Of a DNA stretch of 64,000 nucleotides, positions 1 to 64,000 are shown one piece after another. The position numbers and the translations under genes are program-made. This DNA comes from Verrucomicrobiota bacterium (GTDB taxonomy: Bacteria; Verrucomicrobiota; Lentisphaeria; JABSQK01; JAJFLO01), in the NCBI GenBank assembly GCA_021772635.1, contig JAJFLP010000076.1, positions 1 to 64,000 of the forward strand, written 5' to 3'. The notes under the pieces are model-generated. The model saw nothing but the letters and a program-made list of their open reading frames with translations, was not told the DNA's origin and searched no databases. Within the stretch, counting starts at the first letter, position 1. Each line of letters starts with the position of its first letter.

Positions 1-162
1 CGACGGCCGTCTCCTGAACCGAGGATCGCGGGACTCCAACTGCTAAGCCGCAGTGAAAAGAAAGCGATAATATTAGGCACCAGAAAAAACATAGATTAAT
101 AGATTCAGTATGTGTAAACTTTTAGTCAGGACTTGACCGAATTTGACCAAAAAACTATGGAT

Positions 163-218
163 GAACCCGTTTCGCATTGTAAAATGGGGGTTAAAAAGGA
201 AACCCACTGGTGGGCTCC
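163..218 (+). repeat. Box repeat upstream of first glycosyltransferase (copy a)
   Basis: A 56-base block shared with 3834-3888 and 4110-4165. It holds a GGGTT...AACCC inverted pair and a CCCAC-TG-GTGGG palindrome. It ends one base before the ATG at 220, so the longer reading frame from 133 would translate the repeat into its first 29 codons. Confidence 0.8.
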
Positions 219-219
219 A

Positions 220-2112
220 ATGAAAGCGCTTTTCGTTTCACTTGCCGACGATCCGCAATCCTTGTCCCGATTTAGTCTGGATGCGATTTCGAGTCTCGAC
301 GTTCTTGACCTCTGCCATAGTGATACGGTGGACACGCTGCGTGAAGAAAACCCCGCCCTTGAGATTAATCTGTTAGCGCGCGATGACGGCACCAGTGATT
401 TCGTGGAGGCGAGTGACTGGTATGTGTCAACCGTCAATAGCATACCGCGAAAACTCAAGGCACTCGCGGGCAATACCGCCGACGACCTATCCGCTTGGCG
501 GTTCAGTGAATTGGCCGACAAGAATTCCCTGATTCGCCCGTCTTTTCGGGAGTTGCTAGTACTTACAGCAATTCATACCCTATTGAAATCTGGTGAATAT
601 CAGGCACTACTGGTCGCAGGTACCCCTCCGCAGGTAAATCAATGTCTGCTTTCACTGTGTAAATTGTTACACATTCGCTTTGTTCTCCCGCCAGGCAGCC
701 TGTTGGTACATAGAAAGCATTCACGATTTCGGTGCTTTCTGACTCGAATTCATGTCCTTGTCAATATGTTTATCAACGTGATTATCTGGAAGGTAGTCAG
801 ACGTAAACGGGGGTTAGATCCGTCGTTAGGTACAGATCGAAAATTACTGCTTGTTAGTGATTGCCCGCGGCAATGGAGGGACAAGACTGGAACGGCCGTC
901 GACCGTTATTGGGCGGATCTCCCAGCCACGCTTGAACGTCGTCAGATGACTAAGCCCCAATGGCTCTTTTCTTTCTTTTTAAGCGAACATTATTGTAGTC
1001 ATCGCGAATTCATCGATGGATTGAAAGAGGTAGAGAAACTGGTTTGCGGACAAGAGTTACCGTGGATTTTTATAGAAGATCAATTAACTCCCCTCGATTT
1101 CCTGAAAGCCGCGTTTGACTGTGGGTCCGTTAGACTTGCGAACGATATACATCGGCGTAAAGACCAGTTGTTCCAGTGGAACGGGATCTCCGTCTATCCG
1201 CTCTTTCGCGGCCTTATCAATGCGACGATATACTCCGTCCCACTAAGATCATTGCTAATGACGGCTACTCAACGCACTACCGCAGCGTTCGACGCGAATC
1301 TCCTGGCCATGTACGGATTCGAGTTCGGTTCCGGAAGAGCCATTATCTCAGGAGCGCGTCGGGGACTCAGAAACCTGAAAGTTTGGGGATTGCAACACGG
1401 CCCCATTGCACCCGGCAAGATCTTCTACGACGTTGATCCCAATTCGGTTAATGAACTACATATTCCAGACAAAATACTTCTTGACGGCGACTTTGCAGGA
1501 GAGTTGATGGCTAAGTTCAATTTTCCGGATAAGCGGATGCTTATTCTAGGGCCACTGCGATTTGGCCACGTCCAACCCGCGGATACGATCAAACCGAAGG
1601 AGAATAATCGAAAAAAGATACTGATCGCTCCGGGCCTTCATGACTGCCACTCAATGATTCAGTTCGTCGCCAAGTCGCTGGGAGATATTCCAGACATCGA
1701 ACTGGTTATCAAAATTCACCCGCAATCCCGCTACGAATTTGAAACTTCACGGGCGAGTAAGTATATCACGAAGGCAGAATACAAAATCGAGCGGCGCCCG
1801 GTTCCGGAAGTACTAGGGGAAATCGACTTGGCTATAGTTTCGTACTCGACCGTCGGATTAGAAGCGCTTCAATCTGGAGTTCCCGTCATCGAAATTCGGC
1901 CGGATTACGGGATCGACTGGGGACTATTTTCGGCAGCGGAAACTTCGCGCCACCTGGCATCGACTCCGATGGCGCTGCGCGACTTCGTTGGACGCGAGGA
2001 TTGGACCGCAATGTTCGATGAGACGTCGGCGGCGACTCTGATCTCACGAGTTTTTAAACCAGGCAATGTCACGGAACGATATGCGAATGCATTCGAAAAG
2101 GAATTGTCGTGA
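220..2112 (+). CDS. Surface-carbohydrate biosynthesis protein, GT-B-like transferase
   Basis: A 630-residue protein that opens the polysaccharide locus. The C-terminal half looks like the nucleotide-sugar-binding half of a GT-B or CDP-glycerol glycerophosphotransferase-like fold. It has an LQHGP motif near residue 391, an IHPQSR motif near 500, and a YSTVGLEALQSGVPVIE stretch near 540-558. A hydrophobic segment sits around 175-190. The open frame runs back to TTG 133 and ATG 157, but those codons lie in or before the box repeat at 163-218, so ATG 220 is preferred. Its stop overlaps the next gene's GTG start (GTGA), which indicates translational coupling. The exact substrate is unknown; a polymer or phosphate transferase is also possible. 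Confidence 0.6.
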   Translation: MKALFVSLADDPQSLSRFSLDAISSLDVLDLCHSDTVDTLREENPALEINLLARDDGTSDFVEASDWYVSTVNSIPRKLKALAGNTADDLSAWRFSELADKNSLIRPSFRELLVLTAIHTLLKSGEYQALLVAGTPPQVNQCLLSLCKLLHIRFVLPPGSLLVHRKHSRFRCFLTRIHVLVNMFINVIIWKVVRRKRGLDPSLGTDRKLLLVSDCPRQWRDKTGTAVDRYWADLPATLERRQMTKPQWLFSFFLSEHYCSHREFIDGLKEVEKLVCGQELPWIFIEDQLTPLDFLKAAFDCGSVRLANDIHRRKDQLFQWNGISVYPLFRGLINATIYSVPLRSLLMTATQRTTAAFDANLLAMYGFEFGSGRAIISGARRGLRNLKVWGLQHGPIAPGKIFYDVDPNSVNELHIPDKILLDGDFAGELMAKFNFPDKRMLILGPLRFGHVQPADTIKPKENNRKKILIAPGLHDCHSMIQFVAKSLGDIPDIELVIKIHPQSRYEFETSRASKYITKAEYKIERRPVPEVLGEIDLAIVSYSTVGLEALQSGVPVIEIRPDYGIDWGLFSAAETSRHLASTPMALRDFVGREDWTAMFDETSAATLISRVFKPGNVTERYANAFEKELS

Positions 2113-3305
2113 ATATTGGAATTATTTCGTCGACATTTCTCCCCGGCCCGCACACGGCGGGGATAGAAATATTCCTGTTCCACGAAGCCACAGAGCTGAG
2201 TAAACTCGGACATTCTGTTTCGTTGTTCACATCGAGAACCTCCCGCGGCTGGAAGGATCAATTACCGTTTAACCTTGTGAACTACCTTCCGGGAACTTCT
2301 CTCCTATTTCAAATTTCTTCGCCACTGGCGAGAGCGTACTTGGAAATGCAGTTGAGATTCTTTCAGAAAACGCGACCATCCGATATCTGGCATGTACACT
2401 TAGCGTATCCATTCGGGGTAGTTGCACTTCCTCTGTCGACAAAATTAAATATCCCCAGCGTCCTCACGTGCCATGGACGAGATATCCAAAGATTGCCGGA
2501 AATCCACTACGGATATCGCCTGAATTCCTCGATTGATCGTTGGGTAAGACGAACGATTCCCTGCGCCGATCGAATAATCTCCGTCTCCCCGTCGGTTCGC
2601 AAGGAATTATCGGATATCGGCTATCCACTTCGAAGAATAGTAGACATCCCCTATTGTATTGACTTCGCCAGATTATCGTCACAAGCCGACAAACAGGCAC
2701 TACGTAAAAAGTTGGAGCTGCCGGAAACAGTGCCAGTGATTGTAACCGTCTCCAGAAATCATCCTAAAAAAGGCTATATATATTTGCTCCAGGCGCTGTC
2801 TATATTGAACAAGCGAGGGATTGAGTTTCTGTCTATTTGTATTGGCAAGGATACTGAAGAACTGGAGGCCGATGCAGAACGGCTGGGAATCGGCGATAAA
2901 TGCCGTTTCGTCGGAGAATGTCGCGTATCCTTCACACCCCCGAATATAGTCCTACCCCCGGAGAAAGTCATTGAGTACTATCACGCGGCGGATTTGTTCG
3001 TATTACCATCACTTATCGAAACCTTTGGTATCGTCCTAATCGAGGCAATGGCGGCAGGGCTACCGGTGTTAACATCAGACGTAGACGGTTGCCGCGATGT
3101 AGTTCGCGACGATATAAACGGCTTATTGGCACCGCCTAAAGACGCAGTTTCACTGGCAGAAAAGATCGAATTTATATTATCGAATAAGGGGCTTCAAGAA
3201 CGACTGGTCTCTGCCGGGAGAGAATTTGCAAGCAATCTGTCACGGCAGAAAATTGTAAAAGAATACGAAGAGCTATTCGAAAGTTTAGTACAGGATAACG
3301 ACTAA
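2109..3305 (+). CDS. Glycosyltransferase family 4
   Basis: A 398-residue GT-B retaining glycosyltransferase, presumably cytoplasmic at the inner membrane face, adding a sugar to the growing surface glycan. The N-terminal half has a glycine-rich acceptor-side loop (GPHTAGIEIF). The C-terminal half has VSRNHPKKG and the family's EX7E signature in ETFGIVLIEAMAAGLPV near residues 303-318, followed by a GLL..P..D tail. GTG start overlaps the upstream stop, with AAGGA six bases before it. The sugar donor cannot be read from sequence. Confidence 0.85.
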   Translation: MNIGIISSTFLPGPHTAGIEIFLFHEATELSKLGHSVSLFTSRTSRGWKDQLPFNLVNYLPGTSLLFQISSPLARAYLEMQLRFFQKTRPSDIWHVHLAYPFGVVALPLSTKLNIPSVLTCHGRDIQRLPEIHYGYRLNSSIDRWVRRTIPCADRIISVSPSVRKELSDIGYPLRRIVDIPYCIDFARLSSQADKQALRKKLELPETVPVIVTVSRNHPKKGYIYLLQALSILNKRGIEFLSICIGKDTEELEADAERLGIGDKCRFVGECRVSFTPPNIVLPPEKVIEYYHAADLFVLPSLIETFGIVLIEAMAAGLPVLTSDVDGCRDVVRDDINGLLAPPKDAVSLAEKIEFILSNKGLQERLVSAGREFASNLSRQKIVKEYEELFESLVQDND

Positions 3306-3469
3306 ACGCGCACCTCCTGATCCTTTAAGCCGTACTGCCTTATCTCAATGCTTCGTAGCGCCGTATGCATGAGAAAAGCTCCTACGAAACTTAAAGGATT
3401 GTCGATTGATATGATTGCTGGATTGACGATTGGAATATTCCGGAATTCTTCCAAATGATTACCATAAAA

Positions 3470-3534
3470 AAGTTTCGTTAAATATTAACCGAGGCTGCGA
3501 AACGGACTCGGACGGTTGCTCCTACGAAACTTGG
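3470..3534. repeat. GTTTCGTAGGAGC-type palindromic repeat (copy 1)
   Basis: An element bounded by AAGTTTCG and CGAAACTTGG, with an inner C/G-rich palindrome next to GGTTGCTCCTACG. Related copies lie at 4029-4090 and 24841-24900. This copy is the most diverged in the inner stem. Confidence 0.6.
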
Positions 3535-3540
3535 TCATTT

Positions 3541-3748
3541 TGACACACTAGAGTGTGAACTCCAACGGCCTGTCTCTCCAGTATTCCAGATTACACGGGT
3601 GAAGCGCACGTTGGAGTTCACAACTTCAGTTGTGCTGGATCGCCGCTAACGGAACACAGCTAAAGCTGTGAACTCCAACGGGCGCTACTCGCATACCAAA
3701 AGACTAGTATTGCAAAGGTCCCCGTTGGAGTTCACGCTTCAGCGTGTC
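3541..3748. repeat. Cluster of paired GAACTCCAACG palindromic repeats
   Basis: Four copies of an approximately 27-base unit, a short hairpin (ACACnCTnnAGnGTG) followed by GAACTCCAACG. They alternate in orientation: + at about 3542, - at 3610, + at 3653, - at 3721. The outward-then-inward pairing means each pair can form a long stem. Further degenerate copies lie at 3957-4012 and 20700-20724. Confidence 0.8.
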
Positions 3749-3807
3749 TTAACCCAAGTTCCCAACTAAAATACACCCGAGCGAAGCCGGGAGAAAAGCT
3801 CCTCTGA

Positions 3808-3888
3808 AACTTGGCGGAAATCTTCGACATTGAGAGCCCGTTTCGTATTGTAAAATGCGGGTTAAAAAGGGAACCCACTGGTGGGATC
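3808..3888 (+). repeat. Box repeat (copy b)
   Basis: The same block as 163-218, here with an upstream extension (AAACTTGGCG...TTCGACATTG) shared with copy c. No coding frame starts just after this copy. Confidence 0.8.
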
Positions 3889-3956
3889 GTCTGAAACTTC
3901 AAACCGGTTTGAGGCCGCTTATCGCATTCAATATCGGCTCGATTGTGCGGCTTTTT

Positions 3957-4012
3957 GAGTTCAAGCTTTAGCTTGCAAGTCAGTATTACTGCAAGCTAAA
4001 GCTTGAACTCCA
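3957..4012. repeat. Inverted pair of GAACTCCAA palindromes
   Basis: GAGTTCAAGCTTTAGCTTGC followed closely by its reverse complement GCAAGCTAAAGCTTGAACTC, so the pair forms one long cruciform. It belongs to the same family as 3541-3748. Confidence 0.8.
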
Positions 4013-4028
4013 AAATACCGCCGAACCC

Positions 4029-4090
4029 AAGTTTCCTATATATATTAATCGAGCCGGTACGGCCCGGACGGTTGCTCCCTTTAAACTTGG
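4029..4090. repeat. GTTTCGTAGGAGC-type palindromic repeat (copy 2)
   Basis: AAGTTTC...AAACTTGG ends around a GCCGGTACGGC palindrome and GGTTGCTCC. It is the reverse-oriented relative of 24841-24900. Confidence 0.65.
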
Positions 4091-4165
4091 CGAAAATCTT
4101 CGACATTGTGAGCCCGTTTCGTATTGTAAAATATGGGTTAAAAAGGAATCCCACTGGTGGGCTCC
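4083..4165 (+). repeat. Box repeat (copy c)
   Basis: Third copy of the block at 163-218, with the same left extension as copy b. It lies about 70 bases upstream of the next glycosyltransferase, as copy a lies directly before the first gene of the locus. Confidence 0.8.
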
Positions 4166-4235
4166 TCGGAGATTAACAATTTCATTGGGAAGCCAGCCAT
4201 AAAACATTGATCTCATCTCTTATGGAGTCAATAAA

Positions 4236-5336
4236 CTGCAACGCAAAATAAATCTTCTATTCCTATGCAACGCCCCGAAAGTACTCGCGGGGGTCGAAAA
4301 AACCGCCCTAATTCTGAACGGCGAAGTAGATCGATCAAAATTTGATGTTCGGTTTATTCTAAATGGTTACGGCCCATTTTATGATGCGCTTTCGGAACAG
4401 GCCGCCGATGTCGAAGTAATACCCTACCCGAACCGCTTCTCCCCCCGATGGCGTCGTGGGCTTCAGCGAAATCTGAGTGAACGTCCTGCCGACGTGATTC
4501 AACTGCACCTGAGTCGCCTAAACGCTTTAGCACTTCGAACGAATGGTGCGAAGATCGTCGAGCGACTGAATATGGACCGTCACCGATCATTCTTTTACCC
4601 GATGCGCTTCAAATTGGTTGATTCCATTACGTCAAACTGGATTGATCATTTCATCGTCGTCTCACAAAGTTTGAAGGGAGAGTTCGTACAACGTGGATAC
4701 CCGCCCGAGAAACTAACAGTCGTCCGCAATGGAATTGACACTCCGGACACGGTGGCGCGAGAAAAACTGAAACGTGAACTCGGAATTCCTGCCAACGAAC
4801 TCCTGGTCGGCACTGCGGCCCGTTTAACCGAGCAGAAAGGTCTAGACGCCTTTCTCACAGTGGCAAGCAGGATAGCTGATACAGGTCGGAACGTACACTT
4901 CGCTATCGCCGGCGACGGCGAGCTGCGGAGTGACCTAGAACGACAGGCCGAAGCGCTTGGTATTTCGGCGCGGATCCATTTCTTGGGTTTCCGAAACGAT
5001 ATACTGGACGTAATCGCGGGCTTCGACCTGATGCTCTACTTGAGCCGCTGGGAACCGTTTGCAAATACGATACTTGAGGCAATGGCAGTCGGAACGCCGG
5101 TTATTGCATCGGATGTCGGCGGAAATGCCGAAGTGATTGAGCACGGCAATAACGGGCTCCTCGTTCCTCCAGACGATCCCGAAATAACTGCGAAACTTGT
5201 CAGTTCCGTATTGGGCGACGCAAATCAACGTGCGGTGCTCATCGACGGCGCCAGGCACACCGTCAAAAGATTTACCATCGAATCAATGGTTCGATCCCAC
5301 GAAGCTGTTTATGAGCGAATCTACTCAAATCCATAG
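4236..5336 (+). CDS. Glycosyltransferase family 4, probable CTG start
   Basis: A GT4 enzyme with a two-domain GT-B fold. EX7E lies in EPFANTILEAMAVGTPVIAS and the donor-site region includes GTAARLTEQKG. The first ATG/GTG/TTG codon in frame is GTG 4494, which would remove the start of the N-terminal domain. The frame is open from 4203 and reads INLLFLCNAPKVLAGVEK from 4248, a normal GT4 N-terminus. CTG 4236 has a GGAG eight bases upstream (4224-4227) and gives 366 residues, the usual family length. A frameshift or sequencing error near 4230 is the alternative. The end overlaps the next gene by 26 bases. Confidence 0.7.
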   Translation: MQRKINLLFLCNAPKVLAGVEKTALILNGEVDRSKFDVRFILNGYGPFYDALSEQAADVEVIPYPNRFSPRWRRGLQRNLSERPADVIQLHLSRLNALALRTNGAKIVERLNMDRHRSFFYPMRFKLVDSITSNWIDHFIVVSQSLKGEFVQRGYPPEKLTVVRNGIDTPDTVAREKLKRELGIPANELLVGTAARLTEQKGLDAFLTVASRIADTGRNVHFAIAGDGELRSDLERQAEALGISARIHFLGFRNDILDVIAGFDLMLYLSRWEPFANTILEAMAVGTPVIASDVGGNAEVIEHGNNGLLVPPDDPEITAKLVSSVLGDANQRAVLIDGARHTVKRFTIESMVRSHEAVYERIYSNP

Positions 5337-7191
5337 CCAATGGCGTCCACCCATCCATCGCGCGTTCGTAATTTCGTCGGCGTTCTTTTTCGGGATAGTG
5401 GCGATGACGCTTGTGTACCAGTCCAAACTTGAGAAAGCTGAGCAAAAAGTAACCCGGAATCTGGTTGTATTCGCAGAACCAGAACTAAGAACTCCGACTA
5501 GAGTTGTACCTTTGGAATTAGGCGACACGCTACGCGGCAAAGATTGGAAGTGGGAAGGATTTCCAGCGTTGGTCGGCCGATATATTCCGATTATTCGTTG
5601 GGGGAAGGTGTACGCAGTGGATCACGGAACGAGAGACACTAGCTATGTAGCTCCGGACGTCAGATATGAGACAAATTCAGGTACGGGCCGTCCAGATGCA
5701 ACCCGATTAGTTCAACCGCTTACGTTTCTAAGTGCATTTCTGGTTGGGTTAGCGGTATTCCTCGCCATCAGGCACAAGTCCTCGTTTAAGTACGGGTTAT
5801 TAGCCGCCGCCCTCTTAAGGTGTGCTTCATTGATATGGACGATTGCGCTATTCGGATTCTTCACGATTCACGCACACGATGAAACCCACTATTTTCAGAT
5901 TGCACAGAAACTACTGTTGTGGGGAAGCGCTTTCGGCGAGTATCCATACACCGTAGGGAACCCGATGCTCTATCTCCCTTTTCTCATTCCAATGGATTCA
6001 TATTCCGAGGTTGCGTGTATAGGAATCCTCGGAATCGGGTATTTCATTATTTTCGGTATCGGAATTTTAGGGTGTTATCTTTGGATTCTTCGGAATTTCG
6101 CCAATTCGCCAGGTGCGGGGCTAATCGGGGCGATGACACTCGCGGCTTTCCCTTGGTTGGTAAGGGTTTACCACGGGCCAAATGGCGTGTTCTCCTATTT
6201 CGGACTATGGCTGGAGCATCCGCTCGACCTCGCGTACATGGATACTTACTACTATACCGACTTCGTAGGTTACAACGCAATGAGCGATTCGCCGGCGATT
6301 TTCTTCGGATTGCTCGGATTGATCGTACTATACCGTCAGGCGAATACAGGGAAGACGTTGCTTATCGCCGGCCTTCTCCTTGGGTTTTCCTGCATCATCC
6401 GGATCGCAGGTATCTTCTACCTTCTACCAGCCGGGTATCTTCTGATTAAGTCAAGCGAAAAGTGGAGTAAGTCCATGTTCGTTACGCTCATAGCGGGATT
6501 CTCAATTGCGCTCGTACCGCAGTTAGTATGGAACGGACTTATATTCGGTAACCCGCTGACGTTGGGATATGAGTTCCGGACGGCAGACTTCCGAGGTTTC
6601 GAAATCGGAAACGTGCGGAACGGTATAATGCTGTACGGCAGAGCGTTTCAGCAGCTGATGGCGATCTCTGCGTTGGCGTTGTTTATCGGAAGAAAACGGT
6701 TCCGATTCGCAAGTGCCTTCCTCGCGCTGATGATTCTTCCGACGCTGGTTTTCTACACCGGATATCATGCGATCGGGCAGAATCCAGTTCGCTTTATACT
6801 ATTGCCGCTGACCGCGATGATATCTGCAATTGCGATTCTAATCGGGTCGACTCCGGACGACAAATCGAGGAGCCGTTGGACAATGATTGCGATCATCGCT
6901 GCCGCGCTGACGATTCCGGGAACAAATTTCATTGCCTACCTCATTCCGGTTCCAGGATGGTTTACTCCGGTGTTATTCATAACTTTGGCTATTCTTTCCT
7001 GGAGCGTTTCGCGAGCCGGCGAATACTCAGTTTTCTTCATCGTATTGGCGATAGGGTACCCGCCAATTACGTACGGTGCCCTGGTTCTTACGTGTTCCTG
7101 GATCATCGGGATCGAGTTGATATCTTTAGGTCGAGATAAAGGGTTTTTTGATAAGTTCAATGGTCTGAAACGATTGCCGATCCACGGGTGA
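5311..7191 (+). CDS. GT39/ArnT-like membrane glycosyltransferase
   Basis: A 626-residue polytopic membrane protein with an N-terminal transmembrane segment (FVISSAFFFGIVAM), then roughly ten more hydrophobic helices. A HAHDETHYF motif follows the second helix. This is the first-loop acidic pair that GT39/GT83 enzymes use to bind polyprenyl-phosphate sugars. Such proteins move sugars from lipid carriers to glycans or lipids on the periplasmic side. ATG 5311 is chosen over the upstream extension because the extra residues come from out-of-frame sequence of the preceding GT4 gene. No clear Shine-Dalgarno is seen, so coupling to that gene is likely. The acceptor is unknown. Confidence 0.7.
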   Translation: MSESTQIHSQWRPPIHRAFVISSAFFFGIVAMTLVYQSKLEKAEQKVTRNLVVFAEPELRTPTRVVPLELGDTLRGKDWKWEGFPALVGRYIPIIRWGKVYAVDHGTRDTSYVAPDVRYETNSGTGRPDATRLVQPLTFLSAFLVGLAVFLAIRHKSSFKYGLLAAALLRCASLIWTIALFGFFTIHAHDETHYFQIAQKLLLWGSAFGEYPYTVGNPMLYLPFLIPMDSYSEVACIGILGIGYFIIFGIGILGCYLWILRNFANSPGAGLIGAMTLAAFPWLVRVYHGPNGVFSYFGLWLEHPLDLAYMDTYYYTDFVGYNAMSDSPAIFFGLLGLIVLYRQANTGKTLLIAGLLLGFSCIIRIAGIFYLLPAGYLLIKSSEKWSKSMFVTLIAGFSIALVPQLVWNGLIFGNPLTLGYEFRTADFRGFEIGNVRNGIMLYGRAFQQLMAISALALFIGRKRFRFASAFLALMILPTLVFYTGYHAIGQNPVRFILLPLTAMISAIAILIGSTPDDKSRSRWTMIAIIAAALTIPGTNFIAYLIPVPGWFTPVLFITLAILSWSVSRAGEYSVFFIVLAIGYPPITYGALVLTCSWIIGIELISLGRDKGFFDKFNGLKRLPIHG

Positions 7192-7273
7192 TGCTTTCCT
7201 GGCATACCGCCGGTCAACACGTTCTTGACGTAGGGGTCGTTCTGATATCCAGCGCGAACTCTGCCTACAATCT

Positions 7274-8422
7274 ATGAAAATACTATTCGTTATTACCGAA
7301 CTTTACGAAGGCGGAGCAGAGAATGCCTTGTGGCAGGTTGCCAGGGGGCTATCTGAACGCGATCACGAAATAGCAGTCGTCTGTCTTTACGGTGACGACG
7401 GTGACGTCGCGGTCAGACTTAGAAACGCCGAAATCGCGGTTCACTGCCTGAATATGGGTAAGGTTTCGCAGTGTTTCAAACTCCTCAAACTACGGTCAAT
7501 CGTTAAGGAATTTAACCCTGACCTCGTTCATAGTTGGCTTTTTCACGCCAGCTTGGCGTCCCGGCTGTTTTTGCCGAGATCTGTCAATCTGATAAATAGT
7601 TTTAGAGTTGTCGAGCCACGGAGGGGACACGTACTTCTGGATCGGTGGACTCGCGGAAATGTTCGCAAGTTTATATGCGTTTCCAGCGACGTGATGGACT
7701 TCGCCCGAGGCCGATTGCATATAACGGACGACAAATGCGTTATAATCGGGAACGGCGTCGACTTCGCGTTCTTCCAGGATTCGCGTGATAGTGAACGCGA
7801 CTTTTCGGCTATCAATGGCCTCACAATCGCTCGCATAACGCAACAGAAGGGTATCGACATTCTAATCGCGGCGTTGGCGCAGATTCCTGACACAATTGAG
7901 TGGCAATGGAAATTCGTTGGGGATACTCCGGAGCCAGCTTACTCTGAACGCGTACAAAATCGGGCACGCGAATTGGGAATTGATAACAAAATCCAATGGG
8001 TTGGGTTTGTCAAAAGAGAGAATATTATCGACTACTACCGCGGGGCGAATTTATTTGCCCTGCCTTCGCGTTGGGAAGGGCAGGCGAATGTCGTAATCGA
8101 GGCTATGGCCGCGGGAGTTCCAGTAATAAGCTCAAGAACGGACGGGATTAGCGATCTTGCGACCCGAAACGAAGCGAGCCTGACACTGGTCAGTGATAAT
8201 ACCCCTGAGGAATGGCAAAAAGCCATTGAACGACTCTGGAACGATCCCGATACCCTTAGAACCCAAATTTCAGCCGGCATTGACGTCGCGAAGGGATCTG
8301 GTTGGGAAGCTATAGTAGAAGCACATCTCAATCTCTATCAGAAGATCCTTTTGCAAGCCCCTTTTTCACGCGGGCGAAAAAGGGACTTGCAAAAGGATCG
8401 AATAAAAACGGGAAAAGTTTAG
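7274..8422 (+). CDS. Glycosyltransferase family 4
   Basis: A 382-residue GT4 enzyme. The N-terminus has the classic EGGAENALWQVARGL acceptor-side loop. The donor-side half has GLTIARITQQKGIDIL and EX7E in EGQANVVIEAMAAGVPVISS. The last ~27 residues (QAPFSRGRKRDLQKDRIK region) are encoded by a 56-base inverted repeat at 8344-8399 and look acquired rather than part of the fold. asnB begins one base after the stop. It probably adds one residue of the surface glycan. Confidence 0.85.
   Translation: MKILFVITELYEGGAENALWQVARGLSERDHEIAVVCLYGDDGDVAVRLRNAEIAVHCLNMGKVSQCFKLLKLRSIVKEFNPDLVHSWLFHASLASRLFLPRSVNLINSFRVVEPRRGHVLLDRWTRGNVRKFICVSSDVMDFARGRLHITDDKCVIIGNGVDFAFFQDSRDSERDFSAINGLTIARITQQKGIDILIAALAQIPDTIEWQWKFVGDTPEPAYSERVQNRARELGIDNKIQWVGFVKRENIIDYYRGANLFALPSRWEGQANVVIEAMAAGVPVISSRTDGISDLATRNEASLTLVSDNTPEEWQKAIERLWNDPDTLRTQISAGIDVAKGSGWEAIVEAHLNLYQKILLQAPFSRGRKRDLQKDRIKTGKV
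8344..8399. repeat. Inverted repeat with 24-bp arms inside a coding 3' end
   Basis: Arms at 8344-8367 and 8376-8399 match with one mismatch around an 8-base loop. The hairpin lies in frame in the last codons of the GT4 gene and just before asnB. It may tune mRNA stability or asnB expression; no T-tract follows, so it is not an ordinary terminator. Confidence 0.85.
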
Positions 8423-8423
8423 A

Positions 8424-10301
8424 ATGTGTGGAATTGCTGGAATTATCGATCCCATCGCTCCCCCCGACTTGGAACTGTTGCGTTCCATGGCGGGACCACT
8501 GGAGAAAAGGGGTCCTGATGACTTCGGATATTACTTGAACGACTCCGCAGGTCTTGTACATCGTCGACTGTCTGTAATCGATATTGAAGGCGGAAAGCAG
8601 CCAATCTATAACGAAGACCGGAACCTAATTATCGTTTTTAACGGAGAGATTTATAATCATCAGTCACTGCGGGAGAAATTGACTGCGAGCGGGCACCAAT
8701 TTAAGTCGTCGTGCGATACAGAGGTTCTTGTTCACCTTTACGAGGAACAGGGCCCTGAAATGCTGAACTCGCTCAATGGCATGTTCGCTTTCGCGATTTA
8801 CAACGAAGAAAGCGGTGAGCTTTTTCTAGCTCGCGATCGTTTCGGCCAGAAACCGCTTTTCTATAGCCAGGCCGGTAACCGTTTGGCGTTTGCCAGCGGC
8901 CCGGCATCGATTGCGAAGCTTTCCTGGGTCGATCGCGAGATCGACTGCAGTGCCATTCACGATTATTTGGAGTACCAATACGTACCGACGCCACGATCTA
9001 TCTATACCGGCATTCGTAAGTTACCGCCCGGACACTGGGCGGTATGGAAAGATGGAGAAATGAAATCGGAACAATATTGGCGCCCACGGGTGTGTGGTGA
9101 CTACCCGAATAGTTATTCGGAAGCGGCTGAGGAATTAAATTATAAGCTTCACCGCGCCGTCAAAAATCGCTTAGTCGCCGACGTTCCAGTCGGGCTATTT
9201 CTATCGGGGGGTATAGATTCGAGCTTGATTTGCGCGTTGGCACAGGAGCACCTCCCCGAATCCGCACACACATTCTCGATCGGGTTCCCAGAAAAAAAGT
9301 ACGACGAACGTGAATATGCGCAAATCGTCGCGCAGCATCTCGGGACACAGCACCATTTCCTCGAGGTTAATCCGAACGATTTCGAACGGCTCCGACAGAT
9401 CGTTAGCTCATTCGAAGAGCCGTTCTGCGACGCGTCTATGCTGCCGACATCGTTACTGTCTCAATTCACCCGAGAACACGTCACCGTGGCATTAAGCGGC
9501 GACGGCGCGGATGAGTTGTTCGGCGGCTACTACCGCTACCGCATCATGCATCTGTGTCGCTATCTTTGTGTATGTCCATCGCCGCTTCGAAAGACCATAA
9601 AACGCCTGTTGCTGAGTATTCTGCCGCCAAGGACAGAGGAACGTACATTCTGGGGACGAATCCGGAGACTCGTAGAAATCAGTGATACCGACGGACTCGA
9701 ACAATATCTTCGATTAATCTCGCGGTGTCCATCGACACTGAAGGAACGTCTGTACGGCCAGCGCCTACGCGAACAAAAAAATCCGCGCGACTCCGTTGAA
9801 GTCCTGGCCGCGTTAGCAATTCCAGGGGATGAGCGATCCGGAGTCGATGCCATAATGGAGACGGACCTTAAAAGTTATCTTAATGATGATATTCTAGTGA
9901 AAGTTGACCGCGCCAGCATGGCGTACGGGCTGGAAGTTCGTAGTCCCTTTCTGGATGTTGAAGTTGCGGAACTGGCCATGTCACTACCGTATAAGTGGAA
10001 ACAACGGGGAATGCAGCGAAAGCGTATTCTCGTGGATACGTTCCGGTCGCATTTACCGGACGCTATTGTTAATCGCCCGAAAATGGGTTTCGGCGTGCCG
10101 ATAGCCCGATGGCTACGCAGCGACTGGCGCGACCAGGTACAATCACTACTCTTAGAGGGAAGTCTGGTTCGCGACGGTTTTTTCCTAAGAGATAGTGTGG
10201 AATCACTGCTGACAATGCACTGTAAAGAGCAAGCTGATTACAGCTACACTATTTTCGCATTATTAATACTTGAGCTGTGGATTCAGGAAAGGATAGAATA
10301 A
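8424..10301 (+). CDS. asnB: Asparagine synthetase (glutamine-hydrolysing)-type amidotransferase
   Basis: A 625-residue two-domain enzyme. The class II glutaminase domain begins MCGIAGIID with Cys2 as nucleophile, and RLSVID and NGEIYNH motifs follow. The synthetase domain has the PP-loop LFLSGGIDSSL near residue 258 and a later SGDGADELFGGY. The family makes Asn from Asp, ATP and Gln. Close relatives in polysaccharide loci amidate sugar acids or other acceptors, and the position between GT4 and DegT genes suggests that role here. It begins one base after the upstream stop. I cannot separate the two functions by sequence alone. Confidence 0.88.
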   Translation: MCGIAGIIDPIAPPDLELLRSMAGPLEKRGPDDFGYYLNDSAGLVHRRLSVIDIEGGKQPIYNEDRNLIIVFNGEIYNHQSLREKLTASGHQFKSSCDTEVLVHLYEEQGPEMLNSLNGMFAFAIYNEESGELFLARDRFGQKPLFYSQAGNRLAFASGPASIAKLSWVDREIDCSAIHDYLEYQYVPTPRSIYTGIRKLPPGHWAVWKDGEMKSEQYWRPRVCGDYPNSYSEAAEELNYKLHRAVKNRLVADVPVGLFLSGGIDSSLICALAQEHLPESAHTFSIGFPEKKYDEREYAQIVAQHLGTQHHFLEVNPNDFERLRQIVSSFEEPFCDASMLPTSLLSQFTREHVTVALSGDGADELFGGYYRYRIMHLCRYLCVCPSPLRKTIKRLLLSILPPRTEERTFWGRIRRLVEISDTDGLEQYLRLISRCPSTLKERLYGQRLREQKNPRDSVEVLAALAIPGDERSGVDAIMETDLKSYLNDDILVKVDRASMAYGLEVRSPFLDVEVAELAMSLPYKWKQRGMQRKRILVDTFRSHLPDAIVNRPKMGFGVPIARWLRSDWRDQVQSLLLEGSLVRDGFFLRDSVESLLTMHCKEQADYSYTIFALLILELWIQERIE

Positions 10302-10306
10302 TGAAC

Positions 10307-10648
10307 ATCCAATATCCAACAAGAAATACCCAATGACTAAGGAAAGGGAATACGATCTGGAAGATCGGTTGATCGATTACGCTGTTCGGATCATCAAGCT
10401 TTCTGAAGCGTTGCCGGAGACAAAGGCCGGCAAACATGTGTCTTCACAGATCTTAAGGAGCGGGACGTCGCCCGCTCCAAACTACGGAGAGGCCCAAAGC
10501 GCGGAATCCAAGGCTGATTTTATCCACAAGCTCAAGGTTTCCCTTAAGGAACTCCGAGAAATTTCCGTTGCGATTTTCTCCAAACTGTTTCAATACCAAC
10601 AGCTCGGTTCCCGTTGTACGGCTGGATAATTCTTGTTGGATATTGGAT
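10307..10648. mobile_element. Inverted-repeat unit carrying a four-helix-bundle gene
   Basis: Perfect 19-bp inverted arms (10307-10325 and 10630-10648; ATCCAATATCCAACAAGAA and its complement) enclose the IVP-type gene at 10333-10629. The layout resembles a small cassette placed between asnB and the aminotransferase. No transposase is present, and mobility is inferred. Confidence 0.6.
10333..10629 (+). CDS. Four-helix bundle protein (23S rRNA IVP family), shortened
   Basis: A 98-residue protein of the four-helix-bundle/S23 family (TIGR02436-type). Recognition rests on DLEDRLIDYAVRIIKL, ILRSGTSPAPNYGEAQSAES and DFIHKLKVSLKELRE. Family members usually run to about 115-125 residues with a further helical hairpin. 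Here homology fades after KELRE and the frame ends at SRCTAG, consistent with a C-terminal deletion. The family was first seen inside 23S rRNA intervening sequences but is mostly found free-standing. The biochemical role is unknown. The surrounding 19-bp inverted repeat suggests a separate origin from the polysaccharide genes. Confidence 0.75.
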   Translation: MTKEREYDLEDRLIDYAVRIIKLSEALPETKAGKHVSSQILRSGTSPAPNYGEAQSAESKADFIHKLKVSLKELREISVAIFSKLFQYQQLGSRCTAG

Positions 10649-10758
10649 ATTGAAAAGGAAGAGATCGAGTGCCATTTACGCTTCATTGATAGAGTACTGA
10701 ATTCCCTTCCGTTGGGGCAAATTATTTTCCAAATCATTCAAAATTGTAGGATAGTATA

Positions 10759-11874
10759 ATGAATATGAATATCCCATTTGTAGATCTTAAATCTCAGTAT
10801 AAATCAATTAAGAATGATGCGGACGCTGCCGTCGCGAACGTGATAGAGAATACTGCGTTTGTCGGGGGACCGATTGTCGCAGAATTCGAGCGGAAATACG
10901 CCGAAATGTACGGCGTTAAACACTGCGTGTCTGTCGGGAATGGCACGGACGCAATATATATAACGTTGAAAATGCTGGGCATCGGCCCCGGCGATGAAGT
11001 GATTACAGTTGCGAATAGCTGGATCTCAACGGCTGAAGTGATCAACCAAACAGGCGCAGAACCTGTATTCGTCGATATCGAACCCGACCTCTATAATATC
11101 GACGCCTCGTTAGTTGAGAGTAAAATTTCCGATCGCACGAAAGCGATTATCCCCGTACACCTCTATGGGCTACCAGCCGACATGGATCCGATTCTGAGGC
11201 TCTGCAAGAAATACGATTTGTACTGTATTGAGGACTCTGCCCAGGCGCATTTCGCGGAATATAAAGGACGCCTTGTCGGAACGATGGGTAACGCCGGAAC
11301 CTTCAGCTTTTACCCGGGGAAGAATCTCGGCGCCTACGGCGACGCTGGCTGTGTAATTACAAACGACAATGAGATAGCCGAGAAGATTCGTCGCTATGCA
11401 AATCACGGTTCACTGGTAAAACACCAGCATACAATCCCCGGGATCAATAGCCGAACAGACGGGCTGCAGGCGGCGATACTGACGGTGAAACTTGATCATA
11501 TATTGGAGTGGAACAACGCCCGATACGAAAACGCCATGCGCTATAACGAACTACTCGCGGATGTTTCCGATATCTGCACTCCCGTTCTTCGCCCCGGTTC
11601 AACCCACGTGTTTCATGTTTACTGCATCCGAACCGAGCGGAGAGACGACTTGAGCGCATTCCTCCGTGAGAAGGGTATCGCAAGTCAAATCCATTACCCT
11701 ACTGCTCTCCCGTTTCTCGACGCCTATCGCTACCTAAACCACAACGCACACGATTTCCCGATCGCCTACGAGTATCAAGACCAAATCCTTTCACTTCCGA
11801 TGTTTCCGGAATTGACCCGCGAGCAACAGGAGTATATCGCTTCCAATATTAAAGACTTCTACACACGCCGCTAG
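10759..11874 (+). CDS. DegT/DnrJ/EryC1/StrS sugar aminotransferase
   Basis: A 371-residue PLP-dependent transaminase that converts a nucleotide-linked keto-sugar to an amino-sugar. It has NIPFVDLKSQY at the start and the aldehyde pocket SVGNGTDAIY. VHLYGLPADMD and EDSAQAHFAEYKG follow, with the PLP lysine K188 in FYPGKNLGAYGDAG. The product would feed the neighbouring glycosyltransferases. AGGA lies seven bases before ATG 10759. Its TAG stop is also the first three bases of a TAGCCTG...CAGGCTA palindrome at 11872-11892. Whether it makes a 3- or 4-amino sugar is not visible. Confidence 0.88.
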   Translation: MNMNIPFVDLKSQYKSIKNDADAAVANVIENTAFVGGPIVAEFERKYAEMYGVKHCVSVGNGTDAIYITLKMLGIGPGDEVITVANSWISTAEVINQTGAEPVFVDIEPDLYNIDASLVESKISDRTKAIIPVHLYGLPADMDPILRLCKKYDLYCIEDSAQAHFAEYKGRLVGTMGNAGTFSFYPGKNLGAYGDAGCVITNDNEIAEKIRRYANHGSLVKHQHTIPGINSRTDGLQAAILTVKLDHILEWNNARYENAMRYNELLADVSDICTPVLRPGSTHVFHVYCIRTERRDDLSAFLREKGIASQIHYPTALPFLDAYRYLNHNAHDFPIAYEYQDQILSLPMFPELTREQQEYIASNIKDFYTRR

Positions 11875-11892
11875 CCTGCATTATGCAGGCTA
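11872..11892. repeat. TAGCCTG palindrome overlapping a stop codon
   Basis: TAGCCTGCATTATGCAGGCTA is nearly a perfect palindrome. It is the terminal motif of the MITE family at 21688, 56758 and 62221, and its first TAG is the stop of the aminotransferase gene. Confidence 0.75.
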
Positions 11893-12029
11893 GTCCCAAT
11901 TCCAGCGAACTTTTCGTTGGATTTTCTTCGTAATCGTAATCGTAATCATAATCGTAATCCGGTTCCAAATTTCGCTTCGAAAAACCAGAAAGATTACGAA
12001 TCAGAATGTTTGCTTATTTTAGGGCTAGA
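11888..12029 (+). repeat. 140-bp duplicated block with GTAATC microsatellite (copy 1)
   Basis: Starts GGCTAGTCCCAATTCCAGCG, contains four to five CGTAATC units, and ends TTATTTTAGGGCTAG. It is nearly identical to 56936-57089. The GTAATC run can pair with the downstream GATTACGA to form a stem. Confidence 0.9.
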
Positions 12030-12107
12030 GTCCGAGCTGTACGGAGGGAATTCGTATACGCTTAGATAGGGACACCCACTGATCCTAAATTGGACAACTA
12101 TGGACGG

Positions 12108-13442
12108 ATGAATCCACTGACAACAATTCGCGAACGGCGACTACTAATTGCCTTCTTAGGCGTTGCACTGCTGATTCGTCTCGTCGTATGGTACGGTGGG
12201 CTATACGACCAATCACGATATATGGAACCGGATTCCGCGGATTATCTACGGCTGTCGAGTGCGCTGATTGTCGATCATAAATTCGGGACCGAGAGCGAAC
12301 CGGAAATATTTCGCGTACCCGGTTACCCCGCGTTCCTGTCAGCGGTTAGCTTAGTAAGCGATTCTCCTGTCCTCCCCTGCCTCATTCAAATTATATTCGA
12401 CGTAGGCACCTGCTTTCTGCTGTGGTATTTGACGCGGGCGTTTTTCTCGAAGTCGGCGGCGTTAGTCGCGGTGGGGTTCCAATCCATAAGCGTCGTATCA
12501 GTCATCTATGCCTCGAAAATTTTGTCGGATACACTCTTCACATTCTGTCTGGTCCTCTTCCTCTCTCTTATACTAAAAATATGGAAGACGCCGGAAGTCT
12601 CGATCGGGACCGCGATACTCTGCGGGATTGTATTGTCGGTCATGGCTTATCTTCGCGCGATCACCCTCCTCTATCTGTATCTTCCCATTATTTTTCTTGT
12701 TTATCGCAAGAAGCTGAAAAGCGCTCTGATTGTAACCGGATTAACCGCGTTTCTATTATTGCCTTGGTACACGCGGAATATGAAGGTAGCCAGCTACCCG
12801 CATTTCAGCAGCGTCGGCGCAATAAACCTATACCGTTATAACGCCTGTCTACTTCTGGCGCATCGGAATGGGATAGCGTTTAATGAGCAGCAGGGTCGAA
12901 TCGACGCTGAATTCGCAGACCTGAATTCGCAGAGAGATGTCGCGGTTTATGCCGCACAGCGGGCTAAGAAGATCATCCTTGATGATCCGATGAGATACGT
13001 ATTTCTCCACTTGAAAGCTGATATAAACACATTGCTGCCGGCCAGCGGCCAGCTCGTTACATACTTCGGTGCAAAAATAGGGGGGACGAATACGTTAAAT
13101 AAGCTTAATTCTGAGGGAATTGTCGCTGCTGTCAAGCACTATTTTCATGGCCAGTGGTGGCTGTTATTCGTATTGTCGCCAACCGTGTTCGTACTGGGAA
13201 CCGCGTATTTAAGCGCGACCTTCGGAGTCGTAAATCAACTGAAACAGTGGAAAGCCCTGGATCCGTTCGTGGTGTTGTTGATACTAAGTATGATTTATTT
13301 TCTCCTGGTCCCGGGCGCCGCGTCACATCCACGATTTCGCGTCCCAGCCTCACCGTTCATTTCGTTATTCGCCGGTGTTGGAAGCTACGCTATATATCAA
13401 TCGATGATGAGTAAGTTCAATACAAAAAAATCCAGCGTATGA
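12108..13442 (+). CDS. GT39-like membrane glycosyltransferase
   Basis: A roughly 444-residue polytopic inner-membrane protein. The first helix (LLIAFLGVALLIRLVVW) is followed by an acidic EPDSADYLRLS loop, as in dolichyl-phosphate-mannose or ArnT-type transferases that use polyprenyl-phosphate sugars. About eight further hydrophobic segments follow, ending in KFNTKKSSV. The frame also opens at TTG 12090, but ATG 12108 sits directly before the charged NPLTTIRERR leader. No strong Shine-Dalgarno supports either. It probably completes the polysaccharide locus, separated from it by the repeat block at 11888-12029. Confidence 0.65.
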   Translation: MNPLTTIRERRLLIAFLGVALLIRLVVWYGGLYDQSRYMEPDSADYLRLSSALIVDHKFGTESEPEIFRVPGYPAFLSAVSLVSDSPVLPCLIQIIFDVGTCFLLWYLTRAFFSKSAALVAVGFQSISVVSVIYASKILSDTLFTFCLVLFLSLILKIWKTPEVSIGTAILCGIVLSVMAYLRAITLLYLYLPIIFLVYRKKLKSALIVTGLTAFLLLPWYTRNMKVASYPHFSSVGAINLYRYNACLLLAHRNGIAFNEQQGRIDAEFADLNSQRDVAVYAAQRAKKIILDDPMRYVFLHLKADINTLLPASGQLVTYFGAKIGGTNTLNKLNSEGIVAAVKHYFHGQWWLLFVLSPTVFVLGTAYLSATFGVVNQLKQWKALDPFVVLLILSMIYFLLVPGAASHPRFRVPASPFISLFAGVGSYAIYQSMMSKFNTKKSSV

Positions 13443-13460
13443 GACTGTTGCTGTCGTAGC

Positions 13461-13587
13461 TATACCAACAATCGCGGGGGTTTCGACCAGGCGTCGTAGG
13501 TGTGACTATGCCGGTTAAAAAATATTGTTCGTTTTCGCTTGGGTAATAAATTCAAAGTCGTCCAAAAATTGTACTGCTTGCAGTATA
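13461..13587 (-). repeat. Modular TACTGC/GCAGTA repeat, copy 1
   Basis: On the - strand it reads TATACTGCAAGCAGTAC, a spacer with GACGACTTTGAATTTA, CGAACAATATTTTTTAACC, then GCGATTGTTGGTATA. This copy carries the inner module built on AACCGGCATAG...CTGGTCG. Confidence 0.8.
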
Positions 13588-13701
13588 CTCACGAACCGTT
13601 GAACCAAGCAATTCCGCCAGACCCCCAGCAGCTTGTTTTATTTACAGCGTATTGTAAATTATTCAGTATATTTTACAATGCATACCCGGGATCGAGGACA
13701 T

Positions 13702-14919
13702 ATGATATACCAGCGTTTAATTCAAAGCGAACTCGCAGGCAAGAAGTCAGATAATAAGGTGCGTCTGATCTTTGGTGCCAGGCAGACGGGAAAAACCGTA
13801 CTGGTGAATCAGCTGCTTCGAACGTCAGATTCACAATTTTACAATCTTCAGGACGCGAGCGTCCGCCTTTCTTTCGAAAGAGACCCGAACTCTTTTACTC
13901 GTGAAATTAGAGGGCTGTCCGATAATATCAGGAATATTGTCGTCGATGAGATCCAGAAAGTTCCATCGCTGCTGGATGAGATTCAGTATTTATACGATAG
14001 TGATCCAAGCCGACATCAATTCTACCTAACCGGAAGTTCAGCCAGGTCGCTTAAGAGACATTCGGCAAATCTATTACCGGGCCGTTGCCATCTTTACAAC
14101 CTCTATCCGGTAATCCGTCCGGAAGAAAAATCGTACCAAGGTATCGTAGGTGATTTTACCCGGCAGTCGTCCTCTCCATTCCCGAACCGCACACTTGAAG
14201 ACCGCCTTCTTCATGGCAACCTCCCAGGCATACGACAAGAACCCAGTGAAAGTGCAATTGCCACACTTGATGCCTACGTGAAGATCTATCTTGAAGAAGA
14301 GATTCGGCGCGAAGGTCTTGCAAGAAATCTCGGAGCCTTTCAGGTCTTTCTGCAATTAGCCGCGATCGAGAGTGGCAAACAAATTAATCTCTCTAAACTT
14401 TCGCAGGATAGCGGTATTGCGGTTTCCACAATAAAAACCTATTACCAACTTCTGGCTGATACATTCGTCGGCTACTGGATGCATTCCCACAAAGGTTCCG
14501 GGCGTAAACGTTTATTAACAACGCCGCGGTTCTACTTCTTTGATCTCGGCGTACGTAACGCAGCCGCACAAATTACTGCGACGCCGGGGATCTTGCCGGA
14601 AATCGGCGGAAACTTAGTCGAACATTGGGCGGGACTGGAACTGATCCAACGGGCAAGATATGCGGGCAGAGGATATAATGCTGGTTTTTGGCGAACGGTA
14701 AGCGGAGCCGAGGTGGATTTCATATGGCAAACACCGGACGAAGATATACCGATTGAGGTTAAATGGACAGAGAATCCCAATCCACATGATGCCCGACATC
14801 TTGAAACTTTCCTTAATCACCACCCGCAACGAAGTAAGAAAGGGTACGTCATGTGCCGCGTACCAAGAAGGCAGAAACTCACGAAAAGAACCATCGCGAT
14901 TCCGTGGTTCGAGCTATAG
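13702..14919 (+). CDS. AAA ATPase with DUF4143 domain
   Basis: A 405-residue member of the AAA_14/DUF4143 group. The Walker A is FGARQTGKT (residues 24-32) and the Walker B is NIVVDEIQKV with D82/E83. A sensor-like FYLTGSSARSLKR follows. The C-terminal DUF4143 part contains FYFFDLGVRNA and the endonuclease-fold-like ENLVEHWAGLELIQ-to-EVDFIW stretch (GAEVDFIWQTP). The cellular role of this widespread family is not settled; association with selfish or defence elements has been proposed. GAGG lies four bases before ATG 13702, and longer starts at 13633 and 13678 are possible. It is followed by a bidirectional terminator. Confidence 0.8.
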   Translation: MIYQRLIQSELAGKKSDNKVRLIFGARQTGKTVLVNQLLRTSDSQFYNLQDASVRLSFERDPNSFTREIRGLSDNIRNIVVDEIQKVPSLLDEIQYLYDSDPSRHQFYLTGSSARSLKRHSANLLPGRCHLYNLYPVIRPEEKSYQGIVGDFTRQSSSPFPNRTLEDRLLHGNLPGIRQEPSESAIATLDAYVKIYLEEEIRREGLARNLGAFQVFLQLAAIESGKQINLSKLSQDSGIAVSTIKTYYQLLADTFVGYWMHSHKGSGRKRLLTTPRFYFFDLGVRNAAAQITATPGILPEIGGNLVEHWAGLELIQRARYAGRGYNAGFWRTVSGAEVDFIWQTPDEDIPIEVKWTENPNPHDARHLETFLNHHPQRSKKGYVMCRVPRRQKLTKRTIAIPWFEL

Positions 14920-14947
14920 CAGTTTTTATTTCAGCGTTGTGCCAAAA

Positions 14948-14981
14948 AAAATCCCCCGAGGACTGCTCCCCGGGGGATTTT
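14948..14981. terminator. Bidirectional intrinsic terminator
   Basis: A perfect 11-bp stem (AAAATCCCCCG and CGGGGGATTTT) with a 12-base loop and A/T tracts on both sides, placed between the convergent ATPase and porin genes. Confidence 0.93.
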
Positions 14982-15013
14982 TATTTAGATATTTTTTAAC
15001 CGATGAAAAAAAC

Positions 15014-16372
15014 TTAGAAGCTGATTGAAAGTTCAGCCATATACAAATTGGCGTGGCCAGTGGATGCTGCCGCCAAAGTATTTCTTCCGCCGAAGCTCTG
15101 ATTCTCGTAATTCAAAGTCAGCTTGGTATTCTCGTAGATGTTGGAAGAGATACCAACGCCCCAAACCTCTTCAAGGTTATTAATGAGCGTCGTATTGTCG
15201 AGCGTATCCTGATCATTGTTGGTCTCCCATTTAAGGGCGACCGTGTACTCGTGATCATTCATCGGACAAGCCATCGCCAACTCAATAGTTGTCGCGGACG
15301 GCTCTCTATCTTTTGCGCCACCGTTGATATCATCTAGAGCAGCGACATACTCAGCGCTCAACCAAATACTCCCCATAGACAGAACACCGTGGATGCTGTA
15401 GGCGTCATTGACATCACTGTCAGTATATGGGTTGCCTGCTCCGCCAAGCGCACCATCAAATCCGGCAACTGCAGCCGTATTCTGTGCCTGGAAGAGATTA
15501 CTGATGTAGCTTGCTCCGAAATTATAGCTCATTTCTTCGTCACCACCGTCAAGCGACAGTGAAGCTCCCCAAGTGTCAATCTTATTATCCGTGCCACCCC
15601 TGTTCTGGGTCTCTTCGCGCCAACCGTTGAAGGCAAAGACATTGAAGTCCATTGTGTCGGTTTTATGGCCAATGGTTATCCCACTGTCACGCGTCTCACC
15701 AAACTGGCGGACTAAACTGTCGTTGATGAAATTTCCGGCCTCACCCACATTGGTGAAGTCGAAATACTGGCGACCGGCGATAAGATAACAACCCCGATCA
15801 TTATTGAGCGTGATATACGCTTCGTCGACTTGCAGATCTCCATCGCGTTCAGTATCTACAGCTCCACCGCCGATATTTGTTCCTGCACCCGGCTGGTAGT
15901 CTTCATATAGCAACGCGATTGTGGCCGACACGTTCTCGGAGACGTCGATACCTAACTCAAGTCTGACCTGATCAAGGATGACGTCGGAGGTGTCTTCATT
16001 GCGCGCCGCAGCTGGGTTTGTATCTCTTCTGTTAAAGTCAGAGGAGTACCCGAGGATGTCTATGTTACCGCCAATGCTCACACGGTCATTGATCTCCTGA
16101 AGTGCCCCGAGTCTATTGAGGTACATACGGCGATCCGTTTCGACCGCTGCTGCTGCGTCAATAGCCATGGCTTGATTCTCAGTGAGAGTTACGTTAGACA
16201 CCTTCAAGCGATCAGTTTCATCGGCTTGAACCTGCATTCGTTGCTCCAACTCCATCAGTTTCTGTTTCAGAAGCTGAATTTCGTCTTTTAAGGATTGTGA
16301 TTCACTGTTGTTCGCGAAGAGACCCGGATTAACCAGGATTGTCGCTATCAGTACTACGAATAATTTTTTCAC
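15014..16372 (-). CDS. LbtU-type outer membrane porin
   Basis: A 452-residue secreted beta-barrel. The signal peptide MKKLFVVLIATILVNPGLFA is followed by a coiled-coil of about 40 residues (SLKDEIQLLKQKLMELEQRM), a layout typical of PVC and some proteobacterial porins. The barrel has LGIDVSENVSATIALLYE, LQVDEAYITL and LIAGRQYFDF, which match the LbtU siderophore-porin family, and it ends in the OMP-type terminal Phe (AELSISF). It sits in the outer membrane; siderophore specificity is by homology only. The start is GTG, with AAAGGAG ahead of it. The long leader holds a second, stronger ribosome-binding-like site. Confidence 0.82.
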   Translation of the reverse strand: MKKLFVVLIATILVNPGLFANNSESQSLKDEIQLLKQKLMELEQRMQVQADETDRLKVSNVTLTENQAMAIDAAAAVETDRRMYLNRLGALQEINDRVSIGGNIDILGYSSDFNRRDTNPAAARNEDTSDVILDQVRLELGIDVSENVSATIALLYEDYQPGAGTNIGGGAVDTERDGDLQVDEAYITLNNDRGCYLIAGRQYFDFTNVGEAGNFINDSLVRQFGETRDSGITIGHKTDTMDFNVFAFNGWREETQNRGGTDNKIDTWGASLSLDGGDEEMSYNFGASYISNLFQAQNTAAVAGFDGALGGAGNPYTDSDVNDAYSIHGVLSMGSIWLSAEYVAALDDINGGAKDREPSATTIELAMACPMNDHEYTVALKWETNNDQDTLDNTTLINNLEEVWGVGISSNIYENTKLTLNYENQSFGGRNTLAAASTGHANLYMAELSISF

Positions 16373-16393
16373 GATAATTTGACTCCTTTCTAA

Positions 16394-16444
16394 TTAAGAT
16401 AAGTTTCTTCTTAACTTTAATACGTATGTTAGCACCGGCTGCAT
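16394..16444 (-). CDS. Possible 16-residue leader peptide of the porin mRNA
   Basis: ATG with GAGGGAG eight bases upstream opens a 16-codon frame (MQPVLTYVLKLRRNLS) that stops just before the porin's own AAAGGAG. It could couple or attenuate porin translation. Chance is a real alternative for a frame this short. Confidence 0.3.
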   Translation of the reverse strand: MQPVLTYVLKLRRNLS

Positions 16445-16517
16445 TATTGCAACTCCCTCTGTAATAACAAGTTAAGAACTATTAACCCACACAGTTTCAA
16501 GATTGACTTTCGAGTCA

Positions 16518-16548
16518 CCTCCTTTCGTTTATATATCGGTTAATTATA
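16518..16548 (-). promoter_or_regulatory. Porin leader: TATAAT box and orphan Shine-Dalgarno
   Basis: On the - strand a perfect TATAAT (16543-16548) lies about 170 bases before the porin start. It is followed by AAAGGAGGTGA, a near-complete anti-16S match with no start codon at usable distance. A small TGACT-CGAA-AGTCA hairpin abuts this site. The -35 region is weak. Confidence 0.45.
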
Positions 16549-16720
16549 GACGTGTTCCATCGTAACCTTAAGTTGCGATAACCACAACGATTACCGCAAT
16601 TTCCAAGTAAATTAGCAACAACTATTTTTCTTACAAATAAAAAAATTGAAATTTCTTGATATTTTTTAAAAAAGTCTCCCATTGATTTTTTCGTCATTCG
16701 TAGCTAACGTAACGTCCCAT

Positions 16721-16749
16721 TTGCGAATTGGTACAGGTGCATTCATAAC
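16721..16749 (+). promoter_or_regulatory. Candidate icd promoter
   Basis: TTGCGA, a 17-base spacer and CATAAC (4/6 matches to each sigma-70 box), about 45 bases before the icd start. Confidence 0.35.
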
Positions 16750-16796
16750 ACCTCAATTCCCGATAAGTATTTTTTCATAGGTTTAAGGAGCAAATT

Positions 16797-18002
16797 ATGG
16801 CTGACAAAATATGTATGCAGAACAACACGCTGCGCGTAACTGATAACCCGATTATCCCCTTCATCGAAGGCGATGGAATTGGACCCGATATTTGGCGCGC
16901 AACGGTACGAATCATTGACGCAGCGGTTAGCAAGGCCTACACCGGACAACGCGGGATTGAGTGGAAAGAGGTCCTTGCTGGACAGAAAGCGTTTGATCAA
17001 ACCGGCAGTTGGCTACCCGACGAAACGGTGGAGAGTTTCCGAGAGTATCTGATTGGCATCAAGGGTCCATTGACGACGCCTGTAGGTGGTGGATTTCGGA
17101 GCCTTAACGTAACGCTTCGGCAATTACTGGATCTGTACGTATGTCTGCGCCCGGTCCAATATTTTGCTGGCGTACCATCTCCGGTGAAACATCCGGAGTG
17201 GGTTAATATGGTGATTTTCCGGGAGAATACTGAAGACGTGTACTCCGGTAACGAACTGGAAGCAAATACACCGGAGGCAAAGAAGCTTCTGGCCTATTTG
17301 AAGTCGGAATTTGGTTGGCAGATTCGACCGGACTCCGGGATCGGGATAAAGCCGATAAGCGAGACGGGAACAAAAAGGCACGTACGCGCAGCGATCGAGT
17401 ACGCGATTGCCAACAATCGAAAGAGCGTCACGCTGGTACACAAGGGTAATATTATGAAGTTCACTGAAGGCGCGTTCCGAGCGTGGGGCTACGAGTTAGC
17501 CCGTGACGAATACCCGGACAAATGCGTGAGCTGGGAAGAATGCAATGGTCAGTGTCCTGACGGAAAAATATTGATCCAGGACGCAATCGCCGATATCTTT
17601 CTCCAGCAGGTACTGACGCGTCCGAAAGAATTCGATGTGATCGCAACGATGAACTTAAACGGTGACTACATTTCCGACGCGCTCGCGGCGCAAGTCGGCG
17701 GGATCGGGATTGCGCCGGGAGGTAATATCAACTACGTCACCGGCCACGCAATTTTCGAAGCGACCCATGGTACTGCGCCGAAGTATACGAACCTCGACAA
17801 AGTCAATCCAGGCAGCTTAACGCTTTCCGGGGAGATGATGCTGCGGTATCTCGGATGGCCTGAGGCCGCGGACCTCATAATAAACGGTCTGGAGAAAACT
17901 ATCGCCGCTAAAATCGTTACGTACGACTTCGCACGACTTACCGAAGGTGCCACAGAGGTTAAATGCTCGGAGTTTGCGAACGCAATTATTGAAAGGATGT
18001 AA
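16797..18002 (+). CDS. icd: NADP-dependent isocitrate dehydrogenase
   Basis: A 401-residue TCA-cycle enzyme converting isocitrate to 2-oxoglutarate and CO2. [13 protein letters not shown] opens the fold. The substrate loop [13 protein letters not shown] holds Ser102, equivalent to the serine phosphorylated by AceK in enterics. [15 protein letters not shown] and the [12 protein letters not shown] clasp are intact. HGTAPKY keeps the Lys-Tyr pair that selects NADP over NAD. TAAGGAG lies six bases before ATG. It stands alone between the divergent porin gene and a repeat-rich gap, and its TAA stop runs directly into a modular repeat copy. Confidence 0.96.
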
Positions 18003-18095
18003 ACTGCAAGCAGTTGAGATTTTGAATGACTTGAATCTCACTGCACATAAAATTTCGAACGATACTTCAAAAACTCGAAGATTGGTTAGTATAGT
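18002..18095 (+). repeat. Modular TACTGC/GCAGTA repeat, copy 2
   Basis: AACTGCAAGCAGTT, then GATTTTGAATGACTTGAA and CGAACGATACTTCAAAAACTCGAAGATTGG...GTATA. A short form with no inner module, it begins within the icd stop codon. Confidence 0.75.
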
Positions 18096-18202
18096 TTGGA
18101 CTCCAAGGATACTTCAGTTTATACCGTCAACAACTTTCGGGTATAGAGACCGAAAGCCCGTCAAGTTAAGGATTTTTTGCCACAATTTGGAGCGGCATTT
18201 TA

Positions 18203-18296
18203 CTGGAATGTGGGAGGCGCTGTCCCATCGGCGATAATCATTGAATCGTTTTCTTCTAGCCTAATCGCCGCTGGGACAGCGCCTCCCACATTCCAG
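18203..18296. repeat. Long hairpin repeat, GTGGGAGGCGCTGTCCCA type
   Basis: Two 34-base arms (18203-18236, 18263-18296) match with one mismatch around a 26-base spacer. A related, more diverged hairpin lies at 24730-24814. It sits between icd and the convergent mutase gene and could act as a transcript-end structure. Confidence 0.85.
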
Positions 18297-18387
18297 GCCG
18301 CGTCCCGAGATTCACTGCGAACAGTCGGGTCTTCAGGCTTAACTCGGGGAGCTTTCGGTCTGACCCCGAATTCTCCAGTAGAACACG

Positions 18388-19596
18388 TCAGTCGCAATTA
18401 AGTATCTTCCGCATCAGCTCATCACGCTTGAACTGTCCCAAAGTCCCGGTTGGAGCGACGGTCTCCGAGAAAATTCGGCAGTGATCGCGGATGATATGTT
18501 TACCGCAGATTGCGACCGGAACGGGGTCCCGGGTGTGGATTCGAAGATGTACCGGCACCGGATGGTCGGGCAGGACGGCGTATGTAACGTCTTGACCCTG
18601 CAACTGATCCCGAAGACGGGCAATTACACGCTTATCAATATCTTCAATCGCCTTGATTTTCAGCTCAAGATCCCCCATATGCGAGCACTCATCCGCCGCC
18701 TCAATGTGTAGATACACGAAGTCGTAGCTTTCAAGCGCCCGCACGGCCGCATCTGCTTTCCCTTCGTAATTCGTATCAACGAATCCTGTCGCACCCGGAA
18801 CCTTAATTACATCCATTCCCGCGCAAATACCTAAGCCGAATATTACGTCGACGGCACTGATAATCGCACCACGAACATTTCCATATTTCTCCTTGAAAGA
18901 CGGAAGTTTTGGACGGCGGCCGGGGCTCGAAAACCACAACAAGTTCGCAGGCTCGGCGCGACTCTTGTTGATGTGATGATTCTCGAGGTAGCCGCGGGTT
19001 CTCGACATCAAATCATTCAAGTACTGCGCTGTGTTAATTGCCTCGGGCGAATCGTCCGCCGGATGCAATAAATTCTCCGATATTGGCTTCCCCTGGGAAT
19101 CATCCGGTTTCGCGTACTTAATCTTCTCGGTGAAATCCTTCCCGTGCAAAACGAGAATATTACGGTAGCTGACACCCGGGTATAACGTGAATTCAGCGCA
19201 ATCGAATTCCTGTTTCAACCCATCGATCAGGACATGTGCGTCAGCGTCGTCTATATGCCCGCCGGAGTAATCTATCAGCATATCGCCATCGGCTTGTACC
19301 AAATTACACCGCCACGCAATATCATCGGGCCCAATCTCAATCCCTTGACTTACAGCTTCCAGGGGACCACGTCCAGTATAAAATTCCTCCGGTGGATACC
19401 CCATTACGGACATATTCGCTACGTCCGACGATGTCGGATAACCTGACGGAAGCGATAGAAACGTGCCGCAAGCGCCTTCATTGGCGATGGCGTCCATGTT
19501 TGGAGTGTTTGCATACTCAACCGGCGTCTTCCCGCCCAGCTCAGGCAACGGCTCATCCGCCATTCCGTCGGTCAATATCAAGATAGTTTTGGTCAT
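18388..19596 (-). CDS. apgM: Cofactor-independent phosphoglycerate mutase, ApgM type
   Basis: About 402 residues of the alkaline-phosphatase superfamily, the archaeal-type mutase that interconverts 3- and 2-phosphoglycerate. TKTILILTDGMADEPL supplies a metal Asp (D10), and PTSSDVANMSVMGY supplies the phospho-Ser (S57) and next Asp. YTGRGPLEA, CNLVQADGDMLIDYSGGHI and GATGFVDTNYEGK follow, then the EAADECSHMGD metal site near the C-terminus. Bacterial members of this subgroup were once proposed as homoserine kinases (TIGR02535), so that activity is an alternative. ATG 19596 matches the family's first strand; the 20-residue extension from 19656 is not conserved. The gene stands alone. Confidence 0.85.
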   Translation of the reverse strand: MTKTILILTDGMADEPLPELGGKTPVEYANTPNMDAIANEGACGTFLSLPSGYPTSSDVANMSVMGYPPEEFYTGRGPLEAVSQGIEIGPDDIAWRCNLVQADGDMLIDYSGGHIDDADAHVLIDGLKQEFDCAEFTLYPGVSYRNILVLHGKDFTEKIKYAKPDDSQGKPISENLLHPADDSPEAINTAQYLNDLMSRTRGYLENHHINKSRAEPANLLWFSSPGRRPKLPSFKEKYGNVRGAIISAVDVIFGLGICAGMDVIKVPGATGFVDTNYEGKADAAVRALESYDFVYLHIEAADECSHMGDLELKIKAIEDIDKRVIARLRDQLQGQDVTYAVLPDHPVPVHLRIHTRDPVPVAICGKHIIRDHCRIFSETVAPTGTLGQFKRDELMRKILNCD

Positions 19597-19821
19597 CGAT
19601 GGTGAAGGGGTAATTTGTTGATCGTCGAAATCGTTGAAGTTTCGTGAGAGCTGCAATTATGATAGAAAACAATCGGCATGGAAATCGTTATCGGGTCGCG
19701 GTATCAAGAATAATTCCATACCGATAACGATCCCGATTTTGACATCGACGAACCTCAGGTTTAAATGGCGTAAAATGTCGGCCAGGTAAGATATACCGAA
19801 AAGTATAGAGAATTCAGAAGT

Positions 19822-19914
19822 TATACTGCAAGCAGTAAAATTTTCGGATGACTTCAAACCAAGTACGTAAGAAATATCGAACGATTTTTCGAAAACTCGA
19901 AGGCGTTCCGTATA
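19822..19914 (+). repeat. Modular TACTGC/GCAGTA repeat, copy 3 (short form)
   Basis: TATACTGCAAGCAGTA, AAATTTTCGGATGACTTC, CGAACGATTTTTCGAAAACTCG, then a GTATA end. Only about 12 bases separate it from copy 4 in the opposite orientation. Confidence 0.8.
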
Positions 19915-19925
19915 GTAGCTAGAAT

Positions 19926-20055
19926 TATACCCATCGTCATTGGGTTTTCGACCAGGCGTCGCCCAGGTGGCTATGCCGGTTAAAAATATATTGTTCGGAA
20001 TCCCTTAAGTGATATGTTAAAAGTCTTCCCAAAATTGTACTGCATGCAGTACATC
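19926..20055 (-). repeat. Modular TACTGC/GCAGTA repeat, copy 4 (AACCGGCATAG module)
   Basis: GTACTGCATGCAGTAC at 20037-20052, with GAACAATATATTTTTAACC and the same GGCATAGCCAC...CTGGTCG inner module as copy 1. Together with copy 3 it forms a back-to-back pair in the gap after the mutase gene. A lone core palindrome (GACTACTTGCAGTC) follows at 20179-20192. Confidence 0.8.
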
Positions 20056-20221
20056 TGCCTGAATTTTACTCCCGTTTTCGAAAACCTGTTGATGCATAGT
20101 ATATATCAATTCCATACAGGTTTTCGACACGTTTAAAAATATTTCTCGCCTTGATCCCAGTAGGCGGATCAAAGAGTCGACTACTTGCAGTCTACTTCGA
20201 TATGGATCCGCTAGCAACGCG

Positions 20222-20584
20222 TTACGGCATATTCGCCCGTTCCAGGATTACGTCGACGATTTTGTCGTGGAGGCCGAGGGGTGCGGTTATTTTGACTTTG
20301 ATGCCGGGGAAAGGCGCAGCAGCGTCTTGTACAAGTTGCGGAACATCCTTCGTCGCGTGCCGGCCCGGCGACAGCATATAAGGATGAGCAATTATTTCGG
20401 TTGCGCCTGCATCGACGCAGGCAGCAACACCTTGGGCAATTGTCGGTTCGGCCAATTCCATATGAGCAACTTTCACTATCAAGCCCGGCCTGTGTTTGCG
20501 TATCAGATCGCCGAGTTGCTCCAACATTTCGTTCGCATCGTGGTGCGTCGATCCGTGATCAATGATCAATAAGGCTTTTGTCAT
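20222..20584 (-). CDS. CbiX-type sirohydrochlorin chelatase
   Basis: A 120-residue single-domain class II chelatase that inserts a metal ion into sirohydrochlorin. ALLIIDHGSTHHDANEM carries metal-ligand His10, and the second site is ALIIAHPYMLSPGRHATKDVP-like, with His67 and His76. Length matches the short CbiX/SirB form that dimerises. The organism needs siroheme for the sulfite reductase encoded about 6 kb away, so Fe insertion is a reasonable inference; Co insertion for cobamide synthesis is equally compatible. It stands alone on its strand. An upstream Shine-Dalgarno is weak. Confidence 0.85.
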   Translation of the reverse strand: MTKALLIIDHGSTHHDANEMLEQLGDLIRKHRPGLIVKVAHMELAEPTIAQGVAACVDAGATEIIAHPYMLSPGRHATKDVPQLVQDAAAPFPGIKVKITAPLGLHDKIVDVILERANMP

Positions 20585-20690
20585 TTCCGTGTATCTATCG
20601 CGTGATTCGTGGAATTAAGCTGAGGCAGTCTTACGTGTGCAGTGAGGATGCCCTTCCGGGCAATATTGATTGTGGCTCGCCTGCCTGTGG

Positions 20691-20764
20691 TCAATGTCAT
20701 TAAGCTAAAGCGCGAACTCCAACGGTCACGAATATATATAAATCCTTAAACTTAATGACATTGA
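20691..20764. repeat. Small inverted-repeat element with GAACTCCAACG core
   Basis: Perfect 14-bp arms (TCAATGTCATTAAG and CTTAATGACATTGA) enclose a GCTAAAGCGCGAACTCCAACG unit of the family clustered at 3541-3748. Confidence 0.75.
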
Positions 20765-20881
20765 GCCTGTGACGCCTCAAGCAACTGATCTTCCCGCTAG
20801 TGGGGCCCGTATTTACGGACTTAAAAGTGCTCTGTTTACAGAGTAGCACTGTACACGCTGAACTTCACTGGGTGAAATCCA

Positions 20882-21562
20882 CTAAAATCCCGGTGATTCG
20901 AGGACAATCAGCTGTCTCGGCAACCGGTTGAGCGCAACTCGGACATTGTGAAACGACTCCGACAATTGCAGAAGGATATGTGTTAATTCGTATTTTCGCG
21001 CCAATTGATGGTGGCCAGCGTCCCTATAATGAGAGCTCCCAAGTGCTTCGTAGTACTGAATTTTCGGGGCCGCGCGACGCTCTGTTCTATGCCGGATATG
21101 TCCCGGGAAAATTCCGGACAGAAACAACGTATAATTACCGACAAACATATGGATAAAAAAACGCATTTTATCGTCAGCATGCTCAAGCGCCTGCAATATG
21201 TCGGTAAAATACGGAGGCGACACATAATCGGATGCAATAGGAATCTTTGCGCGGTTAGCAGGAGCGTATTCGGAAAGCAACTCGGCGATGTAATCAGCCA
21301 GCGTTGTATCGTCGATATCGGCATTTTTCAGTGCGTACCGAACAAGAATATAAAAATACAATCGAGTGGATATCTTCAGGCACTCCGGCCGGTTCAGGAC
21401 GGCGCTTACGATCTTTTCGTCGTCGAGAAGTATATCAAGAGATTCCGGATCCAAAAGAAGTTTCGCGAGGTCTTTTTTCGAGTCTGTGCCACTGCACAAC
21501 ACTGACGCGATAAAGGTAAAATCCTCCGATGTAAATTTAAGTCTGCATCTCGGTCGTATCAT
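20882..21562 (-). CDS. Conserved hypothetical protein
   Basis: A 226-residue predicted soluble, mostly helical protein that I cannot assign to a named family. Visible blocks are YFYILVRYALKNADIDD, LADYIAELLSEY, MRFFIHMFVGNYTLFLSGIFPGHI and IQYYEALGSSHYRDA near residues 165-185. The LFLSGIFP-to-YYEALG pair resembles a block I associate with uncharacterised proteins in several bacterial phyla, but no function is known to me. There is no signal peptide or membrane helix. It stands alone between two repeat-filled gaps, so context gives no help. Confidence 0.7.
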   Translation of the reverse strand: MIRPRCRLKFTSEDFTFIASVLCSGTDSKKDLAKLLLDPESLDILLDDEKIVSAVLNRPECLKISTRLYFYILVRYALKNADIDDTTLADYIAELLSEYAPANRAKIPIASDYVSPPYFTDILQALEHADDKMRFFIHMFVGNYTLFLSGIFPGHIRHRTERRAAPKIQYYEALGSSHYRDAGHHQLARKYELTHILLQLSESFHNVRVALNRLPRQLIVLESPGF

Positions 21563-21687
21563 TCGTTAACACCAGTAGTATACCGAATTCAATGAACGCA
21601 CTACACACACACAAATCCATCTTTGCCGTTGCTACTTCTTAATGTACCTAAAGAATCGGGGACAAACAAGTGTTTCTTAACAAAAGC

Positions 21688-21869
21688 CAGCCTGATCTAT
21701 GCATGAACTTTCTACTGCGAGCACGCATTGTACATGACCTAAATGACTTACAAAGAACCCAAAACTTTGAAATAGATCGCTATTCCTTCAGACTTGAAAC
21801 CTTCGTAACTCATTGATCTCAGACACACTACGAACTCTCGTGACGAAATTCAAGCATAGAGCAGGCTAG
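21688..21869 (+). repeat. TAGCCTG MITE, copy 1
   Basis: About 180 bases with ends (C)AGCCTGATCTATGCAT and GCATAGAGCAGGCTAG, no coding capacity, and an interior containing CTACTGCGAGCA and CGCTATTCCTTCAG. Both interior motifs are shared with 62221-62433. 56758-56940 is a reversed relative. Confidence 0.85.
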
Positions 21870-21914
21870 ACCCTAAACGTTTGATTTTCGAATATCACCG
21901 CCGAAATCGAGTAC

Positions 21915-22105
21915 GATACCAACAACCGCGGAGTTTTCGTCCGGGTTTTCCGAGACTCTTCCCGCATGAGCGTGGATCCCGTCGATACGGGACGCTTATG
22001 CGGTCCGCACGAGCGGACTCCAAAGAATACGGAGAGAAAAATCGTTCGGAGTCTCTTACTCAACCATTTTGAAGTCGTCCAAAACTTGTACCACTTGCGG
22101 TATAC
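21915..22105 (-). repeat. Modular TACTGC/GCAGTA repeat, copy 5 (long form)
   Basis: Core GTACCACTTGCGGTAT at 22088-22103 and the far end GATACCAACAACCGCGG. The inner module is a ~100-base nested hairpin set (CGAGACTCTTCCCGCATGAGCG, ATCCCGTCGATACGGGA, GCGGTCCGCACGAGCGGA). Confidence 0.75.
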
Positions 22106-22578
22106 CTGAATCCGTGAAAAAATTCGGTAAATCAACGCAACCATTTGGTCATAAATATATTGCATGTATACTCGATATACCTACGGGTATGCCTCCGTAC
22201 ACTTGCAACACTTTCTGTTCCAAAGCGTTACACTGCTTCACTCGTTTTTTTTCACGGATTCAGGGTATAGTTTATCGGTCAATTTTCGATTACTTCTGGA
22301 TTCTCCAGTATAATCACCCCTTAATTACGTAATTTGAGGGGGAGCGTCGACATATTAAAACTATTTAAATAAATTCGGATTGCCGTTTAGTGATCACCAC
22401 TTACTTTACCAGATTGCGTTTATAAAATGAGCCTCTCGCGGGGACGTCTTTATAGAACAACAGAATGGCACCAATTGATCGAGCAAACCTTAGAAACCAA
22501 CAGCAACCTGGCGCTCGATTTCTTCTTCGATTTTCAAAAATAGACTGCTTGCAGTCCATCAACAGGAGATAAGAAAGT
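22106..22578. other. Gap upstream of glmS
   Basis: No gene is supported here. A lone core palindrome GACTGCTTGCAGTC lies at 22543-22556, about 20 bases before glmS. I looked for the glmS ribozyme and could not recognise its conserved core. Confidence 0.5.
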
Positions 22579-24450
22579 ATGTGTGGAATCGTAGGTTATA
22601 TCGGAAGTCGTGAAGCGTCTTCCATTTGTTTCGCTGGACTTCGCCGTCTCGAGTATCGCGGATATGACTCCGCCGGCATCGCAGTCGTCGAAGACAATGA
22701 GCTGAAGGTACGCAAAGTAGTCGGCAATCTGAATAATATGGAGGAGTCGCTGAAAACCAAGGCGTTGCCAGGTTCACTCGGCATCGGACATACACGTTGG
22801 GCTACGCACGGCAGACCGTCCATTGAAAATTCACATCCGCATCTAAGTTGCGACGGGAAATTCGCTGTCGTACATAATGGAATTTTGGAAAACTACCAGG
22901 AACTTCGCAGTCAGCTCAAATCCGAGGGTCATACGTTCAAAAGCCAGACTGACACCGAAGTGGTCGCACATCTAGTCGAGAAATACTATGACGGCGACCT
23001 TCGTAACGCCCTGATCAGCGCAGTTAAGGACTTGGAAGGCGCGTTTGCCATAGGGTGTATATGCGCAGGCAGCCCCGATGAACTCCTCGCCGTCAGACGC
23101 TTTTCACCGCTGGTTGTCGGAATCGGTGAAACCGAAAACTATATCGCTTCTGATATGGGCGCGATACGTGCTGAAACGGATAAGGTTTACGTCATTGACG
23201 ATGACGAGGTCTGCAAGATTACTCGCGGCGGTATTGAGATAACTGATCTCGATCTAAATCCGATCGAACGCGAACCGTACGTTATCCCATGGCCCGCCGA
23301 CGCGGCTCAAAAGGGTGGTTACAAGAAGTTCATGCATAAGGAAATCCACGAACAACCGGACGCTATGCGTGCTTGTCTCGCCGGGCGTCTCAGTTCTGTC
23401 GATAAGCCGATCACGTTCGAGAATATCGGATTGACTGTTGATGAAATAAAAGGATTCAAGAAAATTATATTCACTGCGTGTGGAACAGCGATGCACGCCG
23501 GATTGGTTGGCCGTTTCCTGATGGATAAACTGGCACGCATCCCAACCGAGGGAGATCTTGCAGCTGAACTGCAACAACGCGATCCAGTGGTTCACGAAGG
23601 TACGCTTTGTATCGTGGTTAGCCAGTCAGGTGAGACCGCCGACACGCTGGAAGCTTTGCGCGCGATGAAAGCGAAAGGGGCAAAGGTTATCAGTGTAATA
23701 AACGTTGTAGACAGCTCGATCGCACGCGAAAGCGATGGTGTCGCATACATCCAGGCTGGCCCCGAAATCAGCGTCGCGTCGACCAAAGCGTTTACGCTTC
23801 AGGTACTGACCATTCAGTTGCTGTCGCTTTATTTCGCGGAAATACGAGGGACCTGTCCGCCCGACGAAATGAAACGACTAAAAGCCGCGATCCTGGCAGC
23901 CCCGGGACAGGCAACCGAACTGCTAAAACGCGAAGATGACATTATCGCGGTAGCGAAAAAGTACTATAAGAAACCGAATGCTATGTATTTGGCCCGGGGC
24001 GTCAATCTCCCCTCTGCTATGGAAGGCTCGCTGAAACTCAAAGAGATCAGCTACATACATGCGGAAGCATACTCGGCCGGGGAAATGAAACACGGCCCGA
24101 TCGCGCTGGTAGAGCCTAATATGTTCGTGGTATCCATCGCTTGCGAAGGACCTACGTACGGCGAAATGATCGGAAATATTATGGAAATCAAGGCTCGTAG
24201 CGGGCCAATGATCGCCGTGGCCTATGATGGTGACAAGAAGATCCGGATGACGGGAGCAGATCCTGACGCCCCTGCAGACGATGTCGGCTCCCAACCAAAT
24301 GATATGATTTGGGTTCCGCGAACCGAAGAGTACATATCACCGCTTCTCATCGGCATTCCGCTGCAACTCCTCGCTTATCACATCGCTGACTTACGCGGCG
24401 AGGATATCGATCAGCCGCGGAACCTCGCTAAGACGGTTACCGTCAAATAA
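22579..24450 (+). CDS. glmS: Glutamine-fructose-6-phosphate aminotransferase (isomerising)
   Basis: A 623-residue cytoplasmic enzyme that makes glucosamine-6-phosphate for peptidoglycan and lipid A. The class II glutaminase domain starts MCGIVGYIG with Cys2 as nucleophile, and HTRWATHG and HNGILENY follow. Two SIS domains carry FTACGTAMHAG, SQSGETADTLEA and STKAFTLQV. The C-terminus has EMKHGPIALVE and the terminal RNLAKTVTVK loop that shapes the active site. CAGGAGA lies about ten bases before ATG. The gene is single and closed by an intrinsic terminator. Confidence 0.97.
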   Translation: MCGIVGYIGSREASSICFAGLRRLEYRGYDSAGIAVVEDNELKVRKVVGNLNNMEESLKTKALPGSLGIGHTRWATHGRPSIENSHPHLSCDGKFAVVHNGILENYQELRSQLKSEGHTFKSQTDTEVVAHLVEKYYDGDLRNALISAVKDLEGAFAIGCICAGSPDELLAVRRFSPLVVGIGETENYIASDMGAIRAETDKVYVIDDDEVCKITRGGIEITDLDLNPIEREPYVIPWPADAAQKGGYKKFMHKEIHEQPDAMRACLAGRLSSVDKPITFENIGLTVDEIKGFKKIIFTACGTAMHAGLVGRFLMDKLARIPTEGDLAAELQQRDPVVHEGTLCIVVSQSGETADTLEALRAMKAKGAKVISVINVVDSSIARESDGVAYIQAGPEISVASTKAFTLQVLTIQLLSLYFAEIRGTCPPDEMKRLKAAILAAPGQATELLKREDDIIAVAKKYYKKPNAMYLARGVNLPSAMEGSLKLKEISYIHAEAYSAGEMKHGPIALVEPNMFVVSIACEGPTYGEMIGNIMEIKARSGPMIAVAYDGDKKIRMTGADPDAPADDVGSQPNDMIWVPRTEEYISPLLIGIPLQLLAYHIADLRGEDIDQPRNLAKTVTVK

Positions 24451-24484
24451 GCGCCGTCGCGACCAGTATTTGGAAAAAACCTAC

Positions 24485-24522
24485 ATCCCGGCTCCCTTTC
24501 GCAAGGAGTCGGGATTTTTTTT
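24485..24522 (+). terminator. Intrinsic terminator of glmS
   Basis: An 11-bp stem (ATCCCGGCTCC with GGAGTCGGGAT, one G-U pair) and an 8-base T tract, 35 bases after the glmS stop. Confidence 0.92.
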
Positions 24523-24729
24523 GAACGCCATAGATGAAGTCGAGCACGTATTTTCCGTAGGATTTCGAGAATTCCGTGACTGAGTTTGGTATATTCCGGT
24601 AGGAAACTGAGAATCGGGGCGAAACCAGTTCGTAGCGAGACACGATATTGCCGTCGTATAGCTCTTTGATCGACGCAATTAACAGCGTTATCGTGCCTTA
24701 TAAAGGAAACTTGTATTCGGCGAAGAAAG

Positions 24730-24814
24730 GTAGGAGGGAGCTCCTGCTCGCGATGACGGTCATTTTGGAACGATACCGAAAAGATAGTGATCGCCAGCGG
24801 GAGCTGCCTCCTAC
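24730..24814. repeat. Long hairpin repeat, GTAGGAGGnAGCTCC type
   Basis: Arms of about 25 bases (24730-24754 and 24789-24814) with roughly 22 matches. Its sequence is related to the hairpin at 18203-18296. Confidence 0.75.
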
Positions 24815-24840
24815 ATTATCAACGGCCTCAAAACCAGTGA

Positions 24841-24900
24841 AGTTTCGTAGGAGCAATCGCCTGGGCCGTACCGGCCCGGTTAATGTGATGGGAAACTTTC
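24841..24900. repeat. GTTTCGTAGGAGC-type palindromic repeat (copy 3)
   Basis: AAGTTTCGTAGGAGC, then an inner GGGCCGTACCGGCCC palindrome, TTAAT and GGAAACTTT. It is the clearest copy of the family at 3470 and 4029. Confidence 0.75.
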
Positions 24901-24933
24901 AGTCGGCTCGGGACGATGTTCGCAGTAAGCCAC

Positions 24934-24981
24934 GATAGTGCCGTTAATGCTATTTTCACATACAAATACAACGGCACTATC
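24934..24981. repeat. 12-bp perfect inverted repeat
   Basis: GATAGTGCCGTT and AACGGCACTATC separated by 24 bases. The rest of the 24.5-25.1 kb gap shows no gene. Confidence 0.7.
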
Positions 24982-25136
24982 ATGCCTTATCCACGCACTT
25001 TTGCGGAACTGCCTTCGGGAGCTACGAGCAGACGCTACCCGACATCAGCGCCAGAAATGACAAACAAGGTTTTCGTTCCGATCTTTTTTCAAAATACCGA
25101 AATATACAAATCAAAAATCAAAAATTTCGTGACAGA

Positions 25137-26975
25137 CTAGTTTTTGGCTACCACTATCGAGTCTTTGAGTTCGGAGAGCGCACAATTATTCAGACTCATC
25201 TTTCTCATGCTGATTGCATCGGTAGGGCAGACTCGAAGGCATTTTCCGCAACGTATACATTCGTTGCTATCGATCCATATGTAGGTTGTTTCAGCCGCAA
25301 GGTTGGCCTTAATATCTGTTGTTACTGCACCGTCTTCGTCGTGAAAAAGGCGAGATACGCGCTTGATACAGTCTCGCGGTGCGACCTCAATACACCAGTC
25401 GCAATGAATGCATTTATCCTGATCTATCTCGAATTTATAATGGCAATAATAGCATCGCGTCGCAGCAGTGTGGGTGCCGTCCTCGTCATACCCGAGTTCG
25501 ACCTCTGCAATGCCGTCTCGCTCAAGTAACGGCAGTGTGCGCATATCGGTTGGTTTCTGGAGATCATGGTCCCTAACCCTACCGGTTTCGCCATTCGTAT
25601 CGATGAGTTCGACACCGACATGCGTCTTCATGCGCTCCTGCCCGGATAGAAACGTATCGACTGCCTTGGCACCCTGCTTACCATCTTCGACAGCGGTAAT
25701 AACATCGAAACTACCGTACCTGAAGTCGCCTGCGATAAACACTTTCTCATGATTTGTTTGATGATCTTCGGTTATCGTGATATCGGCGGGCAGAATATTC
25801 AGTGTCCTCACCTGCCCGATTGCAACAACGAGAGTATCGCAAGGCATATCGAATTCGCTGTCTTTAATCGGATGAATTTTCGGTTTGCCACCGTCATGGG
25901 TAATATCCCCAAGCGCATTCCTCAAAAACCTTACGGACTTTAGACGCCCGGCTTCCATGATAGCGGAAACCGGTGAAACCAAGGTTTCCACCTCAATTCC
26001 TTCGCCGTTCATCTGAACAATTTCATCGTTGTCAGCGGACATCTGGGCTTCAGTCCGACGATACATGATTGTAACTGTACCGTCTGCTCCGACAAGGCGT
26101 TTCGCAGCTCGTGCACAGGACCGCGCACAATCAACCGCCGTGAATCCACCCCCGACTATAATGACATGCTGCCCGGGCATTTCACCGATCTCACCAAAGT
26201 TGTATTGGCGCATAAATTCCAACCCCGGAATTCCATGGCCATCGTCAGGCAGACCAGAAAGCTTCAAGTTCGCCGGAGCAACCGCGCCCGCCGTCACTAT
26301 CACGGCGTCAAAGTCATCTATCAGTCCCTGCATGACCTCACTGTCAACCGGGGAGTGGTATTTTACCTCAATCCCGCTATTCAAAATAGCTTCTACTTCG
26401 TTTTCAACGACATCTCGTGGCAATCTAAATATCGGTATTCCCAGTACGAGCATTCCCCCGAGTATGGAGCCTCTTTCAAAGATCGTGACGGCGTGTCCAT
26501 AGCGCGCCAGTTCGCGGGCAGCTGTAAGTCCTGCCGGTCCACCGCCCACAACAGCCACGCGCCGTCCCGACTGGTCGAACCACTTTGGCAAAGGTTTGGG
26601 CGGATTCTTCTTATAGTCCGCCGACGATCGCTTTAAGTGGCAAATATGAACGGGACCGTGGATACCCGTCCACTTATGTCGGCATGCGTCTTCGCACGGT
26701 CGCGAACAGATACGGCCAAGGACGCCAGGGAACACGTTATCTTCCTGATTGATGAGGTAGGCTTTGTCTGGATCGCCTTTCGCAATTGCTTCGATATAGG
26801 CAGGTACATTCGTCTTTGCCGGGCAGGCTGCCTGACACGGAACGTCCTTATAAAGGGTCTTCAAATCCAGGTTTGTTTTTCCTTCTCCGGTGAAGACTGA
26901 GAATTCCTGTGGATTCGGCGCCATCTCGTAGCTAATATTAAGCGAATCGACCGCTTTCTTGAAAGGGTTGTTCAT
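25137..26975 (-). CDS. GltD-like FAD/NAD(P) oxidoreductase with C-terminal ferredoxin domain
   Basis: A 612-residue redox protein. The N-terminal FeS domain follows the GltD pattern with Cys47, 51, 90, 94 and 98 (VPCQAACPAKTN and GRICSRPCEDACRH). Two Rossmann motifs follow: VAVVGGGPAGLTAAREL near 138 for FAD and HVIIVGGGFTAVDCARS near 278 for NAD(P)H. The C-terminal 90 residues add one cysteine-rich site (CIHCDWCIEV) and one canonical 4Fe-4S motif (CIRCGKCLRVCP). It overlaps the reductase gene by four bases (ATGA), so the two are coupled. I infer that it passes NAD(P)H electrons to the siroheme enzyme. A glutamate synthase small-subunit role is unlikely because no gltB is nearby. Confidence 0.82.
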   Translation of the reverse strand: MNNPFKKAVDSLNISYEMAPNPQEFSVFTGEGKTNLDLKTLYKDVPCQAACPAKTNVPAYIEAIAKGDPDKAYLINQEDNVFPGVLGRICSRPCEDACRHKWTGIHGPVHICHLKRSSADYKKNPPKPLPKWFDQSGRRVAVVGGGPAGLTAARELARYGHAVTIFERGSILGGMLVLGIPIFRLPRDVVENEVEAILNSGIEVKYHSPVDSEVMQGLIDDFDAVIVTAGAVAPANLKLSGLPDDGHGIPGLEFMRQYNFGEIGEMPGQHVIIVGGGFTAVDCARSCARAAKRLVGADGTVTIMYRRTEAQMSADNDEIVQMNGEGIEVETLVSPVSAIMEAGRLKSVRFLRNALGDITHDGGKPKIHPIKDSEFDMPCDTLVVAIGQVRTLNILPADITITEDHQTNHEKVFIAGDFRYGSFDVITAVEDGKQGAKAVDTFLSGQERMKTHVGVELIDTNGETGRVRDHDLQKPTDMRTLPLLERDGIAEVELGYDEDGTHTAATRCYYCHYKFEIDQDKCIHCDWCIEVAPRDCIKRVSRLFHDEDGAVTTDIKANLAAETTYIWIDSNECIRCGKCLRVCPTDAISMRKMSLNNCALSELKDSIVVAKN

Positions 26976-28534
26976 GATTCAAATCCTACACGTTTGATAC
27001 ATTCCGCCAAAGTTTCGTCGCCCTGCCGGACCTCGACATAGGTATCCAATAGCTTTTCCACGATCTGTGGACAATCTTCTTTCTTAAATTCCCCGAGTTT
27101 CTTGCCGAAATCGATTTCCGTGCCGCCGATCAGCACTTCGTACGCTTCGACTGATCCAAGTCCCTCACGAATCCGCATACCACGGAACCCGAGGTCCGAG
27201 ATTCGATACGGAGAACAGGAGTTCGGACACCCCGTAATGTTGATGATCACTTTATCCCATATCGCGTCGTATTTTTTCTGCTTCACAACGTCCATGACCA
27301 GATCGTATAAATCATGTGTCCTCGATACTGCCTTAGGGCAATAAGTCGTCCCGACACACGGAACGACGTCTCTAATCCCAAAGTGCCCGTCTGTCGCGAA
27401 TCCGAGATTTTCGATCTCTGTCTTTACTTCCTGGACCTTCTGCGGGAGGACACCATGAATCTCGATATTCTGGCGGTTCGTTGTATAAATACGCTTGTTG
27501 CCGAAGATTTCGGATAACTCTGCCAAGCGTTTGAACTGCTGATGCGTTAACTCACCTTTCGGAATCATCGCACGAACGGTAACCTTTCCATCCGTGCCGA
27601 CTGGGTCCTGTTCCAAAAGCGGACGGTTAGGAAACGGCGTACCGCACTCCTCGAACGCGTTTGTCTCAAGGTCGTCAGTTCCGATACCCTCGTTCTCTAA
27701 TGCGTCGATAACGATTTCCCTGCACTTATCGATTCCGTAATTGTGAACGACGAACTTTAGGCGTGCCTTTGTTCGATCGAAACGATCGCCGTGGTCTCTA
27801 AATAAAATTGCAACAGCACGACAGACCCGCGTTATTTTTTCTTTCGGAATAAAGGAGAATAACTCTTGCCCGACAAACGCCTTCCACCCCATTCCACCGC
27901 CGATAATGATCCGAAAACCCGTTTCATCTTCGCCATTCGCCGCTTTTCGAACTACTGCGACAACGCCGATACAGTTGATAAAGGGTTGGGCACAACCAGC
28001 GCCGCAACCGGAGAATGTGATTTTAAATTTTCTCGGGAGATTATCAAGATCCCGTGCGTCCGCCAGGAACTTCGCCACCTCTTTCGCATACGGTAATACG
28101 TTCACTCGTCGGTAGTTACAGGTTTCCGCCAACGGGCAGGCCGCAACATTCCTGTTGACGTCGCCGCAACCGTGAAACGTTGTTAAATATTCTTCGTTAA
28201 GCTTCCGCATCATATCCGGTAACGCCGGCAATTTTAGCCAGTGCAGCTGAATTGACTGACGCGTTGTAACTGAAAGTATTCCCTGGCAATAGTCCTCCGA
28301 GATCTTGGAAATCATCCGCGCCTGGCTTGAGGTCAGCTGCCCGCCGGGAATTACGATCCGCGCCATATGATTTCCAGGCTGACGGGAGCCATAGATCCCG
28401 AACCATTTCGAAATGAGCTTTTCTTCTCGCGTCATCGCCCCTTTACGGGCGATTTCATCGTAGTCTATAACGAGGCCTTGTTCCTTAACGATCTCGTCTT
28501 CACTTCTACGTTTAGCTTCTAGTTTCCACTGCAT
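26972..28534 (-). CDS. Assimilatory siroheme sulfite/nitrite reductase
   Basis: About 520 residues with the ferredoxin-type (NirA/Sir/CysI) duplicated architecture. It catalyses a six-electron reduction of sulfite to sulfide or nitrite to ammonia. Counting from ATG 28534, the siroheme-4Fe-4S ligands are Cys393 and Cys399 (CVGTTYC) and Cys436 and Cys440 (GCPNSC). TTRQSIQLHWL and TTNRQNIEIHGV are the paired parachute-domain motifs of the two halves. ATG 28534 lacks the unusual MMGRKTRKFII extension and has GAGGA upstream. It lies between cysK and an FAD/FeS partner, so sulfite is the likely substrate; nitrite cannot be excluded by sequence. Confidence 0.88.
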   Translation of the reverse strand: MQWKLEAKRRSEDEIVKEQGLVIDYDEIARKGAMTREEKLISKWFGIYGSRQPGNHMARIVIPGGQLTSSQARMISKISEDYCQGILSVTTRQSIQLHWLKLPALPDMMRKLNEEYLTTFHGCGDVNRNVAACPLAETCNYRRVNVLPYAKEVAKFLADARDLDNLPRKFKITFSGCGAGCAQPFINCIGVVAVVRKAANGEDETGFRIIIGGGMGWKAFVGQELFSFIPKEKITRVCRAVAILFRDHGDRFDRTKARLKFVVHNYGIDKCREIVIDALENEGIGTDDLETNAFEECGTPFPNRPLLEQDPVGTDGKVTVRAMIPKGELTHQQFKRLAELSEIFGNKRIYTTNRQNIEIHGVLPQKVQEVKTEIENLGFATDGHFGIRDVVPCVGTTYCPKAVSRTHDLYDLVMDVVKQKKYDAIWDKVIINITGCPNSCSPYRISDLGFRGMRIREGLGSVEAYEVLIGGTEIDFGKKLGEFKKEDCPQIVEKLLDTYVEVRQGDETLAECIKRVGFES

Positions 28535-28577
28535 AATAATAAATTTCCTCGTTTTTCGTCCCATCAAGGACGAAATA

Positions 28578-29504
28578 CTAATCGTTATAGAAAAGTAACG
28601 TGGAGACGTATCTTTCGCCAGTGTCCGGCAGCATTACAACGATTGTTTTACCTCCGCTCTCCGGACGTGTGGCAACTCGTTTTGCGGCGAGGGCAGCCGC
28701 TCCCGACGAGATACCAACGACGAGTCCTTCAGATAACGCGATCTCCTTCGCCGCTTTGATTGACTCCTGACTTTCGACTTGAATCACCTCGTCAACAACT
28801 GACTCGTCATAGACAGACGGTATGAACCCGGCTCCGATACCCTGAATCATATGCGGTCCCATCTTACCGCCGCTAAGCACTGGGGACTCCGCCGGTTCAA
28901 CCGCTATCACCTGGATCTTTGGATTCTGTGATTTGAGATACTTACCTGCACCCGAGATCGTTCCACCGGTACCAACACCAGAAATAAATACATCTACTTT
29001 TCCCTGTGTCGCATCCCAAATCTCGGGCCCGGTAGTGTCAAAATGAACCTGTGGATTCGCCGGATTATTGAATTGTTGCGGCATAAACGCGCCGGGAATT
29101 TGGTCGCGAAGTGTATTCGCTTCCTCTATAGCACCGAGCATCCCAAGTTCGGAGTCAGTAAGTACCAATTCCGCCCCGAGCGCAAGTAACATCTTGCGAC
29201 GCTCAACACTCATCGACGACGGCATCGTCAGGATTAACTGATATCCTTTCACAACGGCCGCGAGTGCCAGCCCGATTCCTGTGTTCCCAGACGTCGGTTC
29301 AATAATTGTACCGCCCGTCTTCAAAACGCCATCACGTTCTCCAGCCTCGACCATAGCCTTGCCAATCCTATCCTTTACGCTGGATCCCGGATTAAACGAT
29401 TCAAGCTTGCCTACAATACATCCGGGTAAGTCCTTGCCGAATCTGTTTAGTCGTAATAGCGGTGTTTTGCCTATGAGTTCGCATAAATCATTCGCAATTA
29501 ACAT
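28578..29504 (-). CDS. cysK: Cysteine synthase A (O-acetylserine sulfhydrylase)
   Basis: A 308-residue PLP enzyme that joins O-acetylserine and sulfide to make cysteine. [14 protein letters not shown] opens the fold, and the PLP lysine is K44 in [21 protein letters not shown] binds the substrate carboxylate, [13 protein letters not shown] holds the PLP phosphate, and VVGISSGAA follows near the C-terminus. GGAGG lies just before ATG. It is first in a three-gene operon with the sulfite reductase (43-base gap) and the FAD/FeS protein, so the operon makes sulfide and then uses it. No SAM or other riboswitch was recognised upstream. Confidence 0.95.
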
Positions 29505-29676
29505 ATAATGCCTCCGTATAAGCGTCGAAAATCCGTGGCGCTACCCCGTCTACCTGATTCGGACTGACGTTGGCCGCACTCATGCTATTTCACAACCGAT
29601 GTTTCATGACGTTCCAGTACCAGCCCTATACCATAACCAACAGAAAATCGTGCGAAGCGTTATCGTGTAACAACGA

Positions 29677-30201
29677 TTAACCGCTACTGAAAAGCTCACG
29701 AATCAAGGACCGATAGAGATCGAAATCCTCGGCCGAGAAACATATAAACAGCACCTTTTCCAGTGACGAATTTGCCGACAGAAAGCTTCGTGTTTCGGTC
29801 AGAGCAATTCGAGCAGCGTTTTCCTTCGGAAACCGATATGCACCGGTGCTGATCGAAGGAAAGGCGATGGTATTAATAGCATAGTCTGCAGAGTAAGCAA
29901 AACAATTCCTGTAACAGTCCGCTAATAATTTACCCTCGTTTCTTGTCCCTCCCCGCCAAATCGGGCCGGCTGTGTGTATAATCCATCTTGCCGGCAGCTT
30001 ATAGCCCCGTGTAATTTTCGCTTCGCCCGTGACGCAGCCGCCCAACTCGCGGCAGGCACTTAGCAAATCTGGACCAGCTGCTCTGTGGATCGCGCCATCG
30101 ACGCCACCGCCGCCTAGTAAAGAGTTATTCGCAGCGTTGACGATCGCATCGGTCCGCTGCCGAGTTATGTCACCTTGAATCGCGCTAACTGGATTGGTCA
30201 T
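29677..30201 (-). CDS. Macro-domain ADP-ribose hydrolase (YmdB-like)
   Basis: A 174-residue single macro domain. Members bind ADP-ribose and cleave O-acetyl-ADP-ribose or mono-ADP-ribose from proteins. The binding motifs are AIQGDITRQRTDAIVNAANN, GGGGVDGAIHRAAG, IIHTAGPIWRGG and FPSISTGAYRFP. ATG 30201 has GGAGAAG at the right distance; the longer frame from 30237 adds 12 unconserved residues. It lies 172 bases upstream of cysK, probably its own transcription unit. Substrate is unknown. Confidence 0.9.
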   Translation of the reverse strand: MTNPVSAIQGDITRQRTDAIVNAANNSLLGGGGVDGAIHRAAGPDLLSACRELGGCVTGEAKITRGYKLPARWIIHTAGPIWRGGTRNEGKLLADCYRNCFAYSADYAINTIAFPSISTGAYRFPKENAARIALTETRSFLSANSSLEKVLFICFSAEDFDLYRSLIRELFSSG

Positions 30202-30443
30202 GGTTCTTCTCCATTTTTTCGATATGTCGTCCGGCACGTGATCCCGGGATCGCGAAAATCTGCCGAACGATCACAGGCGGCCCCTGCGAGTGCAGTAACG
30301 CGATATTCTATGGCAAAGAACTTCTGTTAAGCCACTCCGGATTGGTTTTTGATATAATTTCTGCTATAATAGAATAAATTTCCTGTTTCATAAGTGCACC
30401 TGTATCACTAGCTAAAATCTACCGTTCCAAACGGTTACCAACT

Positions 30444-30824
30444 GTGAAAACAAACATATTATTTACACCGAAAGAAGCGAATGACACGTTGCCGTTAGTT
30501 AGAGGTATCGTTGATGACATCCTCCGTACCGGACGCCGAATTCGAGAGCTATCATACCAACTGGGAGATAATTTCGACAGTGACAGCCGCGTTCAGGCGC
30601 TCATGACTGAGCTTCACGAATTATTGGGCGAATTAGATAATATCGGCTGTACGTACAAAGATTTTAATTTCACGGTTGGTCTTGTTGACTTCCCCGGAGT
30701 AATCGAAGACAAAGAGGTTCTGCTTTGCTGGCGAAGCGACGAGTCGCGCCTTGAATATTTTCACGACAGCGCGACGGGCTACTCAGGGCGTCGGCACATA
30801 CCAAAAGAATACGTTACCTACTAA
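30444..30824 (+). CDS. DUF2203 domain protein
   Basis: A 126-residue cytoplasmic protein of the uncharacterised DUF2203 family. The fingerprint is FTPKEANDTLPLVRGIVDDI at the start, a central helical hairpin (LMTELHELLGELDNIGCTYKD), then GLVDFPGVIEDKEVLLCWR and the closing FHDSATGYSGRRHIP. GTG start. No function is established for the family. The pseudopilin gene follows after about 40 bases and may be cotranscribed. Confidence 0.85.
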   Translation: MKTNILFTPKEANDTLPLVRGIVDDILRTGRRIRELSYQLGDNFDSDSRVQALMTELHELLGELDNIGCTYKDFNFTVGLVDFPGVIEDKEVLLCWRSDESRLEYFHDSATGYSGRRHIPKEYVTY

Positions 30825-30866
30825 CTTAAACATTTTCGTGATGAAACTTAACCAAGGAATTTGACA

Positions 30867-31385
30867 ATGATCAATACGAAGAAATTTACAATGATAGAGA
30901 TATTGGTAGTTCTCGCTATCATCGGTGTAGCGATAGGAATTCTAGTCCCATCACTTGGAGGCGCGATGAAAAAAGCCAAAAAAAATAAAGCCAAGACGTC
31001 GATGAAAACGTTATCTATTGCGATCAGACAGTACGAAACGACCTATGGATTCCTACCATTCACCGGGTTAGGATCGGACACACTAGTGAATGCGGCTCAA
31101 TATCAGACGCTACTGAATACACTCGCAGCGCTCGATGTAACCTCAAACCCACGAAAAATTAAATTCCTGGAGCTAGACAAAAATAATCAATTCCAGGATT
31201 CCTGGCAGAATGATTTCAACGTGACACTTGATCTGAATTATGACAGCGTACTGAGCGATAACGTTGTCTATGGTGAAGGCAGCCTTAATACGACCCTTGG
31301 GTTATGGTCCTGCGGTCCAGACGGCAACCATAGTAGTACGGATTCGGATGCCAGCAATTCCGATAATGTAAATTCTTGGGATTAA
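30867..31385 (+). CDS. Type II secretion/type IV pilus-like pseudopilin
   Basis: A 172-residue GspG-like pseudopilin. A short basic leader is followed by FTMIEILVVLAIIGVAIGIL, the N-methylated helix that anchors pseudopilins before assembly. The residue before the cut site is Lys (TKKFTMIE) rather than Gly, a pattern I associate with Lentisphaerota. The periplasmic part has LSIAIRQYETTYGFLP and a C-terminal DSWQNDF...LWSCGPDGNHS region, the calcium-site-like end of GspG. AAGGA is eight bases before ATG 30867; TTG 30861 is a worse alternative. No other secretion genes are in the window. Confidence 0.82.
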   Translation: MINTKKFTMIEILVVLAIIGVAIGILVPSLGGAMKKAKKNKAKTSMKTLSIAIRQYETTYGFLPFTGLGSDTLVNAAQYQTLLNTLAALDVTSNPRKIKFLELDKNNQFQDSWQNDFNVTLDLNYDSVLSDNVVYGEGSLNTTLGLWSCGPDGNHSSTDSDASNSDNVNSWD

Positions 31386-31638
31386 CCGAGTCTTGGGTTC
31401 AAGGTTCAACGGTTCAAGGGCGTTAATCTGACAAATTGATGCATAGATCAGGCTAGCCTGAATTTTCCCCGCTTTTTTCTTTTGGTTCTCAAAACATGTC
31501 CAAGTCAGCAGCTTTCGCCCGCTGATTCTCTATTGGAATCGAGCAATCGATTTAACTCTTAACCCCTTGAACCTTGCCCGTCTCGCATAAATAAGATCCG
31601 CGTCAAGCGGGAGAGAGCGACGGCGGATACCGCGAACA

Positions 31639-32364
31639 ATGTCTACCGAACCTGATAACTCCCTAAAACAGTTTGCCCCGGACAGAGTCCTTATTTGCCC
31701 ATCTATTCTCGCTGCGGACTTCGGAAATCTCGCCTCTGATATCAAAGTAGCGGAACTAGCGGGAGTCGATTTCTTCCATATTGATGTTATGGACGGGCAT
31801 TTCGTCCCTAATATATCCCTGGGCCCCGGCATCGTCAACGCAATTCGGCCATCGACTGACTTGCCGTTTGACGTCCATCTAATGATCTCTCACCCGGCGA
31901 AGTTCATTGACGCTTTTGTCGCTGCCGGGGCCGATCATATCACAATCCATATCGAAGCGGAAGACCCGGTTGAGGAAGTGATCGGACAGATTCATTCACA
32001 CGGGTGTTCAGCGGGACTATCCTTTCGTCCGGACACCGACCCGTCGAGAGTGCGCCCCTACCTCGACACTATCGATTTAGTTCTGGCGATGACGGTTGAG
32101 CCGGGATTCGGAGGACAGTCTTTTCGACACGATGTTGTCCCAAAGATCACGCAAGTTCGCGGATGGCTGGATGATATGGAGAGGGACATACACCTCCAGA
32201 TAGACGGTGGTGTAAACAACGAGACGGCAATCGTCGCATTACATGCCGGCGCCAATCTGTTCGTTGCCGGGACCACTATTTTCAAATCACCACTAGGCGT
32301 TAATGCCGCAACGAAGGCACTTCGTGACGCGCTAACATCGCAGGGCACGGTCGAAACCTCCTAA
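31639..32364 (+). CDS. rpe: Ribulose-phosphate 3-epimerase
   Basis: A 241-residue TIM barrel that interconverts ribulose-5-phosphate and xylulose-5-phosphate in the pentose phosphate pathway. Signature blocks are ICPSILAADFGNL, FFHIDVMDGHFVPN with metal His/Asp, DVHLMISHP, MTVEPGFGGQSF and LQIDGGVNNETA, followed by a phosphate-binding VAGTTIF. It carries a 12-15 residue N-terminal extension before ICPSILA. It converges on lipA. The gap upstream holds a partial TAGCCTG repeat and an inverted GGTTCAAGGTTCAA pair. Confidence 0.95.
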   Translation: MSTEPDNSLKQFAPDRVLICPSILAADFGNLASDIKVAELAGVDFFHIDVMDGHFVPNISLGPGIVNAIRPSTDLPFDVHLMISHPAKFIDAFVAAGADHITIHIEAEDPVEEVIGQIHSHGCSAGLSFRPDTDPSRVRPYLDTIDLVLAMTVEPGFGGQSFRHDVVPKITQVRGWLDDMERDIHLQIDGGVNNETAIVALHAGANLFVAGTTIFKSPLGVNAATKALRDALTSQGTVETS

Positions 32365-32413
32365 GATCACGGTTCCCTCCAAGCAAGGACGATCACCGCG
32401 ACCCCGGATCAGG

Positions 32414-33349
32414 TCATACCATCGAGGCGGTTTCTGGCACCTCGTTTGGAATAACAGTCCGCCTATCGCCAAGTACTCTTAGGGCCAGTTCCTCGGCGCG
32501 ATACGAACTGCGAACCAGGGGAGCACTCGCAACAGCTTTGAATCCCATCTCGGTTGCAAGCTCAGCCCAATAACTGAATTTTTCGGGTTCGACGTATCGT
32601 TGTAGCTGCCAATGGCTAAGTGATGGGGGTAAATATTGTCCGATAGTCAGTATATCGGCGCCAGCGTCACAGATATCGCGCATCGTCTGTTCAACTTCCG
32701 AATCTGTTTCCCCGAGCCCAACCATGATCCCGGATTTAACGGCAGTCCGCCCGTTAGCCAATTCCTTTGCCGTCTGGAGGACGTGCAACGATCGATCGTA
32801 ACGACCGCCACTGCGCACCGGTGGCGTCAGTCGCTCGCATGTTTCCATGTTATGATTAAACACAGTCGGGACCTGATTCATTACCAGCTCTATAAGATGT
32901 TTTTTCCCTTTGAAATCCGGGGTGAGTACTTCTATGCCGGCAGCCGGCAGCCGGCTACGTAACGCTGATATCGTCGCGACGAAGTGATTCGCGCCCTTGT
33001 CGGGAAGGTCATCCCGGTTTACGCTCGTCACAACCACATACTTCAGGTTCAAACGTTCGGCGGAATCCGCTACCCGTTCCGGCTCGTCGTTATCAACTGG
33101 TTCTGGCTTAAACGAATGGATTGCGCAAAAACTACAGGCCCGCGTACAACGGTTGCCTAGCACCATGAATGTCGCGGAGCCGCTATGCCAGCACTCAGCA
33201 ATATTCGGACACTTTGCACTCTGACACACGGTGTTTAGCCGAAGATCCTGGACGAGACTTGAAACATTATCCCGGTTTTTCCCCGCGTGAACCTTTACGC
33301 GAATCCACGGTGGAAGCCGCTTCTGATTGTCGGGGGTGTGCTCACCCAC
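32414..33349 (-). CDS. lipA: Lipoyl synthase
   Basis: A 311-residue radical SAM enzyme that inserts two sulfurs into octanoyl groups on lipoyl proteins. The auxiliary cluster has Cys42, 47 and 53 (CQSAKCPNIAEC) and the radical SAM cluster Cys68, 72 and 75 (CTRACSFC). The conserved SSYRAEE near the C-terminus supplies the RSSY serine ligand of the auxiliary cluster. VTSVNRDDLPDKGA and HNMETCERL are family blocks. No lipB or lipoate-protein gene is adjacent. Confidence 0.95.
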   Translation of the reverse strand: MGEHTPDNQKRLPPWIRVKVHAGKNRDNVSSLVQDLRLNTVCQSAKCPNIAECWHSGSATFMVLGNRCTRACSFCAIHSFKPEPVDNDEPERVADSAERLNLKYVVVTSVNRDDLPDKGANHFVATISALRSRLPAAGIEVLTPDFKGKKHLIELVMNQVPTVFNHNMETCERLTPPVRSGGRYDRSLHVLQTAKELANGRTAVKSGIMVGLGETDSEVEQTMRDICDAGADILTIGQYLPPSLSHWQLQRYVEPEKFSYWAELATEMGFKAVASAPLVRSSYRAEELALRVLGDRRTVIPNEVPETASMV

Positions 33350-33383
33350 GGTAATTCTCCATACTAATGTCGTGTAATTTTAG

Positions 33384-33530
33384 ATATACTGCCCACGATC
33401 TCTCTCTCCGTACTAGCGGAGTCTCGGTAATCCGGACCGTATTCTCGGAGTCCGCTCGTGCGGACTGCATAAGCGCGAGTCTCGGACATTCTGAATCGGG
33501 ATTGGACAACAAGCAGTACGATTTTTCGAT
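33384..33530 (+). repeat. Modular TACTGC/GCAGTA repeat, split-core copy A
   Basis: The usual short loop of the core is replaced by about 120 bases of hairpin modules (CCGTACTAGCGG, GAGTCCGCTCGTGCGGACT, GCATAAGCGCGAG). GATATACTGCC comes before it and CAACAAGCAGTACG after. The rest of this 540-base gap has TAGCCTG-family fragments near 33543 and 33725 and a CCCGTCAGTACGGGG hairpin near 33850, but no gene. Confidence 0.75.
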
Positions 33531-33888
33531 GGCTTCGAATTAATCAGGCTAACCTGAATAATTCATCAGTATTCTGCTACAAACGCTAATCTCTGCTCAA
33601 ATAAGCCGATTAGCTCAACTTTACATCTCAGTGAATGAATATTCACTTTCGTCGTCATGTTTTCTCTAATCGATTTATTATGAGCGAGTTAAGCGCTCTC
33701 GCGACGAATCGCATGAATTAATCAGGCTAAGACTAGTGTACTGAAAATATCCCTCGGAATCTCTTACACAATCAAATATCTTAAGTCGCCGCTCTCTTTT
33801 TGCACAGGCAGTCCCGACTACCCGTCCCGGATAAGTGTGGATCCCGTCAGTACGGGGACACTTATGCGGAGAACCCGTCCATGCTGAC

Positions 33889-34737
33889 CTAAGAGTTGGA
33901 CCGCGCGCAATCTTCCAGTGTTACCCCGGCAATCGCAATCTTTGCGTCGTTTAGTGCTTCAATGACAAGTTCTTTATCCAGTAGCAGCGTTTTCCGCGCC
34001 TGCACCACAAGCGCCGCCGCGCGCGCCGTAATCAACGAATCGACCGTGCGAATGCCAATACACGGAACATCGAATCGCGTATCCTGTTGGGGCTTTGCTA
34101 ATTTTACCACTATAACGCGCCCGCGCCCCAATTTACCACCGCGAATGATGGCCTCATCTGTACCCTCGAATCCCTCAACAGCCAGAACTGTTCCATCTTT
34201 GACAACGACGGATTGACCGATATCGAGACGAGCAATCTCGTTGCAAATGCGCTTCCCGTAGGCAACATCGGCGAGATGCTTTTCCTTGAGTTTAATTTTA
34301 CCCATCACACCATCATCGGCGAGATGTTCACCGAGAAAAGTTGTTGCCGGGAGGATGGTTATCTGATCCTTCTCGAACTCCGCCGCGACCGCCGAGAAAA
34401 TCGAACCTGCGTTCTTGAGCTTCAACATGGCCAGTAATTTAAGTGTACGAAAATCCGGGCGTATCCCGGTAAATAATCTCTCGGGCTTAATCTGGCCGGC
34501 AAGTATTACATGCTCAATTTGCGCCTCCTTAAACGTTTTTATAGCACTGTCAAGCTGACCGGGATACAACCATGTCAATTGATCCGCATAGCGCTCTAAG
34601 GACGAGTCCGCATCGCCTCGAATTCCAACCACTGACAGGTATTTCACTCCGTGCTTTCGCGCTGACTCAGCGGTCAGTAAAGGATACCTACCGCGGCCGG
34701 CGATAAGTCCGACCCGCTCATATGTAGAATTACTCAT
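33889..34737 (-). CDS. lpxI: UDP-2,3-diacylglucosamine pyrophosphatase
   Basis: A 282-residue LpxI (DUF1009) enzyme that cleaves UDP-2,3-diacylglucosamine to lipid X and UMP in lipid A synthesis. It replaces LpxH in many lineages. Family blocks are VGLIAGRGRYPLL at the start, IEHVILAGQIKPE, FLGEHLADDGVMG and, in the C-terminal domain, VVVKDGTVLAVEGFEGTDEA and RFDVPCIGIRTVD. It supports an LPS-bearing outer membrane. No other lpx gene is nearby. Confidence 0.92.
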   Translation of the reverse strand: MSNSTYERVGLIAGRGRYPLLTAESARKHGVKYLSVVGIRGDADSSLERYADQLTWLYPGQLDSAIKTFKEAQIEHVILAGQIKPERLFTGIRPDFRTLKLLAMLKLKNAGSIFSAVAAEFEKDQITILPATTFLGEHLADDGVMGKIKLKEKHLADVAYGKRICNEIARLDIGQSVVVKDGTVLAVEGFEGTDEAIIRGGKLGRGRVIVVKLAKPQQDTRFDVPCIGIRTVDSLITARAAALVVQARKTLLLDKELVIEALNDAKIAIAGVTLEDCARSNS

Positions 34738-35218
34738 ATATTTATATTAATAGGATTGAAATATATAAGGTGGATACTATTTTTGCGGTTACTCTTGGCT
34801 TAAATCATTGCGGAAGAAGAGAATTCGGCTAGGTTCATACTAATTGATTATCTTGGCGATCGACGAGAAGTAGACTGCAAGCAGTCCAAATTTTGGATGA
34901 CATCAAACTAACGACGTAATAAGTCTCGAACGATATTCCGAAAACTCGAAGATGTTCAGTATATTTAACTAACATGACACTGGACTGACCGATTCCAATT
35001 TAGGTTGGAGTATGTGCATGTTCGCTTCTCTATCCATGAGATGGTTCTACCAACCGCCGATTGACAATGCAAGCCGCCCGACCGCGAATTAACATCGGCC
35101 AGTATCCCATCGTCTGCGTAAAGAAAACAGGTGAACGCCGAAAGTTTACAGATATATTTCGAACAATCAACTATAGTACTTGGTGAACTAGTTTTTGATA
35201 GAAGGGATTTAGAACATA
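34738..35218. other. Gap between lpxI and the COX24-like gene
   Basis: Apart from modular repeat copy 6, nothing coding is supported. The final 60 bases are AT-rich and probably hold the mini-gene's promoter, but no convincing -35/-10 pair is visible. Confidence 0.5.
34871..34966 (+). repeat. Modular TACTGC/GCAGTA repeat, copy 6 (short form)
   Basis: GACTGCAAGCAGTC, CCAAATTTTGGATGACATC, CGAACGATATTCCGAAAACTCG and a final GTATA. It is close to copies 2 and 3. Confidence 0.75.
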
Positions 35219-35308
35219 ATGGGGAATTTGAAAAAGAAAAGAATAAAAAAAATTGCTAAGCATAAACGCCGGAAACGAATCAAAGCAATGCGCCACAAGA
35301 ATAAATAG
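35219..35308 (+). CDS. AURKAIP1/COX24-type mini-protein
   Basis: A 29-residue, extremely basic protein, read directly from the DNA: it starts MGNLKKKRIKKIAKHKRRKR and ends IKAMRHKNK. It fits the AURKAIP1/COX24 C-terminal domain, seen in bacteria as free-standing 25-35 residue proteins with the KKxxKHKRRKRxKxxRHKxK pattern. In mitochondria the related domain belongs to a small-subunit ribosomal protein, so ribosome association is a reasonable inference. GAAGGGA lies about ten bases before ATG. It is easily missed because of its size. Confidence 0.85.
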   Translation: MGNLKKKRIKKIAKHKRRKRIKAMRHKNK

Positions 35309-35488
35309 ACCTTAGGCACTCTAATTTTCCGTCCGCATGGACGGCCCTCAACATAACGTCCCGTATAAACGGGACACTTATGCGAAGGGAAACAACTTAG
35401 AATTTGGTCGGGCGAGAAATTCCGAACAATATTAGCCAGCGCAGTTCGTACTGGCCAGCAACATGTGGCCGCTAACTCGATCAGTATC
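35309..35488. other. Gap with short hairpins
   Basis: CCGTCCGCATGGACGG (about 35329) and GTCCCGTATAAACGGGAC (about 35359) can form hairpins and resemble inner modules of the modular repeat. No T tract follows either. No gene is seen up to 35691. Confidence 0.5.
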
Positions 35489-35583
35489 TATACCGAAAAT
35501 CATGGAGTTTTCGAAATATCGTTCGGAAATTCTTGGCTGATAAATTCGAAGCTATCCACAAATTGTACTGCTTGCAGTATATT
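35489..35583 (-). repeat. Modular TACTGC/GCAGTA repeat, copy 7 (short form)
   Basis: The core GTACTGCTTGCAGTAT sits at 35565-35580 and the far end TATACCGAAAATCATGGAG on the left, with CGAAATATCGTTCG between. It lies about 110 bases before the TPR gene. Confidence 0.75.
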
Positions 35584-35691
35584 CCTAACCTACGAAACCA
35601 GTGTCCACCTGGACGGAGCCGGTGTATTCTCCGGCCGGATATTTAACGTTAGGCGGGCCTGCCCACGCACAGTACCGGGAGAAAACCGTCC

Positions 35692-37413
35692 ATGTTTCTC
35701 GGGATTAAACTACCGCCTTTCCTTGAATCTTGTTTGTACTTACTACTTACCCCGGCCGTATCAATCGCTACATCGCTCCCTGATGACTCTCATATAGTGT
35801 TTGACGATATGCCGTTGGCGTCCAGTGAAGCGTTGGAAGCGGACGCTTTAGCTAACTACACCTGGGGGTACTTTCTCTCGCTTGACTCGAGTTCTGAGCT
35901 CGAGCACGTCGTTGAGCGATACGTGACGTCGCTTGAATTAGACCCAGGCTCCGAATTCCTCGTCAAAGAATTACTTGACGCATGGGCGTTTACCGGCAGG
36001 CAATACGAGAATAAACAGATACTCTCACGACTATCTGAGTTGGCACGATCGCGCCCCGACGCAGTGAGTTTGAATTTAGTCGTCGCGAACGCCTATATCA
36101 TGGATCATCAGTATGCTGTAGCTGAACAGTTATTGCTGGACCTATTCGCTCGGACACGATGGACAGAGCCGTTCGTAATCAGAGAGCTCGTCATATGCTA
36201 TATCGGTAGCAACAAAATAAAAAAGGCTCATAGGCTCCTACAGCAAGCGACATCCCGAAAACGCTTTTCCGGCGAATTCGTTGTTGAGCACATCGCAGCA
36301 GTTTTTTATAATTCGCTTGGCAATACTGCCGAGTTTCGCGTGCCTGACAAAGACAAGCTGAAATATCAGGAACTAGCCTACGAGCACGCGATAAAAGCAG
36401 CGGATTCGGCGAAGGCGAAACGAGTGATGGACAGCTACGGGGAGTTGATGGTTTTGACCGCGGTTCTATTACACGGAAATTACACGAGTAACGCGATATC
36501 CCTTCTCAGTCATTTACCAGAGTGGGGGTTGGAAACTGAAAAGTCCCGCGAAATTCTGGCAGAATGCTATGAGAGCATAGGACGCCCGGCCGATGCCCTG
36601 GAGATTTGGCGGAAGTTGTCCGAAACGAATCCGTTCAATCCAAATTATCATATCCGAATGGGATACCTTTTTAAGCACTTCCAGCGTCACCGGGATGCAC
36701 TTCAGGAATATAAAATCGCTTACCAGTACCGGCCGACTCGGGAACTCGCATATGAAATTGCCGTTCTTTATCTTAACCTTGATCACCCTGAAGAGGCGCT
36801 GCCGTATGCCCTGGAATCGCCCGCGGAGCGGTTAAGTTCCTGGCTGTTGCAATCGTATGTCTACCAGAGTCTGGGGCAAGAAGAACGAGCTTTGGCAGCA
36901 CTAGCAAATGCAAAAAATCTCGCGGTGATTCCCAACGAAAGCGACGCGGTACGAAGCAACTATTACCGAAGCGTCGCTACCCTAAGCCATTCCCTTAATA
37001 AAATTGACGACGCTGTGTCATCGCTTGAGAAAGCACTGGAACTTGAGCCTAATGACCCGGAGATGAATAATTTCCTTGGGTACCTACTTGCTGAGGAAGA
37101 TAAAGATCTCGCACGTGCCGAGACCCTGATAAGAACCGCGCTGAAATTCGATCCGGGAAACGTCGCGTACTTGGATAGTCTCGCGTGGGTATTCTTTAAG
37201 CAGGGAAAATTTCGTAAGGCCGCCATTTACATTGAGCAGGCGATCGCCCGGCAGAAGAACGAATTTGACAGTATCATATTCAATCATGCTGGCGATATTT
37301 TCCATGCCCTGGGAGACGACGTAAAGGCACAAAAGTACAGAACCGAGGCATTAAAATATAAGAATGACAGTCCCGATGGGCCATCGAAAGAAGTCGGGGA
37401 GCCTGCGCCATGA
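35692..37413 (+). CDS. Exported TPR-repeat protein
   Basis: A 573-residue protein with an N-terminal hydrophobic segment (LPPFLESCLYLLLTPAVSIA) that looks like a signal peptide. It is otherwise almost wholly helical, with tetratricopeptide repeats. The clearest are AECYESIGRPADALEIWRKL, DAVSSLEKALELEPNDPEMN, ARAETLIRTALKFDPGN and FFKQGKFRKAAIYIEQAI. The last four bases overlap the histidine kinase start (ATGA), so it is coupled to the kinase pair. It may be a periplasmic sensor or scaffold partner; that is inference. Confidence 0.82.
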   Translation: MFLGIKLPPFLESCLYLLLTPAVSIATSLPDDSHIVFDDMPLASSEALEADALANYTWGYFLSLDSSSELEHVVERYVTSLELDPGSEFLVKELLDAWAFTGRQYENKQILSRLSELARSRPDAVSLNLVVANAYIMDHQYAVAEQLLLDLFARTRWTEPFVIRELVICYIGSNKIKKAHRLLQQATSRKRFSGEFVVEHIAAVFYNSLGNTAEFRVPDKDKLKYQELAYEHAIKAADSAKAKRVMDSYGELMVLTAVLLHGNYTSNAISLLSHLPEWGLETEKSREILAECYESIGRPADALEIWRKLSETNPFNPNYHIRMGYLFKHFQRHRDALQEYKIAYQYRPTRELAYEIAVLYLNLDHPEEALPYALESPAERLSSWLLQSYVYQSLGQEERALAALANAKNLAVIPNESDAVRSNYYRSVATLSHSLNKIDDAVSSLEKALELEPNDPEMNNFLGYLLAEEDKDLARAETLIRTALKFDPGNVAYLDSLAWVFFKQGKFRKAAIYIEQAIARQKNEFDSIIFNHAGDIFHALGDDVKAQKYRTEALKYKNDSPDGPSKEVGEPAP

Positions 37414-38867
37414 AATTCTTCAGAGACCTATCGATCCGGCATAAACTCATGATTCTGATCATGACGACCAGTACGATTGTATTGGTTTTATCAACTATTT
37501 TCTTCTTTGTCCAAGATGTATTGAGCATTCGGCAGTCAATGGTGCAAGATTTGCAGTTTAAGGCGGACGTAATAGCTGCAAATAGTACGGCGGCCCTAAG
37601 TTTTTACGACCGAACCTCGGCCCAAGAGAACCTCGAGGCGCTTCGAGACGATCCGAACATCGTCTACGGCGCGGTTCTTGCAAAGGACGGTAGCGTTTTC
37701 GCTGAATACGCACAGCCCGGAAACAACCCCAAATCATTGCCGCATCTGCCTATTTCTGATAAGGCTCAATTCGCAGATCAACATCTAGACCTGTCGAAAA
37801 CAATCATTCTAGACGGCGAGCAGATCGGCGCGGTTTTTATACGATCGAATATGGACCAGATGTATTCTCGATTGAAAGGGCACATGAAGTCAACGGTTAT
37901 CGTAGTCGCGATTTTACTATTGATCGCACTGGGGCTTTCATCAGTTTTGCAGCGGACAATTTCAACCAGCATTTTGAATCTCGTCGATACGATGGATATC
38001 GTTTCCAGAGAAAAAGATTATACGATTCGTGCGGAAAAACCTAGTAACGATGAGCTCGGTCTTCTGGTTGATGACTTCAATTCGATGCTTTATCAAATTC
38101 AGCAGCGTGATGAAGCACTGCAGCGCGGGCAAGATAAACTCGAAGATCGAGTCCGTGAGAGGACAGCGGAATTGAAGAAAGAAATTACGGAACGAAAACG
38201 CGGTGAGGCAAAGGTAAAAGCATCTCTGATGGAAAAAGAAGTACTGCTGAAAGAAATTCATCACCGGGTGAAGAATAACCTTCAGGTCATCTGCAGCCTG
38301 CTCAATATTCAATCCAGTTATATACAGGACAGCGATACCCGGGAGCTTTTCGACGAAAGCCAGGATCGAGTTCGGACAATGGCACTGATTCACGAGAATT
38401 TGTATAAATCTAAAGATCTGACTCGCATCGATTTTTCGGAGTATATACGGAATCTATCGGCACAATTATTCCGCTCGCACTCAATAAGCTCGGGAAACGT
38501 AAAATTGGACTTCGGCTTGTGCCCTGTCGTCCTGGATATCGAAACAGCGTTGCCTTGCGGTCTAATTCTAAACGAGTTGATAACGAACTCTCTAAAGTAT
38601 GCATTCCCGGACGGTGCTGACGGGAAAATAGAGATAAAGTTCCAGAAAGCCGCCGATAATGGATACGCTCTGGTAGTCGGCGATAACGGTCGCGGTTTTC
38701 CGGAAGGAGTTGACTTTATGAAATCGCCGTCGCTCGGCTTGAAGTTGGTAAATACATTGGTTAAGCAACTGAAAGGGACTATTGTTATGAACGCAACTGC
38801 AGGTACGGAATTCAAAATAGAATTCTCTCATCTTAATTACAAAAACCGAATGACTGTCGATGGATAA
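37410..38867 (+). CDS. Membrane sensor histidine kinase, HisKA_2 type
   Basis: A 485-residue inner-membrane kinase. TM1 spans about residues 13-35 and TM2 about 158-176. Between them is a CHASE8-like periplasmic domain (FKADVIAANSTAALSFYDR, a block typical of that sensor). HAMP and a coiled coil reach about residue 275. The phosphoacceptor block EIHHRVKNNLQVICSLL has His284/285, of the HisKA_2/HWE type. The ATPase has NELITNSLKYAFPDG (N box) and GDNGRGFPEG. The tail overlaps the next kinase by eight bases, so phosphotransfer to that protein's N-terminal receiver is the obvious guess. Confidence 0.88.
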   Translation: MKFFRDLSIRHKLMILIMTTSTIVLVLSTIFFFVQDVLSIRQSMVQDLQFKADVIAANSTAALSFYDRTSAQENLEALRDDPNIVYGAVLAKDGSVFAEYAQPGNNPKSLPHLPISDKAQFADQHLDLSKTIILDGEQIGAVFIRSNMDQMYSRLKGHMKSTVIVVAILLLIALGLSSVLQRTISTSILNLVDTMDIVSREKDYTIRAEKPSNDELGLLVDDFNSMLYQIQQRDEALQRGQDKLEDRVRERTAELKKEITERKRGEAKVKASLMEKEVLLKEIHHRVKNNLQVICSLLNIQSSYIQDSDTRELFDESQDRVRTMALIHENLYKSKDLTRIDFSEYIRNLSAQLFRSHSISSGNVKLDFGLCPVVLDIETALPCGLILNELITNSLKYAFPDGADGKIEIKFQKAADNGYALVVGDNGRGFPEGVDFMKSPSLGLKLVNTLVKQLKGTIVMNATAGTEFKIEFSHLNYKNRMTVDG

Positions 38868-40416
38868 GAGACATAAAATTCTCATTGCTGAAGATGAATC
38901 CATCATCGCTATCGATTTGCAATGGCGTCTTGAGCAAAACGGGTTCGAGGTAGTCGGTGTCGTATCATCAGGTGACGCCGTTGTTGAGAAAGCTCTTGAG
39001 ACGAAACCCGACCTAATTTTGATGGACATACTCTTGGAAGGTGACATGGATGGCGTGTCGGCAATGGAAGTCATCGGTGCGTCGATCGATGTCTCGGTTA
39101 TATACCTCACTTCCTACTCCGACCAGAAAACCTTGCAACGTGCAAAGATCACGGAACCATCCGGATACATTCTCAAGCCGTTCGGAGACCGAGAGCTACT
39201 CGCAACAATAGAGATGGCACTGCACAAATACGCACTCGAACAAAAACTCAAAGGTAGTGAAAGATGGCTCAACACTACTCTTAAGGCGATCAGCGACGGT
39301 GTGATCTCAACGGACATTCACGATGACATTACGTTTATGAATCCAGTCGCGGAATCACTCACCGGGCGGAAGCTTGACGATGTACGCAATTCAAAGGTCA
39401 CAGCCCTACTTGAGATATATGAAGCGAATAGTTCAGAGCCAGTCAAGTTGGATTTAACTGCGATCGCAAAGAATAAGGACAGCCCCAGTCCGCGTGCCTG
39501 CGTACTTCATTCCCGCGCAAAGGAAAATATTCTTATCCAGTTGAGCGCATCTCCGATCCACGATGACACGCGTGGGATTGTTGGCACCGTACTTGTGATC
39601 AGAGATATTTCGCGGCAAAAAAAAATAGAAGACGAATTACTCAGAGCCCAGAAGCTAGATTCTTTAGCTGTCCTCGCCGGGGGGATTGCACATGATTTCA
39701 ATAATCTCCTGACGGGGATTCTAGGAAATATCAACCTTATCAGCTCAGAGATCAGTGAGGATGATGACTTATATCGGATGTTGATGGAGGCGGAGAATGC
39801 GTCGATGCGCGCGAAGACGCTAACTCACCAGTTGCTGACCTTTGCGAAAGGTGGAGCGCCAGTAAAAACGACTGGCCTGATTTCAGAGGTTATTTCTGAG
39901 GCAACCACTTTTGCGCTACGGGGGACAAAATTCGAATGCTCATTCGATTTCGATCGCGATCTCTGTCCGGTGGATTTCGATGAAGGGCAAATGTATCAGG
40001 TAATCTACAACCTGGTTATCAACGCTGTCCAGGCAAAACCGAGAGACAATAAAATAGGCGTCTCGGCGGCGAATATTGCGAGTCTGCCGAGCCATATTAC
40101 CCATGAGCAAACGGCGGACAGTTTCGTAAAGATCAGGATTAGTGATACCGGCGCTGGTATAGATTCAAAACACGAGTCGAAAATTTTTGACCCCTATTTT
40201 ACGACGAAAAAGGCAGGCAGCGGCCTCGGACTCGCTACAGCGTACTCCGTGATAAAAAAACACGGCGGCTATATCACCGTCGACTCGAACGTGAACGTAG
40301 GAACATCGTTTTTCATATTTATGCCGGCGTCGAAGACTGAATACTGTCCGAAACCCGGCAAAGACCACTCTCTCCATGAGGGATACGGCAAGATTTTGAT
40401 GATGGACGACGATTAA
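38860..40416 (+). CDS. Hybrid REC-PAS-histidine kinase, truncated before a second REC
   Basis: A 518-residue soluble protein. The receiver has acceptor Asp56 (LILMDILLEG) and Lys106 (YILKPFGD). A PAS domain spans about 130-250. The HisKA has His278 in LAVLAGGIAHDFNNLLTGIL, and the ATPase ends with GSGLGLATAYSVIKKHGG. The protein stops at a TAA directly after ILMMDDD, the opening acidic residues of a second receiver whose remainder is still readable downstream (40417-40776). It probably receives phosphate from the upstream kinase. With its output receiver broken, its signalling role today is uncertain. Confidence 0.85.
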   Translation: MDKRHKILIAEDESIIAIDLQWRLEQNGFEVVGVVSSGDAVVEKALETKPDLILMDILLEGDMDGVSAMEVIGASIDVSVIYLTSYSDQKTLQRAKITEPSGYILKPFGDRELLATIEMALHKYALEQKLKGSERWLNTTLKAISDGVISTDIHDDITFMNPVAESLTGRKLDDVRNSKVTALLEIYEANSSEPVKLDLTAIAKNKDSPSPRACVLHSRAKENILIQLSASPIHDDTRGIVGTVLVIRDISRQKKIEDELLRAQKLDSLAVLAGGIAHDFNNLLTGILGNINLISSEISEDDDLYRMLMEAENASMRAKTLTHQLLTFAKGGAPVKTTGLISEVISEATTFALRGTKFECSFDFDRDLCPVDFDEGQMYQVIYNLVINAVQAKPRDNKIGVSAANIASLPSHITHEQTADSFVKIRISDTGAGIDSKHESKIFDPYFTTKKAGSGLGLATAYSVIKKHGGYITVDSNVNVGTSFFIFMPASKTEYCPKPGKDHSLHEGYGKILMMDDD

Positions 40417-40776
40417 ATCATCACAACGTTGGGCGAGAGAATGTTAGTGCGATTGGGCTACTCCGTGATTATCTCGCCCGACGGTGACGACGCTATTGAG
40501 AAGTATCAAGAAGCGATGGACTCGGAATCGCCGGTGTCAGCGGCGATTCTAGATCTAACTATCCCAGGCGGGCTCGGGGGCAAGGATACCATGTAGAAGC
40601 TGCGGGAAATCGATCCGGATGCGATTGGAATTGTAGTAAGCGGATATTCCAACGATCATATCATATCCAACTATAGCGAGGTCGGATTCAAAGGGTTCAT
40701 CCTCAAACCAATCCGAATAAAGGAACTTGGAGATATCCTTCACGAGGTGATGAAAAAGCAAGCTATCCTCTCGTGA
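40417..40776 (+). pseudogene. Decayed C-terminal receiver domain with two in-frame stops
   Basis: In frame with the preceding kinase, the DNA reads on as a receiver domain after the TAA at 40414. LGERMLVRLGYSVIISPDG is followed by the acceptor site AAILDLTIPGGLGG, a TAG at 40594, then DAIGIVVSGYSNDH and GFKGFILKPIRIKELG, ending at TGA 40774. The fold-critical Asp and Lys remain, and each stop is one substitution from a sense codon, so decay is recent. Other genes in the window end in TAA, TAG and TGA, which argues against a recoded stop. Internal initiation at ATG 40441 would give only a fragment. Confidence 0.85.
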
Positions 40777-40897
40777 AAATAAAACGAATTTCACCGCGGC
40801 GGGCGTTTTTTAGGACAAATGTCCACAACCACCGCAGTGACAACATGACCGGTTCCGGCGGCTGGGGACATCTGCCCTTCAGCTTGCAACCCAAGTA

Positions 40898-41180
40898 CTA
40901 GTGTAGCGTCCCACAAATAACTTGTCATTTGATTTCGCCTATTTCGTCGCTGAGCAAGGCAGTGATTTCGTGTGTGTACCCATAGGTATGTACTCCATGC
41001 GGGACTAACACCGCTCAGTGGCTAAAGAGGCGTAACCCCTTTCGGGCGAGCGTCTTTTGGCGTTCAGCAGACATTGGCGTGAAACGACGATGCGACAGCA
41101 TCGCCTACTTCGTGCCAATGCACCTGAAACACCAATATACCTCTCGTCAAATACAAGTTATTCATGGGACACCACACTAG
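40898..41180. mobile_element. 283-bp MITE with about 35-bp terminal inverted repeats
   Basis: The left end CTAGTGTAGCGTCCCACAAA and the right end, whose complement reads CTAGTGTGGTGTCCCATGAA, continue into AACTTGT...TTGA with a few mismatches. CTAG at both ends may be a target duplication. Inside, CATTGGCGTGAA...TTCGTGCCAATG surrounds GATGCG-ACAG-CATCGC, a cruciform. No transposase. The rest of the 40777-41242 gap is empty. Confidence 0.8.
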
Positions 41181-41242
41181 CCTTAAATATTTGGGTAAAA
41201 TCCCGACAGAAAAATCGCAATTCTAAAATCTGAAATCTGAAA

Positions 41243-44200
41243 TTGGTAAACGAAACGTCCTCCACATTAGCCCAAGCTCTTCCTGAAAAAGGCGCACCTA
41301 TCTCCTCCGATCACGCCAACCCATTTGACAAATTAACGTCGAACTGCAGCCTTTCGCCGAAGGAAACCCGCGCGTTGCAGAATGTTGAAATGGAGCCTTC
41401 TTCTGAATTACCCGACCCGGCACAATCCCTGACATCACTGTCCTTATTATTACAAAACAACCTGGATCGAACGATCCGACGGACTTTATTTCGGCCTCAA
41501 ATATTGCGGCAAATCCTGACCCTGTTTTCCTGGTCCCACAGCTTAAGCAGATTTCTCATCAAGTACCCGGGCACGATTCCTGAGGTATTCCCCGTCGTCA
41601 AGACGACACCGGAACAGCTGTTTCAGTACTTGATCGAACTCGAAACGGAAGCGATGGAAGAGTGCCACAAGTCGTGGCTTCGGATAGCTAAAACCAAGGT
41701 ATTTATCCGAATCGCAATCAGCGATTTCTTGGAACTCGACAGTTTCGAAGAGACAACAAGAAAAATATCCCTGGTTGCCGACTTTTGTGTTCGGAAGGCG
41801 ATCGAATTCAGCGGCCTCAGCGAGTTTCCCGTCTCCGTCGTTGCGATGGGAAAATGGGGTGGTATGGAGCTCAATTACAGCTCGGATATCGACCTGCTCT
41901 TTATCGCGGATAATAGTCTTTCGCCGGTCGGATTGTACGAAGTTCATAATCACGCTGTAAAAACAGTACAACTCCTCGATCAGGTAACCGAAGATGGACT
42001 GGTCTTTCGCATCGATAATCGTTTAAGGCCTGAAGGAGCAACCGGCACCCTCGTTAAGACGATACGACAATATCTCAAACACTATCATAATCATGCGCTG
42101 GGTTGGGAGTTCCAGGCACTGGTGAAGGCACGCTACGGTGGCGGTGTTGAAAGCATTACCGACGAATTTATTCGTGAGACGCGACCACTAGTTTACAACC
42201 CGTCTATTATGCCGGAGACACTTCTCCAGCAGGTACGCGAAATGAAGGGGAAGATTGAAAAAGCATTGGTTGTCCACCATCAAAACGACGCGAACGTGAA
42301 ACTCGGCGCCGGCGGGATTCGGGATATCGAGTTCATTATTCAATTTCTCCAGCTGCATCATGGCCGGGTAAATTCTAATCTGCACGAAGTAAATACGCTA
42401 AGGGCTATAGACCGGCTACGAATTCATCGAATTATCACCGTCGATGAAGAAAGTGTATTGCGGAATGAATATATATTCCTGCGGCAGTTAGAACATTATC
42501 TCCAAATTGAAAATCAGCTACCGGTCAGACAACTTCCTAAAGATGAAGAGCTCCTGAATATATTGGGCCGGAAAATGAATTTCAGTAACACCAACGCTCG
42601 TTCCACCGGCAGTGAACTGCTGGTGCACTATCAGGAGTCGATACGTAGGACCCGCCGGATCTTTCACGATTTCTTCGATATGACCATTGCGTTTCTAGAG
42701 AAAAAGGAACGTGTGCGCGCGCTTTGCCCGAATATCCCGAAATCAGTTCTTTCCCCACATTTTACGCGGCTGGAGAGTGACTACTTTCTGCGTTTCGAAG
42801 TCTGTGATATCGCTGAACATCTTCGAATGGCAAGCAATCTTTCGAATGAACGCGTATGCGAACTAGCGCGAAAACAGATTTCGAATGATAAATGGCTGGT
42901 GACAATTGTAGCCTTCGACTACATCGGCGAGTTCGCCAAGATCTGCGGACTCTTTTCCGTATATGGCTTGAGTATAATTAGCGGCGAATCATTTACTTAC
43001 GATCTCGTTTCAGAACGGACCGCTAACCGTGCGAAGAAAGATGACACCTTTTACCGCCGTCGAGCGAAACGGAATATACACCGAGTTGACGAACCCCATA
43101 AGGGTGCGTCCGAGGAACGTAAAATCGTATGCGTCGCGGCCGTTCGCTCGGAATTTATGTCCAACGGGTTGACGATCCCGTGGGACGAATTCCGGGACGA
43201 ACTGGAGGCACTCCTTCAGCTGCTGCGAGCTGATAAGTTCCAGGAGGCGAGTGAACGGATCAATCTTCGCGTCGTCGGATCGTTGACGGACAAAGATAAA
43301 ATCGGCGACGAATTCCGGGCGCTCCCGCCAATCGAGTTTGAAATCGATAACGATTCCGACAATCGCTACACCATCCTGGAGATAAAGAGCCTTGACCGAT
43401 TCATGTTCTTATTCGAATTCGCTAACGTCCTGGCGACCAGAAATTATTATATCGGTAAAGTAGAAATCAGCACCGTGGGAAACAAGGTCTGCGACCGACT
43501 GTTCATCACCAGCAAACACGGAAAGAAAGTTGTGTCGACAAATGCGCTGCGGAATCTCACTGTCACGATAACCTTGATAAAACAATTCGCCACGTTCCTT
43601 CCATACGCGCCGAACCCTCAGTTGGCGCTCAAGCAATTCGGCGACTTCGTCGACTCGGTTCTGGACGCAAAGCAGCAAGGCGTTATCCCGATTATAGATC
43701 AGCAGAATACCCTGAAAACTTTCGCACGCGTTCTGGGAACAAGCTCCTTTCTATGGGAGGACTTTCTCAGGATGCAACACCAGAATCTGCTGCCGATATT
43801 GATGGATTCTCGAAAATTAAACCGGTCTCCGAGCCTCGCAGCACTAACCAGGCGCCTGAGGCAGCATCTCTCACGATACGATAATTTCGCAGATAGAGTT
43901 GACTGCCTGAATCGGTTTAAAGATCGCGAAATGTTCCGAATCGATCTTCGACATTTAACCCGGCAAGTACAGCGGTTCTCCGAATTTTGCCGGCATTTAT
44001 CCGATCTCGCTGACGCCGTGCTAATAGAGGCATATCGGTTGGCGATCGAATTCGCGAAAACGAAGTATAATCGAAAAGCGCCTGGGACTTCGTGTATTTG
44101 CGCACTTGGTAAATGGGGCGGGCGGGAACTGGGGTACGCCTCGGATATTGAACTCCTCTTTATCTGGCACACTTCAACTGACCAATATCATGCGGCTGTT

Positions 44201-44938
44201 GAATATTACGAAGTTATTGCGCAAAAGTTAATGAGCATAATAAAGAGTCGCAGGGATGGCATTTTCGAGTTGGACTTTCGCCTCAGACCGGGCGGCAAGA
44301 ACGCTAATCTTGCAACTCCACTCAACCGCTATAGATCGTACTTTTCGGAATCCGGCGAGGCGGATCCTTATGAGCGCCAGGCCCTTATTCGACTTAGAAC
44401 AGTGTCCGGAAGTCGCATCTTAAGGACGGCTATCGAGGACCATAGGGTTCAATATGTTTTCGGTTCGGGGACTTTCGACGTAGAGCGCATCAAACATCTT
44501 CGGCAACGGCAAGCCCGGGAACTGGTTGAACCCGGCGCGATTAACGCAAAATATAGTCGCGGGGGACTTGTTGACGCAGAATATTTTATACAGGTGCTGC
44601 AAATCCGATCTGGCGCCGGCAATCCCGCATCGCAGGCAACGAATACCATTGATGCCGCAATCAGTCTCAGAGATAGCGGTGTGATTTCCGCAGAAACGTA
44701 CGAACGATTTAGTGAGGGGTATCGGTTCCTTCGGGCTCTCATTAACGGTCTGCGAATCGTGCGCGGCAATGCCCGTGATCTCGTAATACCACCGCCTGAA
44801 TCGCCGGAGTTCCAGTACCTTGTGCGGCGACTTGATAATTTTGAGTATCGGCCAACAACCGGTGAACCGTGGGAGTATATTTGTGCTCAAATGCGATCTG
44901 TTGAAACCCTATTCGCCGGAATCGATGAGACGGGATAA
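41243..44938 (+). CDS. glnE: Glutamine synthetase adenylyltransferase with ACT-like insert
   Basis: A 1231-residue GlnE-like protein that would adenylylate and deadenylylate glutamine synthetase. The N-terminal transferase has GKWGGMELNYSSDIDLLF with D215/D217 and RLRPEGATGTLV. The C-terminal one has GKWGGRELGYASDIELLF with D968 and Glu970 in place of the second Asp, and LDFRLRPGGKNANL. Between them, roughly residues 545-790 look like the ACT region of GlnD: WLVTIVAFDYIGEFAKICGL and YTILEIKSLDRFMFLFEF each start an ACT-like unit. Classic GlnE is about 950 residues and lacks this. TTG start without a good Shine-Dalgarno; ATG 41390 is the alternative. Confidence 0.87.
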   Translation: MVNETSSTLAQALPEKGAPISSDHANPFDKLTSNCSLSPKETRALQNVEMEPSSELPDPAQSLTSLSLLLQNNLDRTIRRTLFRPQILRQILTLFSWSHSLSRFLIKYPGTIPEVFPVVKTTPEQLFQYLIELETEAMEECHKSWLRIAKTKVFIRIAISDFLELDSFEETTRKISLVADFCVRKAIEFSGLSEFPVSVVAMGKWGGMELNYSSDIDLLFIADNSLSPVGLYEVHNHAVKTVQLLDQVTEDGLVFRIDNRLRPEGATGTLVKTIRQYLKHYHNHALGWEFQALVKARYGGGVESITDEFIRETRPLVYNPSIMPETLLQQVREMKGKIEKALVVHHQNDANVKLGAGGIRDIEFIIQFLQLHHGRVNSNLHEVNTLRAIDRLRIHRIITVDEESVLRNEYIFLRQLEHYLQIENQLPVRQLPKDEELLNILGRKMNFSNTNARSTGSELLVHYQESIRRTRRIFHDFFDMTIAFLEKKERVRALCPNIPKSVLSPHFTRLESDYFLRFEVCDIAEHLRMASNLSNERVCELARKQISNDKWLVTIVAFDYIGEFAKICGLFSVYGLSIISGESFTYDLVSERTANRAKKDDTFYRRRAKRNIHRVDEPHKGASEERKIVCVAAVRSEFMSNGLTIPWDEFRDELEALLQLLRADKFQEASERINLRVVGSLTDKDKIGDEFRALPPIEFEIDNDSDNRYTILEIKSLDRFMFLFEFANVLATRNYYIGKVEISTVGNKVCDRLFITSKHGKKVVSTNALRNLTVTITLIKQFATFLPYAPNPQLALKQFGDFVDSVLDAKQQGVIPIIDQQNTLKTFARVLGTSSFLWEDFLRMQHQNLLPILMDSRKLNRSPSLAALTRRLRQHLSRYDNFADRVDCLNRFKDREMFRIDLRHLTRQVQRFSEFCRHLSDLADAVLIEAYRLAIEFAKTKYNRKAPGTSCICALGKWGGRELGYASDIELLFIWHTSTDQYHAAVEYYEVIAQKLMSIIKSRRDGIFELDFRLRPGGKNANLATPLNRYRSYFSESGEADPYERQALIRLRTVSGSRILRTAIEDHRVQYVFGSGTFDVERIKHLRQRQARELVEPGAINAKYSRGGLVDAEYFIQVLQIRSGAGNPASQATNTIDAAISLRDSGVISAETYERFSEGYRFLRALINGLRIVRGNARDLVIPPPESPEFQYLVRRLDNFEYRPTTGEPWEYICAQMRSVETLFAGIDETG

Positions 44939-45006
44939 CGACTTAGGTTCACGGTTCAACGGTTCACCATTAGGGCTAAAAAAGACTCCTCCCCAGATTG
45001 GTAGAT

Positions 45007-45193
45007 GTATACCGCAAGTAGTACAATTTTGGGTCCGTATGGACGGACTCTCCGCATAAGCGGAGTCGCGGCTATCCGGACCGCTCATACGGTCCGGACG
45101 AGCGGACTCCGAGAATACGGAGAGACGACTTCAAAATGGTTGAGTAAGAGACTCCGAACGATTTTTCAAAAACTCCGCGATTGTTGGTATATT
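45007..45193 (+). repeat. Modular TACTGC/GCAGTA repeat, copy 8 (long form)
   Basis: ATACCGCAAGTAGTAC core, then nested hairpins (GACTCTCCGCATAAGCGGAGT, GGACCGCTCATACGGTCC), ACGACTTCAAAATGGTTGAG, CGAACGATTTTTCAAAAACTC and GCGATTGTTGGTATA. The long module matches copy 5. The other parts of this 428-base gap show no gene. Confidence 0.8.
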
Positions 45194-45366
45194 TCCCACA
45201 CGCTTCGGTGTCAAAAGATAAGAGTAACCGTTCATGGGGTTCAGGAGTTGGCTATCTCCGCGTAAGCGAGACGTCCATACGGACCGCACAAGCGAAAACT
45301 TGAACTTTGGGTTTAGGATCGTCTTTTTGGAATTTAGACTCTGAACCTCTGAACGTCGAACCGACA

Positions 45367-46008
45367 ATGAAATTGTTTAAGAAAATCAAAACCATCCCGC
45401 GCCCATTGATCGCCTTAATCGCCTACGGCGTTCTTTTGCTCCGCTACACCCTTCGTTTGAAGATTACCGATTCGATCGGAATACTCGATGGAACGTGGTC
45501 CAAGCCGGGTATCGTGATAAGTTGGCATAATCGAATAGTATGCACGCCAACTATATTCCCGTTACATGTACGCCGAAAAACAGTTCTTTTGAGCAGCCGC
45601 TCCCGAGACGGAGGTTATATCGCTTCTTTTCTAAAGGCGCTTAGTTATACAACAGTCCGTGGCTCCAGCAGTAAAGGCGGACTGAGAGCGATTGTCGAAT
45701 TGCGGAAGTATCTTGAAAATGGTTATTTCGCGGTCGTCATTCCGGATGGACCGCGCGGGCCTAAATACGAGGTCCACAAAGGTGTCCTCTGGCTAGCGCA
45801 AAAAACAAGCACACCAATTATACCGATGAGTCTGAATACTGATTCCCACTGGTCCCTGAAAACGTGGGATGAAACACAGATCCCAAAACCGTTCACCAAA
45901 GCGGAACTGGTTATCGGTGAACCGGTTTATATCAGTGCGGACTGCGATATAGAGGAAAAGGGCTCGGAGATCAAGGCAGAATTGATGAAGATCACGCGTT
46001 GGGACTGA
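45367..46008 (+). CDS. DUF374 lysophospholipid acyltransferase-like protein
   Basis: A 213-residue protein of the DUF374/LPLAT superfamily. A membrane-proximal hydrophobic segment (PLIALIAYGVLLLRYTL) precedes the catalytic-type block GIVISWHNRIV, where His and following residues replace the HX4D motif as usual in DUF374. SSRSRDGGYIASFLKAL, VRGSSSKGGLRAI and VIPDGPRGPKYEVHKGV are strong family markers. It is likely an inner-membrane acyltransferase for lipid A or phospholipid, substrate unknown. ATG 45367 is chosen over 45307 because the extra residues come from repeat-rich DNA. Confidence 0.87.
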   Translation: MKLFKKIKTIPRPLIALIAYGVLLLRYTLRLKITDSIGILDGTWSKPGIVISWHNRIVCTPTIFPLHVRRKTVLLSSRSRDGGYIASFLKALSYTTVRGSSSKGGLRAIVELRKYLENGYFAVVIPDGPRGPKYEVHKGVLWLAQKTSTPIIPMSLNTDSHWSLKTWDETQIPKPFTKAELVIGEPVYISADCDIEEKGSEIKAELMKITRWD

Positions 46009-46072
46009 CCCGGAAAAGAATGCAAGGGGACGTTATGAATTTTCGATTTTTGATTGCCGATTTTCGATTTGA

Positions 46073-46170
46073 GATACTGCCGCGATCTCTCCGCATAAGC
46101 GCGAGTCTCGGACATTCTGAATCGGGATTTGTCAACAAGCAGTACAATTTTTGGACGACTTTGAATTTAG
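46073..46170 (+). repeat. Modular TACTGC/GCAGTA repeat, split-core copy B
   Basis: GATACTGCCGCGATCTCTCC, module CGCATAAGCGCGAG, then GTCAACAAGCAGTACAATTT and TTGGACGACTTTGAATTTA. It lacks the far half of the element. The remaining gap to 46592 has no supported gene. Confidence 0.7.
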
Positions 46171-46592
46171 ACCATTGATCCTAAGTGATGATATACAGCC
46201 ACCCCACAATGAAGGGACCGTCGGTTGAAAAAAATCGGTATCAAAAACGGGATCGCTATCGTCCAATTACAGATCCCGACTTTGACAAAAAACTATCGGA
46301 GATTTTCGGGATCGAAGATGAACGCAATCCTTTGGGACAGCACATGGTCGAAGGCGTGTGCTTACGGCTTCTTGCCAGGCATACCTGCTTGGATTCACCC
46401 GGTAATTCTACGGGACAGCATTTGCGCCTGACGATAATAAAAAGGCAAAATGGGTGTTTTGGCAAGATCCAATCGCGAGGCTGAGGAGCTTGGAATTTTA
46501 CCAGTTTTCGGCTTCTAAGGGATCACAGTGTTTATAATATTAATCGCGCGGGTTTTCAAATCGAAAATCCGCAATCGAAAATTGGCATTCCT

Positions 46593-47294
46593 ATGTGTGG
46601 ACGTTTTAATGTTATAGATGATCCATTGACGATGGAACTGCTGGATGATTTGGGTGTTGAAATCGGCCCCGCTTCTCTACCGATCCTTAATACGGAACCA
46701 ACCAGCACTGTCCCGATCGTCACTGGGAGCCGAGACATGCGTAGAATCGAATTCGCAGTTTGGTGGTTGTTATTGGAGGAAACCGTAGAAGGAGTCAGGC
46801 CGAATCAAAAATGGAGGACTTTCAACGCTGTTGCGAAAAGGCTGCCGGAAAGTCCGCTTTATCGCCGCCCGTTCCAATGCACACGATGTATTATACCGGC
46901 AAGTGGATATTATGAGTGGAAAACCGAAGGCGGACGTAAGACCCCGTACTACATAAAACCGGTAAATCGTGCGATCGCCTTCGCGGGGCTATTTAAGCGA
47001 TGGAACTACCACGACGTGACGACCTATTCGTGCTCACTGATAACGACGGCCGCACATTCTAAATTGGAGCATATTCACGATAGAAGTCTGCCCGTCATGC
47101 TGGCGCCGGGTGATTACGATCGCTGGTTGGATCCGCACGATTCGAACATCGATCAATTCCAGAAATTATTCGAGCCCAGACTCACTGTAGATTTTACTGC
47201 CACGCCCGTTAATAAATACGTAAATAACGCTCGGAATAAAGATTTGCGATGCATGGAAGCCGTCGGCGAACCGGAGCTTATCCCCGCGGATTAA
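46593..47294 (+). CDS. SOS response-associated peptidase (HMCES/YedK)
   Basis: A 233-residue SRAP protein. The family forms a stable thiazolidine link to abasic sites in single-stranded DNA through Cys2, shielding them during replication. MCGRFN starts at the catalytic Cys2. Asn78 (RTFNAVAKR), Glu108 (GYYEWKTEGG) and His162 (IHDRSLPVML) are the other conserved active-site residues. CTRCIIPASGYYEW is the family hallmark. The Met is removed so that Cys becomes N-terminal, which fixes this start. It lies alone, tail-to-tail with the AsmA-like gene. Confidence 0.93.
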   Translation: MCGRFNVIDDPLTMELLDDLGVEIGPASLPILNTEPTSTVPIVTGSRDMRRIEFAVWWLLLEETVEGVRPNQKWRTFNAVAKRLPESPLYRRPFQCTRCIIPASGYYEWKTEGGRKTPYYIKPVNRAIAFAGLFKRWNYHDVTTYSCSLITTAAHSKLEHIHDRSLPVMLAPGDYDRWLDPHDSNIDQFQKLFEPRLTVDFTATPVNKYVNNARNKDLRCMEAVGEPELIPAD

Positions 47295-47495
47295 GGGCCC
47301 AATTAGTTTCTGAGTTCCGCTGGCGTTACTTTCCGTTGCACGTCGCGGAACTCGTATGCCGTCTTTATTTTGGACCATAGAATCGGCAAACGTCACCTAT
47401 CACAATTGAAGGGATTGGGAGCTCGGGATTACAAGAACGGATGATGGCAACGCGAAATCCCCTATTTCACGGCAAGCCGGCAATATCGCCGTTCG

Positions 47496-50400
47496 CTACT
47501 GGATGGCGCCCTCCTTCTGCCGAAACAAATCACGGATCGCGCTAATTTCCTCCCACTTCGGATCCTCAAGTTTTCCGCTTAATCGACGCTCAAGGAGGAT
47601 TGCGAACGGATCGATAGCGCGAGGTAATATCTTACCAAGTAACAGATTCAGGGGTTCCGCGGTTACTCGAAAATCAAGATTTCTTGTTTTCCACCAGTAA
47701 TTGCCATTGGCAACTATTGCGATCAACGATCCGTTAGTCTTTAAATTCGGAAAATACAGGCGATCCCCTGCGAATTCGATATCCGTGCGTAACTCAGTAA
47801 TTTTACCGAGTCCTCCGCCTGGTATTACCTTGCCGAGAATTCCCGTACGGGTCACCATAGTCATGAAGTCGGAAAACAACGGAACTCTCCAGAAGTCACC
47901 CTTCTCGATGAGTACTTTCCCCTTACCATTTAACTGGTAGTCACCAGTTACGTCCGCTATATTAAGATCCACCTTCGCACTGAACGATCCGGCCATTGCA
48001 CCGTCGTCCATCGACTTCATCGCACGCGTCAGTTTCGTAAAGTCTGCCCCGACGACGGTGAGCCACAGTTTCGCGGTATCTTCGGTGTGATCGTAGAAAT
48101 ACTCACCGGTGGCTCTTCCGCCGTGTAAACTTGCGGTAACCCTATTGACCGAGAGATCATTGTTCTTATAAATCACGGCTGCGGATAGATTCTCAAGGGG
48201 GTAATTGTAAAAGGGACATTGTTCGGCATCGACCGACGCTGCCCAGCGCCCGGAAGAATAGGTTCCGTTGATGACGGCGACCCGCAATTTGCACACTGGC
48301 GTACTGGCGGTTTCCCATATACTCTGGAATTCGTACCCACCTTTGTTTATACGCAGGTCGCCTTGAATGTTGCGGCCGCCGTACCCGTTTCCTAACGTTA
48401 ACTTCCCAACATTGTAACTGCCCTCTGCAATTCCATCACGGAACCTGAGCGTAACGCTCATATCATCTACGCTGCTATCATTACGGCTGATCGAATGGGT
48501 GAAAAACGTGGTATCAAGATCAGCGTCACCGTAATCACAATTCACCTGGATATTCGGACTATAACTATCGGTGGGTAAGTGGCGTACCTCAGCAATATTC
48601 CCGGTCAATGACAAAAAACCGTCTCGAATAACACAGGCCCCGCGAATATCGGAGAATTGGTAGTCTTGCCCTTCTATGGAGCTATCGGTTCGTAATTCAG
48701 CGACAATCTGCTCGTCGAATACAGAGAATTCCACGGTCGCATCATTGGCCCCGAACTCAAGCAATTCCGCGGTCTTACCAGTCGCACGCGAGGTCAGTAT
48801 TCCAGGCTTGTATATACTCGTCGCCTCGACATGGTTAAATCGGCCGTCCCCGAATTTAACGAACTCTGAACTTGACGTGATATCGATGGCGTCTTTGGTA
48901 CATAACGCATCGAAACTCGAAGTCCCCGCCGACACCCCAAATCCTGTCACAGTCCCGATTGTCCCAGTAACCGTCGCTCGCTCAGGTCCGATCTTCAGTT
49001 GGGGGATAATATCGATTGCCGTCCAATCGTCGAACTGTAATTGGGCAATCGTCCCGTCAATATAAATCTCGTCATGTCTAATGGTGATTGTAGAGTCGAA
49101 ATTGTGTAAAGATGCATCCTTGTAAATCATCGACGAGCCGGTTGCAGTCACGTCTATCTTAGTCTTTCGACTGTCACTTAGATCAATGTGGCCAGTGGCA
49201 GTTGCCCGGGGATTCGCATCGAACGTTATCCCAACTCCTTCGAGAAAGTTGATCCAGCTCCGATTAAACATCCCAAGAACCAACGGAGGATCAAGGGTAC
49301 CCTCAAGGTCAAAGTCAACATAATCTTTCAGGCCATGCCATGCCAGATTCAACCGTGCGCTTTCGCTCCCGCGTGTGACCTTGACGTTATCGATCAACAT
49401 CAGCGCGGCGGGAAAATCGACGAGCACTGTCCCCTCGACACGATCGACCCGGACGCCGTTGTATGTGACGTTCTGCATCGAACTGCGAACCTGAAGAACC
49501 AGTCCGGATCTCGGAAAATTTTCGTCTTTCTCAAGCACAACATCGAAATGGGGGGATCCGCCTTTTTCCCACTCGAAGTCTCGCCATACGCGAGTGTAAT
49601 CATTTTTGAATTTCTCATCGGTACTGAACGAGCTTACGAAATGCGGCTCACCGTCAACCTCTGCCTCAAGGTAGATTCCGTTGTCATCAAGCGAATAAGT
49701 ACCCGTCGCGTTGATCTGGATATCGGGGGCGACGACGACTTTACATTTCGTTAAATTTACGAGTCGGTTCTCGTAGTGCAACCGACCACTCAGGGCCTTG
49801 ACTGTCGCGTCGGCGATATTCGTATCCGCCAGCGTCAAATCAACGTCCAAATTCCAATCAGAAGGGACATCGACGGCTGACGGATGCACCGTAATCTTTG
49901 CCGAGACGGGAATATGGGAGAAGTCAGGAAGGTCGATCGGAGGCGCGACGAGCAGGTCAGGGCTCAATGCTTTCAGTAGTTTCTCCGGATACCCGTAAAA
50001 TTGGAGTTGACCAGAGATTTCGCGGTGCTCGACGTCGAGATTAAAGTTGCCGTTCAGATATTCACCGTTATCCATCTTAAGATTTAGCTCGGATAACCTT
50101 ATTCTGTCTCCTTTGACATCGGCGATCAATAACAGAGTATCCAACTTAAGACCGCGATATAAGAAATTTGAAAAGAATATATTTGTCGTCAATCGACTTT
50201 TCGAAAAATCACCGACCCGCAAGTGCACGTCGAGGGAAACCGTTGCTTTAGAGAGATCCTCTGTCGATCGACAGAACTCCTGAAAGTTCGAGATCTGCTC
50301 TACTGCAGTCGAAGATAGCAAGCGAACCCATGGCAATATCGATAGCTTTAGTTCAAAGTCTTTATTTTTTAGCCGCAGTCGTCGAATTTCCTCGTCCGTC

Positions 50401-50906
50401 GGCTTTATAACGTCCCCCCCCAGATTCAGTTGAATTCCCTCGACTAGCCCACTAAAAGAGACTACATCAAGGTGCGCTCCGGCATCTCTTATCGCGAAAG
50501 AAAGGTTTGTTAGAACGATTTTCCGCAGTACTTCACCGCCTGACAATTCTAGCGGTAACGAAATGGTGCAACCGGAAACCTCGACCCGGGCTACGCGAAT
50601 GGTACCTCTGAGTGAACTTTTCAAGTTGAATCTAATCTCCACCGTATCGGCGGTCAGAAGCGTCCAGGCGGGGAGTGAGTAGTCCCTTATGACCAAATTC
50701 TTTAGCACGACTCCACCAAATAGCCCCGCTTTAATTTCGTCAGCGTCGCCAACAAGGCCTTTCACCTGAAGTTCATGCCAAAATTGTCGCTGCAATCCCT
50801 GAGGGAGACCACGATATTGCCAGTATAGAATCACAAGGCAAGCCGACAACGAAAGGAAAAAAATCGCAGATATTAGAACTAATACCGTTTTCTTTTTACG
50901 ATTCAT
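47496..50906 (-). CDS. AsmA-like large envelope protein
   Basis: A 1136-residue protein with one N-terminal transmembrane anchor (VLVLISAIFFLSLSACLVIL) and a long periplasmic beta-rich region. The C-terminal AsmA_2-type block reads GKVLIEKGDFWRVPLFSDFM, LGKVIPGGGLGKI, TDIEFAGDRLYFPNLKTNGS and FRVTAEPLNLLLGKI. AsmA/TamB/YhdP relatives form bridge-like grooves that carry phospholipids to the outer membrane, and this is the likely role. It is transcribed divergently from fmt. Exact subfamily is not assigned. Confidence 0.78.
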   Translation of the reverse strand: MNRKKKTVLVLISAIFFLSLSACLVILYWQYRGLPQGLQRQFWHELQVKGLVGDADEIKAGLFGGVVLKNLVIRDYSLPAWTLLTADTVEIRFNLKSSLRGTIRVARVEVSGCTISLPLELSGGEVLRKIVLTNLSFAIRDAGAHLDVVSFSGLVEGIQLNLGGDVIKPTDEEIRRLRLKNKDFELKLSILPWVRLLSSTAVEQISNFQEFCRSTEDLSKATVSLDVHLRVGDFSKSRLTTNIFFSNFLYRGLKLDTLLLIADVKGDRIRLSELNLKMDNGEYLNGNFNLDVEHREISGQLQFYGYPEKLLKALSPDLLVAPPIDLPDFSHIPVSAKITVHPSAVDVPSDWNLDVDLTLADTNIADATVKALSGRLHYENRLVNLTKCKVVVAPDIQINATGTYSLDDNGIYLEAEVDGEPHFVSSFSTDEKFKNDYTRVWRDFEWEKGGSPHFDVVLEKDENFPRSGLVLQVRSSMQNVTYNGVRVDRVEGTVLVDFPAALMLIDNVKVTRGSESARLNLAWHGLKDYVDFDLEGTLDPPLVLGMFNRSWINFLEGVGITFDANPRATATGHIDLSDSRKTKIDVTATGSSMIYKDASLHNFDSTITIRHDEIYIDGTIAQLQFDDWTAIDIIPQLKIGPERATVTGTIGTVTGFGVSAGTSSFDALCTKDAIDITSSSEFVKFGDGRFNHVEATSIYKPGILTSRATGKTAELLEFGANDATVEFSVFDEQIVAELRTDSSIEGQDYQFSDIRGACVIRDGFLSLTGNIAEVRHLPTDSYSPNIQVNCDYGDADLDTTFFTHSISRNDSSVDDMSVTLRFRDGIAEGSYNVGKLTLGNGYGGRNIQGDLRINKGGYEFQSIWETASTPVCKLRVAVINGTYSSGRWAASVDAEQCPFYNYPLENLSAAVIYKNNDLSVNRVTASLHGGRATGEYFYDHTEDTAKLWLTVVGADFTKLTRAMKSMDDGAMAGSFSAKVDLNIADVTGDYQLNGKGKVLIEKGDFWRVPLFSDFMTMVTRTGILGKVIPGGGLGKITELRTDIEFAGDRLYFPNLKTNGSLIAIVANGNYWWKTRNLDFRVTAEPLNLLLGKILPRAIDPFAILLERRLSGKLEDPKWEEISAIRDLFRQKEGAIQ

Positions 50907-51184
50907 ACGGGTATACTAAGGCGATAATCATAAGAGTTTCCCGTCAGCATAATAAGATGGTTACCATTAATTTCGATTTCGTGACACGCCATGTTTTTCA
51001 CCTTCATCTTCATGACTCTTCGTTTCGACTTTTATCCCTGTCTCAGGTCACTGTTGTCAGCTGCAATATTTCGGCGTGAACAAACCACTTGCATGAGCGA
51101 GTCCGAATACTGCCACCTTCAGAGTTTCTGTACTAGCATGTTAAAACCATTGTATAAAATTTTTATATTCGAGTTTTCTATCAA

Positions 51185-52156
51185 ATGTATAACGTCCCAC
51201 ACGGAAAAAAAATCAGAATATACTTTTTGGGATCAGGGGAGATATCAATCCCCGTCTTGGCCGCGCTCGCGGCGGCGCCTGAAGTCGATCTCGTAGGGTG
51301 TGGAACCCAACCGGACCGACCGAGCGGACGAAAAAAAACTTTGTCACCTACCCCGATTGCGCAACACTGTCTTGATTTAGGTCTGCGCCCGGACAAGGTA
51401 GAGTCCGTTAATCGTGAGTCCTTCGTAGCTCGTTTGGAACAATACGACTTAGACGCGGTTGTCGTCTTTTCGTTCGGCCAAATTCTGAAACAGCAGATCC
51501 TGAACCTTCCCCGATACGGGTGTGTCAACATCCACGCTTCGCTTCTCCCCGAATTTCGCGGTGCATCGCCCATTTCAGCTGCGATTCTAAATGGTAATGC
51601 AACGACCGGTATCAGTTATATAAAAATGGATACCGGCCTTGATACCGGCGCCGTCTATAAGCAATTCCAGTACTCGATCTCAGGCAAAATGTACGCAGAC
51701 GAATTGTCCAAAGGGCTAGCGCAACTCGCGGCCGATACCGTTTGCTCGACATTAGACGACATCGTGCATTCCAAGCTGAACCCGGTGCCGCAAAATCCAG
51801 CTGAATCGTCGTACGCCGCAAAAACGAAAAAGAGTGATGGTCTTATTTCATGGTCGAATGATGCATCATTCATTGAGAAACAAGTAAGAGCGTACGCCCC
51901 TTGGCCAGGCGCGTGGTTCTTACTTAATACCCCTCCGCGAAACAGAAGAATAACCGTGACCGCCGCATCGGTTGCCTCGTCCCCACAGGACTCGGCAACA
52001 CCCGGAACAATCGTAGAACTAAATAAGCACACTTGGAAAATTGCGTGTGCACGGGATGCGTTGAATATAGAGAATTTAATCCCAGAAGGAAAAAAAAAGA
52101 TGGCAATCGCTGACTTTCTCAGAGGAAATCCATTGGAACTAGGAACGGTCGTTTAA
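51185..52156 (+). CDS. fmt: Methionyl-tRNA formyltransferase
   Basis: A 323-residue enzyme that transfers a formyl group from 10-formyl-THF to initiator Met-tRNA. RIYFLGSGEISIPVLAAL opens the Rossmann domain. The catalytic trio is Asn115 and His117 (CVNIHASLLPEFRGASPI) and Asp153 (MDTGLDTGAV). The C-terminal OB-type domain starts around KSDGLISWSNDASFIEKQVR and ends RGNPLELGTVV. Peptide deformylase is not adjacent. A TIR element separates it from the RNase E/G gene. Confidence 0.94.
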   Translation: MYNVPHGKKIRIYFLGSGEISIPVLAALAAAPEVDLVGCGTQPDRPSGRKKTLSPTPIAQHCLDLGLRPDKVESVNRESFVARLEQYDLDAVVVFSFGQILKQQILNLPRYGCVNIHASLLPEFRGASPISAAILNGNATTGISYIKMDTGLDTGAVYKQFQYSISGKMYADELSKGLAQLAADTVCSTLDDIVHSKLNPVPQNPAESSYAAKTKKSDGLISWSNDASFIEKQVRAYAPWPGAWFLLNTPPRNRRITVTAASVASSPQDSATPGTIVELNKHTWKIACARDALNIENLIPEGKKKMAIADFLRGNPLELGTVV

Positions 52157-52160
52157 CAAT

Positions 52161-52420
52161 GCGCCTCTTGCGAAACTCTACTTGGTCCGCGTTGCGAACG
52201 CATGAGCTGCAGTTTTGTTCGACGACCGGTTAAGTGCGTACCCGCAGCGGTACGCACTCCCCGGCCTTCGAACAAAGATGCTGCTAATCCGTCACAACAC
52301 TTTGGGCGTCACTCTCTGTTGGCCCACAGTCAACGTTGGGATGAAAGTACGATGCGTTATGGCATCGCACAGAGCATCCCAAAGTCACCTGTGCGTCCAA
52401 AGATAATTTTACAAGAGGCT
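52161..52420. mobile_element. 260-bp TIR element between fmt and the RNase E/G gene
   Basis: The ends GCGCCTCTTGCGAAACTCTA and (complement of the right end) AAGCCTCTTGTAAAATTATC match imperfectly. Inside are a GTGCGTACCCGCAGCGGTAC hairpin and a GATGCG...CATCGC hairpin like the one in 40898-41180. The right TIR contains AAGAGG, the ribosome-binding site of the next gene. Confidence 0.7.
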
Positions 52421-52423
52421 TAT

Positions 52424-54109
52424 ATGAAACAAATCATTATTAATCACGAAAAACTGCAGACTAGAATCGCGCTTGTCGAAGACGGTACAATTCAAGAATA
52501 TTATACAGAGACAAGCGAAAAAAAACGAATCGTCGGATCCGTTTTCAACGGAAAAATAACCAACTTAGAACCGTCGCTGCAAGCTGCGTTCGTCGATATT
52601 GGACTCCAGAAAAATGCGTTTCTTCATTATTGGGATATGATTCCAGCGACGAAGGAAATGTTGGAGAAAGAGCAATCGCCTGACTCCGGCAATGACGACA
52701 TCGAAATTCCCGATACCACCGACGTTGAGGCTCCTGAAAACGGCAGTCTAGGGAAATCACTAATATCGTTATTATCGAATCCAAAAGGGCTGTTTAAGGA
52801 AACGAAGAAAGACGATAAGCCGCCACCACGACCTAGGTCGAGACGGCCGCGAGGCGGAAAAAAGCAGGAGAAAACAGTCGACGTCAGCGATATTCCGAAA
52901 CGATTTAAGGTTAAGTCTGACGTCATCGTTCAAGTCACGAAAGGCCCGATAGGAACCAAGGGACCGCGGGTTACGACTAACCTCAGTATTCCCGGACGAT
53001 ATGTCGTTCTGCTCCCGAATTCGACGCACCTGGGAATTTCCAAGAAGATAGAGGACCGCGCGGAACGGCAGCGGCTGAAGACGATCGTGCGCAACCTTAA
53101 TCTCCCAAGTCGGATGGGATTAATCTGTCGGACTGCGGTAATGGGATTGAGCGAGAAAGCGATCGCGATTGACGTCCGGTTCCTATTGGAGAAATGGATC
53201 GCCGCCGAGCAGACGATGGAAAAAAAGAAATCGCCAGTCTGCATCTATCAAGAGCCGAACCTTCTGGAACAGACTATTAGAGACTCACTGACTCATGATA
53301 TTGATGAAATAGTTGTCGATTCGAAAAAGGCATATGAGCTGATCCGTTATAATATCCGAAAGCTTGATAAAAAAGATCAAACGCGAATCAAATTATATAA
53401 TAGCCCGAAACCTATCTTTCAGTCATACAACATCCATAATCAAATTCAGGCCATATACGGACGCCTTATTCCGCTGCCGAGTGGCGGAGAATTGTGCATC
53501 GACGAAACAGAAGCGCTGATTGCTATCGACATTAATTCTAAGAAAAGTCGCGGCGGAAAGGATCATCCCGAAACGATTTTGAATACGAACCTGGAAGCTG
53601 CTGAAGAGATTGGACGACAGTTTCGACTCAGAAATGTCGGTGGCCTGGTAATTATTGATTTTATTGATATGCGGTCGAGGAAAGATCGAACTGATGTGCA
53701 GGAGAAGATGAGGGAGGTCCTCTCACGAGACCGGGCGAAAACGAAAATACTGCCAATTTCAAAATTGGGTTTAATGGAGATGACGCGGCAGCGGGAGTAC
53801 GAGAGCCTGCAAGATGCAACGTTCGTAAATTGTAATTATTGTAACGGGAAAGGTTTAGTTAAATCCTCAATCACAATTAGCATTGAACTACAACGACGAT
53901 TACAGGAGTTACTTCGCCGGGACAGAGGGACAACGCCTATCCGAGTGCTGGTTCATCCAACCGTCCTTGCACGACTTAAGGAGGACGATGCCAGCGTACT
54001 TGAGAGTATGGAAAAAGAATTCGGTGGAGATCTGACGTTTCGGGCGGATCCCGACATTCACCACGAGGAATTTGAATTGATTAATATGCGCTCGGGAAAG
54101 AAAATTTAG
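52424..54109 (+). CDS. rng: Ribonuclease E/G
   Basis: A 561-residue endoribonuclease that cuts single-stranded AU-rich RNA in mRNA decay and rRNA maturation. The S1 domain (VFNGKITNLEPSLQAAFVDIG) is interrupted by a ~90-residue charged, Pro/Arg-rich insert (about 85-175), as in many RNase G/E proteins outside enterics. Catalytic Asp369 (IAIDINSKKSRGG) and Asp412 (VIIDFIDM) bind Mg2+, and Cys470/Cys473 (NCNYCNGKG) form the Zn-link. ATG 52424 is chosen because the frame from 52202 would translate the TIR element. It lacks an RNase E scaffold tail. Confidence 0.92.
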   Translation: MKQIIINHEKLQTRIALVEDGTIQEYYTETSEKKRIVGSVFNGKITNLEPSLQAAFVDIGLQKNAFLHYWDMIPATKEMLEKEQSPDSGNDDIEIPDTTDVEAPENGSLGKSLISLLSNPKGLFKETKKDDKPPPRPRSRRPRGGKKQEKTVDVSDIPKRFKVKSDVIVQVTKGPIGTKGPRVTTNLSIPGRYVVLLPNSTHLGISKKIEDRAERQRLKTIVRNLNLPSRMGLICRTAVMGLSEKAIAIDVRFLLEKWIAAEQTMEKKKSPVCIYQEPNLLEQTIRDSLTHDIDEIVVDSKKAYELIRYNIRKLDKKDQTRIKLYNSPKPIFQSYNIHNQIQAIYGRLIPLPSGGELCIDETEALIAIDINSKKSRGGKDHPETILNTNLEAAEEIGRQFRLRNVGGLVIIDFIDMRSRKDRTDVQEKMREVLSRDRAKTKILPISKLGLMEMTRQREYESLQDATFVNCNYCNGKGLVKSSITISIELQRRLQELLRRDRGTTPIRVLVHPTVLARLKEDDASVLESMEKEFGGDLTFRADPDIHHEEFELINMRSGKKI

Positions 54110-54208
54110 AATTGAAACGAATCGAACGTCGGAATAGATTCACGTCGGTATAGTTTACAGAGTACCGGCTTATTGCAATATTTCTTTCGCAACGCGCTTT
54201 TCGGACAT
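54110..54208. other. Start of the gap after the RNase E/G gene
   Basis: This stretch and 54364-54450 show no gene or recognised riboswitch. GGCAGTTGTCTGAACAACAACTCGGCC near 54370-54400 contains a small TTGTC...ACAA hairpin. Confidence 0.4.
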
Positions 54209-54363
54209 ATACGGCAAGCGGTACAAGTTTCGGTCCGGATTACCCGAGACTCTTCCCGCACGAGCGGACTCCGAGAATACGGAGAGACGACTTCAAAATG
54301 ATTTATGTAAGAGACTCCGAACTATTTTTCGTCCGGCGTGCGGGATGAAGACGTTCGGTATGC
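54209..54363 (+). repeat. Modular TACTGC/GCAGTA repeat, copy 9 (long form)
   Basis: ATACGGCAAGCGGTAC core, then TTTCGGTCCGG, CACGAGCGGACTCCGAGAAT, ACGACTTCAAAATGAT, CGAACTATTTTTCGTCCG and an end near TTCGGTATG. It lies about 90 bases before purC. Confidence 0.75.
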
Positions 54364-54450
54364 ATTACGCGGCAGGCAGTTGTCTGAACAACAACTCGGC
54401 CAAAAAAGCCGGAAATCAACACAAACACCAGACAGGAAAGAGTAGATTCT

Positions 54451-55365
54451 ATGCAATACGACGATAATGGCGCCTTACTTAAATCAACGATTCCAGAGCT
54501 ACCGCCGCCGAAGCGCGGAAAAGTCCGGGATATTTATGAAGTTGACGATTGTCTCCTATTAGTAGCAACCGACAGAATCAGCGCATTTGACTCAGTAATG
54601 CCGAACGGAATTCCAGATAAAGGAAAAATTCTCACGTCGATCTCTAAATTCTGGTTCGAGGTTATGGAGTGGATGCCGAACCATATGATAACCGCAGACG
54701 TGTCGGAGTACCCGGAATCGCTGGCAGCGTATCACAGTGACCTGAAAGACCGTTCAATGCTCGTGAGGAAAGCGAATCCGCTACCGGTAGAGTGTGTCTC
54801 GCGGGGATACTTGATCGGCTCTGGTTGGAAAGATTACCAGGCTACGGGGAGTATTTGCGGCATCGACCTGCGACCTGGATACCGTCTTGCCGAAAAGCTG
54901 GATACACCGTTGTTTACACCCGCGTACAAAGCTCCGCAAGGCGAGCATGACGAGAACATCTCATACGCGAAAGTCATGGATCTAATCGGCGCAGACGCAG
55001 CCGCGTTCCTCAAGGAACAAACAGAGAAACTCTATATTGAAGCCGCAGAATTCGCTCTGAAGAAGGGGATTATCATCGCTGACACGAAGTTTGAATTCGG
55101 CGTATTTAACGATGAAATAATTCTGATCGACGAAGTGCTTACGCCGGACTCGAGCCGTTTCTGGCCCGCAGCAGACTACGTCGCGGGAAAAAATCCGCCC
55201 AGTCTCGATAAGCAGTTCGTCCGCGATTATCTGGAATCTGTCAGCTGGGATAAATCTCCCCCTGCCCCGGAATTACCAAATGATGTTGTTGAAAAAACTC
55301 GTGAAAAATACTTACAAGCATTTTACGAGCTAACTGGAAATTACTTGAACGCACCTTCTTCGTGA
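54451..55365 (+). CDS. purC: SAICAR synthase
   Basis: A 304-residue enzyme of purine synthesis that joins CAIR and aspartate with ATP. It has the long (about 300-residue) ADE1-like form. GKVRDIYEVDDCLLLVATDR is the glycine-rich nucleotide loop. SAFDSVMPNGIPDKGKIL, NPLPVECVSRGYLIGSGWK, KLDTPLFTPAYKA and ADTKFEFG with a following LIDEVLTPDSSRFW are family hallmarks. Good GGAAAGAG lies upstream of ATG. No other pur gene is adjacent. Confidence 0.95.
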   Translation: MQYDDNGALLKSTIPELPPPKRGKVRDIYEVDDCLLLVATDRISAFDSVMPNGIPDKGKILTSISKFWFEVMEWMPNHMITADVSEYPESLAAYHSDLKDRSMLVRKANPLPVECVSRGYLIGSGWKDYQATGSICGIDLRPGYRLAEKLDTPLFTPAYKAPQGEHDENISYAKVMDLIGADAAAFLKEQTEKLYIEAAEFALKKGIIIADTKFEFGVFNDEIILIDEVLTPDSSRFWPAADYVAGKNPPSLDKQFVRDYLESVSWDKSPPAPELPNDVVEKTREKYLQAFYELTGNYLNAPSS

Positions 55366-55631
55366 TCTGTATCAGCCGTTCGTTCAGGTGCTGGTGTGCT
55401 GTCCCGCAGAAACTTCCGCCGTTGTTCATTCTGGACAGCAGAACTATGGCGCGACCTGATGTCGGATAAGAAATTCGAGTACTTGCTTGATCAATTTTAA
55501 GGCGCCGCACTCTCGGTATTTTCGGTCCGAATTGCCGGTCCCGCATAAGCGAGGATCCCGATAGTGCGGGACCATTATCCGGACGGAAATTGGCCTGCTC
55601 GCGGTCGAATCAAAAAAAAGGAGTTAGAATA

Positions 55632-56630
55632 GTGTTTTGTCGATTATTGACGGTAAGTCTTCTACTGACCATATCTGTTGGCGCCCGGGCCAACGACGTG
55701 GATACAGGTTGGAAACCCGAGGCGACCTGGCGACAGAGTGCCTCGCCTAACTCCGTTACTGCGCTCATTAAACAAGCGGAGTCTTTCGAAGAGGATGGCG
55801 ACTACTCCAAAGCCCTGAAGTATTACGGTAAGATCGCGGACAAAAGTATTAACCTCGCGAATAAAGCGAAAGCTATATATGCCCAAGGCCGATGCTTGCA
55901 AAAGCTCTCGAAACCGTGGTTGGCGTTTAAGAAGTTTCGAACAGCTGTAGATAATTATTCAAGTTTTGTCCCATACATCGACATATTGAACCGGGAATTC
56001 GAAATTGCGAAGGACAACTTCGATGGTGGACAGGATAAATTTCTTATATTCGCGTTTTCTACTGACACGAAAGCGATCGAAATTTACGATCATATCGCAA
56101 CCGTTGGGCCCTACGCTCCGTTTACACCGGAGGCGATTTATCGTTCAGCGCTACTTTCATACGATCTAAAAGAATACGACGACGCCGCCTCGAAGTTTCG
56201 CCAGATTATGACGAAATACCCCGCGAGTGAATTCGCTAAGGATGCTCGTCTGGATCTGGCCGTGACACTGTTAAGGAATTCCGTCGATGCAAATGGCGAC
56301 GGGACACTGGTAGGCGAGGCGCACCAGCTGATTTCACTGTTTGTGAAACGTTATCCCGATCACGAGAGAATCGATGAGGCGAACGAACTGTACCAGTCGA
56401 TCAGGTCGACCAAGGCGAAAAGGCTACTATACCTCGGGGAATTTTACCGGCGCGAACCTCACAAAAGAAACGACGCGTCCAAACGATATCTAACAGAGCT
56501 TATGGCTAAATACGACAACACTGAGAGTGCACAGCGCGCAGCCGAACTTTTGGCGATTATCACAGCAGAAGAGTCGATCGAAGAGGCTCCCAAGGTTCAG
56601 CCGGAAAATACAACGGATGCCGAGCAATAA
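55632..56630 (+). CDS. Exported TPR protein, BamD/YbgF-like
   Basis: About 332 residues. GTG 55632 has AAGGAG nine bases upstream and gives a good signal peptide (MFCRLLTVSLLLTISVGARA, cut before NDVD). The mature part is helical with TPR units: AESFEEDGDYSKALKYYGKI, YDLKEYDDAASKFRQIMTKYP, then FVKRYPDHERIDEANELY. The pattern and length suit BamD-like outer-membrane assembly factors, but the lipobox Cys of true BamD is missing, so it may be soluble in the periplasm. The frame from 55590 adds codons ahead of the Shine-Dalgarno and is rejected. The LptE-like gene follows after a repeat-filled gap. Confidence 0.72.
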   Translation: MFCRLLTVSLLLTISVGARANDVDTGWKPEATWRQSASPNSVTALIKQAESFEEDGDYSKALKYYGKIADKSINLANKAKAIYAQGRCLQKLSKPWLAFKKFRTAVDNYSSFVPYIDILNREFEIAKDNFDGGQDKFLIFAFSTDTKAIEIYDHIATVGPYAPFTPEAIYRSALLSYDLKEYDDAASKFRQIMTKYPASEFAKDARLDLAVTLLRNSVDANGDGTLVGEAHQLISLFVKRYPDHERIDEANELYQSIRSTKAKRLLYLGEFYRREPHKRNDASKRYLTELMAKYDNTESAQRAAELLAIITAEESIEEAPKVQPENTTDAEQ

Positions 56631-56757
56631 CCGGCTCCAGGAACAAGTTCGAGTTCCTTGATCAGGTGCTCGTAGCGCTCGCATACCGTAACGCAATTCA
56701 TTTACATTGGATTACGTCTAATACATACTCGCAGTAGAAACTTTATGCATAGATCAG

Positions 56758-56940
56758 GCTAGCCTGCATTATGCACAAATTTCGTCATGAGAATACGTAG
56801 CTTGTTTTAGGTTAATGAGTTATGGAGGTTGTCGGGGTGAAAGAATATTGCAATATTTCGAGATCCGACGTTCTTCATAACTCTTTTAGATGAAACAAGA
56901 TACGTATTCGCAATAGAAAGTTTATGCATAATATAGGCTA
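56758..56940 (-). repeat. TAGCCTG MITE, copy 2 (reverse)
   Basis: Ends TAGCCTGCATTATGCAC and TTATGCATAATATAGGCTA. Read in reverse it matches 62221-62433 (ATAGAAAGTTTATGCAT; GAGTTATGG). The end of another copy (CAGTAGAAACTTTATGCATA) abuts it at 56725-56757. Confidence 0.8.
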
Positions 56941-57089
56941 GTCCCAATTCCAGCGAACTTTTCGTTGGATTTTCTTCGTAATCGTAATCATACTCGTAAT
57001 CCCTTTCCAAATTTCATTTCGAAAAACCAGAAAGATTACGAGTAAGATTACGATTACGAATCGGAGTGTTCGCTTATTTTAGGACTAAT
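56936..57089 (+). repeat. 140-bp duplicated block with GTAATC microsatellite (copy 2)
   Basis: Nearly identical to 11888-12029, with three GTAATC units and a longer GATTACG run in the second half. It ends 29 bases before the LptE-like gene. Confidence 0.9.
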
Positions 57090-57117
57090 TTCGAATCGTT
57101 TCACTGACAGGAAGATT

Positions 57118-57663
57118 ATGAGCCTACGAAGAAAATGTCAATTTACATCACTCGTAATGTGCGCACTCTCGGGAGTGTTTTTTTGTGGTTGCAGTCATTA
57201 CCAACTGAAGCGAGAAAGTACGTTACCAATAAGCAAAATTGCGGTCGGCAAAATTGAGAACTTATCGAATGAACCGAAGCTCAGTGCGTACCTACGGAAT
57301 AAACTACCCGAGTTCTTAATGCAAGACGGCACGTTAAAGGTCGTATCTTCTCAAATTGCAGACGCGGTTATCGATACGAGAATCTTGGCATACGACGTAA
57401 ACGGCGTCGGCGAAGTACGAATACAGTCAAGGGAAGAAGATCAACGTAATTATCGAACAGCGATATACGAGATCTACGTCGATTTGGAGTACTCTGTCAC
57501 AGTACTGGGGAATGCTGAATTAGTGATTCCACCAGGCAAAATACGAGGAACTGCGGAATACACCGAGCTCGTTGACAATGACATCGTTAGGCAAGATGGG
57601 TTAAAGAAAGCCACAGCGAATGCTTGCGCGAAATTGGTAAGCGCGATCACCGATTCGTGGTAA
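57118..57663 (+). CDS. LptE-like lipoprotein
   Basis: A 181-residue lipoprotein: a basic N-terminus, a hydrophobic run (LVMCALSGVFF) and the lipobox FCGC with Cys25 as the lipid site. The mature start CSHYQLKRESTLPISKIAVG and ADAVIDTRILAYD, followed by EYSVTVLGN, suit the LptE family, which plugs the LptD pore for LPS export. Supporting context is LpxI and other envelope genes in the window. Sequence conservation in this family is low, so the call is moderate. GACAGGAAGA lies before ATG. Confidence 0.65.
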   Translation: MSLRRKCQFTSLVMCALSGVFFCGCSHYQLKRESTLPISKIAVGKIENLSNEPKLSAYLRNKLPEFLMQDGTLKVVSSQIADAVIDTRILAYDVNGVGEVRIQSREEDQRNYRTAIYEIYVDLEYSVTVLGNAELVIPPGKIRGTAEYTELVDNDIVRQDGLKKATANACAKLVSAITDSW

Positions 57664-57680
57664 TTATTGACCTTCTTGAA

Positions 57681-57864
57681 GATATACTGCCCGCGATCTG
57701 TCCCGCATAAGCGAGGATCCCGACTCGCCGAGGTCGGGAAATCGGGATTTGTCAACAAGCAGTACAATTTTTCGGGTGACCTTGGATGAATTGGCCAAGC
57801 GATTTCGGACAATATTTTTTAACCGGCACTCTGCTGGCCGGCAGAACTGATGATATTCAGTATA
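57681..57864 (+). repeat. Modular TACTGC/GCAGTA repeat, split-core copy C (complete)
   Basis: GATATACTGCCCGCGATCTG, module CCCGCATAAGCGAGGATCCC, GTCAACAAGCAGTACAATTT, then GACAATATTTTTTAACCGGC and a final CAGTATACC. It has both the split core and the AACCGGC inner module, linking the two variant classes. It fills almost all of the gap to the kinase gene. Confidence 0.8.
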
Positions 57865-57866
57865 CC

Positions 57867-60800
57867 TTATTCTTCCCCGTCCACGGAGTCGAGCGGTACA
57901 ACCTCTGCGATGGACCAGCTATCATCCTTTCTTCGTAGACGGTATTCGTAAAAGAGATCCGTTTCCGGAAGCCCGGCCAGCGCATGACGCATTATAACTA
58001 CGGCAATTACTCGGTTATCTTCGATCCGAAATGATTGTAGAATATGCTCGAATACCAACCCGGGTTGTCCCATCAATGACGACAGCGCCACGGCATGATT
58101 CCTATCCTGAAGGATCATAACAAGCCGTGCCCTGTTCCCGTTGCGAACCGCCGAATCCAATTTTCGAAACAACTGGTTCAAGCGATTTTCGCGTCGTCGA
58201 TCACTCATTAGCGCGCGCAGTTCCTGTAACTCTCGTTCACCGATATGTTTCTTGCTTTCAATCGATTTAAAGGTGCTTTTTATCGTCTGAAAATCTACTC
58301 GCTTGTCCTTAAGCAACGCGCGGATCTGCTTTACATCCCGTACGGCCGGTGTCATTTCCGGGTCAACCAGACTGCCCGATAACGGTATCGTAGTCCCCGT
58401 AAATGCGGACGCGCCCGCTAAGCCAGATGATGCGTCGAGCCCCTTTCCGGCCGATAAATCAGGGCCGGAATCCGATGCCTTTGTCGGAGACACAGCGTCG
58501 ATCGATTTCGCCATATCAGTTCCGGCTGCTTGCGCGCTCCCACCGCCCCCTGCCCTGACCAAAGCATTCGCTAGGCGATTCCCAAGCGCACGCCATTCAT
58601 GGTCACTGGGTGATTTGGCCACTGCTGACTCAACGATTTTTCGGCACCCTTCATAGTCGCCGGTGGCGAACAATAACTCGGCAGATCGGAGGGCGTTTTC
58701 GCGATCGTCAATACGCTTAATTAGCTCGGCGGCAGTTCGATTATCCGGGAACAACTCGAGAACATCTCGGGCACTCTGTCTTGAATCATTGAATTTACCA
58801 TGCCCCCACTGTTTTTGAGCCAGTTCTAACACTGCCTCTGTCTCGACTTTATTGAGTTCCTTCAGTAATTCGTCCCAAACGGGGTCGTTTGGCCAAGCCC
58901 TTTCAGCAGCAGCGATTGCCTGACGGCAACCGGGAAAATCGCCGCGCAGGCGCAGGTCCTTGATCGACGTAAGTATTCGCTCCCGCTCCTTGAGCTGCTG
59001 GACCATATCGCGAGCCAAAACATTTCCCGGAATCAATTTCCGCGCCTCGCCAAACATCATATTCGCAGCTTCGTAGTCTCCGCTTTCATACGCTACCCGA
59101 GCCTTGGCAAGCAAAGAGTTTCCTTCTTGATTATTTAATATCCGCTGCAAGTGGCCCCATGCCGGATCATTAGCTGCATCTTTCAATTTCGTAGAAATTT
59201 GTTTGCGAGATTCGACAAACTCCCCACCCTCGATTAGGGATGTAACATGGGCAAGCATCCGGGCGCGCTCCTCTAATCGCTCGATGATGTTCTTGGCCTC
59301 TCGATTCTCCGGACGGAGTGCGAGTACACGCTGCGCGATTCCAAATGCTGCCTCGGTATCCCAATGCTCTAAGGCAGCATGCGCCTGTTTTAACGCCCAT
59401 TTTTCCTCGCCCTGATTCAGTTCTTCCAGAAGATCGCTCCAAATCGGGTCGTTACGCCAGCTATCCTTGTGCGCGAGTATGAGTCGGCGCGCTTCGAGAA
59501 ACCGATTTTCGCCAATATTCGCTCGCGTCTCGGCGATCACACGATCGCGTTCTTCGTAGTTCGCTGCGGCTACCCTTGCGTCCTGATTATTCGGTAAAAG
59601 TTCAAGGACACGACTGATATGCGCGCGCGCGACTTCGTATTCGGCCTTATCGAATTCACCGATAGCTAGTTGAAGGGTTTTCTCACCTTCCGCCTGATTG
59701 AGTTCCTTGAGAAGTTGCCCCCAACCTGCGTCGTTTGGGAACGCCGCCAAGTTTTCGTTTACCACCTTACGACTTTCCTCGAATGCCTCCCGTTCTATCA
59801 ATTTTCGGATGTTTCTCAGCTGATCATCGCGTGCATCAAGTCGCTTAATAAAAAGCGTCGCGGGTTCCTTGTCGATGGACAGCATCAAGGCTCGCACCGC
59901 GTGCATCCGCGCATCTTTCACTTCGTTCGCCGCGAATGCGCGCTTAGCTGTCTCAAGCAAGCTCTCGCCTTCAATCGCATCAAGTTCCGCCTTGACCTCC
60001 AGCCAATCAGCGTCACGGGAATTAACTCGAAGATAAGAATTTCCAAGGTCGCGAGACAACGAATAATCGCCGTTCAACAGAAATTTTCGCGCTTGTTCCA
60101 GATCTTTCTCGCGCTTTTCCAAGCGCGCTAACACGAAGAGGGCATGCCGATCTTTCGGATTCGTTTCAAGAATACGCTGCGCACTTGCGCCAGCCGCCGC
60201 GAAATGTCCGCGGTTGAACTGGGCGGTCGCTAGCTTAATAAAGTACTTCGCTTCATGCAGGTTCAACTTGCGGTGGAGTACGATCCATTTAGCGTCCGTA
60301 GGGGCTACCGCAAGGTGCGAATCGATAACCTCCCGCGATTGTATAAACTTGTGATCCGACAGTAACGCGCGCACCCGTTTACGCGACAAATAATCTGATT
60401 TCATGACATACAAACCGATCGCCACTAAAATGACCGCGAATGTAAAGATCGTCGAAACTGCAGCGATAAATCGGCGAGAGATCAGTCTTTTGCGATGCTT
60501 TCTCGGGGGCTCCTCTAGTCCCGCAAAAAACTCCCTCTCCCGATTCTTGGGGTCGAGGATCTCTGGAATCAGTCCTTTGCCTTGCTTCAAACGTTCTATA
60601 TCTGCAATCAAATCATTTGCACTCTGGTATCGATTGTCCGGGGACTTCTGAAGACATTTAAGTACAACGTCTTGGTATTCTTCCGGGATTTCCGGAACCA
60701 TCTCCCGTGGAGAGACAGGCTGGACGTGATTGTGCTGGTAGATCACAGATGTCGGATTATCGCCGCGAAACGGGAGGATACCGGTCAGGAGTTCATAGAG

Positions 60801-61703
60801 AACTACTCCAAGCGCGTAAATGTCAGTACGATGGTCGCAGTAATCACCGCGGCCCTGCTCAGGACTGAAGTAACTCACCGTCCCCATTGCCGTGCCAGCC
60901 ATCGTAAGATCGGTCACTTCGCCACTTATTATCTTGACTAAACCGAAGTCTGTAATCTTTACGAGACCTTTCCGGGTAATCATAATATTTCCGGGTTTGA
61001 TATCGCGGTGAATTATATCGTACTCGTTCGCTACGGAAAGACCCCGAGCCGCTTGCTGAATGATATCCACCGACTCCCGAAAAGTCGGGCGGAATCCCAT
61101 CTTTAACCGCTCTGCCAGGTCATTCCCTTCGATGAATTCCATTACGAAATACTGCTGGTCCTCGTGTTTGCCTGCAGCGATAACCTGAACGACCTGAGGA
61201 GATGAGATTTTGGCCAGCGCCTTCGCTTCAAGTTCGAAGCGTTTCAGAAATTTTTCATCGGTGGCCAAATTAATCGGAAGGACTTTCACAGCGACCAGCC
61301 GATCCAAACTAATCTGACGGCCCTTGTAAACCGTTCCCATACCTCCTTGCCCGATGGTCTCATAAATTTCGAAGTCCCCCCAGACCGTCACCTCAGGTTC
61401 TGATATTGGGGGAGCGGGAGGCGGGGTTTCGATCGATTCAGCAGGTGTACTCCGGGGTTCACGCGGTTCGCGTAGGCGGGTATCGGCATCCATATCAATC
61501 TCGCCGGGCCCGGAGGGAGAATCAGCGTTCCGCGGTACCGGCGTAATTACGGTCGGGACCTCGTCGGTATTCTCCCGGACTGGCTCGGGCGAGCGCCCGG
61601 ATAACGCTGAACCACGCGCACTGTCGTCTGCAGCATTCCTGTGGCTACGCCCTTTAGCAACGTCGTCTTTGGATCCGGATTCGTTGTCATTAGTCGAATT
61701 CAT
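57867..61703 (-). CDS. Ser/Thr protein kinase with transmembrane segment and helical repeats
   Basis: A 1278-residue membrane kinase. After a disordered, acidic 105-residue leader comes a Hanks-type domain at about 111-372. It has IGQGGMGTVYKG, Lys140 (LVAVKVL), IIHRDIKPGN with Asp234, Asp252 (DFGLVK) and YFSPEQGRG. A basic stretch and one transmembrane helix (about 413-433) follow. The periplasmic region has about 6.5 copies of a 90-residue unit built on ESRKxI...PNDxxWxxLLKELNQxE. The C-terminal ~110 residues may be an NTF2-like fold. It probably senses an envelope signal through the repeats; the ligand is unknown. No phosphatase or FHA gene is nearby. Confidence 0.9.
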   Translation of the reverse strand: MNSTNDNESGSKDDVAKGRSHRNAADDSARGSALSGRSPEPVRENTDEVPTVITPVPRNADSPSGPGEIDMDADTRLREPREPRSTPAESIETPPPAPPISEPEVTVWGDFEIYETIGQGGMGTVYKGRQISLDRLVAVKVLPINLATDEKFLKRFELEAKALAKISSPQVVQVIAAGKHEDQQYFVMEFIEGNDLAERLKMGFRPTFRESVDIIQQAARGLSVANEYDIIHRDIKPGNIMITRKGLVKITDFGLVKIISGEVTDLTMAGTAMGTVSYFSPEQGRGDYCDHRTDIYALGVVLYELLTGILPFRGDNPTSVIYQHNHVQPVSPREMVPEIPEEYQDVVLKCLQKSPDNRYQSANDLIADIERLKQGKGLIPEILDPKNREREFFAGLEEPPRKHRKRLISRRFIAAVSTIFTFAVILVAIGLYVMKSDYLSRKRVRALLSDHKFIQSREVIDSHLAVAPTDAKWIVLHRKLNLHEAKYFIKLATAQFNRGHFAAAGASAQRILETNPKDRHALFVLARLEKREKDLEQARKFLLNGDYSLSRDLGNSYLRVNSRDADWLEVKAELDAIEGESLLETAKRAFAANEVKDARMHAVRALMLSIDKEPATLFIKRLDARDDQLRNIRKLIEREAFEESRKVVNENLAAFPNDAGWGQLLKELNQAEGEKTLQLAIGEFDKAEYEVARAHISRVLELLPNNQDARVAAANYEERDRVIAETRANIGENRFLEARRLILAHKDSWRNDPIWSDLLEELNQGEEKWALKQAHAALEHWDTEAAFGIAQRVLALRPENREAKNIIERLEERARMLAHVTSLIEGGEFVESRKQISTKLKDAANDPAWGHLQRILNNQEGNSLLAKARVAYESGDYEAANMMFGEARKLIPGNVLARDMVQQLKERERILTSIKDLRLRGDFPGCRQAIAAAERAWPNDPVWDELLKELNKVETEAVLELAQKQWGHGKFNDSRQSARDVLELFPDNRTAAELIKRIDDRENALRSAELLFATGDYEGCRKIVESAVAKSPSDHEWRALGNRLANALVRAGGGGSAQAAGTDMAKSIDAVSPTKASDSGPDLSAGKGLDASSGLAGASAFTGTTIPLSGSLVDPEMTPAVRDVKQIRALLKDKRVDFQTIKSTFKSIESKKHIGERELQELRALMSDRRRENRLNQLFRKLDSAVRNGNRARLVMILQDRNHAVALSSLMGQPGLVFEHILQSFRIEDNRVIAVVIMRHALAGLPETDLFYEYRLRRKDDSWSIAEVVPLDSVDGEE

Positions 61704-62220
61704 TGTACACCGGGAGACTTTATTCTCTTAAAGAAGCGCTTGCGCAAGTTAGTTCGGATTAAACCGGCCCTGCATTATACAGGCTAGCCTGATCTATCGG
61801 CAACAGACAGTTTCACGGGATGATATCACTCCGACGTCGCTAACAAGGAATGAAGACTTAATCCAATAAGTAAAGACAAATACGCAGTACAATCCCCTTC
61901 CGATTGAGCCTGGCTATCCCGTTTTACGAAAAAGTACACCGCCCAATCTGAGTGGGATGTGAGTCAAATGCCCCGTGCAGGGAGACCTGATATGATAAAG
62001 CGTGAATGTCACTTATTCAATGGCAAACGGCAAGTCGATCAGTCGACGGCATACGCCGCCGGTTAATAGGTGCCCGTCCACAAATTATCGGGCATCGCGG
62101 AGACCTATTTTCATACGCCAACCACCGTTATGCAGGAAAAATCCGCCATTCCGTTGGTACACGATTTCGCGGTCTATACGCTAATCGTCGTACGAGAGGC
62201 TGATTGAGGGGCAAGAGACC
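61704..62220. other. Gap between the kinase and the MITE copy 3
   Basis: A TAGCCTG-family fragment (TGCATTATACAGGCTAGCCT, about 61770-61797) is the only recognised item. Short open frames near 62000 show no family or ribosome-binding support. Confidence 0.5.
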
Positions 62221-62433
62221 TAGCCCGATCTATGCATAAAGTTTCTACTGCGAGCATGTATCAGACCTAATCTAAATGAGTTACAAAGAACGTACGATCC
62301 CCGCGGTCGCGGGACTAGGCGAAGAGATCCAGCCGACATTTCGCTATTCCTTCAGCCGTACAACCTTCGTAACTTATTGATCTCAGGCCAGCTAAAAGAG
62401 CTCGTAACGAAATTGATGCATAGATCAGGCTAG
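62221..62433 (+). repeat. TAGCCTG MITE, copy 3
   Basis: About 213 bases with ends TAGCCCGATCTATGCAT and ATGCATAGATCAGGCTA, 16 of 17 matching as inverted repeats. The right end overlaps the stop codon of the GT2 gene (62430-62432). The interior includes CCCCGCGGTCGCGGG and shares CTACTGCGAGCA and CGCTATTCCTTCAG with copy 1. Confidence 0.9.
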
Positions 62434-63935
62434 TCGATGGTGCTTGGTGATATCGTATAATGATCTTTCAGCGTGAGTAAACCGAAAATTGTTAGGCCAA
62501 GAGCGTAGGCAACGATGAAGAATCCGAAGATAAACTTCGACGCGTTAAGATATACAACAAGAGTAACGACGCAGTACAGGCCGGATACAAGCTCCAGGTA
62601 CCCCTGAAGGCAACTCGAAGCAACCCGATACCTGCCGGATTTTGACGTGCTACTCGTACTCCCGCTTTTTGGCGTTCGGATAAAATCTGATTTCTGCCGA
62701 AGTAGTGCTTCGAAAACAGCCCGCGCGTTGTTAATACACAATCCAGTTCCGACCAAGAGCATTAGGGGAAAATGCGATAGAGAGAACAATCCACGCCGAA
62801 GTATCCAGCCACTCGCAGTGTACATGACACACGGCGCTGCTGCCGAGAACATTATGATTATCCACAAAATCGGCAGGAGACCACCCAATTTCGGCATTGG
62901 GGTCCAGAGGAGCATTGGCAAAGTTAAACAGAAAAGTGCGCACATTAGAACCGCGACGAAGTAATGGGTCAGGTGAAGGAACGCCTCGATCTTTTGTAAT
63001 ACCGAATATCGGCGGTTCGCGAAAATTAGAGGTAGCAGTTTCAATGCCGTTTCGATAGACCCTTTCGCCCAACGCTTCTGCTGGCTTTTCAACGCCACAA
63101 CGTTATTCGGTATCTCTGCCGGGCATTCCGAATCGAAGTCGTATCGTATTCTGTAACCGCAAAGCTGGGCGCGGTACGAGAGGTCAAGGTCTTCGGTTAG
63201 CGTGTCCCCCGACCAGCCACCGGCGGTGTCTATGGCGCCTTTTCGCCAAATTCCGGCCGTTCCGTTAAAATTCAAACACAAATTACTGTATCCCCGGGCA
63301 CCTTGTTCGGCTGTAAAGTGACCGTCGATACCAATGCTTTGCGCCCGGGTGATCCAGTTTTCCTTTCGATTATTATGCCCCCACCTTGCTTGGACACACG
63401 CGACGTCGTCGTGATCATGAATAAGCGCAACTGAGCGTCTAAGGAAATTCCTCGGAACTACAAAATCTGAGTCAAAAATAGCGAGATACTCGCCTTTACT
63501 CTTCAGCAATCCATTAGCGAGTGCGCCAGCTTTGAAATCTTTGCGATCTTCGCGGCGAAAGGCGTAAATATCAGTTCCACCGCTTCGAAGTTCTGAAATC
63601 ACTCGGTCAATCAGCGCTAAGGTATCATCCGTACTGTCATCCAATACCTGTATGTCAAACCGGCTTGCGGGGTAGTCGAGCGCCGCGGCACTGCGAAGCA
63701 ATCGTTCCGCAACTTCCGCTTCATTGTAAATGGGAAGCTGCACGGTGACGAAAGGGTAGTCATCGGGATCACGGTTATCGTTAAAATCTGTAATCTCCGT
63801 TTCGATTTCGTCACGCCGCGATCTCTGATTAAGTACGAATAACGCGATCATAACGTAACAATGAAGACCGTACACCATAAGACCTAACGAACATGCGACA
63901 TACGAATAAACGATAAGAATCTGGAAGGAATTCAA
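62430..63935 (-). CDS. Cellulose-synthase-like family 2 glycosyltransferase
   Basis: A 501-residue membrane GT2. A leading helix (VYSYVACSLGLMVYGLHCYV) is followed by the GT-A domain with DIQVLDDSTDDT (D99/D100), the UDP/GDP-sugar metal motif D155-S-D157 (IFDSDFVV), T247-E248-D249 and the processive Q285-Q-K-R-W289 motif. Four to five C-terminal helices follow. Layout and motifs fit CslA-like mannan or glucomannan synthases and other beta-glycan polymerases. ATG gives a normal length. Its stop TAG lies in the end of MITE copy 3. Confidence 0.88.
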   Translation of the reverse strand: MNSFQILIVYSYVACSLGLMVYGLHCYVMIALFVLNQRSRRDEIETEITDFNDNRDPDDYPFVTVQLPIYNEAEVAERLLRSAAALDYPASRFDIQVLDDSTDDTLALIDRVISELRSGGTDIYAFRREDRKDFKAGALANGLLKSKGEYLAIFDSDFVVPRNFLRRSVALIHDHDDVACVQARWGHNNRKENWITRAQSIGIDGHFTAEQGARGYSNLCLNFNGTAGIWRKGAIDTAGGWSGDTLTEDLDLSYRAQLCGYRIRYDFDSECPAEIPNNVVALKSQQKRWAKGSIETALKLLPLIFANRRYSVLQKIEAFLHLTHYFVAVLMCALFCLTLPMLLWTPMPKLGGLLPILWIIIMFSAAAPCVMYTASGWILRRGLFSLSHFPLMLLVGTGLCINNARAVFEALLRQKSDFIRTPKSGSTSSTSKSGRYRVASSCLQGYLELVSGLYCVVTLVVYLNASKFIFGFFIVAYALGLTIFGLLTLKDHYTISPSTID

Positions 63936-64000
63936 TGTATCGATCTCCGTGGCTTAAGGTAGCGGCGGGTGAGAATGGGTGCGAGAAGGGTCAGAGCGTC
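63936..64000. other. Window edge
   Basis: Upstream region of the GT2 gene, no feature recognised within the 65 bases available. Confidence 0.4.

Follow-up and report, generated by a model that had tools for sequence, protein, structure and literature searches.

The GlnD-PII-GlnE-GS bicycle is a textbook signalling cascade. The ACT domains of GlnD are regarded as glutamine sensors (PMC3173338), and PMC3612183 gives Tyr51 of E. coli PII as the residue that is uridylylated by GlnD. Adenylylation by the classical E. coli ATase depends on glutamine as well as on PII (PMC6316151), and a direct action of glutamine on GlnE is therefore not new in principle. The novelty would lie in employing GlnD-type ACT domains to exert such direct control. 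No description of a GlnE with GlnD-type ACT domains was found in the open-access literature, which is the part that was searched.

The protein described here comes from a 64,000-nucleotide stretch of DNA of a Verrucomicrobiota bacterium (contig JAJFLP010000076.1), referred to in its whole length as the window. It is a GlnE consisting of an AR half, a GlnD-type tandem ACT region and an AT half (Table 1), and its reading frame has no internal stops. E. coli glnE (b3053) has 2841 bp and encodes 946 aa, making the window GlnE 285 aa longer, in good agreement with the excess of about 280 residues over classic GlnE given in a preliminary description of this DNA. A domain search found two copies each of PF03710 and PF08335, and no match to an HD hydrolase domain. 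The AR half is 33% identical to its E. coli counterpart and also matches PDB entry 1v4a, while a Foldseek search with the AT half returned the E. coli adenylyltransferase structures 1v4a (E 3.3e-17) and 3k7d (E 1.7e-15). Two further genomes of the same family encode proteins with identical domain order and 52% identity to the window protein.

Table 1. Features of the ACT-containing GlnE. Positions are those of the window.
Feature	Position	Strand	Residues	Content and evidence
ACT-containing GlnE	41243..44938, stop included	+	1231 aa	TTG start; AR - tandem ACT - AT
AR half (N-terminal de-adenylylase)	41408..42679	+	~56-479	PF03710 + PF08335; catalytic Asp215, Asp217, Asp258
Helical pre-ACT block	42683..42856	+	481-538	GlnD alignment, hhalign, helices in AlphaFold2 model
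ACT1	42857..43348	+	~539-702	AlphaFold2, alignment, weak profile match
ACT2	43370..43606	+	~710-788	GlnD profiles at 690-776, AlphaFold2, column counts
AT half (C-terminal adenylyltransferase)	43643..44935	+	~801-1231	PF03710 at 825-1064; catalytic Asp968, Glu970, Asp1011
SD[ILV]E signature of the ACT-AT module	44144..44152	+	Asp968-Ile969-Glu970	Motif comparison

The protein scores below the cut-offs of all three NCBIfam GlnE equivalog models (406.8 bits against 625, 341.6 against 487 and 281.5 against 724), and no NCBIfam model spans the AR-ACT-AT architecture. Judged by its sequence, it is thus clearly homologous to GlnE and yet falls outside the curated models. Against the GlnD model TIGR01693 it scores 93.6 bits, the cut-off being 519.4.

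The preliminary description had placed a GlnD-like tandem ACT region between the two halves of GlnE. This arrangement is confirmed by hhalign, by matches of single relatives to the Pfam ACT model and by AlphaFold2. The region does lie between the halves, but its proposed start at about residue 545 is too late: YFLRFEVCDIAEHLRMASNL begins at residue 514, inside a helical block that is the counterpart of the block preceding the ACT domains in GlnD, and the whole region spans approximately residues 480-790. A 45-sequence profile of the region was compared with five GlnD proteins and gave an hhalign probability of 99.8 and an E value of 1.7e-28 over 228 columns, a match that takes in the helical block and both ACT domains. 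Positions 765-842 of TIGR01693 align to residues 695-773, which is the second ACT domain. Two single relatives pass PF01842 with 38.6 and 34.7 bits (cut-off 27). The structure prediction and profile search that had been suggested as checks of the region thus yielded two ACT-like units and homology to GlnD, the AlphaFold2 model of residues 481-806 having a mean pLDDT of 89.1.

The isolated ACT region matched ACT-type structures in Foldseek, the best being L-GDH180 (E 1e-4, TM-score 0.34). A sequence search of solved structures with the region alone gave no match, and the 45-row profile gave weak ACT matches (E 0.03 and worse). ACT1 has a weak profile match to the ACT domain of acetolactate synthase small subunits, and an ACR9-type profile weakly matches ACT2. 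The β1-α1 loop of ACT1 reads DYIGEF, with Gly562 and the invariant Gly569, and other aligned columns of the region include invariant residues. The corresponding loop glycine of ACT2, present in 34 of 45 aligned rows, is replaced by Met721 in the window protein. It is concluded that the ACT region is homologous to the C-terminus of GlnD and is predicted to fold as two ACT units.

Acidic catalytic residues are kept in both halves of the protein, with glutamate as the second acid of the AT half. The earlier observation that the second catalytic site has Asp968 but Glu970 is therefore correct, and it extends across the family: in each of the 45 ACT-AT rows the first catalytic residue is Asp and the second is Glu, and additional reversed forms (see below) also read SDIE, compared with SDxD in AR halves and in classical AT halves. 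Because the glutamate is invariant in all rows of the module, we take it to be a signature of the ACT-AT module; for the same reason, Glu970 as a mark of decay is ruled out. Among the structures matched by the AT half is entry 6p01, an E52D mutant of ANT(4''). Glu52 of ANT(4'') is the catalytic residue equivalent to Glu970. This active aminoglycoside nucleotidyltransferase thus has a natural glutamate at that position, which the wider nucleotidyltransferase superfamily tolerates.

The distribution of the module was followed by searching a genome collection with the window protein, which gave 49 loci that were then translated. Four arrangements occur among them. The fused AR-ACT-AT form of about 1200 aa is found in Chloroflexota (Anaerolineae, Ardenticatena and a MAG labelled Herpetosiphon), in Calditrichota and in the window's family. 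Separate AR and ACT-AT genes are adjacent in Entotheonella (L024, L025) and in an acidobacterial MAG (L028), and lie on different contigs in Latescibacterota and Zixibacteria. ACT-AT stands alone in several Chloroflexota MAGs, and also in Desulfuromonadales, where the genomes encode a complete classical GlnE (~1060 aa) in addition. Finally, a reverse fusion, ACT-AT-AR, of 1271-1356 aa is found in G062, G073, G126, G144 and G199, and with a broken frame in G211. Among the genomes sampled from the window's phylum, for which a profile search of 145 genomes with an ACT query was used in part, six show the reverse order and three the forward one, and these three all belong to the window's family.

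Since the module stands alone and occurs in two fusion orders, the ACT region is best seen as the N-terminal part of an ACT-AT module. The extra ACT block of the preliminary description is real, but the term "insert" is misleading, as the block belongs to that module. In two trees the ACT-AT catalytic domains group as a single clade (100/100 support); most reversed forms are not represented there by their AT halves, which a motif filter had passed over. Support is poor for the deep branching among AR halves and for how each fusion arose.

Some of these arrangements deserve separate mention. No AR half was found in several Chloroflexota MAGs that carry ACT-AT (L026, L029, L032, L035, L048, L053), an arrangement with no evident means of de-adenylylating GS, should GS be the target. 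In Desulfuromonadales and related deltaproteobacteria (L034, L036-L039, L041-L043, L045, L050, L051), the stand-alone ACT-AT proteins are about 700 aa long and occur mostly in genomes with a complete GlnE and GlnD as well. The conserved neighbours in Desulfuromonadales are convergent genes for 2-oxoacid:ferredoxin oxidoreductase subunits, with Amt beyond them in two loci.

We then turn to the remainder of the pathway. The window genome, which is 91% complete, has one PII gene, adjoining Amt, and one type-I glnA. A search of it for GlnD gave nothing above or near the cut-off, and the only GlnD-like matches were the ACT region of the window GlnE itself and an HD-domain protein. GlnD was likewise not found in the family members G049 and G050, that is, in none of the three genomes of the family. 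At 91% completeness glnD could be missing by chance, though the two relatives also lack it. Beyond the window's phylum, none of 14 genomes with the fused AR-ACT-AT form gave GlnD, while all 13 genomes with a classical GlnE beside the module did, two of them with matches split over contigs. Inside the phylum, GlnD was found in 1 of 9 ACT-GlnE genomes as against 8 of 9 with classical GlnE (Fisher p 0.003), counts that are clustered by lineage and so not independent, and in which four of the nine ACT-GlnE genomes (G126, G144, G199, G211) are scored as lacking GlnD on the ACT query of the 145-genome search only.

The window PII has glutamate at the position of E. coli Tyr51 (T-loop aligned by eye), and G049 and G050 read alike. 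With no GlnD found and a PII lacking Tyr51, the classical PII/PII-UMP switch cannot run as it does in E. coli. The look-up of glnD and glnB proposed in the preliminary description thus shows something other than normal glnD-glnB control. PII control of the window GlnE is possible, given that the PII gene adjoins Amt. Seven genomes with the fused form, several of them Chloroflexota, gave no match to PII (G001, G005, G006, G008, G009, G012, G015).

The GS of this genome has KDLYDLAPEE around Tyr397, so the tyrosine of adenylylation is kept, as is its equivalent in the GS of the relatives examined. The gene glnA adjoins ACT-GlnE at nine loci (L006, L007, L008, L010-L013, L017, L030) and lies directly downstream of three reversed forms (L098, L178, L179). 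At L098 (G062:C34), PII, ACT-AT-AR and glnA follow one another on one strand, and G062 also has a full-length, divergent GlnD. In the close relative G049 (L185-L288; three contigs, 95% complete), ACT-GlnE, Amt and PII are kept, and neither a profile search nor tblastn of the whole assembly found a type-I glnA; some of the genes that flank the window's glnA are absent from it as well, and an assembly gap is possible.

Upstream in the window, at 38860-40774, a hybrid sensor kinase/response regulator is encoded. Two in-frame stops (TAA near 40414 and TAG near 40592) interrupt its C-terminal receiver domain, the frame being otherwise open to about 40774, and the gene has probably decayed.

The reading that we favour, with a probability of about 0.6, is that the window protein is a GS adenylyltransferase/removase with a built-in GlnD-type sensor, controlled directly by an amino acid, probably glutamine. 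The sensor usually found on GlnD (a helical block and two ACT domains) would sit at the front of the adenylyltransferase module. Binding of an amino acid to the ACT region, most likely glutamine as the product of GS, would make the AT half active, so that Tyr397 of the genome's type-I GS would receive AMP and GS would become less active. Under scarcity of the amino acid, the AR half would take the AMP off again. The uridylylation branch of GlnD and PII-UMP was not found, and the unmodified PII encoded beside Amt may still tune the enzyme. We infer the ligand, the direction of control and the catalytic activity of the window GlnE from its sequence and context. Weighing against this reading are Met721 in the ACT2 loop, the fact that PII is still encoded, and G049, with its lack of a detectable type-I GS. 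It is further weakened by Desulfuromonadales, which have classical GlnE and GlnD as well as the module, so that the module does not always replace the classical enzymes.

These points leave room for other explanations. An unmodified PII, responding to 2-oxoglutarate and nucleotides, might govern the AR and AT halves, with the ACT region serving mainly as a scaffold or for oligomerisation and no longer sensing an amino acid. The loss of the ACT2 glycine in the window protein would fit this, as would the PII genes that lie beside Amt in the window's family and, in G062, immediately ahead of the reversed ACT-GlnE. We consider it unlikely nonetheless, because the seven fused-form genomes without a PII match still keep an ACT region with its invariant residues, and because the window PII has no Tyr51 and no GlnD was found. 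Less probable again is an ACT region that senses another amino acid, such as glutamate, alanine or serine, or an AT half whose substrate is some protein other than GS. In favour are the wide range of amino acids bound by ACT domains, the lone ACT-AT beside classical GlnE and GlnD in Desulfuromonadales, and G049, which has the gene but no detected type-I GS; on the other hand, glnA adjoins the gene in many relatives, the ACT pair is specifically GlnD-like, and Tyr397 is kept in GS.

Glu970 might also be thought to make the AT half a dead or regulatory paralogue, leaving a protein that only removes AMP, given that classical AT halves and AR halves have Asp there. This is very improbable in view of the glutamate in all 45 rows and in the reversed forms, of the conservation of the other catalytic residues and of many further positions, and of the natural glutamate that active ANT(4'') has at the equivalent site. 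An origin of the extra region as an assembly artefact, or as an unrelated insert without function, has in its favour only that the protein is a length outlier against E. coli GlnE. It is refuted by the confidently predicted ACT fold and by a like architecture, present at 52% identity in two relatives and also in several phyla.

If direct control by way of the ACT region is true, the sensor of the first enzyme of the cascade has been joined to its effector enzyme, and the cascade is collapsible to one protein. This concerns the genomes in which the intermediate steps are missing or unmodifiable. It would provide one-component control of GS in a directly testable form, and the varied domain orders hint at which contacts between parts are needed and which are dispensable. 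More tentatively, and with rather less than even confidence, we propose that ACT-AT represents a widespread family of GS regulators that sense glutamine as a single component and for which the literature searched gave no description. In several phyla this family may have taken the place of the GlnD/PII-UMP cascade (among some Chloroflexota with no PII at all), and AR has been joined to it in both orders.

Among known systems, GlnE of E. coli resembles the window protein in having two homologous nucleotidyltransferase halves, AR followed by AT, with their catalytic motifs, and in its target, since the window genome likewise encodes a GS with Tyr397. The window protein differs in having two GlnD-type ACT domains ahead of the AT half, in its AT motif (SDIE, compared with SDLD in E. 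coli GlnE), and in a genome where the GlnD/PII-UMP branch was not found. GlnD (TIGR01693) shares with it the helical block and tandem ACT C-terminus over 228 columns, but combines a single transferase domain with a single HD hydrolase domain and lacks a second GlnE half, whereas the window protein has no HD domain. The order also differs, as the ACT domains follow the transferase in GlnD (NTase-HD-ACT-ACT) and precede it in the window protein. The ACR proteins of plants have similar GlnD-like ACT repeats and no nucleotidyltransferase, and L-GDH180, the large NAD glutamate dehydrogenase of Mycobacterium that is the best Foldseek match of the ACT region, is a different catalytic enzyme.
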